From contig NZ_LPXO01000001.1 in assembly GCF_001482405.1 (NCBI RefSeq), positions 434,001 through 498,000 on the forward strand: a DNA stretch of 64,000 nt, given 5' to 3'. The stretch's first letter is position 1, and the number at the start of each line of letters is the position of its first letter. The translations under genes and the position numbers were made by a program. Positions 1 through 64,000 of the stretch are shown here, piece by piece. This DNA is from Pseudoponticoccus marisrubri (GTDB lineage: Bacteria; Pseudomonadota; Alphaproteobacteria; Rhodobacterales; Rhodobacteraceae). The notes under the pieces are model-generated. The model was not told where the DNA came from. It saw nothing but the letters and a program-made list of their open reading frames with translations, and ran no database searches.

Positions 1-402
1 GCGCGGGCCCAGGATCTTGCCCAGGCGGCCGACGATCGGCATCATGTCCGGCGTCGCGATGCAACGGTCGAACTCGATCGTGCCGCCCTGAATGGTTTCC
101 ATCAGGTCTTCGGCGCCGACGATATCCGCACCGGCCTCTTTCGCCTCGTCGGCCTTGGGGCCGCGGGCAAAGACGGCGACGCGGACGGTCTTGCCGGTGC
201 CGTTGGGCAGGCCGACGACGCCGCGGACCATCTGGTCGGCGTGGCGCGGATCGACGCCGAGGTTCATCGCGATCTCGACGGTCTCGTCGAATTTCGCGCT
301 GGCGTTGGACTTGATGAGCGAGACGGCGTCCTCGACCGAGAGATCGGTCTTGCCGGCAAAGGCCTCACGGGCGGCGCGGGCGCGTTTTCCGAGTTTTGCC
401 AT
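1..402 (-). CDS. rplA: 50S ribosomal protein L1 (3' part beyond window)
   Basis: N-terminal 134 residues of ribosomal protein L1, which binds 23S rRNA at the mobile L1 stalk and in many bacteria represses its own operon by binding its mRNA. The product begins [15 protein letters not shown] and continues with typical L1 segments such as [40 protein letters not shown] and KILGPR at the window edge. The ATG at 402 lies five bases after the rplK stop, the usual rplK-rplA arrangement, so the two are almost certainly co-transcribed. The C-terminal part lies outside the window. Confidence 0.97.
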
Positions 403-407
403 GATGA

Positions 408-860
408 TTACCCCTTCACCTCGATGCCCATCGACTTGGCCGAGCCAAGGATGATCTGCATGGCCGACTCGACGTCATTGGCCGAGAGGTCCTTCATCTT
501 GGCCTCGGCGATCTCGCGCACCTGGGCCACGGTCACGGTGGCGATCGTCTCGCGGCCGGGCGCCTCGGCGCCGCGCGGACGGTTGCGCTTGCCCACGGGC
601 TTCAGGCCGGCGGCCTTCTTCAGGTAGTAAGACGCGGGCGGCGTCTTGATGTCCATCGTGAAGGACTTGTCCTGATAGTAGGTGATCAGGGTCGGGCACG
701 GCGCACCCGGCTCCATCTCCTGCGTGCGGGCGTTGAACGCCTTGCAGAATTCCATGATGTTGATGCCGCGCTGACCCAGGGCGGGGCCCACGGGCGGCGA
801 GGGGTTGGCCTTGCCTGCAGGGATCTGCAGCTTCATCTTGCCGGCGAGCTTCTTGGCCAT
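408..860 (-). CDS. rplK: 50S ribosomal protein L11
   Basis: L11 (150 aa; the E. coli protein is 142) binds the GTPase-associated region of 23S rRNA and works with translation factors. Recognisable parts are the N-terminal [20 protein letters not shown], then [12 protein letters not shown], and the C-terminal RNA-binding domain ending [12 protein letters not shown]. The ATG at 860 was chosen because homologues begin MAKKxxG; the frame stays open upstream but that stretch is not L11-like. The [15 protein letters not shown] loop is somewhat longer than in E. coli, as I recall for Rhodobacterales. It heads the rplK-rplA pair and is separated from nusG by 4.2 kb. Confidence 0.97.
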
Positions 861-1055
861 CGGCGTCTCCTGTTCCATCTCCCCGTGGTCGCGACCCCGG
901 GGCGTTTGCGTGGCGTGGTGCGGACGGGACTTCGCGAAGCCCCTGCCTCCCACGGTGGATCCCGCGCATGGGCGTACCCTGCACGGTGAACCGGCCGGTT
1001 AGCTGCTCCGCGCCGATTTGGCAAGCGATTCCCGTGCGGCCCGTGGCGATGGGCG

Positions 1056-1967
1056 CTAGCCGGTGGCCACCGCCCGATCCACCGCGCCCGTGTCGCGGGC
1101 CATCTCGGCAAAGATCCAGTCGCGGAAGGCGCGGATCATCGGGTCGTCGCGGCGGCTTTCGGGATAGGCGACGGAATAGATCGTCACCGGCATGGTCACC
1201 GCGTCGAAAAGCCGTTCCAGCCGCCCCGAGGCCAGCGTGCCGCGCACCATCATGTCATAGGCCAGCGCCACGCCCTGCCCCTGCTCGGCCGCCGTGGTCG
1301 ACAGTTCGCAATTGGGAAAGACCGGGCCGCGTGGCATCGACGGCTCGGCCATGCCGGCGGCGCGGAACCACTCGCCCCAGGCATCGAGCGTCTCGTCATG
1401 CATCAGCCGCAGACGCAGCAGGTCCTCGGGCACGGAGACACCTTCGCGCCGGCGCAGCGCGGGGCTGATGACCGGGTAGCGCCACGAGGACATGAAGGGC
1501 TCGGTCACCACGCCGGGCACCGGCGCATCGGCCCACTGGATCACCAGGTCGCTGCCATTGCTGGCGAAATCGGTCGAAGGCGCGCCGGTCGAGACGGCCA
1601 GCCGCACGCGGTCGCCAAAGCTCAGCCGGTCAAGCCGCGGCACCAGCCAGCGCGCGGCAAAGCCCGGGGTGCAGAGCACGCGGAACGGCCGGGCGCCGGC
1701 CTCCTGCACCGATCGCGTGCTTTCCTCGAAGGCGTTCAGCAGGCCCGTCAGCTTGCCGGCATAGCCGCGCCCGGTCAGCGTCAGCGCGATGGCATTGCCC
1801 CGCCGCTCGAAGAGCTGCGTGTCGAGATAGGCTTCGAGCGCGCGGATCTGGTGGCTGACGGCCGAGGGGGACAGGCACAGCTCCTCGGCGGCCGCCTTGA
1901 AGCTGAGATGCCGGGCCGCGGCCTCGAAGGCGCGGACGGCGGCGAACGGTGGAAAGGCCCGTCCCAT
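1056..1967 (-). CDS. LysR-family transcriptional regulator (GcvA-like)
   Basis: DNA-binding regulator of 303 aa. The N-terminal winged helix-turn-helix (about residues 5-65) has FPPFAAVRAFEAAARHLSFK, AAAEELCLSPSAVSHQIRAL and LFERRGNAIALTLTGRGY, which resembles the GcvA/AmpR branch. The rest is a LysR substrate-binding domain. I chose the ATG at 1967 (AAGGA upstream) rather than an in-frame codon near 2042, because family members start just before the PPFxAVRAFEAAAR segment. It is divergent from the secreted HExxH protein at 2071, and LysR proteins often control a divergent neighbour, so that gene is a candidate target. The effector is unknown. Confidence 0.9.
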   Translation of the reverse strand: MGRAFPPFAAVRAFEAAARHLSFKAAAEELCLSPSAVSHQIRALEAYLDTQLFERRGNAIALTLTGRGYAGKLTGLLNAFEESTRSVQEAGARPFRVLCTPGFAARWLVPRLDRLSFGDRVRLAVSTGAPSTDFASNGSDLVIQWADAPVPGVVTEPFMSSWRYPVISPALRRREGVSVPEDLLRLRLMHDETLDAWGEWFRAAGMAEPSMPRGPVFPNCELSTTAAEQGQGVALAYDMMVRGTLASGRLERLFDAVTMPVTIYSVAYPESRRDDPMIRAFRDWIFAEMARDTGAVDRAVATG

Positions 1968-2070
1968 GGAAGAATTCCTTTCACCCGAGGCTGAATAAAC
2001 GTCTTTTGCCGCGTAACAGGTCCGATCGTACCATTTCAGCACCGTTTCTCAAAATCCTTTGGAGGCTTTG

Positions 2071-2604
2071 ATGCGCCTGTTCCCACGCCTTGGCGGGCCG
2101 ATCCTGTGTGCCCTGATGCTATTGACCCAGCCGGCCCGCGCCGCGGATCCCGATCCCCTTGCATGGCGCAGCGCGCCCGACATGGCCGCGCTGGTCGGCC
2201 TTCTCGAAGGCTGGCTCGATGCCCAGCCGGGCGCGCTGCCGCGCCGCACCACCCCGCCCGAGATCCGGCTGATCGGCGCGCCACGCGCCGCCTCGATGCA
2301 CAGCGCGCTCTTCGCCTCGCATCAGGGGCGGCTGCGCGGGCTCTACGATCCGCAGGCACAGACCGTCTACCTCGTGCATCCATGGAGCGCGCGCGACCCG
2401 TTCGACGTGGGCGTGCTGCTGCACGAGCTGGTGCATCACCGACAGAACGGCGCGGGCCACTGGTACTGCCCCGGGGCGCAGGAGCTGCCCGCCTACCGGC
2501 TGCAACAGCGCTGGTTGCAGGGCATGGGGCTGGAGCCGGACGTGAACTGGATCGCCGTGGTGCTGGAGGCCGGCTGCACCCCACGGGACATCCATCCCGA
2601 CTGA
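2071..2604 (+). CDS. secreted protein with HExxH motif (DUF6647-like)
   Basis: Protein of 177 aa with an N-terminal signal peptide (hydrophobic GPILCALMLLTQ then cleavage near PARA-A, about residue 24), so it is exported. Residues 118-123 read HELVHH, matching the HExxH zinc-binding motif of metallopeptidases; a QELPAYRLQQRWL segment lies downstream. It resembles a family of uncharacterised proteobacterial secreted proteins I know as DUF6647. Peptidase activity is inference only. The ATG at 2071 is preferred over the TTG at 2059, since GGAG at 2061-2064 is correctly spaced for the ATG. A LysR gene lies divergently upstream. Confidence 0.8.
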   Translation: MRLFPRLGGPILCALMLLTQPARAADPDPLAWRSAPDMAALVGLLEGWLDAQPGALPRRTTPPEIRLIGAPRAASMHSALFASHQGRLRGLYDPQAQTVYLVHPWSARDPFDVGVLLHELVHHRQNGAGHWYCPGAQELPAYRLQQRWLQGMGLEPDVNWIAVVLEAGCTPRDIHPD

Positions 2605-2766
2605 TCCCGGCCTTAAAGGGTCTGGTCTGGCCGCTTGCCTAACGCATCGTACAGGCCCGGTGTCGGCGGGGCCGGACACCACCCTGAGTGCGCGTATAGC
2701 ATCAGGTATCGCCAAAGCTGACAGTGGACCCCGCCTCCGGTATCCTCGGTACATGGAGGGCGGGAT

Positions 2767-3159
2767 ATGACGAACCGTGTCACGGGTGGGTGCAAGTGTG
2801 GCCTCGTCAGGTATCAGGGTACGCGGCTCGACGCTCCGATGTTCCGGTGTCACTGCCGCGATTGCCAGAGGCTGACAGGGGCCGGCCATGCCGAGATGAT
2901 GCCCTTGTCGATCAAGGGCTTTTCCATCGGCGCGGACTGCAAGAGCTTCAAGATGACCGGCGGATCGGGACAGCCGACCTTCAGCGGCTTCTGCCCCAAT
3001 TGCGGATCGCAACTCACCAGAAACAGCGCCCGGATGAGCGATCGGATCTACGTCCACGCCGCATCGCTGGACGACCCGGGCCTCTACCGCCCCGACAAGT
3101 CGATCTACGCCGACGCGGCACCGGATTGGGACAGGGCAGCAATCATAGCGAGCGACTGA
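2767..3159 (+). CDS. GFA-fold (CENP-V/GFA domain) zinc protein
   Basis: Protein of 130 aa with the cysteine pattern of the glutathione-dependent formaldehyde-activating (GFA) domain: GGCKCGLVRY, FRCHCRDCQRLTGA and GFCPNCGSQL, which bind two zinc ions. Most proteins with this fold have no proven formaldehyde activity, so the substrate is unknown. The codon choice differs from the neighbours: AGG and AGA arginine codons and an ATA isoleucine near the end, and a less GC-biased third position. This suggests relatively recent acquisition. The ATG at 2767 follows GGAGGG. Confidence 0.88.
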   Translation: MTNRVTGGCKCGLVRYQGTRLDAPMFRCHCRDCQRLTGAGHAEMMPLSIKGFSIGADCKSFKMTGGSGQPTFSGFCPNCGSQLTRNSARMSDRIYVHAASLDDPGLYRPDKSIYADAAPDWDRAAIIASD

Positions 3160-3206
3160 GGGCGCGCATCAGCCCCTCGCGCCCCGCACACACGGCCGCC
3201 CGAACG

Positions 3207-3238
3207 AAAAAGGGGCGCCGGACCGCTCCGGCGCCCCC
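3207..3238 (-). terminator. rho-independent terminator of the peptide-binding protein gene
   Basis: Read on the minus strand, GGGGCGCCGGA pairs with TCCGGCGCCCC over 11 bp around a four-base loop, followed by six T residues. It lies about 30 bp after the stop codon of the substrate-binding protein gene. Confidence 0.85.
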
Positions 3239-3265
3239 TCTATGCACTCTGGGGGACCTGTGAAA

Positions 3266-4912
3266 TCAGGCCTCGTAGCCCAGCTTGTAGACATGGATCT
3301 CGAAGGTCGGGTGCTGCTCGGCATTGACCAGCTCGGGGCGCGCATGGCGGAAGGTCGAGCGCCAGTAAGGCTGAATGACGACGCCTTCCTCCTGCATGAT
3401 CCGCTGCAGCTTGGCCGACAGCTCGCGACGCGTATCGGCATCGGCGATCGACAGAGCCTCCTGCAGGGTGGCGTCGAACTCCGCGTTGGAGAAGCCGGTC
3501 TCGTTCCACGGCTCGCCCGAGCGGTAGGCCAGCGCGAGCACCTGCACGCCCAGCGGGCGTTGCGCCCAGTCGGTGGCCGAGAACGGGTATTGCGTCCAGT
3601 CGTTCCAGAAGGTGCTGCCGGGGATCACCGTGCGGCGCACCGGGATGCCGGCGTCGCGCAGCTGGGCCGCGACCGCGTCACAGGTATTGCGGCGCCAGTT
3701 GTCGTCGATCGAGATCAGCTCGTGCTCGAAATCACCCAGGCCCGCCTCCTGCAGCATGGCCAGCGCCTGCTCGGGGTCGGTCTCGGGCGCCGGAAGCTCG
3801 GCATATTCGGGATGGATCGGGCAGACATGGTGGTTCTCGGCCAGCGTGCCGCGCCCGGCATAGCCCAGCTCAAGGCAGATCGCGTTCGACACGGCCAGCG
3901 CCAGCGCGCGGCGCACCGCGGCGTCGGCATAGGGTGTCTGGCCGTTCACCTCGGCATTCTGGTTGGTGCGGATCACCACGGTGTTGGCGGTAACGGTCTC
4001 GGACTTGGTCCAGCCGATCGTGTCCATCAGATCGACGAACTCGCCCAGCGATTCATAGAGCATGTCGACCTCGCCCGCATCGGCGGCGGCGAAATGCGCG
4101 GCCTGGTCGGTGCCGAAATCGTGGTACTCGATCCGGTCGGCATAGGGCCCGCCGAAGACCTCGGTGCCCCACCAGTCATGGTCGGTGTTGCGCTCCATGG
4201 CCGAGCGCACGCCCACTTCGAGCTCGACCGGGCGGTAGGGGCCCGTGCCCTTGGACATCATCGGGTCGCCGTTGAAATCCTGCGGCACGATGGCGGCCGG
4301 GTAGTCCGAGAACCCCGCGATCAGCGTGATGTCCGGCGCGTTCAGCGCCAGCGTCACGGTCATCTCGTCGGTCTCGGTGATCGCGCCCTCGCGCGCCATC
4401 CCGGTCTCGGTGTCGATCAGCGGCGTCATGCGCGACGCCATGGAGTTGCCCTCGACCCCGGTCTCGCACCAGCGGGCGATGTTGAAGGCCACGTCGGCGG
4501 CGGTGAAGGGGGTGCCGTCGCTCCAGGTCACGCCCGGGCGCACGCGCAGCACGTATTCCGTGGCGTCGTCGCTGACCTCCCAGCTTTCCAGCAGCATCGG
4601 CTTGAACGAGCCGTCACGCTGGTACTCGACAAGGTATTCCAGCCAGCCGCGCGACAAGTTCGACATTTGCGGCCAGTCATAGGTGCGCGGATCTTTCAGC
4701 GGGCGCACGTCGGACTGGATGCGGATCGTGCCGCCCATCTGCGGCTGGGCGGCGGCGGGGCTGGGCGCGGCCAGCCCGATCAGGCCATAGGCGGCGGTGG
4801 CGGTGACACCCAGCGAGGTCGCGCGGGTCAGGAATTCGCGCCGCGACAGCTGCCCGGCGGCATGTTCTGCGGCAAGATCACGGGCGGCGGGGTGGATATG
4901 TCCGGATGTCAT
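3266..4912 (-). CDS. ABC transporter substrate-binding protein, peptide/nickel family (SBP_bac_5)
   Basis: Periplasmic solute receptor of 548 aa, length typical for the DppA/OppA family. It has a twin-arginine signal: SRREFL at residues 23-28, a hydrophobic stretch and APSPAAAQ as a likely cleavage region. Family segments include YVLRVRPGVTWSDGTPFTAA, DVAFNIARW and GTGPYRP. The ATG at 4912 has GGAG upstream; the longer frame to 5080 has no signal-peptide logic. No permease or ATPase gene lies nearby, so it is an orphan receptor whose translocator must be encoded elsewhere. It lies just downstream of nusG and ends at a strong terminator. The ligand cannot be predicted. Confidence 0.92.
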   Translation of the reverse strand: MTSGHIHPAARDLAAEHAAGQLSRREFLTRATSLGVTATAAYGLIGLAAPSPAAAQPQMGGTIRIQSDVRPLKDPRTYDWPQMSNLSRGWLEYLVEYQRDGSFKPMLLESWEVSDDATEYVLRVRPGVTWSDGTPFTAADVAFNIARWCETGVEGNSMASRMTPLIDTETGMAREGAITETDEMTVTLALNAPDITLIAGFSDYPAAIVPQDFNGDPMMSKGTGPYRPVELEVGVRSAMERNTDHDWWGTEVFGGPYADRIEYHDFGTDQAAHFAAADAGEVDMLYESLGEFVDLMDTIGWTKSETVTANTVVIRTNQNAEVNGQTPYADAAVRRALALAVSNAICLELGYAGRGTLAENHHVCPIHPEYAELPAPETDPEQALAMLQEAGLGDFEHELISIDDNWRRNTCDAVAAQLRDAGIPVRRTVIPGSTFWNDWTQYPFSATDWAQRPLGVQVLALAYRSGEPWNETGFSNAEFDATLQEALSIADADTRRELSAKLQRIMQEEGVVIQPYWRSTFRHARPELVNAEQHPTFEIHVYKLGYEA

Positions 4913-5097
4913 GGAATCTCCGATCGACGTGGCGCAAGAGGCGCACTGTTGGGCCGGCCGTCGGTATCCCGACGCCCGGATTGTCAGGCCCGTCCCGTCC
5001 GGACAGGCCCTCGGTACATCGATGAAGGTAAAGCATTCCGGGGCATCCGCCACCGGGAAATGTGCCGAAATTTCCGGCACATGGGCGCAGGTGACGC

Positions 5098-5631
5098 TCA
5101 GACGTCCTTCGAGACCTGCGTGAATTCCAGCTCGACCGGGGTTTCCCGGCCGAAGATCGACACCGAGACGCGCAGGCGCTGGTTGTCCTCGTCCACGCCT
5201 TCGACCATGCCGTCGAAGCCCTCGAACGGGCCGTCATTGACCTTGACCTTCTCGCCCACCTCGAAGTGGATCAGCGTGCGCGGCGTCTCCTCGCCCTCCT
5301 GCACGCGGCCCAGGATCGCCTCGACCTCGGCATCGCGCATCGGCATCGGCCGGCCCTGCGGGCCGAGAAACCCCGTGACGCGGTTGATCGAGTTCACGAG
5401 GTGATAGCCCCGGTCGGACATCTCCATGTGCACCAGCACGTAGCCGGGCATGAAGCGCCGCTCGGTCGTGACCTTCTTGCCGCGGCGGACCTCGATCACC
5501 TCTTCGGTCGGCACCAGGACCTCGTCGATCTGGTCCTCGAGCCCCTGTTCCTCGACCGCTGTCCGGATCTGCTCGGCGATCTTCTTCTCGAAATTCGAGA
5601 GGACGCTCACCGAATACCACCGCTTTGCCAT
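5098..5631 (-). CDS. nusG: transcription elongation/antitermination factor NusG
   Basis: NusG (177 aa) binds RNA polymerase and links it to Rho or to the ribosome through its two domains. The N-terminal NGN domain starts MAKRWYSVSVLSNFEKKIAEQ and contains RRFMPGYVLVHMEMSD. The C-terminal KOW domain (about residues 122-177) contains VGEKVKVNDGPFEGFDGMVE. Length and ends match the family. It follows secE on the same strand after a 159-bp gap containing a terminator-like hairpin. The usual next gene, rplK, is displaced by 4.2 kb. Confidence 0.97.
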   Translation of the reverse strand: MAKRWYSVSVLSNFEKKIAEQIRTAVEEQGLEDQIDEVLVPTEEVIEVRRGKKVTTERRFMPGYVLVHMEMSDRGYHLVNSINRVTGFLGPQGRPMPMRDAEVEAILGRVQEGEETPRTLIHFEVGEKVKVNDGPFEGFDGMVEGVDEDNQRLRVSVSIFGRETPVELEFTQVSKDV

Positions 5632-5679
5632 CTGGCCTTACCCTTGTTCTTCTGGTTCCGGACGACAGCACACCGCCCC

Positions 5680-5717
5680 AAATGAAAACCGGCGTGCAAT
5701 ACGACTCATTGCACGCC
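5680..5717 (-). terminator. terminator/attenuator-like hairpin between secE and nusG
   Basis: GGCGTGCAAT (5691-5700) pairs perfectly with ATTGCACGCC (5708-5717) around a seven-base loop. On the minus strand the stem is followed by GGTTTTCATTT, an interrupted U-rich tract. It may reduce readthrough from secE into nusG or mark a separate nusG promoter. Confidence 0.5.
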
Positions 5718-5790
5718 CGTTCCTCGAAGTGACGCGCCTGTTACACGCGCCGTCCACAGGATTCAAGGGGCGTGCGCGACGCCCGCCCGA

Positions 5791-5988
5791 TCAGCTGAAC
5801 AGGCCCAGAAGCCCGGTCACGCCGCTGCGGATCAGCAGATCGACCAGCGCGAAGAAGATCGCGGTCAGCGTGGCCATGATGAACACCATGATGGTGGTCA
5901 GCAGAACCTCGCGCCGTGTCGGCCAGACGATCTTGGCCACTTCGGCGCGGACCTGCTGGATGAACTGGAGCGGATTTGTCGTAGCCAT
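5791..5988 (-). CDS. secE: preprotein translocase subunit SecE
   Basis: Short single-span SecE (65 aa), the clamp subunit of the SecYEG protein-export channel in the inner membrane. The conserved cytoplasmic segment VRAEVAKIVWPTRREVLLTT precedes one transmembrane helix (IMVFIMATLTAIFFALVDLL). The short form with one helix is normal outside enterobacteria. It is immediately upstream of nusG, as in most bacteria. I looked for the tRNA-Trp gene that often precedes secE and did not find it in the 330 bp upstream. Confidence 0.95.
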   Translation of the reverse strand: MATTNPLQFIQQVRAEVAKIVWPTRREVLLTTIMVFIMATLTAIFFALVDLLIRSGVTGLLGLFS

Positions 5989-6320
5989 GCCGAAAGCACA
6001 TCCTCTTGCGCGGTTTGGGCTGATTTACGCGCCCGGTTCGCGGAATACAAGCCCGGGGCGGATCGCGGCGCCCGTTCACGTCCGCGTCAGCCCTGCGCGC
6101 GGCATCGTGAAGCTGACGCGGCGTTGAGGACCGGTTTCCGCGGGAACCCGTCACAGGCTGTGCGCGTTTGCGCGCGTGCTTCTTAGTTGGGCCACCAAGC
6201 TGCTGAAATAGGTGAACTTTTTCGCGGAACCCTTTCGCGGGCCGGGTGTTGGTCTGCCACATCCGGCGCCGCGATGACAGCGGGGCCGACGAATTGGAAG
6301 CTGATCAAGGAGATCATGAC
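5989..6320. other. intergenic region between divergent secE and a secreted-protein gene
   Basis: This 332-bp gap separates secE (minus) from the gene at 6321 (plus) and must hold both promoters. I see no tRNA, no open frame with coding character and no confident -35/-10 pair. Notable are two close copies of TTTCGCGG at about 6223-6238 and a run of alternating G and C near 6160-6176. Confidence 0.5.
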
Positions 6321-6755
6321 ATGAAACGCCTGTTTGCCACCACCGCCCTTGCCGCCACCATCGCCACCGCATCGGTCGCCGCGACGGAAGGCCAGCTGAA
6401 CGAGATCCAGACCTACCTGCCCAATGCCGATGTCGAGCTGCTGACCGACGAGCAGGTGACCATGCTGATCACCATCGCCAATGGTGGCGAAAACCGCGGC
6501 GACAAGATCGAGCGCATGGAAGCCGTGATCGAGGGCACCCCGGCCGAGGGCGACTACGAGCCGGTGGCCAGCGTTGACGTCGACACGATCGAGGCCCCCG
6601 CCCCGCTGACCGACGCCGAATATGCCGAGCTGAAGGTCTATGATCCGGACTTCACCGGCGCCGGCTACACCGAGGCCGAGCTGGAATCGCTGGCCGCCGC
6701 ACTGGCCGCCGGTGACCGCGAGAAGATCGAGAGCCTTCTCCTCGCCGCCAAGTAA
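6321..6755 (+). CDS. small secreted acidic protein of unknown function
   Basis: Protein of 144 aa with a clear signal peptide (MKRLFATTALAATIATASVAA, cleavage about residue 20). The mature part is acidic and rich in Ala, Glu and Asp, with helical segments such as LTDEQVTMLITIANGG and LESLAAALAAGDREKIESLL. I do not recognise a family; similar small periplasmic proteins are common in Rhodobacterales. The ATG at 6321 has AAGGAG at 6307-6312. A strong terminator directly follows, so it is probably a single-gene transcript. Confidence 0.85.
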   Translation: MKRLFATTALAATIATASVAATEGQLNEIQTYLPNADVELLTDEQVTMLITIANGGENRGDKIERMEAVIEGTPAEGDYEPVASVDVDTIEAPAPLTDAEYAELKVYDPDFTGAGYTEAELESLAAALAAGDREKIESLLLAAK

Positions 6756-6778
6756 CCGCATTGCTGCGGACTGTTCGA

Positions 6779-6806
6779 CGGGTCGCCCCTTGGGCGGCCC
6801 GTTTTT
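6779..6806 (+). terminator. rho-independent terminator
   Basis: CGGGTCGCCC and GGGCGGCCCG form a 10-bp stem (one G-T pair) with a short loop, followed by five T residues. It ends the transcript of the small secreted protein. Confidence 0.85.
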
Positions 6807-6815
6807 CATGTCACG

Positions 6816-8207
6816 CTAAAACAGATAGCCATAGGCCAGCACCCAGCCCGACAGCAGCAGCCCCGAGAGCAGCACGAACAGCCCGTTCCAGCGCATGCCC
6901 ACGTAAAGCGCCGAGTGCCCGGCATAGCGCCCGACCAGCAGGTTCGTCGCCGTGAAGGGCGAACTGGCCCCCGCCAGCGCCCAGCCGGCGGTCAGCGCGA
7001 TCACCTTGGCCACCGGGGTGATGCCCAGCGCCTCGGGCGTGGGAAGCAGCGGCGCGATCAGCGTCACGCCAAGGATCGGGTTCATGCCCAGCTGCCCCAT
7101 GGCCGGGATCACCCAGACCAGCGCCACGAGGATGACCCAGGGCGGCAGCGCGTTCAGGTCGAACCCCATCGAGACCAGCCAGGGCGCCAGCAGCGCCGCG
7201 CCCACCGTGCCGATATAGCCCGCCATCATCAGCAGCACGAGTTCGCCCCGGAAGGCGGGCAGCTCCTCCCACAAGTAGCGGCGCAGGCTCGCCAGCACCG
7301 CCCAGCCGGGGCCCGATCCGCGGTTCTGGAGATACAGCCAGACGATGGCCATCAGCGGCACCACCACGCAGACCACGCCCACGATACGCACGCCGGTCAG
7401 CCCGTTCAGCCCCAGCACGCTGATCATCAGGATCGCCAGTAGCACCAGCAGCGGCGTCATGCTGGCCCAGCTGCCCTCGGGCGTCATGCGCGGCGGGCGC
7501 GGGCCGCTCAGCTTCGGCTTGAGCACCGTGTCCAGCGCCCAGCCCGTGCCCGCCAGCAGCACGCAGGTCACCAGCGAGGGCAGCACGATCTGCGCCCAGG
7601 AGGTGCCCGGCACCACCGCCGTGCTGATCGCCACGGCAAAGGACAGCGGCGACCATGGCAGGGTCGAGACGAGACCGCGCTCGATCGCCAGCAGCATCCG
7701 CTTGATGCGGATCGCGCGGATCTCGGGATCGGGTTCGCGCTCGGCGCTGGTCAGGGCCAGCGTGCTCAGCAGTTGCAGGGCGCCGTAGTTCAGCAGCAGC
7801 GTAAAGCCCTGCCCGCCCACGGTCAGCGCAAGGTAGCGCCGCCCCGGCGGCTGCGAGGCGAGGAACCGGCCCGCCCGGCGCATCGCCTCGGACCCCTCGG
7901 CCACGGTCTTGAGGATCGTCAGCGCGGTGAAGAAGGCGGCGATGAAGCCGGCGGTGGTCAGCCCCGCGCGCGCCGGGCCCGTCCAGTCCTCGCCGCCCAG
8001 CACCAGCAGCAGGGTCAGCCCGGCGCCGAGCACAAGATAGGCCAGCCGCGACCACGCGATGCGCCCCGCAAACAGCGCCAGGATCAGCAGCGGCAGCGCC
8101 TCGCGCAGCCCGGTACGCGGCGCGCCCCATTCCTCGGCGATCACCACCAGCGTCACCAGCAGAAGCACGCTGCCCGTCAAGCGGTCGACAAGGGAGGAAC
8201 GGGACAT
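6816..8207 (-). CDS. multi-span inner-membrane transporter (putative, ion-transporter-like)
   Basis: Hydrophobic protein of 463 aa with about ten to twelve predicted helices and a charged central loop (residues about 235-250, LKPKLSGPRPPRMTPEGSW). The repeated half layout and the segments LPWSPLSFAVAIS and ALAGASSPFTATNLL, each near a helix end, resemble hairpin-tip regions of DASS/ion-transporter-superfamily permeases. I do not recognise a named subfamily and cannot predict substrate or coupling ion. It lies alone between a terminator and tdk, both ends close to neighbours. Confidence 0.75.
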   Translation of the reverse strand: MSRSSLVDRLTGSVLLLVTLVVIAEEWGAPRTGLREALPLLILALFAGRIAWSRLAYLVLGAGLTLLLVLGGEDWTGPARAGLTTAGFIAAFFTALTILKTVAEGSEAMRRAGRFLASQPPGRRYLALTVGGQGFTLLLNYGALQLLSTLALTSAEREPDPEIRAIRIKRMLLAIERGLVSTLPWSPLSFAVAISTAVVPGTSWAQIVLPSLVTCVLLAGTGWALDTVLKPKLSGPRPPRMTPEGSWASMTPLLVLLAILMISVLGLNGLTGVRIVGVVCVVVPLMAIVWLYLQNRGSGPGWAVLASLRRYLWEELPAFRGELVLLMMAGYIGTVGAALLAPWLVSMGFDLNALPPWVILVALVWVIPAMGQLGMNPILGVTLIAPLLPTPEALGITPVAKVIALTAGWALAGASSPFTATNLLVGRYAGHSALYVGMRWNGLFVLLSGLLLSGWVLAYGYLF

Positions 8208-8309
8208 CCGGGGCAGCCTTTCTGCTCGGGCGGGCCGGTGCGCGGCCCAGCCCTCTGCCCGTCTGTTAGATCAATCCCGCGCCAAGGGGAATGTGCAGGG
8301 GCGTGCGGC

Positions 8310-8894
8310 TCAGCCCCGGTCGCCTACCGCCTCGCGCCAGTGCCGGCGGCAGAGGCTGACATAGGTCTCGTTGCCGCCGATCTGCACCTGTGCCCCGTCG
8401 CGCAGCACCTCGCCATCGGGGCCCTGCCGGATCACCATCGTGGCTTTGCGCCCGCAATGGCAGATCGTGCGCACCTCGCGCATCTCGTCGGCCAGCGCCA
8501 GCAGCGCCGCCGAGCCGGGGAACAGCTCGCCCCGAAAATCCACCCGCAGCCCGTAGGCCATGACCGGCACGCCCAGATCGTCGACCACCCGGGCCAGCTG
8601 CCAGACCTGCGCGCGGGTCAGGAACTGCGCCTCGTCGACGAAGATGCAGGCCACCGCGCCCTGCGCCAGCCGCGCCTCGCAGCGGGCAAAGAGGTCATCC
8701 TCGGGGCCGAAGGTCTCGGCCGGGCGCGACAGGCCGATGCGCGAGCCGATCGTGCAGGGCCCGGCCCGCGTGTCGACACCGGCGGTCAGCAGGTAGGTCT
8801 GCATGCCGCGCTCGTTGTAGTTGTGCGCGGCCTGCAACAGCAGCGTCGACTTGCCCGCGTTCATGGTGGAATACTGGAAATGCAGCTTGGCCAT
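8310..8894 (-). CDS. tdk: thymidine kinase (type II)
   Basis: Salvage enzyme phosphorylating thymidine to dTMP with ATP; 194 aa, normal for the bacterial/human TK1-like family. The P-loop is MNAGKST (residues 11-17), Walker B with the catalytic base is CIFVDEAQFL, and the zinc-binding cysteines appear in CHCGRK and in the C-terminal CRRHW. The lasso-loop region GGNETYVSLCRRHW is present. The ATG at 8894 was chosen because homologues start MAKLxFxYSTMNAGKS. Its leader region (8895 onward) contains several large hairpins, described separately. Confidence 0.96.
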   Translation of the reverse strand: MAKLHFQYSTMNAGKSTLLLQAAHNYNERGMQTYLLTAGVDTRAGPCTIGSRIGLSRPAETFGPEDDLFARCEARLAQGAVACIFVDEAQFLTRAQVWQLARVVDDLGVPVMAYGLRVDFRGELFPGSAALLALADEMREVRTICHCGRKATMVIRQGPDGEVLRDGAQVQIGGNETYVSLCRRHWREAVGDRG

Positions 8895-9202
8895 GCATCG
8901 CTCTTGCCGCAAGCGCCGGGGCCGCGCAAGACGGTTGGCGCGCGCCGCCCTCCTGGGGCAAGCCCCGGGGGTCGCGGAGGACGGCGCGCGCCGGTCAAGG
9001 GGCCCCGATGCGGGTGACGCGCACCGCCCGGCGCCGCGAAGGCGCGCATCGGGACCCGGGCACCGGGCCGGGCCCCGGTGCACTGGTGACCCCGTCCCGT
9101 GCGGGACAGGCTGATTTGTCAATGACATTCCCGGAGGAGAGCGCTAATGGGAAAGGACTTTCGGACTTCCCCGCAGGCGGGGCGCTGCAGCACGAGGCAT
9201 GG
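8895..9202. other. hairpin-rich intergenic region
   Basis: This 308-bp gap between divergent genes holds four strong stem-loops in a row: 8937-8947 with 8982-8992 (11 bp, GGCGCGCGCCG arm, extended by CCTCC/GGAGG and containing an inner GGGGC/GCCCC hairpin), 9004-9012 with 9045-9053 (CCCGATGCG), 9060-9067 with 9074-9081 (GCACCGGG), and 9094-9107 (GTCCCG/CGGGAC). A good ribosome site (GGAGGAG, 9133-9139) precedes an ATG at 9147 that opens only 26 codons and ends inside the start of the next gene. Function unknown. Confidence 0.6.
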
Positions 9203-9661
9203 ATGTCGGTACTGGGACGCTACTTGAAGAAGCACATCGAGGCGCTGGTCAAGGATGTCGGCATCGAAGCGGCCTGCGAGCTGACCGGCAAGTCCAAGGC
9301 GACGCTGGGGCGCTACTACTCGGACTATCCCGAACATGCCGACCGCTTCATGCCGGTCGACGCGGTGGCCGCGCTGGAAGAGGCGGCCAGTTATCCGCAT
9401 GTCACCTCGGCGCTGGCCGAGTTGAAGGGCATCACGCTGAATTTCGACCAGACGCGGCGCAACTCGCCCCGGCAGGGCGGCATCAATGCCGACGTGATCG
9501 CGCTGTCGCAGCGCTTTGCCATGCTGATGGCCGAGTACAACCAGTCGATCGAGGATGGCGTGATCTCGGCCAACGAGGCCAAGCGCCTTCTGAAGGAGAC
9601 GCTGGCCATCCAGAAGGTGCTGATCGACATGAAGCTGCATCTCGAAGATGAGACGACCTGA
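9203..9661 (+). CDS. conserved small protein with predicted N-terminal helix-turn-helix-like segment
   Basis: Protein of 152 aa beginning MSVLGRYLKKHIEALVKDVG. Residues about 20-40 (GIEAACELTGKSKATLGRYY) look like a helix-turn-helix, and the C-terminal half is helical (NQSIEDGVISANEAKRLLKE). It reminds me of phage regulatory proteins of the CII type, but I cannot assign it. I chose the ATG at 9203 (GAGG five bases upstream); an earlier in-frame ATG at 9122 has no ribosome site. There is no other phage gene nearby. The stop overlaps the open frame of the next gene. Confidence 0.75.
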   Translation: MSVLGRYLKKHIEALVKDVGIEAACELTGKSKATLGRYYSDYPEHADRFMPVDAVAALEEAASYPHVTSALAELKGITLNFDQTRRNSPRQGGINADVIALSQRFAMLMAEYNQSIEDGVISANEAKRLLKETLAIQKVLIDMKLHLEDETT

Positions 9662-9709
9662 TCGCCACCCTGTCGCGCGCGTCGGCACGCGGGGGCGCCA
9701 GGGCACCTG

Positions 9710-10776
9710 ATGCCAGACGGGCCCGCCGCCTGATCCTGCACCTCGGGCATGGCAAGACCGGCTCGACCTCGATCCAGCGGGCGCTGCGCGCCTCGCCCGG
9801 CCTGCTGTCCGCACAGGGCATCCTGTTTCCCGATCCCGGCCGGCACGACAATCACCAGTTGCTCTTCCCGCATCTGCACGATGCGCTGCCCGACGACCCG
9901 GTGCAGATGGCCAGCCTGGCCGACAGTGCCGTGGCGGCGCGGCGCCAGGCCGAGCGGCTTCATGACGACCTGCGGGCGCGCATCGCGGCCGAGCGGCCCG
10001 ACACGGTGGTGCTGAGCTGCGAGAACCAGTTCCGCGCCTTCGATGCCACCGCCATGGCGCGGCTGTGCCAGACCTGCGCCACGCTAGCCGAGACGGTCGA
10101 GGTGGCGGTCTACCTGCGCGCGCCCGCCCCCTTCTTCCTGTCCAACGTGCAGCAGGACGTGAAGAAACGCCCCGAGTTCCGCTGGATCTCGCCCAGCCGC
10201 GTGCGCGACGTGCTGGAGCCCTTCGTGACCCATGGCCCCGGCCCGGTCACCGCGCGGCGCTTTGCCCGCGACGCGCTGGTCGGTGGCGACGCGGTGACCG
10301 ATTTCGTCACGACTTGGCTGCCCGGCCTCGACCCCGCCGCGCTGAGCCGCGGTGCAGCGGAAGAGAACAGCTCGGTCTCGGCCGAGGCGATGGCGCTGCT
10401 GCAAGAGATGTTTCGCGGCCAGCGCCCCCTGCCGGGCCGCTATGCCCGCGATCTCAAGGGGTTACGCAAGCGGATCGTGGCGCTGGACGCGCAGTTGCCG
10501 GGGCAGACGCGCCCAGTCTTGTTCGACGCGGTGCGCGACTGTGTCGAGGCGCGGGTGGCCGATCTCGACTGGACGGACGAGGTGCTGGGCGTGCGCTTCC
10601 CCGAGATGGGTGCCCCCGCCCTGTCACGCTCCGAGGCCGAGACCCTCTATGCCGGGCTGCATGACGTGGCCGATATCTGCACGGTCGATGCCGCGCGCAA
10701 GGAAGCGCTGTGGCAGGCGGCTTGCGACGAGGCCCGCCCCTTGGCGCGGCTGGCCCGTCGGCTGGGGTTGCGCTGA
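9710..10776 (+). CDS. sulfotransferase-like P-loop protein with no normal in-frame start
   Basis: The frame encodes about 350 aa. Its beginning reads LILHLGHGKTGSTSIQRALR, which matches the 5'-phosphosulfate-binding loop of PAPS-dependent sulfotransferase-like proteins (cf. LHIGxxKTGTTSIQ). That motif is at 9730-9789, but the first in-frame TTG is at 9859 and the first ATG at 9904, both after the motif; the frame is open from 9652. An ATG at 9710 is out of frame by one base: MPDGPAA then stop. Inserting one C in the run near 9724 would give MPDGPRRLILHLG. So either a base is missing, the gene is frameshifted, or it uses a CTG start (9658, 9670 or 9730). Acceptor unknown. Confidence 0.7.
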
Positions 10777-10779
10777 GCG

Positions 10780-12144
10780 TTACCCCGCGACCGGCACGCC
10801 CCAGAGATCGTACTCGCTGGCCTCGTCCACCTCGACCGTCAGGATCTGACCCGGACGCAGCTCCGCCCCGCCCTCATCGATGAAGAGATTGCCGTCGATC
10901 TCGGGCGCATCGGCCATGGTGCGGCAGGTGGCGACACCCTCGGCATCGACCTCGTCCACGATGACCGGCAGGCGGCGGCCGACCTTGGCAGCCAGCTTCG
11001 CCTCGGAAATCGCCTGCGCCTTGTCCATGAACCGCTCCCATCGCTCCTGCTTGAGCTCGGGCGCCACGTGATCGGGCAGCGCGTTGGATCGCGCGCCGGC
11101 GACGTTTTCGTACTGGAAGCAGCCCACGCGATCGAGCTGCGCCTCGTCCAGCCAGTCCAGCAGGGTCTGGAACTCGGCCTCGGTCTCGCCGGGATAGCCC
11201 ACGATGAAGGTCGAACGCAGCGTGATGTCGGGGCAATCGGCGCGCCAGGCGGCGATCTCGTCCAGCGTGCGCTATGCCGCGGCGGGGCGCGCCATGCGGC
11301 GCAGCGTGTCGGGATGGGCGTGCTGGAAGGGAATGTCGAGATAGGGCAGGATCCTGCCCTCGGCCATCAGCGGCACGACCTCGCGCACATGCGGATAGGG
11401 ATAAACATAGTGCAGCCGCACCCAGACGCCGAGCTGACCCAACTCGCGCGTCAGGTCGAGGAAGGGGAACTTCGCCTCGCGATCCTTCCAGTCGGTGCCA
11501 TAGGCCGAGGTGTCCTGGCTGATGACCAGCAATTCCTGCACGCCCGCCTCGACCAGCTTCTCGGCCTCGCGCAGCACCGCCCGCTGCGGGCGACTGACCA
11601 GCCGGCCGCGCATGTCGGGGATGATGCAGAACTTGCACTTGTGATTGCAGCCCTCGGAAATCTTGAGATAGCTGTAATGCCGGGGTGTCAGGCTGACCCC
11701 GCTGGCCGGCAGCAGGTCGATGAACGGGTCGGGCGCGGGCGGCACCGCGCCATGCACCGCGTCCAGCACCTGTTCGTATTGATGCGGCCCGGTCACGGCC
11801 AGCACCTTGGGATGCACGCCGGTGATGTAGTCCGGCTCGGCGCCGAGGCAGCCCGTCACGATCACGCGCCCGTTCTCGGACAGCGCCTCGCCGATCGCGT
11901 CGAGGCTTTCGGCCTTGGCACTGTCGAGAAAGCCGCAGGTGTTCACGATCACCGCATCCGCCCCGGCATAATCGGGCGAGATGCCATAGCCTTCGGCGCG
12001 CAGCCGGGTCAGGATACGCTCGCTGTCGACCAGCGCCTTGGGACAGCCGAGGCTGACCATGCCGATGGTGGGCTGGCCGGCGCGGCGGTCATCACCGATC
12101 CGGGCGCGGGCAAGGTCGGGGCGAAGGTCGGGAGGATTCTGCAT
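10780..12144 (-). pseudogene. rimO: ribosomal protein S12 methylthiotransferase RimO, interrupted by in-frame TAG
   Basis: RimO is a radical-SAM enzyme adding a methylthio group to Asp89 of ribosomal protein S12. The reading frame 12144-10780 carries the N-terminal MTTase domain ([15 protein letters not shown]), the radical-SAM cluster motif CNHKCKFC, and a C-terminal TRAM domain ([20 protein letters not shown]). At 11272-11274 a TAG replaces a sense codon: RRMARPAAA[14 protein letters not shown], with homology continuing in the same frame on both sides. No base is lost. Unless suppressed or a sequencing error, the product ends after about 290 residues. RimO is not essential in E. coli, so loss is tolerable. 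The ATG at 12144 has GGAG upstream. Confidence 0.9.
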
Positions 12145-12262
12145 GGCCGCTCCATAGCCAATCGCGCGGCCGGACGGAAGCGCCCGTGCACCCGGCGCGA
12201 CAGCGCGCACCGGGCCCGGTCAGCGGATCATTGCCGCGGCGCTGATCTGGCGCCGCCCCGGG

Positions 12263-12309
12263 TCAGCGGCGCCGGTCGCGGCGCAGTTCAGCGGCGCCGG
12301 TCGCGGCGC
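12263..12309. repeat. 22-bp direct repeat duplicating the 3' end of gcrA
   Basis: Identical 22-bp copies lie at 12263-12284 and 12288-12309 with a 3-bp spacer (25-bp period). The second copy encodes the last codons and stop of gcrA (RRDRRR-stop on the minus strand); the first lies just beyond the stop. This looks like a tandem duplication of the gene's tail. Confidence 0.85.
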
Positions 12310-12896
12310 GAGGACATGGGTTGGAAGGCCACGCCCACATGCGCCTCGCAATAGGGCTTGCCCTGCTGCACCGGCAGGCCGCAGAACCAGAAATCCGAGG
12401 TTGCCGGGTCGCCCACGGGCCATTTGCAGGTCCGCTCGGTCAGCTCCATCAGGGTGAGCTTCTTGGCCTTCTTTTCCACTTCGCTCACTTTCGCCAGCGC
12501 TTCGGGGCTGATCTCGTTGGTGGAGGGTTGCGGCGGCAGGGGCTGGCCGGCCGGGATGATCTGCTTGCGCGCCGGGCTGACCGCGGGGGTCGCGGCCGCG
12601 GGCGCCTCGGCCGCGGGGGCCGGCTCGGGCTTGGGCTCGGCGCGCGTCTCGGGCTCGGCCGGCTTGGGCTGGGCGGCGGGCCTCGACGGCTTGGCCTTGG
12701 CGGCCTCGGGCTTGGGCTTGACGGGTTCGGCCGGGGCCGGCGCCGCGCCCGCGCGGTTCGACAGGCCCAGCCGATGCACCTTGCCGATCACGGCGTTGCG
12801 CGTCACGCCGCCCAGTTCCTTGGCGATCTGGCTGGCCGACTGGCCGTCCGACCACATCTTCTTCAGCAGTTCGACGCGTTCATCGGTCCAGGACAT
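12288..12896 (-). CDS. gcrA: GcrA cell-cycle regulator
   Basis: GcrA (202 aa) is an alphaproteobacterial transcription regulator that binds sigma-70 RNA polymerase and prefers promoters with methylated GANTC. The N-terminal DNA-binding domain is diagnostic: MSWTDERVELLKKMWSDGQS followed by ASQIAKELGGVTRNAVIGKV and HRLGLSNRA. A long Ala/Pro/Lys-rich linker (about residues 48-135) leads to the conserved C-terminal sigma-binding domain (TLMELTERTCKWPVGDP, DFWFCGLPVQQGKPYC). The cognate methyltransferase ccrM lies 20 kb away in this window. The ATG at 12896 matches the family start. Upstream sequence shows no GANTC site. Confidence 0.97.
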   Translation of the reverse strand: MSWTDERVELLKKMWSDGQSASQIAKELGGVTRNAVIGKVHRLGLSNRAGAAPAPAEPVKPKPEAAKAKPSRPAAQPKPAEPETRAEPKPEPAPAAEAPAAATPAVSPARKQIIPAGQPLPPQPSTNEISPEALAKVSEVEKKAKKLTLMELTERTCKWPVGDPATSDFWFCGLPVQQGKPYCEAHVGVAFQPMSSRRDRRR

Positions 12897-13013
12897 GGTC
12901 TCTCCACGGAAAAAAGCGGCCGCGGGGCCCGGGCCGCCTGACGTTTCTTGAGTGCCCCCTATTCTAATCATCGCCACGCGAGTTACAAGGCGGCCCAGAC
13001 CGAAGGAGGCTTC

Positions 13014-13823
13014 ATGTCCGACACCCAGAACTTTGCGCCCGGCGCGCGGCGCTTCGGCCGCGTCAACTGGCTGGGCCTGCAGACCCTGGCCCAGCGCGAG
13101 ATCCTGCGCTTTGCCAATGTCTGGACCCAGACCCTGCTGGCGCCGCTCGTCACCGCGGGGCTGTTCCTGCTGATCTTCACCATCGCCATCGGGCCACGGC
13201 GCGGCGACGTGATGGGCGTGCCCTTCACCACCTTCATCGCGCCTGGCATCCTGATGATGACGGTGATCCAGAACGCCTTTGCCAATACCTCGAGCTCGAT
13301 CATGATCTCGAAGACGCAAGGCAACATCGTCGACACGCTGATGCCGCCGCTCTCCGCCGGAGAGCTGGTGCTGGGCTATCTCGCCGGCGGCGTGGCGCGC
13401 GGGCTGGTCGTGGCCGTGGCCATCGGCATCGCGCTGGTCGCCGTGCTGGGCATCGTGCCGGCCCATCCGCTGGGCGCGCTGGCCTTCGTCCTGCTGGGCG
13501 GCGCCTTCCTGTCGGCGCTGGGGATCCTCGCAGGGATCTACGCGCAGAAGTTCGACCAGATGGCGGCGATCACCAATTTCATCGTCACGCCGCTGGCCTT
13601 CCTGTCGGGTACCTTCTACTCGGTCGAGGCGCTGCCGTCGGGGCTCTACCAGGTGACCCATCTCAACCCGGTCTTCTACCTGATCGACGGGGTGCGCTGG
13701 GGCGTGATCGGCGTGTCGGACAGCCCGCCGCTGCTGGGCTTCGCCGTGGCGCTGGCCGCCACCCTCGCCGCCTGCCTCGCCGCCTGGCACATGTTCCGCC
13801 GCGGCTACCGGCTGAAAAGCTGA
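13014..13823 (+). CDS. ABC-2 type transporter permease
   Basis: Inner-membrane permease of 269 aa with six predicted helices, of the ABC-2 family that exports drugs or polysaccharides. It has VPFTTFIAPGILMMTVIQNA after the first helix and the typical TPLAFLSGTFYSVEALP, TPLAFLSG being the family signature region, then LNPVFYLIDGVRWG. The ATG at 13014 has AAGGAGG upstream; the frame opens earlier but that stretch is unlikely to be coding. No ATPase gene is adjacent, although the two usually lie together. A terminator follows. The cargo is unknown. Confidence 0.92.
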   Translation: MSDTQNFAPGARRFGRVNWLGLQTLAQREILRFANVWTQTLLAPLVTAGLFLLIFTIAIGPRRGDVMGVPFTTFIAPGILMMTVIQNAFANTSSSIMISKTQGNIVDTLMPPLSAGELVLGYLAGGVARGLVVAVAIGIALVAVLGIVPAHPLGALAFVLLGGAFLSALGILAGIYAQKFDQMAAITNFIVTPLAFLSGTFYSVEALPSGLYQVTHLNPVFYLIDGVRWGVIGVSDSPPLLGFAVALAATLAACLAAWHMFRRGYRLKS

Positions 13824-13890
13824 AGCGGCGCGGGCATACGCGGCCGCGCGGCGCATGTGTGACGCCAACTGACAGCATCGTATCTGACAA

Positions 13891-13915
13891 GCGGGCCCCG
13901 GCGGGCCCGCCTTTT
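13891..13915 (+). terminator. rho-independent terminator after the ABC-2 permease
   Basis: GCGGGCC pairs with GGCCCGC-type sequence across 13891-13910 and is followed by CTTTT. It lies about 65 bp after the permease stop. Confidence 0.75.
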
Positions 13916-13984
13916 CGTGTCTGCGCCGCTTCCCCGCCCGCGCCCCTGCGGATAGGGTGCGGGCGAGCTGGAGGAGGAGAGCCC

Positions 13985-14368
13985 ATGCCGTTGATCGCAT
14001 TCGACCACGTAAACCTGAGGACGAGGCAGTTGCAGACCATGATCGACTGGTACGGGCGCGTGCTGGGCCTGTTGCCGGGACCGCGGCCGCCCTTCGGCTT
14101 TGGCGGGGCGTGGCTCTATCTTGGCGAGCAGCCTTACGTGCATCTCGTGGAGAAACCCGAGCAGAAACCCTCGGTCCCGGACAACACGATGGAGCATTTC
14201 GCCTTTCGCGCCAAGGACATGCCTGCGTTTCTTGAGACACTACAGGAAGAGGGCGTCGCGCACAGCATCGACCCCTTGCCGGGCTTTCCCATCGTGCAGG
14301 TCAATTTCCGCGACCCCGACGGCAACCACATCCACGTGGATTTCGACAAGGCCGAGCATACGGGCTGA
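13985..14368 (+). CDS. VOC (glyoxalase/bleomycin resistance) family protein
   Basis: Protein of 127 aa with the paired beta-alpha-beta-beta-beta folds of the vicinal oxygen chelate superfamily. Typical segments are IAFDHVNLRT at the start, MIDWYGRVLGL, MEHFAFRAKDMPAFLETL and the end motif FRDPDGNHIHVDF, which carry likely metal ligands (His7, His about 52 and a C-terminal acidic residue). The superfamily includes dioxygenases, glyoxalase I and antibiotic-binding proteins, so the reaction is not predictable. The ATG at 13985 has GGAGGAGGAG upstream; the same frame is open from 13859 but without a ribosome site. Confidence 0.9.
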   Translation: MPLIAFDHVNLRTRQLQTMIDWYGRVLGLLPGPRPPFGFGGAWLYLGEQPYVHLVEKPEQKPSVPDNTMEHFAFRAKDMPAFLETLQEEGVAHSIDPLPGFPIVQVNFRDPDGNHIHVDFDKAEHTG

Positions 14369-14374
14369 GGCGCG

Positions 14375-14926
14375 TCAGGCCAGCCCCTCGGTGCCGTATT
14401 TCAACAGGACGGGCACGATCAGGTCTTCCTCGTCCTCGAGATGGCGCAGCAGCAGCGTCTCGAAACCCGACACCTCGGCATGAAAGCGGCCCGGCTCGTC
14501 CCGGCCCTGCAGCACGGCATTGGCCGCGCCGGTAAAGCGCTCGAGCAGCGCGTCCATGGCGTGGTGGTCGCGGTCGAGGATCTCGAAGCCGCGCGACAGG
14601 CGCGGGTCGCGCTGCCCGAGCACCGGGAAATAGTGCATGTCCTCGATCTGGTGATGGCCATGCAGCTGCTGCACCAGCATCGCGCCGTAGCGTGACAGCC
14701 GGGCCTGCATCTGCGGCAGGTCCAGCCGGCCATCCACCGCGGCCTCGGCATCGGTGCGCAGGGTCTTGCCCAGCTTGCGGAACATAAGGTGCCGGTCGAG
14801 CCAGAAGGCGACCAGCCCGGCGAAATTGTCATGCCCGGGCCACGTGGCGCGCGGATGCTCGTGCAACAGCACCCGCAGCGCATCCGGCAGCCCGTCCCGG
14901 CGGTCAAGGTCAAGCGCATCATCCAT
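14375..14926 (-). CDS. hemerythrin-like HHE-domain protein
   Basis: Four-helix-bundle protein of 183 aa with spaced His and Glu residues that bind a di-iron centre: LLHEHPRATWPGHDNF, WLDRHLMF, QLHGHHQIEDMHYFP, ILDRDHHAMDALLER, and LLLRHLEDEEDLIVPVLLK. Such proteins bind oxygen, NO or iron, or sense redox state; the exact role is unknown. It is next to a universal stress protein on the same strand preceded by an FNR-type box, which fits a role in oxygen-limited conditions, although each may have its own promoter. It converges with the VOC gene. Confidence 0.87.
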   Translation of the reverse strand: MDDALDLDRRDGLPDALRVLLHEHPRATWPGHDNFAGLVAFWLDRHLMFRKLGKTLRTDAEAAVDGRLDLPQMQARLSRYGAMLVQQLHGHHQIEDMHYFPVLGQRDPRLSRGFEILDRDHHAMDALLERFTGAANAVLQGRDEPGRFHAEVSGFETLLLRHLEDEEDLIVPVLLKYGTEGLA

Positions 14927-14956
14927 GCGCCTGAATTGGCCGCGCGGGCGCCCCTG

Positions 14957-15370
14957 TCAACGCAGCACGTGCACAGCACAGGGCGCGTGACGCACAACCT
15001 GCGCCGCGGTCGAGCCCAAGAGCAGGTCCTGCATGCCCGGCCGGTGCGAGGCGATGACGATCAGGTCGACGGAATTGTCCGCCGCCCAGTCGAGGATGGT
15101 GCGGCCCGAATGCCCGTCCACGACCAGCGCGACCGAGCCCGGCAGTTGCGCGGCAAGATCCTGCAGATGCGTCTCGATCGCGTTGCGGGCCTTGGCGATG
15201 TAGTCGCCGGGCAGGTAGCTCGAGACATAGCCGGGCACCTGCTCGATCACGTGCAGCAGGGTGATCCGCGCGCCGGTGCCGGCCAGGGTCTCGGCCACGG
15301 ACATGGCCGCGCGGGCCTTGGTGTCGCTGTTCTCGTCGAAGGCGACGGGGACTAGGATGTTCTGGTACAT
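14957..15370 (-). CDS. universal stress protein, UspA family
   Basis: Single-domain UspA protein of 137 aa. The N-terminal MYQNILVPVAFDENSDTKAR, the middle VDLIVIASHRPGMQDLLLGS and the end APCAVHVLR fit the family; the G-2x-G-9x-G-(S/T) nucleotide-binding pattern is partly present (SHRPGMQDLLLGSTAAQVV), so ATP binding is plausible but not certain. The ATG at 15370 has GAGGAGGAG just upstream. A near-consensus FNR box lies 50 bp upstream (15420-15433), so induction under low oxygen is likely. The next gene downstream encodes a hemerythrin-like protein, separated by 30 bp. Confidence 0.93.
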   Translation of the reverse strand: MYQNILVPVAFDENSDTKARAAMSVAETLAGTGARITLLHVIEQVPGYVSSYLPGDYIAKARNAIETHLQDLAAQLPGSVALVVDGHSGRTILDWAADNSVDLIVIASHRPGMQDLLLGSTAAQVVRHAPCAVHVLR

Positions 15371-15419
15371 GGGTGGCTCCTCCTCCCCTCCACTGTGCCG
15401 GGTGGCGGGCCGTGCCACA

Positions 15420-15433
15420 TTGATACAAATCAT
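15420..15433 (-). promoter_or_regulatory. FNR/FnrL-type binding site upstream of the universal stress gene
   Basis: TTGATACAAATCAT matches the FNR consensus TTGAT-N4-ATCAA at nine of ten positions. It lies 50 bp upstream of the universal-stress start codon. In Rhodobacter FnrL activates genes under oxygen limitation through such sites. If the site is centred near -41 the transcript would start about 15 bp before the ATG. Confidence 0.7.
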
Positions 15434-15638
15434 GCCGGCATGGCGACGCGGGAACACCACAGATTCTTCACATTTGCCGCGTAGCCAGAGGCACGGCTGA
15501 CAGAAGGCGCCGATCCGATCCGCCGGGGGCAAGAATGCCCGGTGGCGGCAGATTTGACGGGCCGGGATGGGGTGCGCGAACGCCCCTGCCCCGGGCCGGC
15601 GACATCCCCGATGTCGCGACGTCGCAAGGAGACCGCCG

Positions 15639-16325
15639 ATGCGTTACCTGATCGCCGAAACCAGCTGGGCCACGATGGAATTGGCACAGGACCTGTCCGG
15701 GACCGGCCCGCTGGTCACCCGCACCGACCGCCCCGAGGACCTGCAGCATTTCCTGCGGCTGGGCGGGCTCGACCTTGTCGTGCTGGATGCCGCGCAGCTG
15801 GGCCGCGACGGGGTCAGCCTGCCGGCCCTGCGCCATGGCGCGCCGAGCGTGCCGGTGGCGCTGGTCGCCGCTTCGACCGACCCGCGTCAGGTCTCGCACT
15901 GGCTGGAGGCCGGGGCCGACATGGTCATCACCCCGGACATGCCGCTGGCCGAGGTGTCCGCCCGGCTGCTGGCGCTGGCCCGCCGCGCGCATGGCCGCGG
16001 AACCGAGACGCTGCGCTATGGCGCCCTGCAGATCGACCTGCGCCGGCGCCGCGTGACGCTGCGCGAGACCCCGGTCAAGCTCAGCCCCAAGGTCTACGAG
16101 ATCCTCGAATACCTGTCGCTGCGGCCGGGCCGGCTGGTCACCCGGTCCGAGCTGCTGGGCCATGTCTATGGTTACGAGAACGAGCCCGACAGCCGCGTCT
16201 TCGATGTCTACATGTGCAACCTGCGCGCCTGCCTCACCACCGCCGAGGGCGTCGATATCGAGACGGTGCGCGGCGCGGGCTTCCGCTTTTCCGTGCGCGG
16301 CGGCGATGCGGCGCTGGCCGCCTGA
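15639..16325 (+). CDS. OmpR-family response regulator with degenerate receiver (CtrA/FtcR-like DNA-binding domain)
   Basis: Protein of 228 aa. The C-terminal winged helix (about residues 125-222) is typical: LRYGALQIDLRRRRVTLRET, KLSPKVYEILEYLSLRPGRL, RVFDVYMCNLRACL and VRGAGFRF, resembling CtrA-type regulators. The N-terminal receiver begins MRYLIAETSWATMEL where active ones have paired acids (ExDD), and the usual Lys-Pro near the end is replaced by VITPDMPLAE. Only the aspartate in DLVVLDAAQ remains in a phosphoacceptor-like position. It therefore may act without phosphorylation. AAGGAG precedes the ATG. No histidine kinase gene is adjacent. Confidence 0.85.
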   Translation: MRYLIAETSWATMELAQDLSGTGPLVTRTDRPEDLQHFLRLGGLDLVVLDAAQLGRDGVSLPALRHGAPSVPVALVAASTDPRQVSHWLEAGADMVITPDMPLAEVSARLLALARRAHGRGTETLRYGALQIDLRRRRVTLRETPVKLSPKVYEILEYLSLRPGRLVTRSELLGHVYGYENEPDSRVFDVYMCNLRACLTTAEGVDIETVRGAGFRFSVRGGDAALAA

Positions 16326-16331
16326 GCGGTC

Positions 16332-16658
16332 TCAGCCTTTCGGGAAAGTGGTCACCACGTCGTAGAGCACCGGCTCGAAGGTGCGGCACAGCGCGCTGAT
16401 ACGGCGGTTGCGCTCGCGCATCTCGTCCGAGCGCAGCATCGCCTGGAAATCCTCGCGCCGCTCCCATTGCGAGTAATTGGCGATGCGCGTCTGCGCGTCG
16501 TTCACATGCAGCCCGGCAGCGATGAAGCCGGGCTGTTTCGAGATGAACTCGGCATAGGCGGCGTTGAGCGCGTCGATCAGGTCCTGGCAGGTGCCGGGGC
16601 TGGTCTCGAACGTTGTGATCACGGTCTGAAGATCGCTGTCGCTGGAAATCCTCGGCAT
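16332..16658 (-). CDS. antibiotic biosynthesis monooxygenase (ABM) domain protein
   Basis: Small protein of 108 aa with a dimeric ferredoxin-like alpha-beta fold. Segments such as TCQDLIDALNAAYAEFISKQ, PGFIAAGLHVNDAQTRIANY and SQWERREDFQAML are typical of ABM domains (heme- or quinone-handling monooxygenases and many uncharacterised proteins). The product is not identifiable from sequence. The ATG at 16658 is used; the frame is open to 16877 without a plausible earlier start. It converges on the response regulator gene with a 6-bp gap and is divergent from DUF484. Confidence 0.85.
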   Translation of the reverse strand: MPRISSDSDLQTVITTFETSPGTCQDLIDALNAAYAEFISKQPGFIAAGLHVNDAQTRIANYSQWERREDFQAMLRSDEMRERNRRISALCRTFEPVLYDVVTTFPKG

Positions 16659-16866
16659 GGCCGCCCTCCCCTGTCGCGCAACCCCGCGCGAAATATGCCT
16701 GATTTCTCTCATCCTGACACGATTCTGCCACGCGACGGAAGCCGCCGCGCGCCTGCCGGCGCACCGGGATTTCCTTGACAGAAAGGGGGGCTGCGGGGCA
16801 AAACCGGAACATCGACAGACGAAGAACCGGACCACGGTCGCCCATTTCGAGCAGCACAGGACAGTC

Positions 16867-17574
16867 ATGAGCAGCATTCAGCGAATCGAGGAGTCGCTCC
16901 GCGAAACCATCATGTCCCGACCGGACATGATCCTGGACGACAAGGACCTCATGCATGCCCTGATCGCCGCGAACGAGCGGGCCATGGGCGGCAACATCAT
17001 CGACCTGCGCGGCATCGCGATGGAACGGCTGGAGGCGCGGCTCGACCGGCTCGAGGACACGCATCGCTCGGTCATTGCGGCCGCCTACGAGAACCTTGCC
17101 GGCACCAACCAGATCCACCGCGCCGTGCTGCGCATGCTGGACCCGGTGGAGTTCGAAGTCTTCCTGCGTGACCTTGGCGGCGAGGTGGCGCAGATCCTGC
17201 GGGTCGATGTCATCAAGCTGGTGCTGGAATCGCAGCAGAACGACAATGAACCGGTGGTGAAACGGCTGGGCGACGTGCTGTCGGTGGCCGAGCCGGGTTT
17301 TGTCGAAAGCTATGTCTCCGAGGGGCGCGAGGCGCCGTCGCGGCAGGTGACCCTGCGCCAGATCCAGCAGGGCGACGGCCGCATCTACGGCGAGAAGGCC
17401 GAGTTCATCCGCTCGGAGGCCTGCCTGCGGCTGGATTTCGGCCCCGGCCGCCTGCCCGGCCTGCTGGTCATGGGTTCGGAAGACCCGCACCAGTTCACGC
17501 CGCTTCAGGGCACCGACCTGCTGGCCTTCTTCGCCGGCGTGTTCGAGCGCACCATGCGCCGCTGGCTGTCGTGA
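16867..17574 (+). CDS. DUF484 family protein
   Basis: Protein of 235 aa of the DUF484 family, whose members have a GAF-like fold. Markers: the N-terminal ILDDKDLMHALIAANERA, then GNIIDLRGIAMERLEARLDR, and the C-terminal FAGVFERTMRRWL. DUF484 genes lie directly before xerC in many proteobacteria, and here too xerC follows after 142 bp. The function is unknown; linkage to the XerCD chromosome-resolution system is only contextual. The ATG at 16867 gives the standard family length. Confidence 0.93.
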   Translation: MSSIQRIEESLRETIMSRPDMILDDKDLMHALIAANERAMGGNIIDLRGIAMERLEARLDRLEDTHRSVIAAAYENLAGTNQIHRAVLRMLDPVEFEVFLRDLGGEVAQILRVDVIKLVLESQQNDNEPVVKRLGDVLSVAEPGFVESYVSEGREAPSRQVTLRQIQQGDGRIYGEKAEFIRSEACLRLDFGPGRLPGLLVMGSEDPHQFTPLQGTDLLAFFAGVFERTMRRWLS

Positions 17575-17575
17575 C

Positions 17576-17698
17576 CGTCGCGCGAGCCCCGTCTCGCGCG
17601 ACGTGCGGGCAAGGGTGTCTTTCCAAGGGAAAGATCACCAACCCGCCCCCTCACCCTGCCGGGCACCCCCTGTCGGCGCGAGCCCCGTCTCGCCCGAC
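17576..17698 (+). repeat. pair of related hairpins before xerC
   Basis: CGTCGCGCGAG at 17576-17586 pairs with CTCGCGCGACG at 17593-17603 (11 bp, loop CCCCGT). A second copy at 17672-17698 has the same loop and almost the same arms (GTCGGCGCGAG / CTCGCCCGAC, one bulge). The core GCGCGAGCCCCGTCTCGC is identical in both. A third hairpin (GGAAAG/CTTTCC arms) lies between them at about 17614-17642. They may end DUF484 transcription or shape the xerC leader. Confidence 0.75.
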
Positions 17699-17716
17699 CA
17701 CCAATGGCCGGCACGC

Positions 17717-18643
17717 ATGAGCTTGGCTCTGTCCCCCGCCGCGCGCGACGCGCTGTCCGGCTGGCTGGCCTCGGCCAAGGCGCTCAAGGGGGCCTCGGAC
17801 AACACGCTGACCGCCTACCGCGCGGATGTCACCGATTTCATCACCTTCCTGACCCTGCACCATGCCGAGCCCAACGGGCTGGCGCCGCTGGCGCGGGTGA
17901 CGACCTCGGACATGCGGTCCTGGCTGGCGCATCTGCGCGGCCAGTCGATCGGGTCGCGCTCGATGGCGCGCAAGCTGTCGGCGGTCAAGAGCTTCTACCG
18001 CTGGCTGGCCGAGCGCGAGGGGTTCGAGCCGACCGCCGTGCTCTCGGCCCGCGCGCCCAAGTTCCAGAAACGCCTGCCCCGCCCGCTGAGCGAGGATGCC
18101 GCCGCCGCCATGATCGACACGGTAGAGCTGCAATCCGCCGACAGTTGGCAGGGCGCGCGCGATGCCGCGGTGATCACCCTGCTATACGGTTGCGGGCTGC
18201 GGATCTCGGAGGCGCTTGGCCTGACCGGGCGCGACCTGCCGTTGGGCGAGACACTGCGCATCACCGGCAAGGGCGGCAAGGAGCGGATCGTGCCCGTGCT
18301 GCCCGTGGCCCGGCAGGCGGTGGACACCTACCTGCGGCTCTGCCCCTACCCGCCCGAACCCGATGCGGCGCTGTTCCGCGGTGCGCGCGGCGGCAAGCTG
18401 AACCCGCGGCTGGTGCAGAAGGTGACCGAGCGCGCGCGGATGCAGCTGGGCCTGCCGGCCACCGCCACGCCCCATGCCATGCGACACAGCTTTGCCACGC
18501 ATCTTCTGTCGGCCGGGGGCGATCTGCGCACGATCCAGGAGCTGCTGGGCCATGCGTCCCTGTCCACCACGCAGGCCTATACCTCGGTCGACGAAGTGCA
18601 GCTGATGCGCGTCTACGAGGCGACCCACCCCAAGGCGCGCTGA
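17717..18643 (+). CDS. xerC: site-specific tyrosine recombinase XerC
   Basis: XerC (308 aa) acts with XerD at dif to resolve chromosome dimers. The N-terminal core-binding domain includes LTAYRADVTDFITFL and RKLSAVKSFYRWLAER. The catalytic domain has all active-site residues: Arg in CGLRISEALGL, Lys in KGGKERIVP, HAMRHSFATH (His-x-x-Arg), GHASLSTTQ (His) and Tyr in AYTSVD. It follows DUF484, which is a classical XerC neighbour, so I take it as the housekeeping enzyme rather than an integrase. The ATG at 17717 matches family length. Confidence 0.96.
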   Translation: MSLALSPAARDALSGWLASAKALKGASDNTLTAYRADVTDFITFLTLHHAEPNGLAPLARVTTSDMRSWLAHLRGQSIGSRSMARKLSAVKSFYRWLAEREGFEPTAVLSARAPKFQKRLPRPLSEDAAAAMIDTVELQSADSWQGARDAAVITLLYGCGLRISEALGLTGRDLPLGETLRITGKGGKERIVPVLPVARQAVDTYLRLCPYPPEPDAALFRGARGGKLNPRLVQKVTERARMQLGLPATATPHAMRHSFATHLLSAGGDLRTIQELLGHASLSTTQAYTSVDEVQLMRVYEATHPKAR

Positions 18644-18741
18644 GCACACGGCAAGTTCACAGCCGGCCCGTGCCGCTTCCATGCTATGCTTGATCCGTCG
18701 CCGGTCCGGCCGGGCGATGCATTTCAGCAAAGGAAGCGTTC

Positions 18742-19584
18742 ATGACTTTCACGTCCATTGTGCCCGTCCCGTTGCGTTCCCTGTCCATTTTCACCGTGAT
18801 CACCGCCGCCAGCCTCGCCCTTGCCGCCCCGTCCCTTGCCCAGGAATGGGTGCATGGCACGGGCTGGCAGATCTGGGACGATGCCACGGCCAATGACGCC
18901 TGCCCCTCGGTCTGCGGGCAGCGCAACATGAGCTATACCGGCTACTGGGAGGATGATGGCACCCAGAACTTTACCTCGTGGTGCTATTGCGACGCTGCCG
19001 CCCCGGCGCCGGACCCGGGGATGAGCCCGGCCATGGACACCGCGCAGGCGACGCCGCAGGGGGGCGGCGGGTTCCGCGACGCGGTGCTGGGCGCGCATAA
19101 CACGCTGCGGGCCAATCATGGCGCACCGCAGATGGCCTGGTCGAGCGCGCTGGAACAGAGCGCGCAGAACTACGCCAACATGCTGCAGCAGAATGGCTGC
19201 GCCGGCGGCCACAGCCCCGCGACTCTGCGCAACGGCGCGGGCGAGAATCTCTATTCCACCGGCAACACCTCTCCCGGGTTCGATCCCGCGCGCGTCGGGC
19301 AGGCGGCGGTCGAATCGTGGTACTGGTGCGAGATCGGGCTCTACCCCTCGCCGCAGGCCGGGCATTACACGCAGGTGATCTGGCAGAACTCGACCCAGCT
19401 GGGCTGTGCGATGCTGCAATGCGATGCCGGCAGCCAGCAGGTCTGGCCGGGGCAGAATTATCACGTCGCCCGCGTGGTGTGTCAGTATGCGCCGGCTGGC
19501 AACATCACCAATGCCGGCCAGTACGAGCGGAACGTGCGCCACCGAACCGATCTGCAGAAGCCCGCGCATGTAAGCTGTTTCTGA
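18742..19584 (+). CDS. secreted CAP-domain protein with N-terminal cysteine-rich segment
   Basis: Protein of 280 aa with a signal peptide (residues about 1-33, ending LAAPSLAQ). A cysteine-containing N-terminal region (NDACPSVCGQRNMSYTGYW, FTSWCYCDAA) resembles mannan-binding-lectin-like domains seen in cyanobacterial and proteobacterial secreted proteins. After a flexible linker follows a CAP/SCP domain (about residues 113-255) with HNTLRANHGAPQMAWSSALE, AQNYANMLQQNGCAGGHS and the signature GHYTQVIWQNSTQLGCA. CAP proteins bind lipids or act extracellularly; no enzymatic role is sure. AAGGAA precedes the ATG. Confidence 0.9.
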   Translation: MTFTSIVPVPLRSLSIFTVITAASLALAAPSLAQEWVHGTGWQIWDDATANDACPSVCGQRNMSYTGYWEDDGTQNFTSWCYCDAAAPAPDPGMSPAMDTAQATPQGGGGFRDAVLGAHNTLRANHGAPQMAWSSALEQSAQNYANMLQQNGCAGGHSPATLRNGAGENLYSTGNTSPGFDPARVGQAAVESWYWCEIGLYPSPQAGHYTQVIWQNSTQLGCAMLQCDAGSQQVWPGQNYHVARVVCQYAPAGNITNAGQYERNVRHRTDLQKPAHVSCF

Positions 19585-19590
19585 GACCGG

Positions 19591-19616
19591 GCGGGCCGTG
19601 CCGCCGCGCGGCCCGC
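19591..19616 (+). terminator. stem-loop after the CAP gene
   Basis: GCGGGCCG (19591-19598) pairs with CGGCCCGC (19609-19616) around a 10-base loop seven bases after the stop. There is no clean T run (TTGCCTTTCC follows), so termination is probable but not certain. Confidence 0.5.
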
Positions 19617-19681
19617 TTGCCTTTCCCACGGCGCCTTGCCAAGACTTGGGGCAGACCCGCCCCTGCCGTGGAGGAGACGCG

Positions 19682-20287
19682 ATGAAACTGCTCAAGGCCG
19701 GCCCCTCGCCTTTTGTGCGCAAGGTGATGGTGACATTGCACGAAACCGGCCAGTTCGACGATGTCGAGCAGGTCGACGTGGTCGCCTCGCCCATGGCACC
19801 CGACGCCACGCTGACCGCCGCCAACCCGGTGGGCAAGATCCCCGCGCTGATGCGCGAGGACGGCCCGACGCTCTATGACAGCCGGGTGATCTGTCGATTC
19901 CTCGACGCGCGCGCCGGGGCCGGGCTCTATCCTGAAAGCCGGATCTGGGACACGCTGACGCTGGAGGCCACGGCCGACGGCATCATGGAAGCGGCGGTGC
20001 TGATCGTCTACGAGGAACGTTTCCGCCCGCCCGAGAAGGTGTCGATCGAGTGGATCGAGGGGCAATGGTCCAAGGTCTCGCGCGCGCTGGACGCGGTGAA
20101 CACCCGCTGGATGAGCCACCTGCACGGGCGGCTGGACATGGGGCACATCGCCATCGCCTGCGCGCTGGGATATCTCGACTTCCGCCACGACGTGCGCAGC
20201 TGGCGCACCGGGCGCGACAGCCTGGCCACATGGTACACGCGATTCTGCGAGCGGCCCGCGATGCAGGCCACCGATCCGAACGCCTGA
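19682..20287 (+). CDS. glutathione S-transferase family protein
   Basis: GST of 201 aa. The thioredoxin-like N-terminal domain (residues 1-75) starts MKLLKAGPSPFVRKVMVTLH, with the catalytic serine/cysteine position occupied by Ser-Pro (PSPFVRK), and includes NPVGKIPALMREDGPTLYDS, where cis-Pro and the glutathione-binding DS pair lie. The helical C-terminal domain contains MGHIAIACALGYLDFR, the GST N-capping-type helix. The electrophile is unknown. The ATG at 19682 has GGAGG upstream. It converges with the outer-membrane-protein gene. Confidence 0.92.
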   Translation: MKLLKAGPSPFVRKVMVTLHETGQFDDVEQVDVVASPMAPDATLTAANPVGKIPALMREDGPTLYDSRVICRFLDARAGAGLYPESRIWDTLTLEATADGIMEAAVLIVYEERFRPPEKVSIEWIEGQWSKVSRALDAVNTRWMSHLHGRLDMGHIAIACALGYLDFRHDVRSWRTGRDSLATWYTRFCERPAMQATDPNA

Positions 20288-20307
20288 TTGTCAGGAATCG
20301 GGAATGT

Positions 20308-20330
20308 CGGGATGGGGCAGCCCCATCCCG
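20308..20330. terminator. bidirectional hairpin between converging genes
   Basis: CGGGATGGGG and CCCCATCCCG form a perfect 10-bp stem with a three-base loop, 5 bp after which the next gene's stop begins. It lies between the GST and the beta-barrel gene and can fold in both transcripts. There is no T tract. Confidence 0.6.
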
Positions 20331-20335
20331 CAGCG

Positions 20336-20989
20336 TCAGAACTTCAGCGACAGGCCGACATTCAGCGCGTTGGTCTTGATGTCGGTCGACAGCGAGCCGC
20401 CGCCGTCAAGCTCGGCCTCGTTGCTGGAATAGGTGAACTGGTACTCGCCGAAGACCGAGAAGCGATCGTTCAGCGGATAGCTCACCCCGGCGGTCAGCCG
20501 CGCGGCCGGGCCGGTCAGCTGGAATTCGTAGGTGTCCGAGCCCGAGGCCGGGTGCTCGACATCCACATGCGGGACGGCGATCCCGATGCCGCCGCCGACA
20601 TAAGGCGTGGCCGAGCCCCAATGCTCGGGCCAGCGGCGCATGACGTTGACGGTGATGATGTTCAGCCCGTCGGTGAACTCCATCGAGGAGAACCCCAGCG
20701 CATTGCGCTCGGCCTCGGGGGCGTAGACCTTGGTATGGGTGAACTCCAGCCCGAAACCCAGCGTCTCGGAACGCCACCAGGTGCCGCGCAGACCGTAATA
20801 GGGCGGCATCTCGCCCGAGCGGCCTTCCCAGCCGATCAGCGCATTGTAGCTGCCACCGCCGGGGTAATCGCCCGAGGCGCGGCTGTGCGGCGCGGTCTGC
20901 CAGCCGGTATAGACCGACACTTCCATCTCGGCCGCGGCGGGGGCCGCGACACCGGCGATCAGCGCCGTGGACAGAATCAGATGGCGCAT
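20336..20989 (-). CDS. outer-membrane beta-barrel protein
   Basis: Protein of 217 aa with a signal peptide ([20 protein letters not shown]) and a mature part of alternating amphipathic strands, ending in a C-terminal Phe ([10 protein letters not shown]), the signature recognised by the BAM insertion machinery. Segments such as [33 protein letters not shown] and YGLRGTWW fit an eight-stranded OmpA/OmpW-like barrel. I cannot name the family. The ATG at 20989 gives a well-formed signal peptide; a longer frame exists. Confidence 0.85.
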
Positions 20990-21071
20990 ATGCACACTCC
21001 TTGAACTCGCAGGACAAATAACCATTCGGTCCCGGCGGATTCAACCGCGACACTTCCGCGCTAAACCAGTA

Positions 21072-21100
21072 GTGAGGCTTTTGTGCGCTTTACGCCTCAC
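21072..21100. promoter_or_regulatory. inverted repeat upstream of petA
   Basis: GTGAGGC (21072-21078) and GCCTCAC (21094-21100) form an inverted repeat with a 15-bp spacer, 100 bp before the petA start and 83 bp before the beta-barrel start on the other side. The symmetry suits an operator in the shared promoter region, but no regulator can be assigned. Confidence 0.35.
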
Positions 21101-21199
21101 CACCCCCCCGCTAAGTAACTTTCCGGAACGGTCGCAGGGGCCCTGCGGCCATGGTTTTGTTGCGGCCGATCTTCGGCCCCGAGCAATGGAGCGAACTTC

Positions 21200-21778
21200 G
21201 TGTCACATGCAGAAGACCACGACGACAACCGGAGGGACTTCCTCTATTACGCGGCGGCCGGCACTGCGGCCGTGGCCACCGGCGCGGCCGTCTGGCCGCT
21301 GGTCCACCAGATGAACCCGTCTGCCGACGTGCGGGCCCTGTCGACGATCCGCGTCGACGTGTCGGGCCTGTCCGAAGGCTCGCAGCTGACGGTGAAATGG
21401 CTGGGCAAGCCGGTCTTCATCCGCCGCCGCACCGCCGAGGAGATCGAGGCCGCCAATGGTGTCGAGATGTCCGAGCTGATCGACCCGCTGGCCCGCAACG
21501 CCAACCTGCAGGACGGCGCCGACGCGACCGATGCGAACCGCGCGCTGGACGAGACCGGCGAGTGGCTGGTGCAGATGGGCGTGTGCACGCATCTGGGCTG
21601 TGTCCCGATCGCCAATGCCGGCGATTACGCGCTGGACAGCGGCCAGGGCGGCTGGTTCTGCCCCTGCCACGGCTCGCACTATGACACCGCCGGCCGGATC
21701 CGGAAGGGACCCGCGCCCGAGAACCTCCCGGTGCCGCCGGCCGAGTTCATCGACGACGCCACGATCCTGCTGGGATAA
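21200..21778 (+). CDS. petA: ubiquinol-cytochrome c reductase iron-sulfur (Rieske) subunit
   Basis: Rieske protein (192 aa) of the cytochrome bc1 complex; its [2Fe-2S] head takes an electron from ubiquinol and swings to cytochrome c1. It starts at GTG ([20 protein letters not shown]), with a twin-arginine-type RRDFLYY before a transmembrane anchor. Cluster motifs are CTHLGC and CPCHGSHYD. The protein is very like Rhodobacter PetA throughout. It opens the petABC operon, with petB starting 18 bp after its stop. The GTG is supported by GGAG upstream and by homologue starts. Confidence 0.96.
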
Positions 21779-21795
21779 GGATAAGGAAACGCGCA

Positions 21796-23142
21796 ATGTC
21801 CGGAATTCCGCACGACCATTACGAACCCAAGTCGGGTGGCGAGAAGTGGCTGCACAAGCGGCTGCCGATCGTCGGCCTGCTCTACGACACGATCATGATC
21901 CCCACGCCCAAGAACCTCAACTGGATGTGGATCTGGGGGATCGTGCTGACCTTCTGCCTAGTGCTGCAGATCATCACCGGCATCGTGCTGGTGATGCATT
22001 ACACGCCCGACACGAACCTCGCCTTCGCGTCGGTCGAGCACATCATGCGCAACGTGAATGGCGGCCACTTCATCCGCTACCTGCACATGAACGGCGCCTC
22101 GCTGTTCTTCATCGCGGTCTACGCACACATCTTCCGCAGCCTCTACTACGGGTCCTACAAGGCCCCGCGCGAGGTGACGTGGATCATCGGCATCCTGATC
22201 TACCTGCTGATGATGGGCACCGCCTTCATGGGCTACGTGCTGCCCTGGGGCCAGATGTCCTTCTGGGGCGCGACCGTGATCACCGGCCTGTTCGGCGCCA
22301 TCCCGTTCATCGGTGAGCCGATCCAGACCTGGCTGCTGGGCGGACCGGCCGTGGACAATGCCACGCTGACCCGCTTCTTCTCGCTGCACTACCTGTTTCC
22401 GTTCATCATCGCGGGCCTGACCATGGTGCATATCTGGGCCTTCCACACCACGGGCAACAACAACCCGACCGGTGTCGAAGTGCGCCGCACCTCGAAGGCC
22501 GAAGCCGAGAAGGACACGGTTCCGTTCTGGCCCTACTACGTCATCAAGGACCTGTTCGCGCTGGCGGTGATCTTCGCGGTCTTCTTCGCCATCGTCGGCT
22601 TCATGCCGAACTACCTGGGTCACCCCGACAACTACATCGAGGCGAACCCGCTGGCGACGCCCGCGCATATCGTGCCGGAATGGTACTTCCTGCCGTTCTA
22701 CGCGATCCTGCGCGCCTTCACCTCCGAGGTCTGGATCGTCCAGTTCTTCAGCTTCATCACCGGCGGCATCATCGATGCCAAGTTCTTCGGCGTGCTGGCC
22801 ATGTTCGGCGCGATCGCGGTGATGGCGCTGGCACCCTGGCTCGACACCTCCTCGGTGCGCTCGGCCCGCTACCGTCCGCAGCTGAAGTGGTGGTTCTGGC
22901 TTCTGGTCATCGACTTCTTCGCGCTGATGTGGCTTGGCGCCATGCCCGCGGAAGAGCCCTATGCCACCTTCTCGCTGATCGCCTCGGCCTACTGGTTCGC
23001 GTATTTCCTCGTCATCCTGCCGCTTCTGGGCGTGATCGAGAAACCGCTGCCGGTGCCGGCCACGATCGAAGAGGATTTCGAGGCGCACAAGTCGGCCACC
23101 GGCGGCACCAAGACGCTGCCCGACGCCACGCCTGCGGAATAA
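21796..23142 (+). CDS. petB: cytochrome b of the bc1 complex
   Basis: Central membrane subunit of complex III (448 aa, the Rhodobacter type). It binds two b hemes and forms both quinone sites. Recognisable: [58 protein letters not shown], the Qo-site [11 protein letters not shown], and paired histidines on helices B and D. A C-terminal tail of about 30 residues beyond the last helix is normal here. It is the second gene of petABC; a ribosome site (AAGGA) precedes the ATG. Confidence 0.98.
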
Positions 23143-23162
23143 TGCACAAAGGACCGATTGAG

Positions 23163-23963
23163 ATGTTCAAGAAACTGACCCTCGCGGGCCTTCTGGGCCT
23201 CGGCCTCACCTCCGGCGCGTTTGCCGCCGGGGGGGAGGGCCACACCGAGGATTATGCCTTCTCGTTCGAGGGGCCCTTCGGCACCTGGGACGAGGCACAG
23301 CTGCAGCGCGGCCTGCAGGTCTATACCGAGATCTGCTCGGCCTGCCACGGCATGCAATACGTGCCGATCCGCACGCTCGAGCAGCTGGGCTATTCCGAGG
23401 AGCAAGTGATCGCCTATGCCGAGTCCTTCCCGGTGATCGACCCGGCCTCGAACCCGGAACTGGTCGACCCGGACACGGGCGACGTGGCGACGCTGAAGCC
23501 CACCGACCACTTCCCGGCGAACAACGCGCTGAATGCGCCCGACCTGTCGCTGATGGCGAAGGCGCGGGCGGGCTTCCACGGCCCCTACGGCCTGGGCCTG
23601 AACCAGCTGTTCAACGGCATGGGCGGCGCGGAATATATCGCCTCGCTGCTGACCCACTACACCGGCGACGACAAGACCGAGGCCGGCGCGGTGCTCTACG
23701 AGAACACCACCTATGGCGGCTATTTCGGCATGGCCCCGCCGCTCTACGGTGATGACGTCGTCTATGCCGACGGCACCCCGGCGACGGTCGAGCAGGAGGC
23801 CAAGGATGTCGCGGCCTTCCTGATGTGGGCGGCCGAGCCCAAGATGATGGAACGCCAGCAGGCCGGCTTTGTCGGCGTGTTCTTCCTGGTGGTTCTGTCG
23901 GTGCTGCTCTACCTCGTGAACAAGCGCATCTGGCGCCCGATCAAGTACGGCACCAAGGCCTGA
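23163..23963 (+). CDS. petC: cytochrome c1 of the bc1 complex
   Basis: Membrane-anchored c-type cytochrome (266 aa) passing electrons from the Rieske protein to soluble cytochrome c. A signal peptide ([20 protein letters not shown]) is followed by the heme motif CSACH (residues 58-62) and a likely axial methionine in [11 protein letters not shown]. The C-terminal anchor is [18 protein letters not shown]. It is the last gene of petABC and ends at a strong terminator. The longer open frame upstream overlaps petB and is not used. Confidence 0.97.
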
Positions 23964-23988
23964 TCGCGGGCGACATGCTCTGAAAGAC

Positions 23989-24017
23989 AAAGCCCCGTCG
24001 GTTCGGCGGGGCTTTTT
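23989..24017 (+). terminator. petABC terminator
   Basis: AAAGCCCCGTCG pairs with CGGCGGGGCTTT around GTT-type loop sequence, then a run of T residues. It begins 26 bp after the petC stop. Confidence 0.9.
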
Positions 24018-24037
24018 CGTGTCCGGGTCGTCGCGCT

Positions 24038-24754
24038 TCAGCCGCGCTCGGGTGCCGGGCTGCCCACGTAGCTGCGGAAGGCGGCCGGCGGGTCGGCCAG
24101 GAAGGCGCCGGTGGGCACCGGGGCATGCGCCGCCCCGTCGGCCACCAACACGATGTCATCGGCAAAGAGGCCTGCATCGCCCGGGTCATGGGTCACCATC
24201 AGGACCAGCGCGCCCAGCCCCTCGGCCACCTCGCGCACCAGCTCCAGCATCTCGGCCTTGAGCGCGGGCCCCAGCGCGGCAAAGGGCTCGTCCAGCGCAA
24301 GGATCGGGCGCGCCTGCAACAGCACCCGCGCCAGCGCTGCCCGCCCCTGCTGCCCGCCCGACAGCGTGCCGGGCTTGCGCGCACCGAGGCCCTGAAGCCC
24401 GACCCGCGCCAGCGCCCCCTCGATCCGCTCGGCTTGCGCGCGATCCGGGCGTCGCCCGTCGGGCCGCAGCGCAAGACCGAGGTTGCGCGCAAGGTCCAGA
24501 TGCGGGAACAGGTTGCCATCCTGGAACAGGATCGAGACCGGGCGGCGGTCGGGCGGCAGGCCGGTCAGATCCTGCCCGTCCCAGCGGATGCGCCCCGCCT
24601 CCAGCGCCCGGAAGCCCGCCACCGCGTCCAGCAGGGTCGACTTGCCCGCCCCGGAAGCGCCCAGCACGGCCACGCGCCGTCCCGGCGACAGGCTGAAATC
24701 GGCCGCCAGCGCGCCGCCCTCCATCGCGATCCGCACGCCCTCAAGTGTCAGCAC
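24038..24754 (-). CDS. thiQ: thiamine/TPP ABC transporter ATPase
   Basis: ATP-binding subunit (238 aa) driving thiamine or TPP import. Walker A is GASGAGKST, the Q-loop region SILFQDGNLFPHLD, signature LSGGQQ, Walker B ARPILALDEPFAALG and H-loop VMVTHD-type sequence (LMVTHDPGD). It is the third gene of thiBPQ and overlaps thiP by 14 bp, showing tight translational coupling. Its assignment as ThiQ rests on similarity and on the TPP riboswitch in front of the operon. Confidence 0.93.
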   Translation of the reverse strand: MLTLEGVRIAMEGGALAADFSLSPGRRVAVLGASGAGKSTLLDAVAGFRALEAGRIRWDGQDLTGLPPDRRPVSILFQDGNLFPHLDLARNLGLALRPDGRRPDRAQAERIEGALARVGLQGLGARKPGTLSGGQQGRAALARVLLQARPILALDEPFAALGPALKAEMLELVREVAEGLGALVLMVTHDPGDAGLFADDIVLVADGAAHAPVPTGAFLADPPAAFRSYVGSPAPERG

Positions 24755-26258
24755 GCACGCGCCCTCCCCTGTCGAACAGCCAGAACAGCCCCAAGCTGAG
24801 CGCCAGCAGCAGCAGCGCCGCGCCCGACGCGGCCTCCATCCGGTAGGCGCCCATCAGCCGGTAGACCTGCAGCGGCAGCGTCGCACGGTCGGGATCGGCA
24901 AACAGCGCGATCACGCCCAGGTCCCCCATGGCCAGCGCCGCGCTCAGCCCCGCGGCAAAGCCGATCGGCCGGCGCAGGCGCGGCACCCAGACCACCCGCA
25001 GCCAGGCCAGAGGCGTCAGGCGCAGCGTGGCGCGCAGCCGCCCGTACTCGGCCTCGACCGTCTCGGCCTCGGGGCGCAGGATGCGCAGCGCGAAAGGCAG
25101 CGCCATCAGCGCGTTGACCATGGCCGTCACCACCAGCGCCAGGTCGAACGGGTTCACCAGCGGCCGCAGGATCAGGTAATAGCCCGTGCCCAGCACCAGC
25201 GGCGAGATCGCGATGGCCGCCAGCGACAGAAGCTCGCCCCGCCGGTTGGCCAGCGGCAGCGCCCAGGCCAGGCAGAGCGCGGTGGAGCCCAGCGCGACCG
25301 AGACCGAATGCCCCGCTGCGTGCCATGTCTGCGGCCCCAGCTCCGCCAGCCCCGGCAGACCGCGCAGCACCACGCTGGCCAGCGGCACCAGCAGAAACAG
25401 CGCCGCGGCGAGCAATGCCAGCGCGTCGCCGGCGCGTGCCAGCGCGCCCTGCCCGTCCCAGCGCGGCACCACCCGGTCGCGCCCGGCACCAAAGCCGGCG
25501 GTGCGCGACAGCCGCAGCGCCACGATGCCCGCGACCAAGGCCAGCGCCAGCTGCAGCAGCGCCAGCGCCGCCGCCCGGCCCAGGTCAAAATCGAAGCGCA
25601 TGGCCTGGTAGATCGCAAGTTCCACCGTGGTGGCCCGAGGGCCGCCCCCCAGCGTCAGCGCCACCGCGAAACTGGTCAGGCAAATGACGAAAATCACCGC
25701 GAAGGCCCCCGGCGCAATTCGCCGGATCAGCGGCGCCTCCAGCACGTGCCAAGTGGCGCGCGGGCCGAGGCCCAGCGAGGCGGCCAGCCGAAATCGTTCG
25801 GCCGGGATGGCCAGCCAGCCCTGCAGCAGCATCCGCACCGCCAGCGGCAGGTTGAAGAAGACATGGGCCAGCACGACCCCGTGCAGCCCGTAGATGTCGA
25901 TGCGTGGCAGGCCGAGCGCGGCAAGACCCAGGTTGACCAGCCCGTTCTGACCGAACACCGCGATCAGCCCCATCGCCGCGACGATCACAGGCAGGATGAA
26001 GGGCGCGCCCATCAGCGCCACCAGCAGACCGCGCCCGCGAAAGCGGCGCCGCGCCAGCGCGCGCGCCACCGGGATTGCCAGCACCGTGCTGAACAGGGCA
26101 GACAGAAAGGCCTGCCAAAGGGTGAAGCGCAGCGCCTGCCAGTCGCCCGGCCCCAGCGTGGCCAGCCCGCCGGCGCGGATCAGAACCGCCGCGATGGGCC
26201 CCAGCGTCAATGCCGCCAGGACCCCGCCCGCGATCAGCGCGAGAGCGCGCGGCGCCAT
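24741..26258 (-). CDS. thiP: thiamine/TPP ABC transporter permease
   Basis: Inner-membrane permease of 505 aa, a fused double of the usual unit, with about twelve helices. It includes two EAA-type loops (ERFRLAASLGLGPRATWHVL and AEYGRLRATLRLTPLAWLRV), each facing the ATPase. The ATG at 26258 (MAPRALALIAGGVL) was chosen over a much longer frame that runs into thiB. It overlaps the end of thiB by 25 bp and the start of thiQ by 14 bp. Confidence 0.93.
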   Translation of the reverse strand: MAPRALALIAGGVLAALTLGPIAAVLIRAGGLATLGPGDWQALRFTLWQAFLSALFSTVLAIPVARALARRRFRGRGLLVALMGAPFILPVIVAAMGLIAVFGQNGLVNLGLAALGLPRIDIYGLHGVVLAHVFFNLPLAVRMLLQGWLAIPAERFRLAASLGLGPRATWHVLEAPLIRRIAPGAFAVIFVICLTSFAVALTLGGGPRATTVELAIYQAMRFDFDLGRAAALALLQLALALVAGIVALRLSRTAGFGAGRDRVVPRWDGQGALARAGDALALLAAALFLLVPLASVVLRGLPGLAELGPQTWHAAGHSVSVALGSTALCLAWALPLANRRGELLSLAAIAISPLVLGTGYYLILRPLVNPFDLALVVTAMVNALMALPFALRILRPEAETVEAEYGRLRATLRLTPLAWLRVVWVPRLRRPIGFAAGLSAALAMGDLGVIALFADPDRATLPLQVYRLMGAYRMEAASGAALLLLALSLGLFWLFDRGGRVRADT

Positions 26259-27214
26259 GCGTCGATGGCCTCGTCCCTCAGCGCGGCGGCCTCGTCCTCG
26301 GAATAGAACAGCACCTTGTCGGGCAGGTCGAGGGCCTGGAAGCCCTCGGGCCAAGCTTCCTGCGGCAGCGCGGCCGGGATCGACCAATTGCCGGTGGTGA
26401 TCATGCCCTGAAAATCCTCGTCGAGGATGAAGCCCATGAACTGGTCGGCCAACTCCGGCTGGTCGGTGCCGGCCAGCTTCGCGGCCAGTTCGACCAGGAA
26501 GTAGTGGCCCTCGGGGAAGATCGCGGCCTTCTTGGTGAAATCCTCCTCGGCAATCATGTGATAGGCCGGCGAGGTCGTGTAGCTCAGCACCATGTCGGCC
26601 TCGCCCTCGGTGAACAGCCCGTAGCTTTCGGACCAGCCGCGCGTGACCGTGACGATCTTGGGCGCGAGGTCCTGCCACGCGGCCTCGGCCGCGTCGCCAT
26701 AGACCGCCTGCACCCAGAGCACGAGCGCCAGACCAGAGATCGAGGAGCGCGGATCCTGGATCACCAACCGCAGATCGTCGGGCGCCGCGCGCAGGGCATC
26801 AAAGCTCTCGGGCGGGGTCTCGATCCGGGTCGTGTCATAGACAAAGGCGGTGTGGCTGTAGTTGAACGGCAGGAAGACATCGTCGTCCCAGTCGATCGGC
26901 AGGGTCAGCGGCGAGAGGTCCTGCCCGTGCGGGGCAAACAGGCCCGACTCGCGGGCCCGTTTCGTGACATCGGTGTTCAGCCCGATCACGACATCCGCCT
27001 CGGTCCGCGCGCCCTCCAGCAGGATGCGCGGCAGCAGGTCGCCCGGCTTGAACTGCAGGTCGCAATCGCAGCGCGCCTCGAACAATTCCTCGATCCGAGG
27101 GCCCGGCCCCCATTCCGAAACGAAATAGTCGGGGGCATAGACCGTCAGAACCTCACCCTGCGCGAACGCGCTGGTGGCCAGGAACAGTCCCGCGGCAAAG
27201 CTTGGTGCCTTCAT
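26234..27214 (-). CDS. thiB: thiamine/TPP-binding periplasmic protein
   Basis: Receptor of 326 aa. The signal peptide is MKAPSFAAGLFLATSAFAQ. The mature protein has the ThiB/iron-binding-like fold, with LTVYAPDYFVSEWGPGPRIE at the start and VTRGWSESYGLFTEGEADMV, YTTSPAYHMIAEED further on. It is the first gene of thiBPQ, about 60 nt after the TPP riboswitch. ThiB binds thiamine, TMP and TPP in E. coli. Confidence 0.94.
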   Translation of the reverse strand: MKAPSFAAGLFLATSAFAQGEVLTVYAPDYFVSEWGPGPRIEELFEARCDCDLQFKPGDLLPRILLEGARTEADVVIGLNTDVTKRARESGLFAPHGQDLSPLTLPIDWDDDVFLPFNYSHTAFVYDTTRIETPPESFDALRAAPDDLRLVIQDPRSSISGLALVLWVQAVYGDAAEAAWQDLAPKIVTVTRGWSESYGLFTEGEADMVLSYTTSPAYHMIAEEDFTKKAAIFPEGHYFLVELAAKLAGTDQPELADQFMGFILDEDFQGMITTGNWSIPAALPQEAWPEGFQALDLPDKVLFYSEDEAAALRDEAIDAWRRALSR

Positions 27215-27273
27215 GGCATCCTCCAATCTTGCGGCGAGAGGGCAAGATCGGCCGCCTTGTGCGCAGCGTGCCA

Positions 27274-27364
27274 TGCCTTCCCTCCGCCGGTGCTAACCGG
27301 TTCAGGTTCAACGGGTTGATGCGGTCACGCAAATCTCAGGCGGATCACGCTCCGCCACCCCGAG
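27274..27364 (-). ncRNA. TPP riboswitch (THI element)
   Basis: The minus-strand leader of thiBPQ carries the conserved parts of the TPP aptamer in order: CGGGGTGGCGGA, CTGAGA (in CCGCCTGAGATTTGC), ACCCGTTGAACCTGAACCGG and CACCGGCGGAGGGAA. These bind thiamine pyrophosphate and switch off expression when TPP is plentiful. I see no obvious terminator stem before the thiB start, so control may act on translation. Confidence 0.95.
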
Positions 27365-27463
27365 GTAGGCTTGAAGGTAGGCCCGCGGCGGGGGCGGATC
27401 AAGGCGAAATCTCTTGAGACAGCGGGCGCGCTGGCCTAGAGGAACGCCAAAGGAGACCCGCGC

Positions 27464-28573
27464 ATGAGCCTGAACACATTCGGACATCTCTTCCGCGTCA
27501 CCACTTGGGGCGAAAGCCACGGGCCCGCCCTTGGCGCGACGGTGGATGGCTGCCCACCCGGCGTGCCGCTGGACGAGGCCACGCTGCAGCACTGGCTGGA
27601 CAAGCGCAAGCCGGGGCAGAACAAGTACACCACCCAGCGGCGCGAGGCCGACGCGGTGCGGATCCTTTCGGGCGTGTTCGAGGGGCGGAGCACAGGCACG
27701 CCGATCCAGCTGATGATAGAGAATACCGACCAGCGCTCCAAGGATTACGGCGACATTGCCGAGAAATTCCGCCCCGGCCATGCCGACATCACCTATTGGC
27801 AGAAATACGGGATCCGCGATTATCGCGGTGGCGGCCGATCGTCGGCCCGCGAGACCGCGGCGCGGGTGGCTGCCGGCGGCGTGGCCCGCGCGGCGCTGGA
27901 AAGCCTCGCGCCGGGGCTGACGTTGACCGGCTACATGGTGCAGATGGGCCCGCGCCGAACCGATCCCACGCGCCATGACATGGACGAGATCCCGCGCAAC
28001 CCATTCTGGTGCCCCGATCCGCAGGCGGCCGAGGACTGGGCCGGCTATCTCGACGATCTGCGCAAATCGGGCGACAGCGTGGGCGCGGTGATCGAGATCC
28101 GCGCCAGCGGCGTGCCCGTCGGGCTGGGTGCGCCGGTCTATGGCAAGCTGGACACCGATCTTGCCGCCGCGATGATGAGCATCAACGCGGTCAAGGGGGT
28201 CGAGATCGGCGAGGGCTTTGCCGCCGCCGCGCTGACCGGCAGCGCCAATGCCGACGAGATCACCATGGGCCCCGACGGGCCGGTCTATTCCTCGAACCAT
28301 GCCGGCGGCATCCTTGGTGGCATCTCGACCGGGCAGGACGTGGTGGTCCGTTTCGCGGTCAAGCCGACCTCGTCGATCCTGACGCCTCGGCGCACGATCA
28401 CGAAATCGGGGGAAGAGACCGAGATCGTGACCAAGGGGCGCCACGACCCCTGCGTCGGCATCCGCGCCGTGCCGGTGGGCGAGGCGATGGCCGCCTGCGT
28501 GCTGCTCGATCACCTGCTGCTGCATCGCGGCCAGGTTGGAGAGGCCGGCGGGCGCATCGGCCCGGCCGGCTGA
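27464..28573 (+). CDS. aroC: chorismate synthase
   Basis: Enzyme of the shikimate pathway that converts EPSP to chorismate with reduced FMN; 369 aa. Signature regions: [58 protein letters not shown] and the C-terminal [26 protein letters not shown] precedes the ATG at 27464. It is divergent from thiBPQ and converges with the chemoreceptor gene. Confidence 0.98.
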
Positions 28574-28584
28574 GACCGGCCCGG

Positions 28585-30501
28585 TCAGAAATCCTTCCAC
28601 GGCGCCTGGTCCCCGACGGCCAGCGCCTCGGGCGCGAATGGCACGGAATCCTGCATCTCCTCCGCCCAGCCGCCCTGTGATCCTCCCTCCGAGGGGCGAT
28701 CCCGGTGCAGGACCGGCCCTTCGACCTCATCCGTCGTGTCTTCGGAAGGCGTCGTAGCAAGCGCCGGATCCCCTCCGCCGAAACGGTCCAGCAGGCTGGC
28801 CAGGCGCGAGGCCTCGGCGCTGAGCTGACGGCTGGCGGTGTTGGTCTCGCCGACCATGGCGGCGTTCTGCTGGGTCACCTTGTCCAGTTCGGCCACGCCG
28901 ACATTGATTTCCTGCACGCCGGCCGATTGCTGGCTGGCCGAGGCCGCGATCCCGCCCACCATCTCGGAGACATCGGTCACGCTCTCGACGATCAGGGTCA
29001 GGGTCTCGCTCGTGGCCTGCACCAGTTTCTCGCCATCGGCGACCTGCTCGGTGCTGCTCATCACGAGATCCTTGATCTCGTTGGCCGATTCCGCCGCGCG
29101 TTGGGCGAGGTTGCGCACCTCGGACGCGACCACCGCAAACCCCTTGCCGGACGGGCCGGCGCGCGCGGCCTCGACCCCGGCATTCAGCGCCAGCAGGTTG
29201 GTCTGGAAGGCGATGTCGTCGATCACGCCGATGATCTGGGTGATCTGTTCCGAGGATTTCGCGATCGAGCCCATGGCCGCCATGGCACGGGCCATGACCT
29301 CGCCGCCCTCCTCGGCGCGGCGGCGGCCCTCGACCACCTTGGCGTTGGCCTCCTGCGCCTGCTCGGCCGCCGAGCGCACGCTTTGTGCCAGCTGGTCCAG
29401 TGCGGCGGCCGATTGCTCGAGCGTGGCGGCCTGCACCTCGGAGCGGCGCGACATCTCTCCGGACATCTCCGAGAGTTCCTCGGCATTGCGGGCCACCTGC
29501 CCCGAGCTGTGCCGCAGCGAGCCGACAAGCTCTTCCAGCGTGGCGCCCAGGTCGTTGAAATCATGGCAGAGCTGCGCATAGCTCTCGCCCAGTTCCTGCC
29601 AGTCCTCAGCCCGGATCCGGCCCTGCAGATCGCCCTCTTTCAGACGGCTCATCGCCTCGCCCAGCGTCCGGAACAGCGCGACCCGCAGGTCGTTCATCGC
29701 GCCCGCGTGGCGCGCCTCGTCCTCGGCCCGGGAAAGGCGGTCGCGCAGGGCTTCGAGGTTGCGCGCGATCTCGCCCACCTCATCCCCCCGGCCCGTGCCC
29801 GAGATCTCGACCGCGTAATCCTGGTCGACCAGCGCGCGCACCGCGTCAGCGGCGCGCATGATCGGCCGGCTCAGCCCCCGGCCAAAGGCCGTTGCCAGGA
29901 TCAGGGCCAGCAGGATCACCGCGCCGCTGCTGGCCATAAGGATGAGCGGAAGGATACGGGCATTACGTTCGACATCGGCAGCCACGGCGGCGGCGCTGGC
30001 ATCGATCGGGCCGATCATCTCGACCATGTCGGCGCGGATATCGGCGAGGATCGGCTTGATCTCGCGATCCGCCATGGCCTTGCGATCGAACAGGCTGAGG
30101 GTTTCCAGCCGGTCGAGCGCGGCATTCACCGTGCCCAGCTCGCCCTGGATATCGGCGACGAGCGGGCCCATGTCGCTGCGCCGCGCTTCCGGCGTGCGCG
30201 CCTCGGTGAACAGGGCGAAGGCGGTGTCGAGATCACTGGCAATGGCGTCCATATGCGCGCGTACGCGCGCCATGGCGGCGTCATCGCCCGCCACGAAATC
30301 CAGCAGCGCGGCCGAGCCCTGTTCGGCCTGCAGCCGGACATGTCGCAGCATGTCGGTCTGGCGGCCGAAATCCTGCGTCTTGTGAATATCATGCACCAAC
30401 CGGGCGTTCACGGCCCAGGACACGCCCGACACGACCAGCAGCGCGACCACGAAGCACGCTGCAAGGACCATCACCTGGATACGGACCGAGAATCTGCTCA
30501 T
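28585..30501 (-). CDS. methyl-accepting chemotaxis protein
   Basis: Chemoreceptor of 638 aa: TM1 (about residues 9-28, [20 protein letters not shown]), a periplasmic helical sensor of about 150 residues, TM2 ([20 protein letters not shown]), a HAMP region, and a signalling coiled coil with the conserved tip [20 protein letters not shown] and [20 protein letters not shown]. It ends PWKDF, a possible degenerate CheR-tether pentapeptide. The sensed ligand is unknown and no che genes are in the window. The ATG at 30501 has AGGAAGG nearby. Confidence 0.95.
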
Positions 30502-30624
30502 CACCTTCCTCGCCTGTTCCGACGGGTCGGGCGACACGCCCCCGTCTGGACCGGCACGCTAGTCGCGGAGGGGTAAAGAAGTTCTCAGCAGATGACGGAA
30601 CCCGCGCAGAAAATGCCGCGCATT

Positions 30625-31506
30625 CTATTCAACGGTGCGCGCACGGGGCAGCTTGGCCAGCTGCACCGCCAGGATGCCGCCCGCGATCACCGCCACGCCC
30701 AGCAGGTCCAGCGCGCGCAGCGCCTCGCCCAGCAGCACCGCGGCGATGGCCACGCCGAGAAACGGGTTGAGAAAATGGAAGGTCGCCGCCCGCACCGCGC
30801 CGATGCGGTTGACCAGAAGCACCCAGACGAAGGTGGCGGCCAGCCCCGGCACAAGGGTGGTATAGAGGAAGGCCGCGACGAGCTGCGGCGACCAGGCGAT
30901 CTGGACCGTCTCGAAAGCCAGTGCCGGCACCCAGAGCACGGCGCTGCCCACCAGCATCTGCAGGCCCACGACCATCATGTAGTTGCCGCCCGAGATCGCC
31001 CCGCGCAGCGACAGCGTGGCCACGGTCAGCGCCACGACCCCGACGACGCAGAGCGCCACGCCGACGCCGTCGACCCCGCCGCCGAACCGCGCGCCCATGA
31101 TCATCGCCACCCCGGCGACCCCGGCCAGAAGGCCGGCCACGGCCAGCGCCTTCAACCGCTCGCCGAAGAAGAGCCAGCCCGACAGCGCCACCAGAAGCGG
31201 CATGGTCGAGGCGATGATCGCCGCCAGCGAGGCCTCGACCGTCTGCATCGCGACGAAATTCAGGCCGAGGTACAGGGCGTTCTGGCAGATCCCGAAGATG
31301 ATCGTGGCCTTCCATTGCGCCCGCGTCAGGCGCCAGTTCTGCCCCATCGCCCAAGCGATGAGCACCGCGATCAGGCCCGAGATCAGGAAGCGCAGCGCCA
31401 GCGCGCTCAGCGGCGGGGCGGCGGCGACGATGATCCGCGCCGAGGTGAAGGCCGACGACCACATGGCCGCGAAGGCCAGGCCCATGAGTAACGCGCGCAG
31501 ATCCAT
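30625..31506 (-). CDS. EamA/DMT-superfamily transporter
   Basis: Ten-helix permease of 293 aa made of two five-helix EamA repeats, typical of drug/metabolite exporters. The repeat segments LAAIIASTMPLLVALSGWLF and ATFVWVLLVNRIGAVRAATF are characteristic. The N-terminus MDLRALLMGLAFAAMWSSAF begins the first repeat. The substrate is unknown; many relatives export amino acids or metabolites. It shares orientation with the chemoreceptor gene but is separated by 120 bp. Confidence 0.92.
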   Translation of the reverse strand: MDLRALLMGLAFAAMWSSAFTSARIIVAAAPPLSALALRFLISGLIAVLIAWAMGQNWRLTRAQWKATIIFGICQNALYLGLNFVAMQTVEASLAAIIASTMPLLVALSGWLFFGERLKALAVAGLLAGVAGVAMIMGARFGGGVDGVGVALCVVGVVALTVATLSLRGAISGGNYMMVVGLQMLVGSAVLWVPALAFETVQIAWSPQLVAAFLYTTLVPGLAATFVWVLLVNRIGAVRAATFHFLNPFLGVAIAAVLLGEALRALDLLGVAVIAGGILAVQLAKLPRARTVE

Positions 31507-31643
31507 GGTCCTGCGATACCCATTCCGCCGGCCGGGGGAAAGGCGGTTTCCGCGCCGCAGGCAGGGTTTGCCGGAATTGCCGGAACGGGGCCCGCTTGCT
31601 ACTCTGGGATCACATCATCCAATCATTGCCACGGATCCTTGTC

Positions 31644-32102
31644 ATGCTGAAAACCATTCTCGCCACGGGCCTTGCCCTGTCTCCGCTTGCCGCCAGTGCC
31701 CAGATGGTCAATGCCGAGGACCCCGAGCGGCTGGCCCAGATCATCCGCGCCGAGGGCTACCCGGTCGAGGTCGGTACCGACAATGTCGGCGACCCCAAGA
31801 TCACGGGCAAGATCCGCGGCACCACGTTCAATGTCTTCTTCTACGACTGCACCGACAACCGGAACTGCCTGACGCTGCAGTTCCAGGCGGCCTATGACGT
31901 GCCCAATGGCATCTCGCTGGAGCGGGCCAACCAGTGGAACATGGATCGCCGCTATGCCTCGGTCTATCTCGACGCGGAATACGACCCCTTTCTCGAGATG
32001 GACCTGAACATCGACTACGATGTCACGGAAGAGAACTTCCTCGACAATTTCCTGATCTGGGCCAACGTGATCGGCGAGTTCGAGGATTTCATCAACTGGT
32101 AG
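31644..32102 (+). CDS. secreted YbjN-domain protein
   Basis: Protein of 152 aa with a signal peptide (MLKTILATGLALSPLAASAQ) and a YbjN-like domain: DPERLAQIIRAEGYPVEVGT, FNVFFYDCTDNRNCLTLQFQ and the C-terminal LDNFLIWANVIGEFEDFINW. Two cysteines (CTDNRNC) probably form a disulfide. YbjN-type proteins relate to type III chaperone folds; their role here is unknown. It faces ccrM across two hairpins. Confidence 0.88.
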   Translation: MLKTILATGLALSPLAASAQMVNAEDPERLAQIIRAEGYPVEVGTDNVGDPKITGKIRGTTFNVFFYDCTDNRNCLTLQFQAAYDVPNGISLERANQWNMDRRYASVYLDAEYDPFLEMDLNIDYDVTEENFLDNFLIWANVIGEFEDFINW

Positions 32103-32177
32103 GCGGGGGACGAAAAATGCCCCGCCTGCATCGGGCAGACGGGGCCAGTTGGCGCGCGTGAGATCTCACGGCGCGCC
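32101..32177. other. two hairpins between converging YbjN and ccrM genes
   Basis: The first has arms AGGCGGGG (32101-32108) and CCCCGCCT (32120-32127), starting at the YbjN stop. The second, 32151-32177, is a near-perfect 27-bp palindrome centred on AGATCT (CGTGAGATCTCACG core flanked by GGCGCG/GCGCGCC). They probably separate the two converging transcripts, but T tracts are weak. Confidence 0.55.
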
Positions 32178-32212
32178 GGCGGTGACTTGTTTTTCGGTAG
32201 GTCGGGCCCGGA

Positions 32213-33417
<1,205 letters not shown>

Positions 33418-33419
<2 letters not shown>

Positions 33420-34047
33420 AGTCACTTGCAGAATGCTCTTGATACAAGATATTGTGCACCGGCTTGAAGGAGCGTCTATGGTGTGGGGTGACACCGAGAT
33501 TTCGAAGCGCCGTTTTGTGACATTTCGACGGGTAGCCGACATTCGTCTCCCAGCCATATCCGGGGTAGTGTTGCGCCAAATCCCGCATGACACGATCTCG
33601 CCATGTTTTGGCCACAATCGAGGCCGCCGCGATCGAGGGGGAACGGCCGTCTCCCCCCACGATTGCAGAGGCCGGACAGGGCAGATCGGGCGGCAGACGG
33701 TTGCCATCGACCAGCAGGTGGTCCGGCACGACCGGCAGCGCGGCCACCGCGCGGCGCATGGCCAGCAGGCTGGCCTGCAGGATGTTGAGCCGGTCGATCT
33801 CGGCGACGCTGGCCTCGCCGATAGCAAAGATCGCCTCTTCGCGCAGCTGCCGTTCGAAGGCGGCGCGGCGCTTGGCCGTCAGCTTCTTGGAGTCGTTCAG
33901 CCCCTCGGGCACGCCATTGCGGCTGAGCACCACCGCAGCGGCCACCACGGGTCCGGCCAGCGGCCCGCGCCCTACCTCGTCCACCCCGGCCACAAGGCCC
34001 ACGCCCTGCGCCCAGAGCGCCTCTTCCAGTGTCATTTCCAGCGCCAT
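33418..34047 (-). CDS. rnhB: ribonuclease HII
   Basis: RNase HII (209 aa) nicks RNA in RNA/DNA hybrids and removes single ribonucleotides. The catalytic region is [20 protein letters not shown], followed by [15 protein letters not shown] and [20 protein letters not shown]; the four acidic residues fit. A TTG at 34059 could extend it by four residues; I chose the ATG at 34047. It lies directly upstream of ccrM, a linkage seen in other Alphaproteobacteria, but the ccrM promoter lies at its 3' end. Confidence 0.96.
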
Positions 34048-34090
34048 GACCCGTTTCAAATCCAGAACGCGGGCCCGGGCAAGGCCAAAC

Positions 34091-35239
34091 TCAGTCTCCG
34101 GCGAAGAGCCGCGGCCGGAACAGGCGCTGCGTCACCGCCCCCGCGCCGGTCAGGCACAGCGCCAGCACGAAGAGCCAGCCAAGGAACGGGATGAGCCCGA
34201 TCAGCCCGGCCGAGAGCGCGCCGATCGCCGCCGCGATGGCACGGTCGCCATTGCTGTCGGGCATGCCGCCGCCGAACAGGCTCAGCCCCCAGGCGCCCAG
34301 CGCGTAGGCGCCCACCACATAGCCCGCCACGCAGGCCAGCACGGCACCGATCAGCAGAAACGGCGCGGCGATCAGGCCGATCACCGTGGCGCCCAGAACG
34401 AACGTGCCGCCCAGCAGCGCCGAGACCGTGACGAAGCCGGTCATCAGCCCCTGCCCCGGCGCGCGCAGCACATGGGCGCGCATCGACGCCATGGTGGCCG
34501 GGGCCAGCACGGCCAGCGCGGCCCCCAGCACGGCCACGACGAGCACGCCCAGCAGGAAGGAGATCGGCTCCTGCGCGGGGCTGTCCTTCTGCGCCTTCGC
34601 CTTGGGTTTCGACAGAGCGCGCGTCGCGCCCTCGACCCGGCCGTCGAAATCCCGCCGCTCGATCCGGTCGGCGGGCACCACGCGCTCGGGCACCGCCAGC
34701 GCGCCGGGCTCTTCCTCATAGAGGATCAGCCGCCCGCCGATGCGGGCCTCGGGGCCGAAGCGCGCCTCGTTGGCCATCAGCGCCACGTCCCCCGTCACCG
34801 GGGCGTCCAGCTCGACGATCTCGCCGGCGACCATCAGCGTGTCGCCCACGGGCGCGTCGATCTCGATCTCGGAGCCCATCACCCGCAGGTCGCCCTGCAC
34901 CGGCGCGTCGACCTCGATCCGCTGCGCGGCCAGCAGGGCGTCTTCCGCGATCGTCGCCTCGATGGTGATGCGCTGCGCGGCAGCGTAGAGGCTGCCCCCC
35001 ACCGGGGCGGTCACCTCGACGAAGCGGCCGGCCATGTGCGCGGTGCCGGTGATTTCGGCCTGCAGCGTGACCCGGGCACCGGCCATGAAGGCGTCGTCAC
35101 GCCCCTCTGCGTCCAGCGTGGCGGTCTCGCCGGCCAGGTAGAGGTCGCTGCCCAGCTCGAACCGCTCTCCGGCCTCCTGCGCGGCGGCCGGCGCGGCCAG
35201 CAGGACCAGCCCCAGCATGAATTTCCCAAAGCGTCGCAT
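34091..35239 (-). CDS. secreted/membrane protein with bactofilin-like beta-helix and C-terminal helices
   Basis: Protein of 382 aa. After a signal peptide ([20 protein letters not shown]), residues about 20-160 form repeated short strands with Asp-Ala-Pro-Val turns ([48 protein letters not shown]), a right-handed beta-helix pattern like polymer-forming (bactofilin) domains. Then come a linker and about four to five helices ([20 protein letters not shown] and [20 protein letters not shown]). The function is unknown; the layout suggests a membrane-anchored scaffold. Confidence 0.82.
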
Positions 35240-35307
35240 GGCATCCCCTTTTTCGACAGCGTCCCGCCCAGCATAGCGGCCGGGCATGACGCGGGCATTG
35301 CACTGGA

Positions 35308-35601
35308 TCAGACGACCGCCGCGATCAGCGACAGCACGGTGACCTCTTCGCTCAGCCCGTGACGCTCTGCAAGCATGCGCAGGCGGGCGCGCTCATCGGG
35401 CGACAGCTGCAGAAGGATGGGCCGGGACAGGCCGGGCTCGACCGGCGGGTCGGGGGCAAGGCCGCGTTCGAAAGCCTGGCGCAGCGCGTGGCGCGACAGG
35501 TAGGCCAGCGACAGCCGCGCCTCGGTGGTGCGCACCAGCGCGCGGCGCAGCGTGCTTGGCAGCCGGATCGTCAGCGCCTTTCTCTCGTCGCGGCGACTCA
35601 T
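35308..35601 (-). CDS. small protein with N-terminal ribbon-helix-helix-like segment
   Basis: Protein of 97 aa. The start KALTIRLPSTLRRALVRTTE reads like a ribbon-helix-helix DNA-binding element (a strand then a helix). The rest is helical. No toxin partner is adjacent, so an antitoxin role is not supported. The ATG at 35601 fits best; the frame runs to 35697. Function unknown. Confidence 0.65.
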   Translation of the reverse strand: MSRRDERKALTIRLPSTLRRALVRTTEARLSLAYLSRHALRQAFERGLAPDPPVEPGLSRPILLQLSPDERARLRMLAERHGLSEEVTVLSLIAAVV

Positions 35602-35696
35602 CCCCGATGCTCCCTGCGGCCTGCCGCGAAAGGTTAACAGATTGTCGGGGTGATACGACCGCGAAACGGCCCTCGGCGCGCGCAAGGAGTCCGGCA

Positions 35697-35724
35697 AAAG
35701 AAAAGGGCCGGCGAACCGGCCCTT
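35697..35724 (-). terminator. groESL terminator
   Basis: AAGGGCCGG pairs with CCGGCCCTT around CGAA; on the minus strand the stem is followed by TTTTCTTTTG. It starts about 25 bp after the groEL stop. Confidence 0.88.
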
Positions 35725-35750
35725 TCCCGAAAGTCGTTGCGCGGGGGCGC

Positions 35751-37460
<1,710 letters not shown>

Positions 37461-37475
37461 TCAGGAAGCGGTCGC

Positions 37476-37787
37476 TCAGGCCGCGGCTGCGGCGGCGGTG
37501 CCCTCGATGATCCCGAGGATGTCCGATTCCTTCATGATCAGCAGGTCTTCGCCGTCGACCTGCACCTCGGTGCCCGACCACTTGCCGAACAGGATGCGGT
37601 CGCCGACCTTGACGTCCAGCTCGATGCGGTCGCCGTCATCATCACGTGCGCCGGCGCCCACGGCCACGATTTCACCCTCGGCGGGCTTTTCCTTGGCGCT
37701 GTCGGGGATGATCAGACCACCCTTGGTCTTTTCGTCGCTCTCGACGCGACGGACGAGCACGCGGTCATGCAGCGGTTTGAATGCCAT
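37476..37787 (-). CDS. groES: co-chaperonin GroES (10 kDa)
   Basis: The GroES lid (103 aa) begins [20 protein letters not shown] and has the mobile loop [20 protein letters not shown] that binds GroEL. An alanine-rich tail (GTAAAAAA) extends a few residues beyond common homologues. It is first in groESL. Its leader is about 85 nt from the predicted transcription start and includes the CIRCE inverted repeat and an additional stem (AACGCCTC/GAGGCGTT) near 37819-37846. Confidence 0.98.
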
Positions 37788-37844
37788 CTTCGAGTCTCCT
37801 AGCTCAAAGTTATCCCTGAACGCCTCTCTCCGGGGAGGGAGGCG

Positions 37845-37871
37845 TTAGCACTCGCCCTCGGTGAGTGCTAA
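37845..37871 (-). promoter_or_regulatory. CIRCE operator (HrcA binding site)
   Basis: A perfect TTAGCACTC-N9-GAGTGCTAA inverted repeat in the groESL leader, just downstream of the -10 element. HrcA binds it and is released on heat stress. The hrcA gene is not in this window. Confidence 0.96.
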
Positions 37872-37878
37872 CAGCGCT

Positions 37879-37907
37879 TAGCTAGGCAAACCGCCGTCAC
37901 CTGTCAA
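37879..37907 (-). promoter_or_regulatory. sigma-70 promoter of groESL
   Basis: TTGACA (37907-37902) is followed after 17 bp by TAGCTA (37884-37879), both reading toward groES. The transcript would begin inside or just before the CIRCE repeat. Confidence 0.85.
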
Positions 37908-38086
37908 CACGGTGCCGTGAAAATTTTGAGCGGCTTCCGGGGCGTCCGGAACGGGCCTGTCGCCCCGCCACAGGTGGGGATCCGGACGGGCGGAAAAAAC
38001 CGCCCCCACGGCCTTTTCTTTCGCCCCGACGCGGGTCTACCCTGTCGCCAAGGCCCGCGGTTGCGGGCAATCCGAAAGGCTCCCCC

Positions 38087-39007
38087 ATGCCCACCCCTCC
38101 GGTCGCGCCCTATCCGCTGGCGCCCAGCGACGCGCCGCGCGTCGACAACCTGCGCGGCATCGTGCTGATGTTGCTCGGCTTCTTCCTGTTCGCCGCCTGC
38201 GACATCCAGGCCAAGGTCCTGACCGAGACGCTGAACCCGTTCCAGGTGGTCTGGCTGCGCAATATCGGCCTGTGCCTCGGCGTGCTGGTCATGCTGGCGC
38301 TGCGCGGCACGCACCTGCTGCGCACGACGAACCCGGTGCTGCAGGTGATGCGCGGACTGGTCGCCGCGGTCTCGGCCGCCTGTTTCATCTTCGCGCTGCG
38401 TTACGTGCCGCTGGCCGATGCGGTGGCGGTGTCCTTCGTGGCGCCCTTCATGGTGACCGTGCTGGGCGCCCTCCTGCTGCGCGAGCCGGTGGGCCCGCGG
38501 CGCTGGGGCGCGGTGGCGGTGGGGTTCCTGGGCATGCTGATCGTCATCCGCCCCGGCTACGGTGTGTTCCACCCCGCGATCCTGCTGGTGGTGCTGGCCG
38601 CGATGGCCTTTTCGGCGCGCCAGATCCTGTCGCGCTGGCTGTCTGGCGGCGATGGCGTGGCGACCACGGTGGCCTATACCTCGCTGACCGCAACCGCGGC
38701 GGCCAGCCTGGTGCAGCCCTTCGTCTGGACCACGCCCACCGACCCGGGCGTCTGGGCGCTGATCGTCGGGCTGGCGGTGACCGCCGGGCTGGGCGAGGTC
38801 TTCGTGATCCGCGCGCTGGACGTGGCGCAGGCGGTGGTGCTGGCCCCGCTGCAATACACGATGATCCTCTGGGGCACCTTCTACGGCTACATGGTCTATT
38901 CCGACCTGCCCGATGCCTGGACGCTGGGCGGCTGCGCGGTGATCGTGGCCTCGGGGCTCTACACGCTGCACCGCGAGCGGCAGGTGGCGCGGCGCGCGGC
39001 CGGCTGA
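38087..39007 (+). CDS. EamA/DMT-superfamily transporter
   Basis: Ten-helix exporter-like permease of 306 aa, starting MPTPPVAPYPLAPSDAPRVD and with two EamA repeats. Characteristic stretches: FALRYVPLADAVAVSFVAPF and VIRALDVAQAVVLAPLQYTM, followed by a short basic tail. It differs from the other DMT protein in this window and resembles the S-adenosylmethionine-uptake-like or RhtA-like EamA group. Substrate unknown. The ATG at 38087 is used. Confidence 0.92.
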   Translation: MPTPPVAPYPLAPSDAPRVDNLRGIVLMLLGFFLFAACDIQAKVLTETLNPFQVVWLRNIGLCLGVLVMLALRGTHLLRTTNPVLQVMRGLVAAVSAACFIFALRYVPLADAVAVSFVAPFMVTVLGALLLREPVGPRRWGAVAVGFLGMLIVIRPGYGVFHPAILLVVLAAMAFSARQILSRWLSGGDGVATTVAYTSLTATAAASLVQPFVWTTPTDPGVWALIVGLAVTAGLGEVFVIRALDVAQAVVLAPLQYTMILWGTFYGYMVYSDLPDAWTLGGCAVIVASGLYTLHRERQVARRAAG

Positions 39008-39013
39008 GGCGCC

Positions 39014-39700
39014 TCACGCCCCGGACGCCGCGGCCTCCCAGCTATAGGCCCAGTGCACCAGCCCGGCGCGGCCGGCCTCGGTCAGGCCGTAGACGCCGGT
39101 CTCCACCTTCTCGAACCAGCCGTAATGGTTCTCGCGCATGATGCGGGTGGCCTGCGCGACCCCGGTCGACGCCGCCACGTCGCGCCCGCGCGCCGCGCCA
39201 TGCTCGGCCAGGTAGGCGGCGCAGGCCAGCGAATCCTGCCGGTAGCCGGTGACGATGCCGTGCCGCGTCGCGCCCCCGTCATTGGGATCGCCACGCAGCC
39301 GCTGGAAGGCGCGCAGCAGCCGGTCACGCCGCCGCGCGCTCTTGCGCGGCGCGTAGGGGCCGGGATCGCAGTGCACCTCGACGAAGCCGTCCTCGGGGCG
39401 CACGGTGATGAAGCCCAGCCCCAGCCGCCGGCAGAGCGCAAGGTTGTCCTTGAGCGCGCGTTTCGCGCTGCGCCCGCTCGGGCGCGGCACCGCGATATAG
39501 ACAAGGTCGGTGACCGCCTGCCGCGCCACCGCCTGGTGAAACAGCGCAAGGCTCAGCCGCAGCTTGAGCTCGACCACCACCGGCTCCTCGTTGCCACGCA
39601 GCGCCACAAGGTCGGCCGCGCCTACCTCGCCCTTGACCTCGTAGCCCTGCCCCACGAGCAGCGCCTTGACCGGCGCATACAAATCCCGCTCCTGCTTCAT
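39014..39700 (-). CDS. DUF2161 family putative PD-(D/E)XK phosphodiesterase
   Basis: Protein of 228 aa. Residues about 8-60 have the PD-(D/E)XK nuclease core: the loop GEVGAADLVALRG (Asp) and VVVELKLRLS (Glu-x-Lys), then QAVARQAVTDLVYIAVPR (motif helix). The C-terminal half holds a winged-helix-like module (SLACAAYLAEHGAARGRDVA, IMRENHYGWFEKVETGVYGL). I know such proteins as DUF2161, common in Rhodobacterales. The target is unknown. The ATG at 39700 is chosen; the frame is open farther upstream. Confidence 0.85.
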   Translation of the reverse strand: MKQERDLYAPVKALLVGQGYEVKGEVGAADLVALRGNEEPVVVELKLRLSLALFHQAVARQAVTDLVYIAVPRPSGRSAKRALKDNLALCRRLGLGFITVRPEDGFVEVHCDPGPYAPRKSARRRDRLLRAFQRLRGDPNDGGATRHGIVTGYRQDSLACAAYLAEHGAARGRDVAASTGVAQATRIMRENHYGWFEKVETGVYGLTEAGRAGLVHWAYSWEAAASGA

Positions 39701-39779
39701 GGGCGCAGCTTTGCCGCTCCGTTCCCCCTTGTCCAGCCGGCCCCCGCGCGACAGGATGCGCGCGAGAAGGAGACGCCCC

Positions 39780-40772
39780 ATGCGCCATGCCCTGTCCCTT
39801 GCCCTGCTCTGGCTGCTCTGCGCCGGAACGGCCCTGGCCGACTGTGCCGGGCGCGACCTGCGCGCCACGCTCGACCCCCAGACACGCGCGGTGCTGGACG
39901 AGCGGGTGGCCGAGACACCCTATCCCGAAGGCAATCACTGGCGCGCGACGCGGGGCGACACGGTGCTGCACCTGATCGGCACGATGCACCTGGCCGATCC
40001 GCGGTCCGAAGGCCCGCTGGCGCGGCTGGCGCCGCTGATCGAGGGCGCGGGGCGCGTGCTGCTGGAGATGACCGAGACCGAGCAGGCGGCGCTGGAAGAG
40101 GCGGTGGCCGGGCGCCCCGACATGATGCTTCTGTCCGAAGCGACGCTGCCCGAACTGCTGCCCGAGGCGGATTGGCAGGCCCTGTCACAGGCGGTGCAGG
40201 CGCGCGGCCTGCCGGCCATCATGGCCGCCAAGATGCAGCCCTGGTACCTGTCCATGCTGCTGGCCGTGCCCGCCTGCATGAGCGAGGCGATCCTGTCGGG
40301 CGGCGGGCTGGATGCGCGGATCGAGGCGCTGGCCCGCGCGGCCGGCGTGCCGGTGAGCGCGCTGGAGCCCTTCGACACGGGCTTTGCCGTCTTTGCCGAG
40401 GCGCCGATGGATCTGCAGCTGGCGATGGTGCGCTCGGCACTGGCCAGCCCCGAGGCCAGCGAGGACCTGTTCGAGACGCTGCTGGCCGCCTATTTCGACG
40501 AGGCCCATGCCGAGGGGCAGATCGTGCTGGAACTGCTCTCGCCGCAGCTGACCGCGCTGGATGGTGCGGAAAGCGGCCCGGTCTTCGACGCGGTCGACCA
40601 GCGCCTGCTGACCGCGCGCAACCGGGCCTGGCTGCCGGTGCTGCTGGAGGCCGCCGAAACGACCCAAGGCCCGGTGGTGGCGGCCTTCGGCGCCGCGCAT
40701 CTGTCGGGCGCGAACGGCGTGCCGGCCCTGCTGGAGGCCGAGGGCTTCACGCTGGAGCGCCTGCCCTTCTGA
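39780..40772 (+). CDS. secreted TraB/GumN family protein
   Basis: Protein of 330 aa with a signal peptide (MRHALSLALLWLLCAGTALA). The TraB/GumN domain shows LHLIGTMHLADPRSEG near its start, VLLEMTETEQAALEEA, MLAVPACMSEAIL-type middle and the end GPVVAAFGAAHLSGANGVPALL, with the paired GTMH and GAAHL histidines thought to bind metal. Some TraB relatives are proteases, but the role of bacterial members is unclear. GAAGGAG precedes the ATG. A hairpin separates it from the converging M3 peptidase gene. Confidence 0.9.
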   Translation: MRHALSLALLWLLCAGTALADCAGRDLRATLDPQTRAVLDERVAETPYPEGNHWRATRGDTVLHLIGTMHLADPRSEGPLARLAPLIEGAGRVLLEMTETEQAALEEAVAGRPDMMLLSEATLPELLPEADWQALSQAVQARGLPAIMAAKMQPWYLSMLLAVPACMSEAILSGGGLDARIEALARAAGVPVSALEPFDTGFAVFAEAPMDLQLAMVRSALASPEASEDLFETLLAAYFDEAHAEGQIVLELLSPQLTALDGAESGPVFDAVDQRLLTARNRAWLPVLLEAAETTQGPVVAAFGAAHLSGANGVPALLEAEGFTLERLPF

Positions 40773-40777
40773 GCCCC

Positions 40778-40806
40778 GGGGCGCGCGCGCGGACCCCGCG
40801 CGCCCC
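40778..40806. terminator. bidirectional GC-rich hairpin
   Basis: GGGGCGCGCG (40778-40787) pairs with CGCGCGCCCC (40797-40806) between the converging TraB/GumN and M3 peptidase genes. No T tract. Confidence 0.5.
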
Positions 40807-40815
40807 GCGCCCAAA

Positions 40816-42837
40816 TCAGGCTGCCAGCCCGCGCCCTTTCAGCAGCGCCTCGACCCCCGGCATCTTTCCGCGGAAGGCCATGTAGAGCGTCTCGGCCTCG
40901 TCCGAGCCGCCGCGCGACAGGATGTGCTGTTCCAGCCGCTCGGCCATGGCCGGGTCGAAGGCGCCGCCGGCCTCCTCGAAGGCGGCAAAGGCATCCGCAT
41001 CCATCACCTCGGACCACATGTAGGAATAATAGCCGCTGGAATAGCCGTCCCCGGCAAAGACATGCGCGAAATGCGGCGTGGCGTGGCGCATGGTGATCGC
41101 CCGGGGCATGCCGATCCCCTCCAGCACCTCGGCCTGTTTCTGCATCGGGTCCGCCGGCGGCGGGCCGGAATGGAATTCCAGATCGACCAGCGCCGAGCCC
41201 ACGTATTCCACCGTCTGGAACCCCATGTCGAAGGTCGCCGCCGCCAGCACCTTGTCGAGCAGCGCCTGCGGCATCGCCTCGCCCGTCTCGGCATGGGTGG
41301 CGAACTCGGCCAGCACCTCGGGCACTTCCAGCCAGTGCTCGTAGAGCTGGCTGGGCAGTTCAACGAAGTCGCGCGCCACCGAGGTGCCCGAGACCGAGCC
41401 GAACTCCACATCCGACAGCATCTGGTGCAGTGCGTGGCCGAATTCGTGGAACAGCGTGCGCGCATCGTCATAGGACAGCAGCGCCGGCTTGCCCGAGGAC
41501 GGCTTGGAGAAGTTGCACACATTGACCACGATGGGCGTCTCGACGCGCGGACGACGCGCCTGCGTGCGGAAGGCCGAGCACCACGCGCCCGAGCGCTTGG
41601 AGGACCGCGCGAAGTAATCCGCGATGAAGACGGCCAGGTGCGTGCCGTTGCGCGTCACCTCCCAGGCGCGGCAATCGGGATGGTAGAGCGGCACGTCCAG
41701 CGCACGGAATTCCAGCCCGAACAGGCGGTTGGCGCAGGCGAAGGCGGCCTCGACCATGCGGTCGAGCTGCAGGTAGGGTTTCAGCTCGGACTCATCGAGA
41801 TCATGCAGCGCCTGCCGGCGCTTCTCGGCATAGTAGCGCCAGTCCCAGGGCTCAAGCGGGCCGGTGATGCCGTCGGCGCGCAGCATCTCCTCCATCTCGG
41901 CCGCGTCCGATAGGGCCTGCGCGCGGGCCGGTTCCCAGACCGCCATCAACAGCGCGCGCACGCGGTCGGGCGTGCCGGCCATCTCGGTCTCCAGCTTGTA
42001 ATGCGCGAAATCGGGATAGCCCAGCAACTGCGCGCGCTCGGCGCGCAGGGCCAGCACCTCGGCCGCGATGCCGCGATTGTCGGTCTCGCCGCCATTCTCG
42101 CCGCGCATCACCCAGGCGCGCCACGCCTTTTCCCGCAGGTCGCGCCGGGGCGAGAACTGCAGGAAGGGCGTGATGAGCGAGCGCGACAGCGTCACGCGCG
42201 GCCCCTCGGCCCCGGCCGCCTCGCCCGCCGCGCGGGCGGCGTCGACGACAAAGCCGGGCAGCCCCTCGAGATCGGCCTCGGAGAGCGGCAGGAACCACTC
42301 CGCCTCGTCCTTGAGCAGGTTCTGCGTGAACTGCGTGCCCAGCACGGCCAGCCGCGACTTGACCGCGCGCATGCGCTCGGCCGCGTCGCCTTCCAGCGCC
42401 GCACCCGCCCGGACAAAGCCGCGATGCGTCAGGTAGAGCACGCGCGCCTCCTCGGGCGACAGATCCAGCGTGTCGCGCCGGTCCCACAGCTCCGAGATGC
42501 GCGCAAAGAGCGCCCGATTGGCATAGATGGCCGAGCTGTGCGCCGCCAGTTTGGGCGAGACATCGCGCTGCAGCGCCTGCCGCGCGGGGTTGCTGTCGGC
42601 GCCGGCGAGGTTGAAGAAAACGCCCAGCACCTTGTCCAGCGCGGCACCCGCGCCTTCCAGCGCCACGATCGTATTCTCGAAATCCGGCGGCTCGGGGGTG
42701 TCGGCGATCGCCTCGATCTCGGCCATGTGCTCGGCCAGCGCCGTGTCGATGGCGGGGGCGAAATCGGCGTCGTCGATCGCGTCGAAGGGCGGCAGGTCGA
42801 ACGGGGTCTGCCAGTCGGCCAGTAGCGGGTTGGTCAT
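40816..42837 (-). CDS. M3-family oligopeptidase
   Basis: Zinc oligopeptidase (673 aa) of the thimet/dipeptidyl carboxypeptidase family (oligopeptidase A/Dcp). The zinc site is HEFGHALHQML, with the third ligand in the downstream Glu region GSVSGTSVARDFVELPSQLY. Segments HLAVFIADYFAR and SGYYSYMWSEVMDAD are also family marks. Predicted cytoplasmic, with no signal peptide. The ATG at 42837 gives MTNPLLADWQTPFDLPPFD, the family start. It breaks down peptides from protein turnover. Confidence 0.96.
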   Translation of the reverse strand: MTNPLLADWQTPFDLPPFDAIDDADFAPAIDTALAEHMAEIEAIADTPEPPDFENTIVALEGAGAALDKVLGVFFNLAGADSNPARQALQRDVSPKLAAHSSAIYANRALFARISELWDRRDTLDLSPEEARVLYLTHRGFVRAGAALEGDAAERMRAVKSRLAVLGTQFTQNLLKDEAEWFLPLSEADLEGLPGFVVDAARAAGEAAGAEGPRVTLSRSLITPFLQFSPRRDLREKAWRAWVMRGENGGETDNRGIAAEVLALRAERAQLLGYPDFAHYKLETEMAGTPDRVRALLMAVWEPARAQALSDAAEMEEMLRADGITGPLEPWDWRYYAEKRRQALHDLDESELKPYLQLDRMVEAAFACANRLFGLEFRALDVPLYHPDCRAWEVTRNGTHLAVFIADYFARSSKRSGAWCSAFRTQARRPRVETPIVVNVCNFSKPSSGKPALLSYDDARTLFHEFGHALHQMLSDVEFGSVSGTSVARDFVELPSQLYEHWLEVPEVLAEFATHAETGEAMPQALLDKVLAAATFDMGFQTVEYVGSALVDLEFHSGPPPADPMQKQAEVLEGIGMPRAITMRHATPHFAHVFAGDGYSSGYYSYMWSEVMDADAFAAFEEAGGAFDPAMAERLEQHILSRGGSDEAETLYMAFRGKMPGVEALLKGRGLAA

Positions 42838-42899
42838 GGTTGTGCTCTCCTCTGCCGGGGCCGCTGCGCCCCGGGCTGTCATTATGTGTCGCGCCGGGA

Positions 42900-43949
42900 T
42901 CAGGCCGCCCCGCAGACCGGGCAGTCCTGGCGCCGGCGCAGGGTGATCTTGCGGGTCTCGCCCCAGAGCGCGTCATAGATGATCATCTCGCCGCGCAGCA
43001 CCTGCCCGACATCGGCGATCAGCTTGATCGTCTCCACCGCCATCATCGAGCCCACAACGCCGGGCAGCGGGCCCAGCACGCCGGCCTCGGCGCAGGTGGG
43101 GGCCAGCCCGTCGGCCGGGGGCTCGGGGAAGATGCATTGATAGCAGGGCGCGTCATGGGCGGGGTCAAAGACGCTCACCTGCCCCTCCCATTGCGCCAGC
43201 GCGCCCGAGACCAGCGGCTTGCCCTGCGCCACCGCCACCCGGTTGGTCAGGTAGCGGGTCTCGAAATTGTCCGTGCCGTCGAGGATCACGTCATATTCCG
43301 CGAAGAGGTCGGCGGCGATCTCCTCGGTCAGGCGGCGGTTGTAGGGGCGGATCTCGGCATAGGGGTTCTGCGCCTCCATCGCCTTCTGCGCCGAGAAGAC
43401 CTTGGGCATGCCGATATGCGCGTCCACGTGGATCACCTGCCGCTGCAGGTTGCCGGGATCGACCACGTCATCGTCGATCACCCCGATCCGGCCCACCCCG
43501 GCGGCGGCGAGATATTGCAGCGCCGGCGCGCCCAGCCCGCCGGCCCCGATCACCAGCACGCTGGCCTGTTTCAGCGCGCGCTGCCCCGGCCCGCCCAGTT
43601 CGCGCAGCACGACATGGCGCGCGTACCGGTCAAGCTCGCCCGCGGCGAAGGGGCCGGTGGCGCCCGGCGACGGCGCGGCGGCGCTTTCCTGTTCGGTGGC
43701 GCGCGCGCGCAGCCGGCCGAGCCCCGCGCGGTAGAGCGCCACCAGCACGCCGGCCCCGGCCAGCATCAACCACGGCGCCGCGCTGCCGCCGGTCGCCGCG
43801 CGCAGCGCGTTGCCGTCGGGCAGGACCAGCTGGGCCAGCACCACCGCCAGCAGCAGCGCACCGACGCACATGGCCCGCAGGCGCTGCGGTGCCCCCATCA
43901 CGCGGCCGCCGAACCAGATCAGCGCCGCCAGAGCCAGAACGAGAAGCAT
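42900..43949 (-). CDS. moeB: ThiF/MoeB/HesA adenylyltransferase with N-terminal membrane helices
   Basis: Protein of 349 aa that activates a sulfur-carrier C-terminus (MoaD or ThiS) by adenylation. The core from about residue 105 has SVLVIGAGGLGAPALQYLAA, ILDGTDNFETRYLTNRVAVA, GPLPGVVGSMMAVETIKL and two zinc CxxC pairs (CYQC, CPVC). Unlike E. coli MoeB it has about three hydrophobic helices first ([47 protein letters not shown]) and no rhodanese domain. The start overlaps the dut stop (shared ATGA-type junction), indicating coupling. Confidence 0.88.
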   Translation of the reverse strand: MLLVLALAALIWFGGRVMGAPQRLRAMCVGALLLAVVLAQLVLPDGNALRAATGGSAAPWLMLAGAGVLVALYRAGLGRLRARATEQESAAAPSPGATGPFAAGELDRYARHVVLRELGGPGQRALKQASVLVIGAGGLGAPALQYLAAAGVGRIGVIDDDVVDPGNLQRQVIHVDAHIGMPKVFSAQKAMEAQNPYAEIRPYNRRLTEEIAADLFAEYDVILDGTDNFETRYLTNRVAVAQGKPLVSGALAQWEGQVSVFDPAHDAPCYQCIFPEPPADGLAPTCAEAGVLGPLPGVVGSMMAVETIKLIADVGQVLRGEMIIYDALWGETRKITLRRRQDCPVCGAA

Positions 43950-44404
43950 CAGGATCTCCCGGTCGAGCCGAACCCGCCGGCGCCGCGCGGCGTCCCGGGC
44001 AGGGTCTCGGCAATGGTGAAGGCGGCGCGGATCACCGGCGCCACGACCATCTGCGCGATCCGGTCGCCATGGTGCAGCGTGACCGGCTCGGTGCCGGCGT
44101 TCAGCAGTATCACGCCGAGCGGGCCGCGATAGTCACTGTCGATCGTGCCGGGCGCATTGGCCAGCGTCAGCCCGTGGCGCAGCGCCAGCCCCGAGCGCGG
44201 GCGCACCTGCACCTCATATCCCTCGGGGATGGCAAGGCGCAGCCCCGTGGGCACCAGCGCGCGGGCGCCGGGCGCCAGCTCCACGCGGCCCCGGTCGGGC
44301 AGGTTGGCACGCAGATCCGCGCCCGCGGCCCCCGCGCTGGCATAGGCGGGCAGGCCCAGCGCCCGGTCCGCGCCTTCCTCCCAACCGATCACGATCTCGA
44401 CCAT
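43949..44404 (-). CDS. dut: deoxyuridine 5'-triphosphate nucleotidohydrolase
   Basis: dUTPase (151 aa) hydrolyses dUTP to dUMP and keeps uracil out of DNA. The five motifs appear: [27 protein letters not shown], the catalytic [32 protein letters not shown], and the C-terminal arm [10 protein letters not shown]. It sits between coaBC and moeB in a co-directional run; in many Proteobacteria dut lies next to coaBC, as here. Confidence 0.97.
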
Positions 44405-44485
44405 CCGGCCCCCTTCATATGCCTTTCGGTCCCGCGCCGCGGGCCCTTTTATTCCTGACCAAGACGTTCGCGAAGTCGCGCGGGT

Positions 44486-45685
44486 TCACCCTTTCGACAA
44501 GGCGTCGGCCATGCGCTCGGCCAAGCGCCGGGCGACAACGTCCTTGCCGGCGCGAGGCCATGGCTCCACCCCGTCGCCCGTGACCAGCAGCACGGCGTTC
44601 TCGGTCCCGCCCATGATCCCCGTCTCGGGCGAGACATCGTTGGCGACGATCCAGTCGCATCCCTTGCGCGCGCGCTTTGCCACGGCATTGGCCTCCACGT
44701 CATCGGTCTCGGCGGCAAAGCCGACGACCAGCCCGGGCCGGCCGTCCTGCAGATGCGCCACCTCTCGCAATATGTCCGGGTTCTCGGCAAATTCCAGCAC
44801 CGGCAGGCGGCCATCCTGTTTCTTGATCTTCGAGCCCGATTCCGAGGTCACCCGCCAGTCGGCCACCGCCGCGGCAAAGACCGCCGCCGCCGCGGGCAGC
44901 GCGCCCATCACCGCCGCGCGCATGTCGCGGGCGCTTTCCACCTCGATCACCTGCACGCCCTGCGGGCGCGGCGCGGTCGCCGGCCCGGTGACAAAAACCA
45001 CCTCGGCGCCGAGGTCCCGCAGCGCCTCGGCAATGGCGGTGCCCTGCGCGCCCGAGGAGCGGTTGGCAATGTAGCGCACCGGGTCGATGGGCTCATGCGT
45101 GGGGCCCGAGGTCACCACGATGCGCTTTCCCTCCAGCGGACCCGCCGCAAGCGCCTGCTGGATCGCGGCCACGATCTCGAGCGGTTCGGCCATGCGGCCG
45201 GGGCCGTATTCGCCGCAGGCCATGTCGCCGTCATTGGGGCCGGTCACGTGCACGCCGTCGCCCCCCAACATGGACAGGTTGCGCTGTGTCGCGGGATGCT
45301 CCCACATGCGCACGTTCATCGCCGGGGCGATCATGACCGGCGTGTCGGTTGCCATCAGCAGCGTCGTGGCCAGATCATCGGCATGACCCCCCGCCATCTT
45401 TGCCATCAGGTCGGCCGTGGCGGGGGCCACGACCAGCAGGTCGGCCACGCGGCTGAGCTGGATATGGCCCATCTCGGCCTCTTTGGTCAGGTCGAACAGC
45501 GCCCGGTGCACCTCTTCCCCGGCAAGCGCCGAGACGCTGAGCGGCGTGACGAATTCCTCGGCCGCACGGGTCATCACGGGCGTCACCGCGGCGCCGCGTT
45601 CGCGAAGGCGCCGGATCAGGTCCAGCGCCTTGTAGGCGGCGATCCCGCCTCCGATGATTAGCAGAATGCGTTTGCCCGCCAGCAT
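44486..45685 (-). CDS. coaBC: bifunctional phosphopantothenoylcysteine decarboxylase/synthetase
   Basis: Coenzyme A pathway enzyme (399 aa): CoaC (flavin decarboxylase, about residues 1-185) and CoaB (synthetase, about 190-399). CoaC parts: KRILLIIGGGIAAYKALDLI, PAMNVRMWEHPATQRNLSML and the substrate-clamp region DGDMACGEYGPGRMAEP. CoaB parts: IVVTSGPTHEPIDPVRYIAN and DWIVANDVSPETGIMGGTEN. The ATG at 45685 gives the normal MLAGKRILL start. Confidence 0.97.
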   Translation of the reverse strand: MLAGKRILLIIGGGIAAYKALDLIRRLRERGAAVTPVMTRAAEEFVTPLSVSALAGEEVHRALFDLTKEAEMGHIQLSRVADLLVVAPATADLMAKMAGGHADDLATTLLMATDTPVMIAPAMNVRMWEHPATQRNLSMLGGDGVHVTGPNDGDMACGEYGPGRMAEPLEIVAAIQQALAAGPLEGKRIVVTSGPTHEPIDPVRYIANRSSGAQGTAIAEALRDLGAEVVFVTGPATAPRPQGVQVIEVESARDMRAAVMGALPAAAAVFAAAVADWRVTSESGSKIKKQDGRLPVLEFAENPDILREVAHLQDGRPGLVVGFAAETDDVEANAVAKRARKGCDWIVANDVSPETGIMGGTENAVLLVTGDGVEPWPRAGKDVVARRLAERMADALSKG

Positions 45686-45754
45686 GGCCCGTCCCCCGTT
45701 CGACGTCTGGCCAGACCCTAGACCCGGGCCACGCCGGGCCACAAGGGGCGGCGC

Positions 45755-46534
45755 CTAGTTGAACGCCGCGCAGGGATCGCCCCGCTCGACCGGGGGTGCA
45801 CTTTCGATCACGTCAAAACCGCCCTCGGGTGCGCCGCGACCGGTTTCCCCCTGCCCCAGGGCAAAGATCCGGATCTTGGGCGCGGCGCGGGCCAGCAGCG
45901 CCGGCGCGCCCCAGTCCTTGCGGGCATGGCCGTTGCCGGTGATGACCGCGACCGGGCCGCCTGTCTCCTCGAACGCCTGAAGCGCCGCCGCGGCCAGCGT
46001 GCCGTCGCGCAGCCGCTGAATCTCTACCATCACGGGCAGCATCTCTTCGGGCATGGCGTTGCAATGGGCGGCCTGCTGGCCGTCGAGACGGGTCTGAAGC
46101 TCATCCTCCGGCAGCGGGCTGTCCAGCCCGAAGGCAGAGGCCTGTGCGCCGAACGTCGCCGCAAGCCCGGCCTGCATGACCTCTCCGGCTGCCTGCCGCG
46201 TGACGAGCGCGCCGTAATGCGCCGCCTCGGGGGCTGCCGCGAAGATCGGATAGTACATGAAGAAGTCGGGCCAGCCGCTCTCGGCCCAGCCCAGCGCCGC
46301 GCCCAGCGCGTCCTCGTCCGGCACGAGGTCTGGCGCGACCTGCCCGGCCTGCGCCGGGGTCAGCATTTCCCAGACGATGGCCGCCGGCTGGACCTCGGCC
46401 ACGATCTCGGCCTGCCGTGCGTGATGGGCGGGGTTGTCATGCACCTCGCCCAGGAACAGCACGTCCGCACTGTCGTGACCGGCCGCGAGGGCCGGGCCCG
46501 CGACAAGGCAGGCCGCCAGGCACAGCCCCCTCAT
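45755..46534 (-). CDS. ChaN-family secreted heme-binding-like protein
   Basis: Protein of 259 aa with a signal peptide (MRGLCLAACLVAGPALAAG; a cysteine at residue 5 lies before, not at, the cleavage site, so probably not a lipoprotein). The ChaN domain (formerly DUF399) shows VLFLGEVHDNPAHHARQAEI, IVWEMLTPAQAGQ and ITGNGHARKDWGAPALL. ChaN proteins bind heme or iron porphyrins at the surface. The start overlaps the rpoH stop by 4 bp, an unusual but direct operon link to the heat-shock sigma factor. Confidence 0.88.
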   Translation of the reverse strand: MRGLCLAACLVAGPALAAGHDSADVLFLGEVHDNPAHHARQAEIVAEVQPAAIVWEMLTPAQAGQVAPDLVPDEDALGAALGWAESGWPDFFMYYPIFAAAPEAAHYGALVTRQAAGEVMQAGLAATFGAQASAFGLDSPLPEDELQTRLDGQQAAHCNAMPEEMLPVMVEIQRLRDGTLAAAALQAFEETGGPVAVITGNGHARKDWGAPALLARAAPKIRIFALGQGETGRGAPEGGFDVIESAPPVERGDPCAAFN

Positions 46535-47409
46535 GCGAGGAAGTGCTGCACCTCGCCGGATTGCGCCTCCAGCGCCCGGCGCATCTTCTGGAAAGCCGCC
46601 GCTTCAAGCTGACGAACGCGCTCCTTGGACAGGCCCAGCTCTAGGCCCAGCGATTCCAGTGTGCGCGAGTCATCGCGCAGCTTGCGCTCACGGACGATGA
46701 AACGCTCACGCTCGTTCAGGGCGCCCATCGCCTCCAGCAACCATTCGCGCAGCTGGTCGGTGTCATGCGTGTTCTCGACCAGTTCCGAGGCCTGGTCCGA
46801 AGGGTCTTCCAGCGTGTCGATCCACTCGCGCCCCTCATCTTCGACCGACTGGGTGGCGTTGAGCGAGTAGTCCGAGCCGGAGAGCCGCCCCTCCATCATC
46901 TCGACATCGCGCAGGGGCACGCCGATCTCCATGGCGATCTTGTGGCGCAGCTGGTGGCCGTCCAGCTCCTCACCCGCTTGCGCGGCTTCGCGCTCGATCC
47001 GTGCCTGCACGCGCTTCATGTTGAAAAACAGCGACTTCTGCGACGAGGTCGAACCGGTGCGCACCATCGACCAGTTGCGCATCACGTAATCCTGGATCGA
47101 GGCCTTGATCCACCAGACCGCGTAGGTGGAAAAGCGCACGCCGCGGTCGGGGTCGAACTTGTCGGCGGCCTTCATCAGGCCCAGCCCGGCCTCCTGGATC
47201 AGGTCGTTCATCGGCGCGCCGTAGCGCTTGAACTTGGCCGCCATCGAGATCGCGAGGCGCATGTATGCGGTGATCAGACGGTGCAGGGCCTGCTCGTCCC
47301 GGTGGTCGCGCCAAGCATAGGCCAGTTGCAATTCCGTCTCAGCGTCGAGGAGTTCCGCCTTCATTGCCCGGCGGGAGAGGCTCTGGTCGTTGAACACGTC
47401 GAGTGCCAT
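46531..47409 (-). CDS. rpoH: RNA polymerase sigma-32 factor RpoH (possibly RpoHII-type)
   Basis: Alternative sigma factor of 292 aa for heat-shock and oxidative-stress genes. Region 2 (LITAYMRLAISMAAKFKRYG, DLIQEAGLGLMKAADKFDPD, RFSTYAVWWIKASIQDYVMR), the RpoH box QKSLFFNMKRVQ, and region 4 (LGLELGLSKERVRQLEAAAF) are all present. Rhodobacter has RpoHI and RpoHII; which one this is cannot be settled by eye, though placement ahead of chaN/coaBC and an ECF-like promoter fit RpoHII. AGGGGA precedes the ATG. Confidence 0.95.
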   Translation of the reverse strand: MALDVFNDQSLSRRAMKAELLDAETELQLAYAWRDHRDEQALHRLITAYMRLAISMAAKFKRYGAPMNDLIQEAGLGLMKAADKFDPDRGVRFSTYAVWWIKASIQDYVMRNWSMVRTGSTSSQKSLFFNMKRVQARIEREAAQAGEELDGHQLRHKIAMEIGVPLRDVEMMEGRLSGSDYSLNATQSVEDEGREWIDTLEDPSDQASELVENTHDTDQLREWLLEAMGALNERERFIVRERKLRDDSRTLESLGLELGLSKERVRQLEAAAFQKMRRALEAQSGEVQHFLA

Positions 47410-47452
47410 ATTATTTCCCCTGTTTGCGCCCCCGTCTCCGGGGTATTTGCAG

Positions 47453-47482
47453 GGTATACGGACCGTCCGCGCATCCGGTTCA
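47453..47482 (-). promoter_or_regulatory. candidate ECF-sigma-type promoter of rpoH
   Basis: TGAACC (47482-47477) is followed after 18 bp by TATACC (47458-47453), reading toward rpoH about 45 bp upstream of its start codon. The -35 resembles the GAAC/TGATCC core of RpoE-type promoters, and RpoE controls rpoHII in Rhodobacter. Assignment is tentative. Confidence 0.45.
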
Positions 47483-47618
47483 CTCTTTTTTATGACTTGG
47501 TTTCGACATCCTTGCCGCTTGCCCCGTCACGCCCCGTGATCAGCCCCGTCACGAATGGGCATTTCCCCGCGCCCCGTGTCCCGGCTAGGGTTCGGCAACA
47601 CCAAGCGCGGAGGCCCCG

Positions 47619-48308
47619 ATGACCGACAATCCCGACACACTTTATATCGGCGACCGCTGCTATTCCAGCTGGTCGCTCCGCGCCTGGCTGCTCTTCGCGC
47701 GGTTCGACCTTGAGGTGACCTTGCGCGAGGTGGATTTCGCCAAGGCCGAGGTGGCCGCGCAGCTGGCCCATCTTGCGCCCGCGCGTACCGTGCCCACGCT
47801 GCACACGGGGGACGGACACCTGCTCTGGGACAGCCTCGCGATTGCCGAGGACCTGGCCGAGCGGTTTCCCGCGTCCGGGCTCTGGCCCGCCGACCGGGGC
47901 CTGCGCGCACTGGCGCGCAGCCTCGCGGCCGAGATGCATTCGGGCTTTGCCAGCCTGCGCGCCGAATGCCCGATGAACCTGCGCTGCGCCTATGCGGATT
48001 TCACGCCCAGCGACGAAACCCGCGCCGATCTCGCCCGGATCGAGACGCTGTGGTCACATGCGTTGGCGCGCTCGGGCGGGCCGTGGATGGCCGGCGCATA
48101 TTCGGTGGCCGATGCGTTCTTTGCCCCCGTCGCCGCGCGGATCGCCGGCTACGGGCTGTCCGTCTCGGAGACGGCGCAAAGCTATGTCGACGCCCATCTG
48201 AGCGATCCTGCCTTTGTCCGCTGGCGCGCCGAGGGGCTGGCCACGGGGGGCGAGCTGCCCTGGTATCGGCGCGATTTCCCGCAAGTGCCCTGGCCCGGGC
48301 CGGAGTGA
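47619..48308 (+). CDS. glutathione S-transferase family protein
   Basis: GST of 229 aa. The thioredoxin-like part starts LYIGDRCYSSWSLRAWLLF, where Cys-Tyr-Ser-Ser is the catalytic region, and has RTVPTLHTGDGHLLWDSLAI with cis-Pro and the glutathione-contacting DS. The all-helical C-terminal domain contains WMAGAYSVADAFFAPVAARI. The RCYSSWSLR segment is common in bacterial GSTs of the zeta/omega-like and maleylacetoacetate-isomerase-like group. Substrate unknown. It is divergent from rpoH. Confidence 0.92.
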   Translation: MTDNPDTLYIGDRCYSSWSLRAWLLFARFDLEVTLREVDFAKAEVAAQLAHLAPARTVPTLHTGDGHLLWDSLAIAEDLAERFPASGLWPADRGLRALARSLAAEMHSGFASLRAECPMNLRCAYADFTPSDETRADLARIETLWSHALARSGGPWMAGAYSVADAFFAPVAARIAGYGLSVSETAQSYVDAHLSDPAFVRWRAEGLATGGELPWYRRDFPQVPWPGPE

Positions 48309-48399
48309 GCCGCCCCGTTTCCTAACGCCTTCAGGGTCGCGTTAACCGGTTGCTAACCACATTTGCGCCACCCTGCCCCCGGATCGGCAAGGGGACAAC

Positions 48400-49911
48400 A
48401 TGGTCGCGCAGGCCTACACGGTGGCGTTCGAAGGGGTGGAGGCCCGCCCGGTCGAGGTGCAATGCGCCGTGACCCCGGGCCTGCCCGCCTTCTCGATCGT
48501 GGGCCTGCCCGACAAGGCGGTGTCTGAGGCGCGCGACCGGGTGCGCACCGCGTTGTCATCGCTGTCCATCGCGCTGCCCTCGAAACGCATCACGGTGAAC
48601 CTCTCACCGGCCGATCTGCCCAAGGAGGGGTCGCATTTCGACCTGCCCATCGCGCTCGGCCTGCTCGCCGCGCTCGAGATCATCCCCGCCGACGCGGTCG
48701 CGCAGACCGTCTCGCTGGGCGAGCTGTCGCTGGACGGCAATCTCGTTCCTGTGCTTGGCGCCCTGCCCGCCGCGATGACGGCCGCCAACGAGGATCGCGC
48801 GCTGGTCTGTCCCCGCGCCTCGGGCCCCGAGGCCGCCTGGGTCGGGGCCTGCAACGTGATCGGCGCTTCCAGCCTGCTGGAAATCGTGCGGCATTTCTCG
48901 GGCCAGCAGGTACTGGAGCCGGCGCAACCCGGCGAGGTGCTGGCCGATCCGCAGGCCCGCGACCTGCGCGACGTCAAGGGGCAGGAACGCGCCAAGCGTG
49001 CGCTCGAGATCGCGGCGGCCGGGCGGCACCACATGCTGATGGTCGGCACGCCGGGCTCGGGCAAGTCGATGCTGGCCGCCCGCCTGCCCGGCCTTCTGCC
49101 GCCACTCACCCCGGTCGAGGCGCTCGAGACCTCGATGATCCATTCCATTGCGGGGCTGCTGACCGAGGGCGGCATCTCGCGCACCCGCCCATTCCGCGAG
49201 CCGCATCACACCGCCTCGATGGCCGCGATCACCGGCGGCGGGCGCGGCGCCAAGCCGGGCGAGATCAGCCTCGCCCATCACGGCGTGCTCTTCATGGACG
49301 AGTTCCCCGAGTTCCCGCGCTCGGTGCTCGAAACCCTGCGCCAGCCGCTCGAGACCGGCGAGGTCGTGGTCTCGCGCGCCAATGCCCATGTGCGCTATCC
49401 CTGCCGCTTCCTGCTGATGGCGGCCGCGAATCCCTGCAAATGCGGCTATCTCTCGGATCCCGGCCGTGCCTGCGCCCGGGCCCCAGTCTGCGGCGAGGAT
49501 TACATGGGCCGCATCTCGGGCCCGCTGATGGACCGGTTCGACCTGCGGGTCGAGGTGCCGCCGGTGGCCTTCACCGATCTCGACCTGCCTGCCACGGGCG
49601 AGACCTCCGAAACAGTCGCTTCGCGCGTCGCCACCGCAAGGCAGGTCCAGGCCGAGCGTTATGGCGGGGCCGTGCCGCGCACCAATGCCGATGCCGAGGG
49701 GCAGCAACTCGAAGCGGTGGCCCGCCCCGATGACGACAGCCGCGCCCTGATCGCGCGGGCCGCCGAGCGTTTCGGGCTCAGCGCCCGCGGCTATCACCGC
49801 GTGTTGCGCGTGGCGCGCACCATTGCCGATCTCGACGGGGCCGAAACGGTCCGGCGGCCGCATGTGGCCGAGGCGCTCAGTTACCGGCTGACGATGACGA
49901 AAGAGAGTTGA
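48400..49911 (+). CDS. YifB/ComM family Mg-chelatase-like AAA ATPase
   Basis: Protein of 503 aa with an N-terminal Lon-S5-fold ChlI domain (VEVQCAVTPGLPAFSIVGLP), an AAA core with Walker A MLMVGTPGSGKSMLAARLP, Walker B GVLFMDEFPEFPRSVLETL, the arm RPFREPHHTASMAAITGG, the zinc-like cysteine region NPCKCGYLSDPGRACARAPVC and a C-terminal helical lid. ComM is a branch-migration helicase in natural transformation. It begins 91 bp after the GST gene. Its 3' end overlaps the converging esterase gene by 35 bp. Confidence 0.95.
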   Translation: MVAQAYTVAFEGVEARPVEVQCAVTPGLPAFSIVGLPDKAVSEARDRVRTALSSLSIALPSKRITVNLSPADLPKEGSHFDLPIALGLLAALEIIPADAVAQTVSLGELSLDGNLVPVLGALPAAMTAANEDRALVCPRASGPEAAWVGACNVIGASSLLEIVRHFSGQQVLEPAQPGEVLADPQARDLRDVKGQERAKRALEIAAAGRHHMLMVGTPGSGKSMLAARLPGLLPPLTPVEALETSMIHSIAGLLTEGGISRTRPFREPHHTASMAAITGGGRGAKPGEISLAHHGVLFMDEFPEFPRSVLETLRQPLETGEVVVSRANAHVRYPCRFLLMAAANPCKCGYLSDPGRACARAPVCGEDYMGRISGPLMDRFDLRVEVPPVAFTDLDLPATGETSETVASRVATARQVQAERYGGAVPRTNADAEGQQLEAVARPDDDSRALIARAAERFGLSARGYHRVLRVARTIADLDGAETVRRPHVAEALSYRLTMTKES

Positions 49912-50776
49912 GCCACCCGTCCAGCGCCTTCAGCGTCTGGCGCGCCTCGGGCAGGAATCCGTGGAACAGCGGCCAGGCATGTGGCAGATCCCGCGCGATG
50001 CGCTCGGTCACATCGACCCCGGCCGCGCGCAACCGGGCGGCCATGCGGCGCGTGTCATCCAGCAAGAACTCGGTATCGCTGGCCGTCAGCCAGACCGGCG
50101 GCGCACCATTGAAGTCAGCGAAAAGCGGCGAGGCACGCGGATCGGCCGGGTCCTGCCCGGGCAGGTAGAGATCGACGATGTCATGGATGCGCGAGACGGG
50201 CAGCAGCACGTCGCTACCCGCATTGTCCCTGACGCTCGCCCCGGAAAACCCCAGGTCGGTCAGCGGCGAGAAGGCGAAGGCACCGAGCGGCGCAGGGCCG
50301 CCGCGGCGCAGGATCTCGGCAAGCACGGACAGCGCCAGCCCGCCGCCGGCGCTGTCCCCGCCCAGCACGACCCGGTGCCCCTGCGCCACCAGCGCGTCAA
50401 AGACGGCCAGCGCATCCTCTGGCGCCGCCGGGAACGGATGTTCGGGCGCCAGCCGGTACTCCGGCAGGCAGAGCGCCAGCCCCGCGCCAGTGGCGATCCG
50501 GGCCGCCAGTGCCCGGTGAGTGCGCGCCGAGCCCATGATGAAGGCCCCGCCATGCAGGTAAAGCAGAACCGGCGCGCCAGTCGGGCCGGACAGGTGCGTC
50601 GCCGGAACGCCCCCGATCGGCGCGCGCCGAAAGGCCATACCCCGCGGCGCGCGAAAGAGCAGCCCCGCCTTGCGGTCAAAGGCGCGGCGCAGGGCGAGAG
50701 GGTCCTGTGCCCGGGCCAGCATCGGCTTCTCGGTCCAGCGCAGCCAGAGGTTCAAAATCCGCCGCGTCAGGCTCAC
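49877..50776 (-). CDS. alpha/beta-hydrolase esterase, HSL family
   Basis: Hydrolase of 299 aa of the hormone-sensitive-lipase group. The oxyanion-hole motif is [13 protein letters not shown], the nucleophile motif [13 protein letters not shown] (GDSAG), followed by [20 protein letters not shown] with the acid and a C-terminal [13 protein letters not shown] containing the catalytic histidine. The substrate is probably short-chain esters. The start overlaps the gshB stop by 4 bp, so the two may be co-transcribed. Confidence 0.92.
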
Positions 50777-51708
50777 GCGCGTTTGGCCTCGATCGCCTGC
50801 CAGATCTTCTCGGCCACGTTGACGCCATCGAAGCGCTCCAGCTCCTGCAAGCCGGTGGGCGAGGTCACGTTGATCTCGGTCAGCCAGTCGCCGATCACGT
50901 CGATGCCGACAAAGACCTGCCCCTTCTCGCGCAGGGTCGGCCCGATGGCTTCGCAGATCTCGCGGTCGCGCTCGCTCAGCGCGATCTGCTCGGGACGGCC
51001 GCCCACATGCATGTTGGAGCGCACCTCGCCGGCCGCCGGCACCCGGTTGATGGCCCCGACCGGCGCGCCGTCGACAAGGATCACACGCTTGTCGCCCTTG
51101 GAGACGGCGGGCAGGTATTTCTGCACGATCAGCGGCTCGCGAGAGAAGCCGGTGAACAGCTCGTGCAGCGAGCCGAGATTGCGGTCATTGGCATCCAGCC
51201 GGAACACCCCGGCGCCGCCATTGCCGTAGAGCGGCTTGAGGATGACATCGCCATGGCGCTCCTTGAAGGCACGGATCGTGGCCAGGTCGCGGGCGATGGT
51301 GGTGGGCGGCGTGAGCTCGGGGAAGTTCAGCACCAGCAGCTTCTCGGGGAAGTTGCGCACCCAGAACGGGTCATTGACCACCAACGTCTGCCCGGCCAGC
51401 CGGTCCAGAAGATGCGTCGTGGTGATGTAATGCATGTCGAAGGGCGGGTCCTGCCGCAGCCAGACCACGTCCATTTCGGCCAGGTCCACCGCCACCCGCT
51501 CGCCCAGGATCGCCGGCGTCCCGTCCACGCGTTGCACCGTCATCCAGTGGCCGCGTGCGGTGATGCGCCCCTCTTCATAGGCCAGATCGTCCGGCGCGTA
51601 ATAGAACAGCTGGTGCCCGCGCGCCTGCGCCTCTTCCGCCAGACGGAAACTGCTGTCGGCCTTGATGTCGACCCCGGTAATCGGGTCCATCTGAAACGCT
51701 ACCTTCAT
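50773..51708 (-). CDS. gshB: glutathione synthetase
   Basis: ATP-grasp enzyme (311 aa) joining gamma-glutamylcysteine and glycine. Markers: [60 protein letters not shown] and the end [20 protein letters not shown]. The ATG at 51708 gives the family start. yraN lies 68 bp upstream and the esterase overlaps downstream. Confidence 0.98.
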
Positions 51709-51776
51709 CGCTGCCCCTGCATGGCTGTTCAACTCGGCCCATAGATGGCCGAACCCCGTGCCGGGCGCAATGGCGG

Positions 51777-52175
51777 CTAGATCCCGATGGCGTTCTCGAT
51801 CACGCGGATGTCGCCGCGTCCGTCGACCAGCGCGACGTCGAACCGCATCGGCGTCAGCGCGCCGCGCGGCTCGGAGCCGGCGAATTCCTCGGCCGCCAGC
51901 TGCAGGCGCATCATCTGGCGCTGCGAGAGCCGTTCAGCGGCGCGCGCGAAATCGCGGCTTTTCTTGACCTCGACGAAGATCAGCCCGTCGCCATCCCGCG
52001 CGATCAGGTCGATCTCGCCGCCCGCGCCGCGCCAGCGGCGCCGCGCGATGGGAAAACCCCGCCTTTCGTAATCGGTCGCGATGGCCTGTTCCGCCGCGGC
52101 GCCGGCGAGATGCCCGCATTGTCCGCGCGCCCGACGCGGCGCCGCCCGATCTGTCGTGATCCCGACCATGATCAT
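51777..52175 (-). CDS. YraN family (UPF0102) endonuclease-like protein
   Basis: Small protein of 132 aa with the nuclease-like fold of UPF0102. Typical parts: [40 protein letters not shown] (Glu-Asp and Glu-x-Lys active-site-like residues) and [19 protein letters not shown]. Members are thought to be Holliday-junction-type nucleases, but the function is unproven. Its ATG at 52175 overlaps the rsmI stop (ATGA), so they are coupled. Homologues often neighbour rsmI and LpoA genes. Confidence 0.93.
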
Positions 52176-53050
52176 TCCTTTCCGTCGCTGTCGCGCTCGG
52201 CCGCCAGCCGCATGGCCAGCTGGTAGACCGGACGTCGCTTGACCCCGAGCTGGACCGAGACGAAATCGGCCGCATCGCGAACCGACATCCTGTCCAGCGC
52301 GGTCTTCACCGCCTGTTCTACGTCGGATTCCTTAATCTTTTCCGAATCCGACTTGCCGATCAGGACAACGATCTCGCCTTTCGGCGGGTCGCTCTCGCAG
52401 CTGGCGGCCAGCTCGGGCAGCGCCATGCGGCGGGTTTCCTCGAATTTCTTCGTTAGCTCGCGGCAGAGCGCGGCCGGGCGCGGCCCGAGGATCTCGGATG
52501 CGTCGGTCAGGAGCGCGGCCACGCGGCGGGGCGATTCGTAGAGCACCAGCGTCGCGTCGAGCTCGCGCAGACCCTCCAGCGCCTTGCGCCGCGCGCCCTG
52601 CGCATTGGGCAGGAAGCCCGCGAAATGGAAGCGGTCGGTGGGCAGCCCGGCCAGCGTCAGCGCCGCCACCACGGCCGAGGGGCCCGGCGCCGAGGTCACC
52701 GGGAAGCCCGCCTCGGTCACCGCGCGGGCCAGGTCGAAGCCCGGATCCGAGATCATCGGCGTGCCCGCCTCGGAGGCGTAGACCACCGACTGCCCCTCGG
52801 CGAGGGCCTGCAGGATCTGCGGGCGCATCCGCGCGCCGTTATGGTCGTGATAGGCGATCACGCGGCGCCCGGCGGGCGCGATGCCGTGGATCTCCATCAG
52901 CCGGCGCAGGCTGCGCGTGTCCTCGGCCGCCAGCAGGTCGGCACTGGCCAGCAGGTCCAGCGCGCGCAGCGTGATGTCGCGCGCATTGCCGATCGGCGTG
53001 GCCACGAGGTACAGCCCCGGCGCCAATTCGCCCTTGTTCGCAATCGCCAC
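52172..53050 (-). CDS. rsmI: 16S rRNA 2'-O-methyltransferase RsmI (C1402)
   Basis: SAM-dependent ribose methyltransferase (292 aa) of the tetrapyrrole-methylase fold, modifying C1402 in the ribosomal P site. Segments: GLYLVATPIGNARDITLRAL, AEDTRSLRRLMEIHGI, SEAGTPMISDPGFDLARA, SAPGPSAVVAALTLAGLPTD and FLPNAQGARRKALEGL. I place the start at GTG 53050, with GAGAGGG upstream; the frame is open farther but contains no ATG. It is divergent from the LpoA-like gene. Confidence 0.95.
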   Translation of the reverse strand: MAIANKGELAPGLYLVATPIGNARDITLRALDLLASADLLAAEDTRSLRRLMEIHGIAPAGRRVIAYHDHNGARMRPQILQALAEGQSVVYASEAGTPMISDPGFDLARAVTEAGFPVTSAPGPSAVVAALTLAGLPTDRFHFAGFLPNAQGARRKALEGLRELDATLVLYESPRRVAALLTDASEILGPRPAALCRELTKKFEETRRMALPELAASCESDPPKGEIVVLIGKSDSEKIKESDVEQAVKTALDRMSVRDAADFVSVQLGVKRRPVYQLAMRLAAERDSDGKE

Positions 53051-53128
53051 TGGTCGCCCCCTCTCCGCTTCTTTATGCTCCCGGCAAAGCGCGCGGTCGC
53101 TCACCCGCGCAGGAAACGAGGGAGTCCG

Positions 53129-54328
53129 ATGTCCATGTTTGCCGTTTTGTCCTCTGTCCGCAAGGTCTTGCGCCCCGCTGCGCTGATCGGCGCCATGGCA
53201 CTCACCGCCGCCTGCGACCCGGTCGCGCTGCCCGGGCTGGGCGGCGGCCAGGCCGGCCGGGGCGGTCCCCAGATCGACCCGGCCCAGCCGGTGCAGGTGG
53301 CGCTGCTGGTGCCGCAATCCGACCAGGGTGCCGCCCCGGTGGCGCAATCGCTGGAAAACGCCGTGCGGCTAGCCATCTCGGAGCAGTCCTCGGCACGGAT
53401 CGACCTGCGGGTCTACGACACGGCCGGCGTCGCCTCGACCGCCGCGGCGCGTGCCCAGCAGGCGGTGGATGAGGGCGCCAAGATCATCCTCGGCCCACTG
53501 TTTGGCGAGAATGCCAACGCGGTCGGGCTGGCCGTTGCGGATGAGGGCGTGAACGTGCTCAGCTTCTCGAACAACCCCTCGATCGCGGGCGGCAATGTCT
53601 TCGTGCTGGGCCCGACCTTCAACAACACCGCCGACCGGCTGATGCGCTATGCCCGCCAGCAGGGCAAGCGCAACGTGGTCATCGTGCATTCGCGCGACGT
53701 GCCCGGCCAGTTCGGCAAGACCGCCATCGAACAGGCCGCCGCGGCCAACAATATCCAGATCACCTCGGCCGAGGGCTATGACCTGTCGGTCGAGGGCGTG
53801 ACCGCTACCGCCCGCGCCGCCGCCGCCGCGATCCAGACCGGCGCGGCCGACAGCGTCTTCATCACCACCGACGCCACCAACGCGGCCATGCCCATGCTGC
53901 TGAACCTGCTGCCGCAGAACGGTGTCGCGCCGGGCCAGGTGCAGTTCATCGGCCTGACCCGCTGGGACGTGCGCCCCGACCTGTTCGACCTGCCCGGCGC
54001 GCAGGGCGCCTGGTTCGCGCTGCCCGACAAGGCCCGCCAGGACGCCTTTGCCGGGCGCTACCGGTCGACCTTCGGCGATGCGCCGCACCCGCTGGCGAGC
54101 CTCGGCTATGACGGGATCGCCGCGATCGCGCTGCTGGCCGGGCGGGGCCGCGCGGATGCGCTGACGGGCCGCGCGCTCACCTCGGCTAGCTTTACCGGCA
54201 CGGGCGGTGTATTCCGCCTGATGAGTGATGGCACGAACGAACGGGCGCTCGCCATCGCCTCGGTGACGAACAATCAGATGGTGATCCTTGACCCTGCCCC
54301 CAGCCGTCTCTCCGGCCCCGGCCTCTAG
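53129..54328 (+). CDS. LpoA/LppC-like penicillin-binding-protein activator, lipoprotein
   Basis: Lipoprotein of 399 aa: the signal ends LTAAC with Cys29, the lipidation site. The rest is a type I periplasmic-binding fold (VQVALLVPQSDQGAAPVAQS, AKIILGPLFGENANAVGLAV, VLSFSNNPSIAGGNVFVLG and LASLGYDGIAAIALLAG). LpoA activates PBP1A in gammaproteobacteria; the alphaproteobacterial counterpart probably acts in cell-wall synthesis too. It sits between rsmI and glnD. The ATG at 53129 has GGGAG upstream. Confidence 0.9.
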   Translation: MSMFAVLSSVRKVLRPAALIGAMALTAACDPVALPGLGGGQAGRGGPQIDPAQPVQVALLVPQSDQGAAPVAQSLENAVRLAISEQSSARIDLRVYDTAGVASTAAARAQQAVDEGAKIILGPLFGENANAVGLAVADEGVNVLSFSNNPSIAGGNVFVLGPTFNNTADRLMRYARQQGKRNVVIVHSRDVPGQFGKTAIEQAAAANNIQITSAEGYDLSVEGVTATARAAAAAIQTGAADSVFITTDATNAAMPMLLNLLPQNGVAPGQVQFIGLTRWDVRPDLFDLPGAQGAWFALPDKARQDAFAGRYRSTFGDAPHPLASLGYDGIAAIALLAGRGRADALTGRALTSASFTGTGGVFRLMSDGTNERALAIASVTNNQMVILDPAPSRLSGPGL

Positions 54329-57089
54329 GCCGGCGCCCAACACGGTCCCCGACGACCTGATCGCGCCCGCCTCGGACATCTGCGACGTCTCGGCCCTGCG
54401 GGCCACGCTCTTCGCGGCGATCGCGCCCGAGATGGCCGAGGCAGAGCTGCGCCGCGAGGCGGTGCGCCTGCTCTCCGAGGCCCGCAAGGCGGGCTTCGCG
54501 GTCATCTCCGAGGCCTTCACGGCCGAGCCCTTCGGCGCGCGGCGCACCACGCGCTCCTACAGCTGGCTGACCGACTGCATCGTCTCGCTGGCCTACGAGA
54601 TCGCCACGCAGCACCTGCACCCGCTGCCCAACCCGACCGAATCCGAGCGCCTCTCGGTGCTCTCGGTCGGGGGCTACGGGCGGGGCGAGATGGCGCCCTA
54701 TTCCGATGTCGACCTGCTGTTCCTGACCCCCTACAAGATCACGCCCTGGGCCGAGAGCGTCATCGAATCGATGCTCTACATCCTGTGGGACCTGAAGCTG
54801 AAGGTGGGGCATTCCTCGCGCACGGTGAAGGATTGCATCCGGCTGGGCGGCGAGGATTTCACCATCCGCACCGCCATGCTGGAGAACCGCTTCATCATCG
54901 GCGACGAGCTGCTGGCGCAGGAGCTGGACGAGACGCTGTGGTCGCAGCTCTTCAAGGGTTCCGAGCGCGCCTTCGTCGAGGCCAAGCTGGAGGAGCGCGA
55001 CCGACGCCACGACAAGCAGGGCCAGCGTTACATGGTCGAGCCCAACATCAAGGAGGGCAAGGGCGGGCTGCGCGACCTGCAATCGCTGTTCTGGATCATC
55101 AAATACGTACACCATACCGACGACGTGTCCGAGCTGGTGCGCCAGGGCATCTTCAGCCCGGAGGAATACGAGACCTTCGTGCAGGCCGAGCGCTTTCTCT
55201 GGGCGGTGCGCTGCCATATCCACCTCGTCTCGGGCCGTGCGGTCGAGCAGCTGACCTTCGACATGCAGGTCGAGGTGGCCGCGCGCATGGGCTACAATGA
55301 CCGTGGCGGTCGGCGCGCGGTGGAATGGTTCATGCAGGACTATTTCCGCCACGCCACCTCGGTGGGCGACCTGACGCGCATCCTGCTGACCTCGCTCGAG
55401 GCCGACCATACCAAGAGCGCCCCGCTGCTGGCGCGCATCTTCCAGCGCCAGCCCAAGGTGAAATCCGGCTACTCGGTGGTGAACAACCGGCTGGCCATCG
55501 CCGATGACGAGGCCTTCCTGTCGGACAAGCTGAACCTGCTGCGTCTCTACGAGGAAGCGCTGCGCACCGGGCTGCTGATCCATCCCGACGCCATGCGGCT
55601 GGTCACCGCCAACCTGCACCTGATCGACGATGCCATGCGCCGCGATCCCGAGGCGCAGCGGATCTTCCTGGACCTGCTGCTGAAACACGGCAATCCCGAC
55701 CGCGCGCTGCGCCGGATGAACGAGCTGGGCGTGCTGTCCGCCTTCATCCCGGAATTCGCCCCCATCGTGGCGATGATGCAGTTCAACATGTATCACCACT
55801 ACACGGTAGACGAACACACGATCCAGTGCCTGTGGCATCTCTCCGAGATCGAGAACGGACAGCTGACCGAGGAACTGCCGGTCGCCTCGACCATCCTCAA
55901 GGAGGGGGTGAACCGCCGAGTGCTCTACGTGGCGTTGCTGCTGCATGACATCGGCAAGGGCCGCGACGAGGACCATTCCGTGCTGGGCGCCAAGATCGCC
56001 CGCAAGGTGGCGCCGCGGCTGGGGCTGAACAAGTCCGAATGCCAGACCGTCGAATGGCTGGTGCGCTACCACCTGCTGATGTCGGACATGGCCCAGAAAC
56101 GCGACATTGCCGATCCGCGCACGGTGCGCGACTTCGCCAAGGCGGTACAGACGCGCGAGCGGCTGGACCTGCTCTGCGTGCTGACGGTCTGCGACATCCG
56201 CGGCGTGGGCCCCGGCGTGTGGAACAACTGGAAGGCGGCGCTGATCCGCGCGCTCTACCGCCAGACAAGGCGCGGGCTGGAACAGGGCATGGAGGCGCTC
56301 AACCGCGAGAACCGCGGCACCGAGGCGCGAAAGGCGCTGCGCGCCGCGCTGTCGGACTGGGAGGGCAAGGATTTGCGCCGCGAGACGCAGCGCCATTACC
56401 CGCCCTATTGGCAGGGGCTGCATGTCACCGCCCACGTGGTCTTTGCCAACCTGCTGCGCGGCATCGACGATGACGAGATCCGCATCGACATCCATCCCGA
56501 CGAGGATCGCGACGCCACCCGCGTCTGCTTTGCGCTGCAGGATCATCCCGGCATCTTCTCGCGGCTGGCCGGGGCGCTGGCGCTGGCGGGGGCCAACGTG
56601 GTCGACGCGCGCACCTTCACCACCAAGGACGGCTACGCCACTGCCGCCTTCTGGATCCAGGACCCCGACGGGCACCCCTACGAGGACACTCGCATCCCGC
56701 GGCTGCGCGACATGATCCGCAAGACGCTGATGGGCGAAGTCGTGGCCCGCGAGGCGATCCGGCCGAAGGACAAGCTGAAGAAGCGCGAGAAAGCGTTCCG
56801 GGTGCCGACCTCGATCACCTTCGACAATGACGGCTCCGAGATCTTCACCATCATCGAGGTGGACACCCGCGACCGGCCCGGCCTGCTCTACGACCTGACG
56901 CGGACGCTGGCCGACCAGAACATCTACATCGCCTCGGCCGTGATCGCGACCTATGGCGAGCAGGTGGTCGACACGTTCTACGTCAAGGACATGTTCGGGC
57001 TGAAGCTGCATTCCAAGGTCAAGCGCGACATGATCGAACGCAAGCTGCGCGCCGCGATCACCGCGGGCACCGAACGGGCCAACAGCTAG
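54288..57089 (+). CDS. glnD: PII uridylyltransferase/uridylyl-removing enzyme
   Basis: GlnD (933 aa) senses glutamine and modifies the PII signal proteins. Domain order: nucleotidyltransferase with GGYGRGEMAPYSDVDLLFL (about residue 128), a uridylyltransferase helical part, an HD hydrolase domain (LLLHDIGKGRDEDHSVLGA), and two C-terminal ACT domains (DHPGIFSRLAGALALAGANV and DTRDRPGLLYDLTRTLADQN). I use a TTG start at 54288, overlapping the previous gene by 41 bp; no better codon lies before the conserved region. The stop at 57089 is followed by an unusual palindrome array. Confidence 0.96.
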   Translation: MTLPPAVSPAPASRPAPNTVPDDLIAPASDICDVSALRATLFAAIAPEMAEAELRREAVRLLSEARKAGFAVISEAFTAEPFGARRTTRSYSWLTDCIVSLAYEIATQHLHPLPNPTESERLSVLSVGGYGRGEMAPYSDVDLLFLTPYKITPWAESVIESMLYILWDLKLKVGHSSRTVKDCIRLGGEDFTIRTAMLENRFIIGDELLAQELDETLWSQLFKGSERAFVEAKLEERDRRHDKQGQRYMVEPNIKEGKGGLRDLQSLFWIIKYVHHTDDVSELVRQGIFSPEEYETFVQAERFLWAVRCHIHLVSGRAVEQLTFDMQVEVAARMGYNDRGGRRAVEWFMQDYFRHATSVGDLTRILLTSLEADHTKSAPLLARIFQRQPKVKSGYSVVNNRLAIADDEAFLSDKLNLLRLYEEALRTGLLIHPDAMRLVTANLHLIDDAMRRDPEAQRIFLDLLLKHGNPDRALRRMNELGVLSAFIPEFAPIVAMMQFNMYHHYTVDEHTIQCLWHLSEIENGQLTEELPVASTILKEGVNRRVLYVALLLHDIGKGRDEDHSVLGAKIARKVAPRLGLNKSECQTVEWLVRYHLLMSDMAQKRDIADPRTVRDFAKAVQTRERLDLLCVLTVCDIRGVGPGVWNNWKAALIRALYRQTRRGLEQGMEALNRENRGTEARKALRAALSDWEGKDLRRETQRHYPPYWQGLHVTAHVVFANLLRGIDDDEIRIDIHPDEDRDATRVCFALQDHPGIFSRLAGALALAGANVVDARTFTTKDGYATAAFWIQDPDGHPYEDTRIPRLRDMIRKTLMGEVVAREAIRPKDKLKKREKAFRVPTSITFDNDGSEIFTIIEVDTRDRPGLLYDLTRTLADQNIYIASAVIATYGEQVVDTFYVKDMFGLKLHSKVKRDMIERKLRAAITAGTERANS

Positions 57090-57111
57090 GCGCGCTTGCC
57101 ACGGGCCGGCG

Positions 57112-57208
57112 GGAAGGCCCTTCGAAGGGCCTTCCGGGAACGCGTTTGCAAACGCGTTCCTGAAGCGGTTTCCAAACCGCTTCCTGCAATCCGCTTCGAA
57201 GCGGATTG
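57112..57208. repeat. array of four palindromes at 25-bp pitch between glnD and murJ
   Basis: Four short palindromes start at 57112, 57137, 57162 and 57187. Arms are GGAAGGCCCTTC (57112-57135, perfect), GGAACGCGTTTG (57137-57160, perfect), GAAGCGGTTT (57162-57183, two-base centre CC) and CAATCCGCTTC (57187-57208, perfect). The sequences differ but the layout (two to four purine-rich bases, GC block, TT/AA centre) is the same. They could form hairpins in RNA or be protein-binding sites. Confidence 0.9.
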
Positions 57209-57475
57209 GCCCCCGGCCCCGGCGTCATGGCGATCGTCTTGGAACCCCCGTGGCCCCGGCCGGTTGAACTGGCAGGTGACGGCACGCCCGGTGCCGCCCT
57301 GCCCCGTCAGACCTGCCCGAAAGGCCCCCGCCCGCATGCTCGCCGATCTCGCATGACCCCAACTGCCAGCGCCCTTGCCTTGCCATCGGGCCTGTCCACG
57401 CCCCGCGCCGGGCTGCGGGCTTCCCCCGGCCGCGCGCTTGGGATAAGCCCGGATCAAAAGACGGGACAGGGCAGG
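57209..57475. other. leader region before murJ
   Basis: This stretch is part of the 386-bp gap between glnD and murJ. It has GC-rich unstructured sequence with no recognisable promoter or terminator. An open frame that continues into murJ crosses it, but there is no ribosome site or signal-like sequence, so it is probably not coding. Confidence 0.5.
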
Positions 57476-59029
57476 ATGAAACCGATCAAGCTGATCTCGG
57501 GCGTGATGACCGTCGGGTTCTGGACGCTCATGAGCCGCGTGCTCGGCGTCGCGCGCGAAGTGGTGATCCTCGCACTGATCGGGCCCGGCCCGGTGCTCGA
57601 CGCGTTCGTCGCCGCCTTCCGCCTGCCCAACATGTTCCGCCGTTTCTTTGCCGAGGGCGCGTTCAACGCCGCCTTCGTGCCGATGTTCTCGAAGAAATAC
57701 GAGGGCGCAGAGGATCCGCTGGGCTTTGCCCGCGACGCGCTGTCGGGGCTGGCCTTCGTGCTGCTGATCCTGACCGGGCTCGCGCTGGTCTTCATGCCCG
57801 CACTGGTCTGGGCCAGCGCCGGCGGGTTCGCGGGCGATGCGCGCTTCGACCTGACCGTGGGCTATGGCCGCATCGTCTTTCCCTACATCCTGCTGATCTC
57901 GCTGGCCGCGCTGTTCTCGGGCGCGCTGAACGCCACGGGCCATTTCGCCGCCGCCGCCGCCGCGCCGGTGCTGCTCAACATCTTCGTTCTGGCCGGCATG
58001 GCGCTGGGGTCCGTTGTCGGGGGCGAGATCATCCTGTGGCTGGTCTGGACCGTGCCGCTGGCCGGGGCGGCGCAGCTGGCGCTGGTCTGGGTCGCGGCCG
58101 GGCGCGCGGGCATCCGCGTGCGCCCCGGACGGCCGCGCTGGACGCCTGACATGGCCCGGCTGGTGCGCATCGCGGTGCCGGCCGCGCTGGCCGGCGGGGT
58201 CATGCAGATCAACCTGCTGGTCGGCCAGCAGGTCGCCTCGCATTTCGACAAGGCGGTAGGCTGGCTCTACGCGGCCGACCGGCTCTACCAGCTGCCGCTG
58301 GGCGTGGTCGGCATCGCGGTGGGCATCGTGCTGCTGCCCGACCTGTCGCGGCGGCTGAAGGCCGAGGATCACGCGGGCGGCCGCGCCGCCTTTTCCCGCG
58401 CGGGCGAGCTGAGCCTTGCGCTGACCATCCCCTCGGCCGTGGCGCTGGTGGTCATCCCGCTGCCCATGGTCTCGGTCCTGTTCGAGCGGGGCGCCACCGG
58501 GGCCTCGGACAGCGCCGCCATTGCGCTTGCGGTGGCGATCTACGGGCTGGGCCTGCCCGCCTTCGTGCTGCAGAAGGTGCTGCAGCCGCTCTACTTCGCG
58601 CGCGAGGACACGCGCACCCCCTTCCGCTACGCGCTCTGGGCGATGGCCGTGAATGCCGCGCTGGCCATCGGGCTGGCGCCGCTGATCGGCTGGATCGCAC
58701 CCGCCATCGCCACCACCGCCGCCGGCTGGTCCATGGTCTGGCAGCTGGCGCGCGGCGCCCGCGGCATGGGCGAGGTCGCCCGGTTCGACGACCGGTTCCG
58801 CGCCCGGATCTGGCGCATCTGCGCCGCCTCGGCGGCGATGGGCGCGGTGCTCTGGGGCGCGCAGAGCCTGCTGATGCCCTGGCTCATGGCCGATTACTGG
58901 CGCTACGCCGCGCTTGCGCTTCTGATCGGCATCGGCATCATCGCCTACGGGATCGCCGGCCAGGGGATCGGCGCCTTCTCGATGACCGAACTGCGCGGCG
59001 CATTCCGACGGGGGCCGAGGGACACATGA
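57476..59029 (+). CDS. murJ: lipid II flippase MurJ
   Basis: MOP-superfamily flippase (517 aa, about fourteen helices) that moves lipid II across the inner membrane for peptidoglycan synthesis. Markers: GFWTLMSRVLGVAREVVILA, AAFRLPNMFRRFFAEGAFNA, AFVPMFSKKYE and AADRLYQLPLGVVGIAVGIV. The ATG at 57476 begins MKPIKLISGVMTVGF as in homologues. Its stop overlaps the phospholipase D-like start (ATGA), so they are coupled. GGGCAGG precedes the start. Confidence 0.96.
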   Translation: MKPIKLISGVMTVGFWTLMSRVLGVAREVVILALIGPGPVLDAFVAAFRLPNMFRRFFAEGAFNAAFVPMFSKKYEGAEDPLGFARDALSGLAFVLLILTGLALVFMPALVWASAGGFAGDARFDLTVGYGRIVFPYILLISLAALFSGALNATGHFAAAAAAPVLLNIFVLAGMALGSVVGGEIILWLVWTVPLAGAAQLALVWVAAGRAGIRVRPGRPRWTPDMARLVRIAVPAALAGGVMQINLLVGQQVASHFDKAVGWLYAADRLYQLPLGVVGIAVGIVLLPDLSRRLKAEDHAGGRAAFSRAGELSLALTIPSAVALVVIPLPMVSVLFERGATGASDSAAIALAVAIYGLGLPAFVLQKVLQPLYFAREDTRTPFRYALWAMAVNAALAIGLAPLIGWIAPAIATTAAGWSMVWQLARGARGMGEVARFDDRFRARIWRICAASAAMGAVLWGAQSLLMPWLMADYWRYAALALLIGIGIIAYGIAGQGIGAFSMTELRGAFRRGPRDT

Positions 59030-60516
59030 CGCTGACACCGCTCATCACGGGGGCCGAGGGCTTTCCGGCGCTGGAACGGCTGGTCGCCGGCGCGCAGGAC
59101 GAGCTGCTGATGTCCTTCCGCATCATCGACCCGGGCACGCGGCTGCGCGCGCCCGAATTGCTGGAGCGCGGGCTCGAGACATGGGGCGACCTGATCGGGC
59201 TGGTCACGGCGCGCGGCGTGCGCCTGCGCCTGCTGGTGGCCGATTTCGACCCGCTCTTCGCGCCGGAGTTGCACCGCAACGCCTGGGCCTGCGCCTCGGG
59301 CTTTGCCGATGTGGTTCAGGGCGACGCGCAGGTCATGGTGGCCCCGCATGGCCAGCAGGCCGGCGCCTTCTGGCGCGTGGCCATGCGCATCCAGCTGAAC
59401 CAGGCCATGGCGCAGCTGCGCGCGACCGATCCGACCCGGCTGACCCCGGTGCAGCGCAAGGTGCTGAAGACCGGGCCGATCCTGCGCCCGGTGACGCTGC
59501 ACCAGAAATTCGCCGTGGCCGACGGGCGCGACTGCGTGATCGGCGGGCTGGACGTGAACGAGCGGCGCTTCGACACGCCCGAGCATGACCGCCCCTCGGA
59601 AGAGACCTGGCATGACGTCTCGGCCCGGGTCGAGGATGCGGATTTCGCGGGCGCGCTGCGCGGCCATTTCGCCGATTGCTGGAACGATGCCATCGCCTGC
59701 GGCGCCGCCTCGCTGGCCGACCGGGCCGAGCGCTTCGCTGCCGAGCCGCGTCCGCAGGGCCGCAGCGACCTGCGCCTGCTGCGCACCCGGGCCGCCCCCT
59801 GCACCGGTCCCGCGCGACTGGCGCCGCGGCCACGCATCACCGATCACGAGGCCGCCACGCTGCGGCTCTTCGACCGGGCAGAGCGCTACATCTATCTGGA
59901 AACGCAGTTCCTGCGCCACGCCCCGCTGGCCGATGCGCTGGTGCGCGCCGCCGACCGCGCGCCCAAGCTGAACCTGATCGTGGTGCTGCCCGCCGCGCCC
60001 GAGCGCATCCTGTTCGACAATGACGACAGCTGGGACGCACGCCATGCCCACCAGTTGCAGGTCGACCAGATCGACAAGCTGCGCCGCGCCTTCGGCGAAC
60101 GGTTTGCGCTGGTCACCCCGGCCTCGCCGCGCCGCGCCACGCCGGACGGGCCGACGCTGGTCGAGGCCGACCCGGTCTACCTGCATTCCAAGGTCACCAT
60201 CGTGGACGATGCCGCGGCTGTGGTGGGCTCGGCCAACCTGAACGGCCGGTCGATGCGCTGGGACACCGAGGCCTCGGTCCTGTCCTTCGACGAAACCTTC
60301 GCGCGCGACCTGTTCGAACGGCTGTCGCAGAAATGGCTGCGCGGCGCGGCGCCCGAGGGGCGCGACCCGCGCGAGGCCGCGCTCTGGACCGAGGTCGCCG
60401 CCGCCGAGGCCCGCCGCCCGCCCGAGGCGCGCGAGGCCTTCCTGCTGCCCTTCCCGCTGTCGGATGCGCGGCGCTTCTCGCGCCGGGTAAGGCTCCTGCC
60501 CGACGACATGTTCTGA
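59026..60516 (+). CDS. phospholipase D-family protein (two HKD motifs)
   Basis: Protein of 496 aa with two phosphodiesterase HKD motifs: HQKFAVADGRDCVIGGLD (about residue 160) and HSKVTIVDDAAAVVGSANLN (about residue 385). Members include cardiolipin synthases and phospholipases D. There is no signal peptide or membrane helix, so it is probably cytosolic or peripheral. Its start overlaps the murJ stop, so it may share its transcript. Substrate unknown. Confidence 0.92.
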   Translation: MTLTPLITGAEGFPALERLVAGAQDELLMSFRIIDPGTRLRAPELLERGLETWGDLIGLVTARGVRLRLLVADFDPLFAPELHRNAWACASGFADVVQGDAQVMVAPHGQQAGAFWRVAMRIQLNQAMAQLRATDPTRLTPVQRKVLKTGPILRPVTLHQKFAVADGRDCVIGGLDVNERRFDTPEHDRPSEETWHDVSARVEDADFAGALRGHFADCWNDAIACGAASLADRAERFAAEPRPQGRSDLRLLRTRAAPCTGPARLAPRPRITDHEAATLRLFDRAERYIYLETQFLRHAPLADALVRAADRAPKLNLIVVLPAAPERILFDNDDSWDARHAHQLQVDQIDKLRRAFGERFALVTPASPRRATPDGPTLVEADPVYLHSKVTIVDDAAAVVGSANLNGRSMRWDTEASVLSFDETFARDLFERLSQKWLRGAAPEGRDPREAALWTEVAAAEARRPPEAREAFLLPFPLSDARRFSRRVRLLPDDMF

Positions 60517-60552
60517 GACCGCGACAAGGGCGTCGAGCCGACGACCCCGTGC

Positions 60553-61848
60553 TCACGCCGGGGTCGCCACCGCTGCGCTGTCGGCCCGGCTTTCATCGGC
60601 CAGCTCGCGTGCGTGCAGTCCCAGCACGACCAGCGCGGGCCAGAGCAGGTAGGCCTCGATCTCGATATTCTCGCCAAAGGACAGCAGCACCAGCACCATG
60701 CAGATGCCTAGCGGCAGCCGTCCGCGCGGGCCGCGCGCCGCGTCGTAGAGCGCCAGCACCGTCTGCCAGACCAGCGGCACGAGGAAGGCGAAGAAGCCCA
60801 CCAGCCCCTTGACGAAGAGCAGCCCGAACCAGGTGTGGTGGCTGCCGATCGGCATGTATTCCACAAGGTGCGGGCCCGGCTGCACCGTGCCATGGCCGAA
60901 CCAGACCGCCTCTTCCTGCCAGCGCTCATGCGCGATACGCTGCAACGTGGCGCGCACCCGCGTGCTGTCGGCGCGCGCGCCCTTGAAGGCGGCGATGCCG
61001 GCCTCGGCCTGGCGCAGCAGCCAAGGCCCCACCACCGCCATGGACGCGGTCACCCCGGCCAGCGCGACCCAGGCCCAGCTGCGCAAGACCAGCGGCATCA
61101 GCCGCGGCCCGATCGTGCAGGCCACCAACCCGACCAGCCCCATGCGCGACTTGGAGGCAAGGATCATCAGCACCCCCGCCGCGATCCCCGCCGCCATCCA
61201 GCGCCGGTCGCGCTCTTCCAGCGCGAAGAGCACCATGACAACGCCCAGCAGCGCGGCAAAGGGCGACCAGGGGGCAAAGAACTGCCAGCGCGGCGTCCAC
61301 GAGGCCGGGTCGAAGGTGAACAGGTAGACCGAGAAATATTCCGGCCCCGGACCGCCCACCGCCTTGAGCGGCGAGGTCCAGATGCGTTCCGGCAGGCCCA
61401 GATAGGGCGCGGCCAGCAGCACCGGGGCGATGCAGAGCGTCCAGAGCCCCAGCTTGCACTGCGCGCGCACCAGGATCTCGCGCCGGATCGGCAGCACCGC
61501 CCCGGCCAGCGGAAACAGCGCCAGCAGCGCCCAGCCCTTGGCCCAGCCGATCGAGGACTTGATGGTCTTCTTCAGGCCCAGCCCCCAGTCCAGGTGCCCG
61601 CCCCAGAGCGCCACCAGCATGACCAGCATGCCGATGATCCAGCCCCAGACGGGCAGCGGGATCGAGCCGGTGGCGCGCAGGTCGGCGCGGATCGCCGGGC
61701 CGAGATAGAGCGACAGGAAGGCCAGCCCCGCCAGCAGCCCCGCCAGCACCGGGCCCACCACGTAGAGCGCGCCGAAGGCGTAGAAGGGCCAGGTCCAGAC
61801 GATCGCCTTCCAGACCATGCCCTCGGCGGGGTTCTGCGGCGCGATCAC
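60553..61848 (-). CDS. O-antigen ligase/polymerase-like membrane protein
   Basis: Membrane protein of 431 aa with about ten to twelve helices. A large periplasmic region (about residues 280-330, with GHGTVQPGPHLVEYMPIGSH and the following HHTWFGLLFVKGLVGF) resembles the WaaL/Wzy domain of O-antigen ligases and polymerases. The start overlaps the Wzz-like gene stop by 4 bp. The two probably help build a surface polysaccharide, regulated by the neighbouring response regulator. Whether it is a ligase or a polymerase is not clear. Confidence 0.82.
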   Translation of the reverse strand: MIAPQNPAEGMVWKAIVWTWPFYAFGALYVVGPVLAGLLAGLAFLSLYLGPAIRADLRATGSIPLPVWGWIIGMLVMLVALWGGHLDWGLGLKKTIKSSIGWAKGWALLALFPLAGAVLPIRREILVRAQCKLGLWTLCIAPVLLAAPYLGLPERIWTSPLKAVGGPGPEYFSVYLFTFDPASWTPRWQFFAPWSPFAALLGVVMVLFALEERDRRWMAAGIAAGVLMILASKSRMGLVGLVACTIGPRLMPLVLRSWAWVALAGVTASMAVVGPWLLRQAEAGIAAFKGARADSTRVRATLQRIAHERWQEEAVWFGHGTVQPGPHLVEYMPIGSHHTWFGLLFVKGLVGFFAFLVPLVWQTVLALYDAARGPRGRLPLGICMVLVLLSFGENIEIEAYLLWPALVVLGLHARELADESRADSAAVATPA

Positions 61849-63344
61849 GGCCGCTCCCCCTTCATGTAGAGCACCTTCTCGATCATGCTGCGGCGCATCC
61901 AGCCAAGGCCCAGCACGATCAGCAGCATCATCGAGGCGGCGATGCCCGCGGCGATGGCCAGCTTGCGCTTGGGCGAGCTGGGCTCGTCGGCGAGCGAGGG
62001 ATCCTCGAGCACCTGCACCAGCGGGTAGGAGGCATAGATGTCTGTCTTGCTGGACTGGGTGCGCGCGATGGCCGAGGCAAAGACCGCCTCTGCCACGTTG
62101 AAATCGCGCTGCATGTCCTCGAGCCGGGCGGCCAGCGGCGCCAGCGCTTCCAGCCGGGCGGCCTCGTCGGCGTGATGGGCGCGCAGCTGCGCCAGCTCGG
62201 CATCCAGCCCGGTGCGCTCGGCCTCGAAGCGGACCAGCTCGGTCAGCAGCGCCGCGCGCCCGCCATCGACCGCGCGCTCCAGCGCCACGCGCCCGCCGGT
62301 CAGCGCGGCGACATAGGTCTCGGCCTTGGCCTGCGCCGCGGCATAGCCCGCCTGCGCCTTGACCACCTCGGGGTGGCGCGCGCCGTATTGCGAGCGCGCC
62401 TCGGCCAGCGCCGAGGAGGCGTCGGCCATCGATTCCAGCAGGGCCAGGTAGGCGCTGTCACCGTTCAGCCGCAGGATCGCCGCGGCGTCCTGCGCGTTGG
62501 TGCCCAGCCGCGCCTCGAGGCGGTTCACCTCGGCGGCCTTGCGCTCGCGCTCGGATTGCAGCCGCTCGATGCGGACGGCCAGCGCGTCCAGCTCGTCAAG
62601 CTGGCGCTGGTACTGCTCGGCCGAATGCAGCCCGGTCTCGGCCTGCAGCCGCGCGATATCGGCACGGGTCGCCGCGACCGAGGCCTGGTATTCGCGGATC
62701 GCCGACAGACCGCCCGACTGGCGGCTGTCCACCTCGTCACCGCGCAGCCGGTCGATCTCGTCCATGAAGGCCTCCAGCAGCGCCGCGTTGCGGGCCTGCG
62801 CCTCTTCGGCCGAGGGGCCGGTCATCTCGACATGGATGAAGGCGGTCTGGTCGACCAGCCGCACGCGCGGCTCGCCGAAGACGCGCGGGTGCAGGCCGAG
62901 CCGATCGGCGGCGTCCTCGCGCACGCGGCCGGCGGACAGCAGGCGCTTGTAGGTCTCGGTCGGGCTGACCGCGCTGCTGGCAAAGGCCGAGTTGGAATAG
63001 CTGGAGGCCTGCCCGATATCGGCGAGGTTGACCGAGGCCGAGGCGCCCGAGCCCGGCAGGATCAGCGACATGTGGCTGCTGTAGCTCAGCGGCGCGGTCT
63101 TGAGATAGCCGGTGATCGGCGCCCAGACCGCCGCCAACGCCAGCGTGCCCAGCCAGACATAGCGCGGCAGGCGGCTGACATCGCCCGACCGCCCGCCCAT
63201 GAGGATGCGCTTGAGCCCCGGGCCGCGACGACGCGGGCGCGGCCCGGCCTGTGCCGGATCGGCGGCGATGGCAGAGGACTCGACAGCGCTCGCCGAAAGC
63301 TCGGCGGCGGGACGGGGGAAGCGGCGGCGCAGGGTCAGGGGCAT
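61845..63344 (-). CDS. Wzz-like polysaccharide chain-length/export protein
   Basis: Protein of 499 aa with a cytoplasmic basic N-terminus (PRPRRRGPGLKRIL), a first helix (about residues 62-80, VWLGTLALAAVWAPITGYL), a long periplasmic coiled coil rich in Ala/Glu/Arg (about residues 190-420), and a second helix (IAAGIAASMMLLIVLGLGWM) near the C-terminus. This is the layout of the polysaccharide co-polymerase (Wzz/GumC) family, without a tyrosine kinase domain. It overlaps the ligase-like gene and precedes it in transcription. Confidence 0.88.
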   Translation of the reverse strand: MPLTLRRRFPRPAAELSASAVESSAIAADPAQAGPRPRRRGPGLKRILMGGRSGDVSRLPRYVWLGTLALAAVWAPITGYLKTAPLSYSSHMSLILPGSGASASVNLADIGQASSYSNSAFASSAVSPTETYKRLLSAGRVREDAADRLGLHPRVFGEPRVRLVDQTAFIHVEMTGPSAEEAQARNAALLEAFMDEIDRLRGDEVDSRQSGGLSAIREYQASVAATRADIARLQAETGLHSAEQYQRQLDELDALAVRIERLQSERERKAAEVNRLEARLGTNAQDAAAILRLNGDSAYLALLESMADASSALAEARSQYGARHPEVVKAQAGYAAAQAKAETYVAALTGGRVALERAVDGGRAALLTELVRFEAERTGLDAELAQLRAHHADEAARLEALAPLAARLEDMQRDFNVAEAVFASAIARTQSSKTDIYASYPLVQVLEDPSLADEPSSPKRKLAIAAGIAASMMLLIVLGLGWMRRSMIEKVLYMKGERP

Positions 63345-63434
63345 GGGCGGTCTCCTTTGCCCGGCACCCTACCCTTTGCGCGTCGTTAACGCTTCTGCGC
63401 GGCGGGAGCGGCGGCCGGGACAGATGGCCCCGGA

Positions 63435-63452
63435 CCTATCCGCCCGGATAGG
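63435..63452. other. palindrome beside the LuxR-type regulator
   Basis: CCTATCCG (63435-63442) pairs with CGGATAGG (63445-63452) around two C bases, in the 114-bp gap between the Wzz-like start and the regulator stop. It could be a terminator stem (no T tract) or an operator for the polysaccharide genes. Confidence 0.45.
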
Positions 63453-63458
63453 ACCCGC

Positions 63459-64000
63459 TCAGAACAGGCCCGCATCATGCGCCACGATGGCCGCCTGCGT
63501 GCGGTTGTTGACCTTGAGCTTGCGATAGAGCGTCTTCATGTGCAGCTTGATCGTCGGCTCGGTCAGGTCGAGATCGCGCGCGATCTCCTTGTTGGACTTG
63601 CCCGCGCTGAGGCCTTCCAGCACTTCCAGCTCGCGCCGGGTCAGGGTCTTGGCCAGCGGGTGCGCCTCTTCGGGGTCGGGCGCGGTCATGAAATCGATGG
63701 GCGCGTATTTCTCGCCCATGGCCATGAAGCGCACGGCATTGACCAGCGACTTGGCCGGCAGCGTCTTGGGCACGAAGCCCGCCGCGCCCATCTCGAGCGC
63801 CTTCTCGGCGATCTCGCGCGAGGCCTCGCCCGAGATCAGCGCCACGCGCTGCCCGCCCTTCATCCCGAGCGCGGTCTCCAGGCCGTCCAGCCCGTTCATC
63901 CCCGGCATCTTGTAGTCGAGCAGCACGAGATTGTAGGGCGCATCGCTCTCGATCCGCTCACAGGCTTCCTCGAAGCTCGCGGCGCTGCCCATCTCGATGC
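63459..64000 (-). CDS. LuxR/NarL-type response regulator (5' part beyond window)
   Basis: C-terminal 180 or so residues of a two-component regulator. The receiver has the phosphoacceptor region NLVLLDYKMPGMNGLDGLET (Asp in LLDYKMPG), VALISGEAS and a Lys in FVPKTL. The output is a LuxR helix-turn-helix (LTRRELEVLEGLSAGKSNKE, IARDLDLTEPTIKLHMKTLY). The N-terminus lies past the edge. Upstream of the Wzz-like and ligase-like genes, it is a plausible controller of exopolysaccharide. Confidence 0.93.
   Translation of the reverse strand, partial: IEMGSAASFEEACERIESDAPYNLVLLDYKMPGMNGLDGLETALGMKGGQRVALISGEASREIAEKALEMGAAGFVPKTLPAKSLVNAVRFMAMGEKYAPIDFMTAPDPEEAHPLAKTLTRRELEVLEGLSAGKSNKEIARDLDLTEPTIKLHMKTLYRKLKVNNRTQAAIVAHDAGLF

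Follow-up and report, generated by a model that had tools for sequence, protein, structure and literature searches.

Caulobacter intergenic repeats (CIR) are alphaproteobacterial intergenic repeats of around 100 bp that contain inverted repeats and were described around the GANTC sites of CcrM. For REP elements a bias towards gene 3′ ends and the gaps between convergent genes has been reported, and the G-T pairs in their stems have been stressed (PMC3733652). Adjacent hairpins that are found in related species only are also known from the double-hairpin elements (DHEs) of Allomyces and from other repetitive hairpin-forming elements in the mitochondria of fungi and sponges (PMC2800124). Hairpin-cluster terminators comprise at least two hairpins less than 15 nt apart, no further than about 80 nt from the stop codon, and do not need a U-trail (Gupta and Pal 2021, PMC8355165). 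In the open literature, mostly outside subscription journals, we found no description of palindromic repeats from Rhodobacterales or Rhodobacteraceae, though priority is not established by this.

The locus studied here lies in a 64-kb stretch of the Pseudoponticoccus marisrubri genome (the window), where a row of four palindromes is seen between glnD and murJ. Arrays of this kind resemble REP, BIME and REPIN elements in that they are short palindromes, present in many copies, extragenic, clustered in units and placed at gene 3′ ends and in convergent gaps. They differ from REPs and BIMEs in having no conserved tetranucleotide tag of the GTAG or CGTC type beside the stem, and in having several near-perfect palindromes per array at a fixed pitch where a REP has one repeated imperfect stem. 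With the mitochondrial elements they share adjacent, dispersed hairpins confined to related species, turnover between relatives and the lack of target duplication. However, they are on a bacterial chromosome, they contain two to four (mainly four) hairpins rather than a two-hairpin unit of common descent, and their pitch is conserved, their 3′-end placement strict and their pairing near-perfect. The arrays look like a bacterial counterpart of the Allomyces DHEs that would act like a REP element. The close spacing of hairpin-cluster terminators is also seen in the arrays, which have linkers of 2–6 nt and mostly lie 3–60 bp after the stop codon. While hairpin-cluster terminators are a functional class detected by folding, the arrays are dispersed copies of one homologous repeat, in which unit number, pitch and A/T positions are conserved. 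Bidirectional rho-independent terminators likewise place hairpins between convergent genes where both strands can use them, but the arrays have four hairpins, no T-tract and no G-U pairs. CIR are similar to the arrays in their host class, their intergenic location, their length of about 100 bp and their inverted repeats, but GANTC was found in none of the 37 arrays examined below.

The glnD–murJ array and its repeat family

The whole array occupies positions 57112–57208 of the window, with no strand assigned. It begins 22 bp after the end of the glnD stop codon (54288–57089, + strand; PII uridylyltransferase) and ends about 270 bp before the start of the co-directional murJ (57480–59029, + strand; lipid II flippase). 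The Pfam matches (GlnD_UR_UTase, HD and ACT for the former, MurJ for the latter) agree with the gene names in the original prediction. Of the four units, none of which is assigned a strand and which are 20–24 bp each, P1 (57112–57135, arms GGAAGGCCCTTC and GAAGGGCCTTCC) and P2 (57137–57160, arms GGAACGCGTTTG and CAAACGCGTTCC) are perfect palindromes of 24 bp, P3 (57162–57183) has 10-bp arms, GAAGCGGTTT and AAACCGCTTC, around a CC centre and P4 (57187–57208, arms CAATCCGCTTC and GAAGCGGATTG) is a perfect palindrome of 22 bp. The starts at 57112, 57137, 57162 and 57187 and the make-up of three perfect palindromes and one with a two-base centre are therefore as had been predicted. The exact 25-bp pitch that was also claimed is true of the starts but not of the symmetry axes, which are 25, 24 and 25 bp apart, so that it owes in part to where the arms end.

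Seven perfect palindromes with arms of at least 8 bp are present in the 64-kb window, and three of these are units of the array. In RNA folding each strand formed a run of four hairpins (z = −7.2 and −7.1 for the two strands), and a chance origin of the palindromes is excluded. Around the array neither a promoter-like site nor a T-tract terminator-like site was found, and it belongs to no Rfam family, with no covariance model matching above its gathering score. An ordinary bidirectional terminator-like hairpin, in contrast to the arrays, is found at 35702–35725 of the window (AAAGGGCCGGCGAACCGGCCCTTT).

A BLAST search with 116 bp against the P. marisrubri genome itself (4.56 Mb) gave about 40 further places, most of about 100 bp and with 73–88% identity. 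Forty places were retrieved, of which 37 contain four complete units and are the copies examined here. The glnD–murJ array is a member of a dispersed repeat family with a fixed layout. Across the 37 copies the three axis spacings are 23–25, 22–24 and 24–26 bp, and the distance from first to last axis is 71–74 bp. In an unbiased scan of the 750-kb contig 53 perfect palindromes had arms of ≥10 bp as against 3 in Markov-1 sequence, with neighbouring palindromes mostly spaced by 22–25 bp; the pattern AAGNNNNTTCGAANNNNCTT has 99 matches in the genome and none in the control. The units are 68–94% identical between copies, and conservation ends at the outer edges of P1 and P4, with the linkers and flanks having an identity of 0.32–0.42 where 0.27–0.35 would be expected by composition. 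As the linkers and flanks are close to random, the copies are either old or quick to change, with only the units being kept. The outer A (A10) and the two T residues beside the axis (T3 and T2) are nearly invariant in all units, and position 1 at the axis is mostly G or C. A further stem closing the array, formed between its left G-rich and right C-rich flanks, was considered and rejected, since pairing between matched flanks does not exceed that between permuted flanks (P ~0.6).

Compensatory changes in the arms

Among 1176 stem pairs (positions 3–10) there are three that are non-Watson–Crick and none that is G-U; for the near-axis loop positions there are 8 exceptions in 294. The arms themselves vary, with 6–14 distinct stems per position across the copies, and 31 of the 34 distinct stems are perfect. 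Perfect 8-bp stems are formed by 34–36 of the 36 units at each position, compared with 7–20 of 36 when the right arms are shuffled among copies, and RNAalifold applied to a MAFFT alignment gave two-sided changes in 16 of 26 pairs. These data show that the changes in the arms are compensatory. This bears out the earlier observation that the arm sequences differ while symmetry and pitch are kept, and the non-compensatory drift that had been named as the mark of a chance local feature was not seen.

The lack of G-U pairs sets the stems apart from those of REPs, which contain G-T(U) pairs and mismatches. It also distinguishes them from hairpins at ordinary convergent gene ends of the same genomes. 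With the best hairpin taken per gap, G-U was present there in 23 of 84 (Fisher P ~1e-11), a choice that makes the comparison rough. G-U is equally absent from the 21 tandem copies, in which one strand only is 3′ UTR, and covariation extends to axis position 1, where the pair is C-G or G-C despite being located in the RNA loop.

Further information comes from the imperfect units. One unit of L025 is odd-centred (AAGCGATTT-TCG-AAATCGCTT), one of L142 has a loop (AAGCGCCT-CCAC-AGGCGCTT), L145 has stems of 9–12 bp with a 3-nt loop and in L180 a 7-nt loop is enclosed (GCCCGGG-7nt-CCCGGGC). At 7 of the 11 array positions without a perfect palindrome a hairpin of at least 7 bp with an ordinary loop is still formed, as against 5.4% of random intergenic stretches (P ~4e-7); three further rows were left out of the 11 by eye as not being inside an array of this family. 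Given that most imperfect units are hairpins with ordinary loops, it is pairing that is conserved and not recognition of a dyad. Looped or odd-centred units are compatible with pairing but would not be with the two-fold dyad symmetry that a protein dimer needs. Of the three interpretations offered in the original prediction, RNA hairpins gain support from the compensatory arms and from these non-palindromic loops, and a diversified mobile palindromic element gains it from the dispersal of the copies within genomes, mostly not at orthologous positions (see below). Consecutive protein-binding sites fit poorly, because the variable positions 4–7 remain complementary and because odd-centred and looped units are tolerated.

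Placement, distribution and turnover

All 37 arrays adjoin the 3′ end of a gene, with 16 between convergent genes, 21 between tandem genes and none between divergent genes, and both array orientations occur. Unbiased scans of three genomes gave 17 convergent, 15 tandem and no divergent arrays, though some few of the 32 clusters may be members of other families, and an additional cluster was called within a gene. The same genomes have 112 convergent, 450 tandem and 217 divergent gaps of at least 60 bp, using gene calls from a simple codon-model script; P is ~3e-5 for the absence from divergent gaps and ~3e-7 for the excess in convergent ones. Most array sites have no T-tract terminator, with a few having one nearby.

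In a gapped-pattern search 88 of 395 Rhodobacteraceae genomes had a match and 23 had at least 10, the maximum being 139, and in the array-rich genomes the eight unconstrained letters of the pattern are almost always complementary. For the rest of the class there was no signal: of 385 genomes sampled from the class, none besides P. marisrubri had more than 4 matches, and in these matches the N letters are mostly non-complementary. Because secondary structure and spacing are conserved while the primary sequence turns over, BLAST finds only a handful of relatives where the gapped pattern finds 23 rich genomes. Four-unit arrays with the same layout and other arms are present in nine further genera of Rhodobacteraceae, among them that of Tropicibacter alexandrii, where the spacing is mostly 25/23/25; the genomes G002, G034, G086, G198, G237, G309, G377 and G403 contain them, and two- or three-unit arrays are found in the same genomes and in others. 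By identity of the glnD region G387 is T. alexandrii LMIT003 and G377 is Maliponia aquimaris CECT 8898. The spacing and symmetry, whose absence from relatives had been proposed as evidence against the feature, are thus present in other Rhodobacteraceae genera.

At the glnD–murJ gap itself none of 80 named relatives has an array within about 3.5 kb, and in the closest relatives the gap is rearranged or different. Five T. alexandrii arrays have both flanks in P. marisrubri, and for four of the five there is no array there. At L309 P. marisrubri has a large hairpin where T. alexandrii has the array, at L301 the T. alexandrii array is beyond a conserved ordinary terminator and at L308 both species have two-unit arrays with different arms. 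For the gap of L004, where P. marisrubri has the array, nothing comparable, and no strong hairpin, is seen in T. alexandrii or Maliponia, and two adjacent hairpins are seen in G002. From L301 and L004 it follows that an array is not simply a needed terminator, and the orthologous gaps taken together show that arrays are gained and lost at gene ends between genera. At L308 and L229:15229–15335 the AAATTTCTT unit opens the array of one genome and closes that of the other, as though an inversion had taken place.

Possible roles of the arrays

For a repeat that is located at gene 3′ ends, is constrained as a hairpin rather than as a strict dyad and turns over between genera, we favour with moderate confidence a dispersed, family-restricted extragenic element, in which a REP-like hairpin array would serve as an RNA 3′-end element and also spread in the genome. 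Two to four short hairpins in a row, in the main form four, would lie at conserved pitch directly after stop codons, often between two convergent genes, and transcription from either side would lead to the same hairpins folding at the 3′ end of the mRNA. The hairpins might mark or protect this end by aiding RNA polymerase to stop without a U-tract, by blocking 3′–5′ exonucleases or by both, in the manner of REP elements and hairpin-cluster terminators. Use of both strands would disfavour G-U pairs, template-switch repair of near-palindromes may help to maintain the perfect arms and the copies would spread within the genome by some route. We infer the function as RNA at both gene ends from the strict 3′-end placement, the convergent excess, the scarcity of ordinary terminators at array sites and the existence of hairpin clusters that act without a U-trail. 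Against this, a purely RNA-level constraint does not predict the absence of G-U from tandem copies, and a mere exonuclease block would need no four units at fixed pitch. Some process at the level of DNA is also hinted at by the tandem copies without G-U and by the covarying axis pairs, the simplest being template-switch correction of near-palindromes or a single-stranded DNA intermediate in spreading, and because of them we keep substantial weight on mobile DNA.

That the arrays are primarily a mobile DNA element is a serious alternative, if on balance a rather unlikely one. Single-stranded DNA hairpins would be recognised through their structure by some enzyme, as with REP/RAYT or the ends of IS200/IS605, and gene ends would just be harmless sites of insertion. 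The units are homogenised within genomes and different between them, which together with the patchy occurrence (at least 10 matches in only 23 of 395 genomes), the presence in one genus of arrays that are absent from the orthologous gap in others and the two orientations would suit such an element. No target-site duplications were found, however, and at E 1e-3 or 1e-2 this form had no plasmid or phage copies. An association with RAYT was rejected, as the REP-associated Y1 transposase (PF01797) is absent from 12 of 14 array-rich genomes, including those of P. marisrubri, T. alexandrii and Maliponia. The linkers are moreover saturated yet the arms still paired, which points to old copies under constraint, and most arrays adjoin a stop codon at a distance of a few to some tens of bases, which goes beyond mere avoidance of genes.

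E. coli BIMEs bind gyrase and IHF, and each palindrome could in principle be bound, as double-stranded DNA, by a dimeric nucleoid, topoisomerase or terminator protein, with four dimers at fixed pitch where transcription converges. Such binding, which we think improbable, would be in keeping with the near-invariant A10, T3 and T2 and the mostly G or C position 1 of every unit, with the avoidance of A-C as well as G-U, with the covarying axis pair and with a fixed pitch that is roughly mirror-symmetric. Independent half-sites would nevertheless not need positions 4–7 to match within a unit, units with odd centres and loops of 3, 4 and 7 nt are retained and the spacing does not correspond to full turns of the helix. 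It is less probable still that there is no selection on shape, with template switching at replication perfecting near-palindromes time after time and the arrays being a product of mutation. Perfect arms with almost no intermediates are the expected yield of quasipalindrome correction, which is documented in E. coli (PMC7202029), but this would leave unexplained the pitch common to different genera, the unit number, the conserved A/T positions, the near-random linkers between conserved units and the 3′-end location.

More speculatively, and with rather low probability, the arrays may be a genetic element of structure only. A symmetric row of hairpins, usually four, would be inherited in its number, pitch and few A/T positions with the arms left free, and would have spread through part of the Rhodobacteraceae. 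A dedicated partner (an RNA-binding protein, nuclease or transposase) would recognise the row by its shape, on either strand. The arrays provide a natural set of covarying hairpins for the study of bacterial mRNA ends without U-tracts, and they bear on how convergent genes use one common 3′ element and on whether selection or template-switch repair maintains perfect palindromes.

Other palindromes were seen alongside this family. P. marisrubri has a second, A/T-richer family, AAATTnCnTG and CAnGnAATTT about the axis, partly in two-unit arrays with a 22-bp pitch and mostly at gene ends (L193–L225; G000:C1:232895, 240015 and 425472, with singles at 104097, 170720, 194795 and 657173). A third arm family, CGGA....TCCG, forms two-unit arrays at 22 bp (L251–L270; G403:C11:330654 and 357265, with a single at 131251), and L154 has two-unit arrays within a tandem repeat of about 199 bp (G369:C8:27751, 27950 and 28148). 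In G034 (L231–L250) there are six pairs of identical 20-bp palindromes, 112–138 bp apart with unrelated GC-rich interiors (C1:28930/29042, 154114/154251, 236990/237112, 245810/245938, 327484/327622 and 337436/337549), and each of these pairs could fold with a closing stem of 20 bp.
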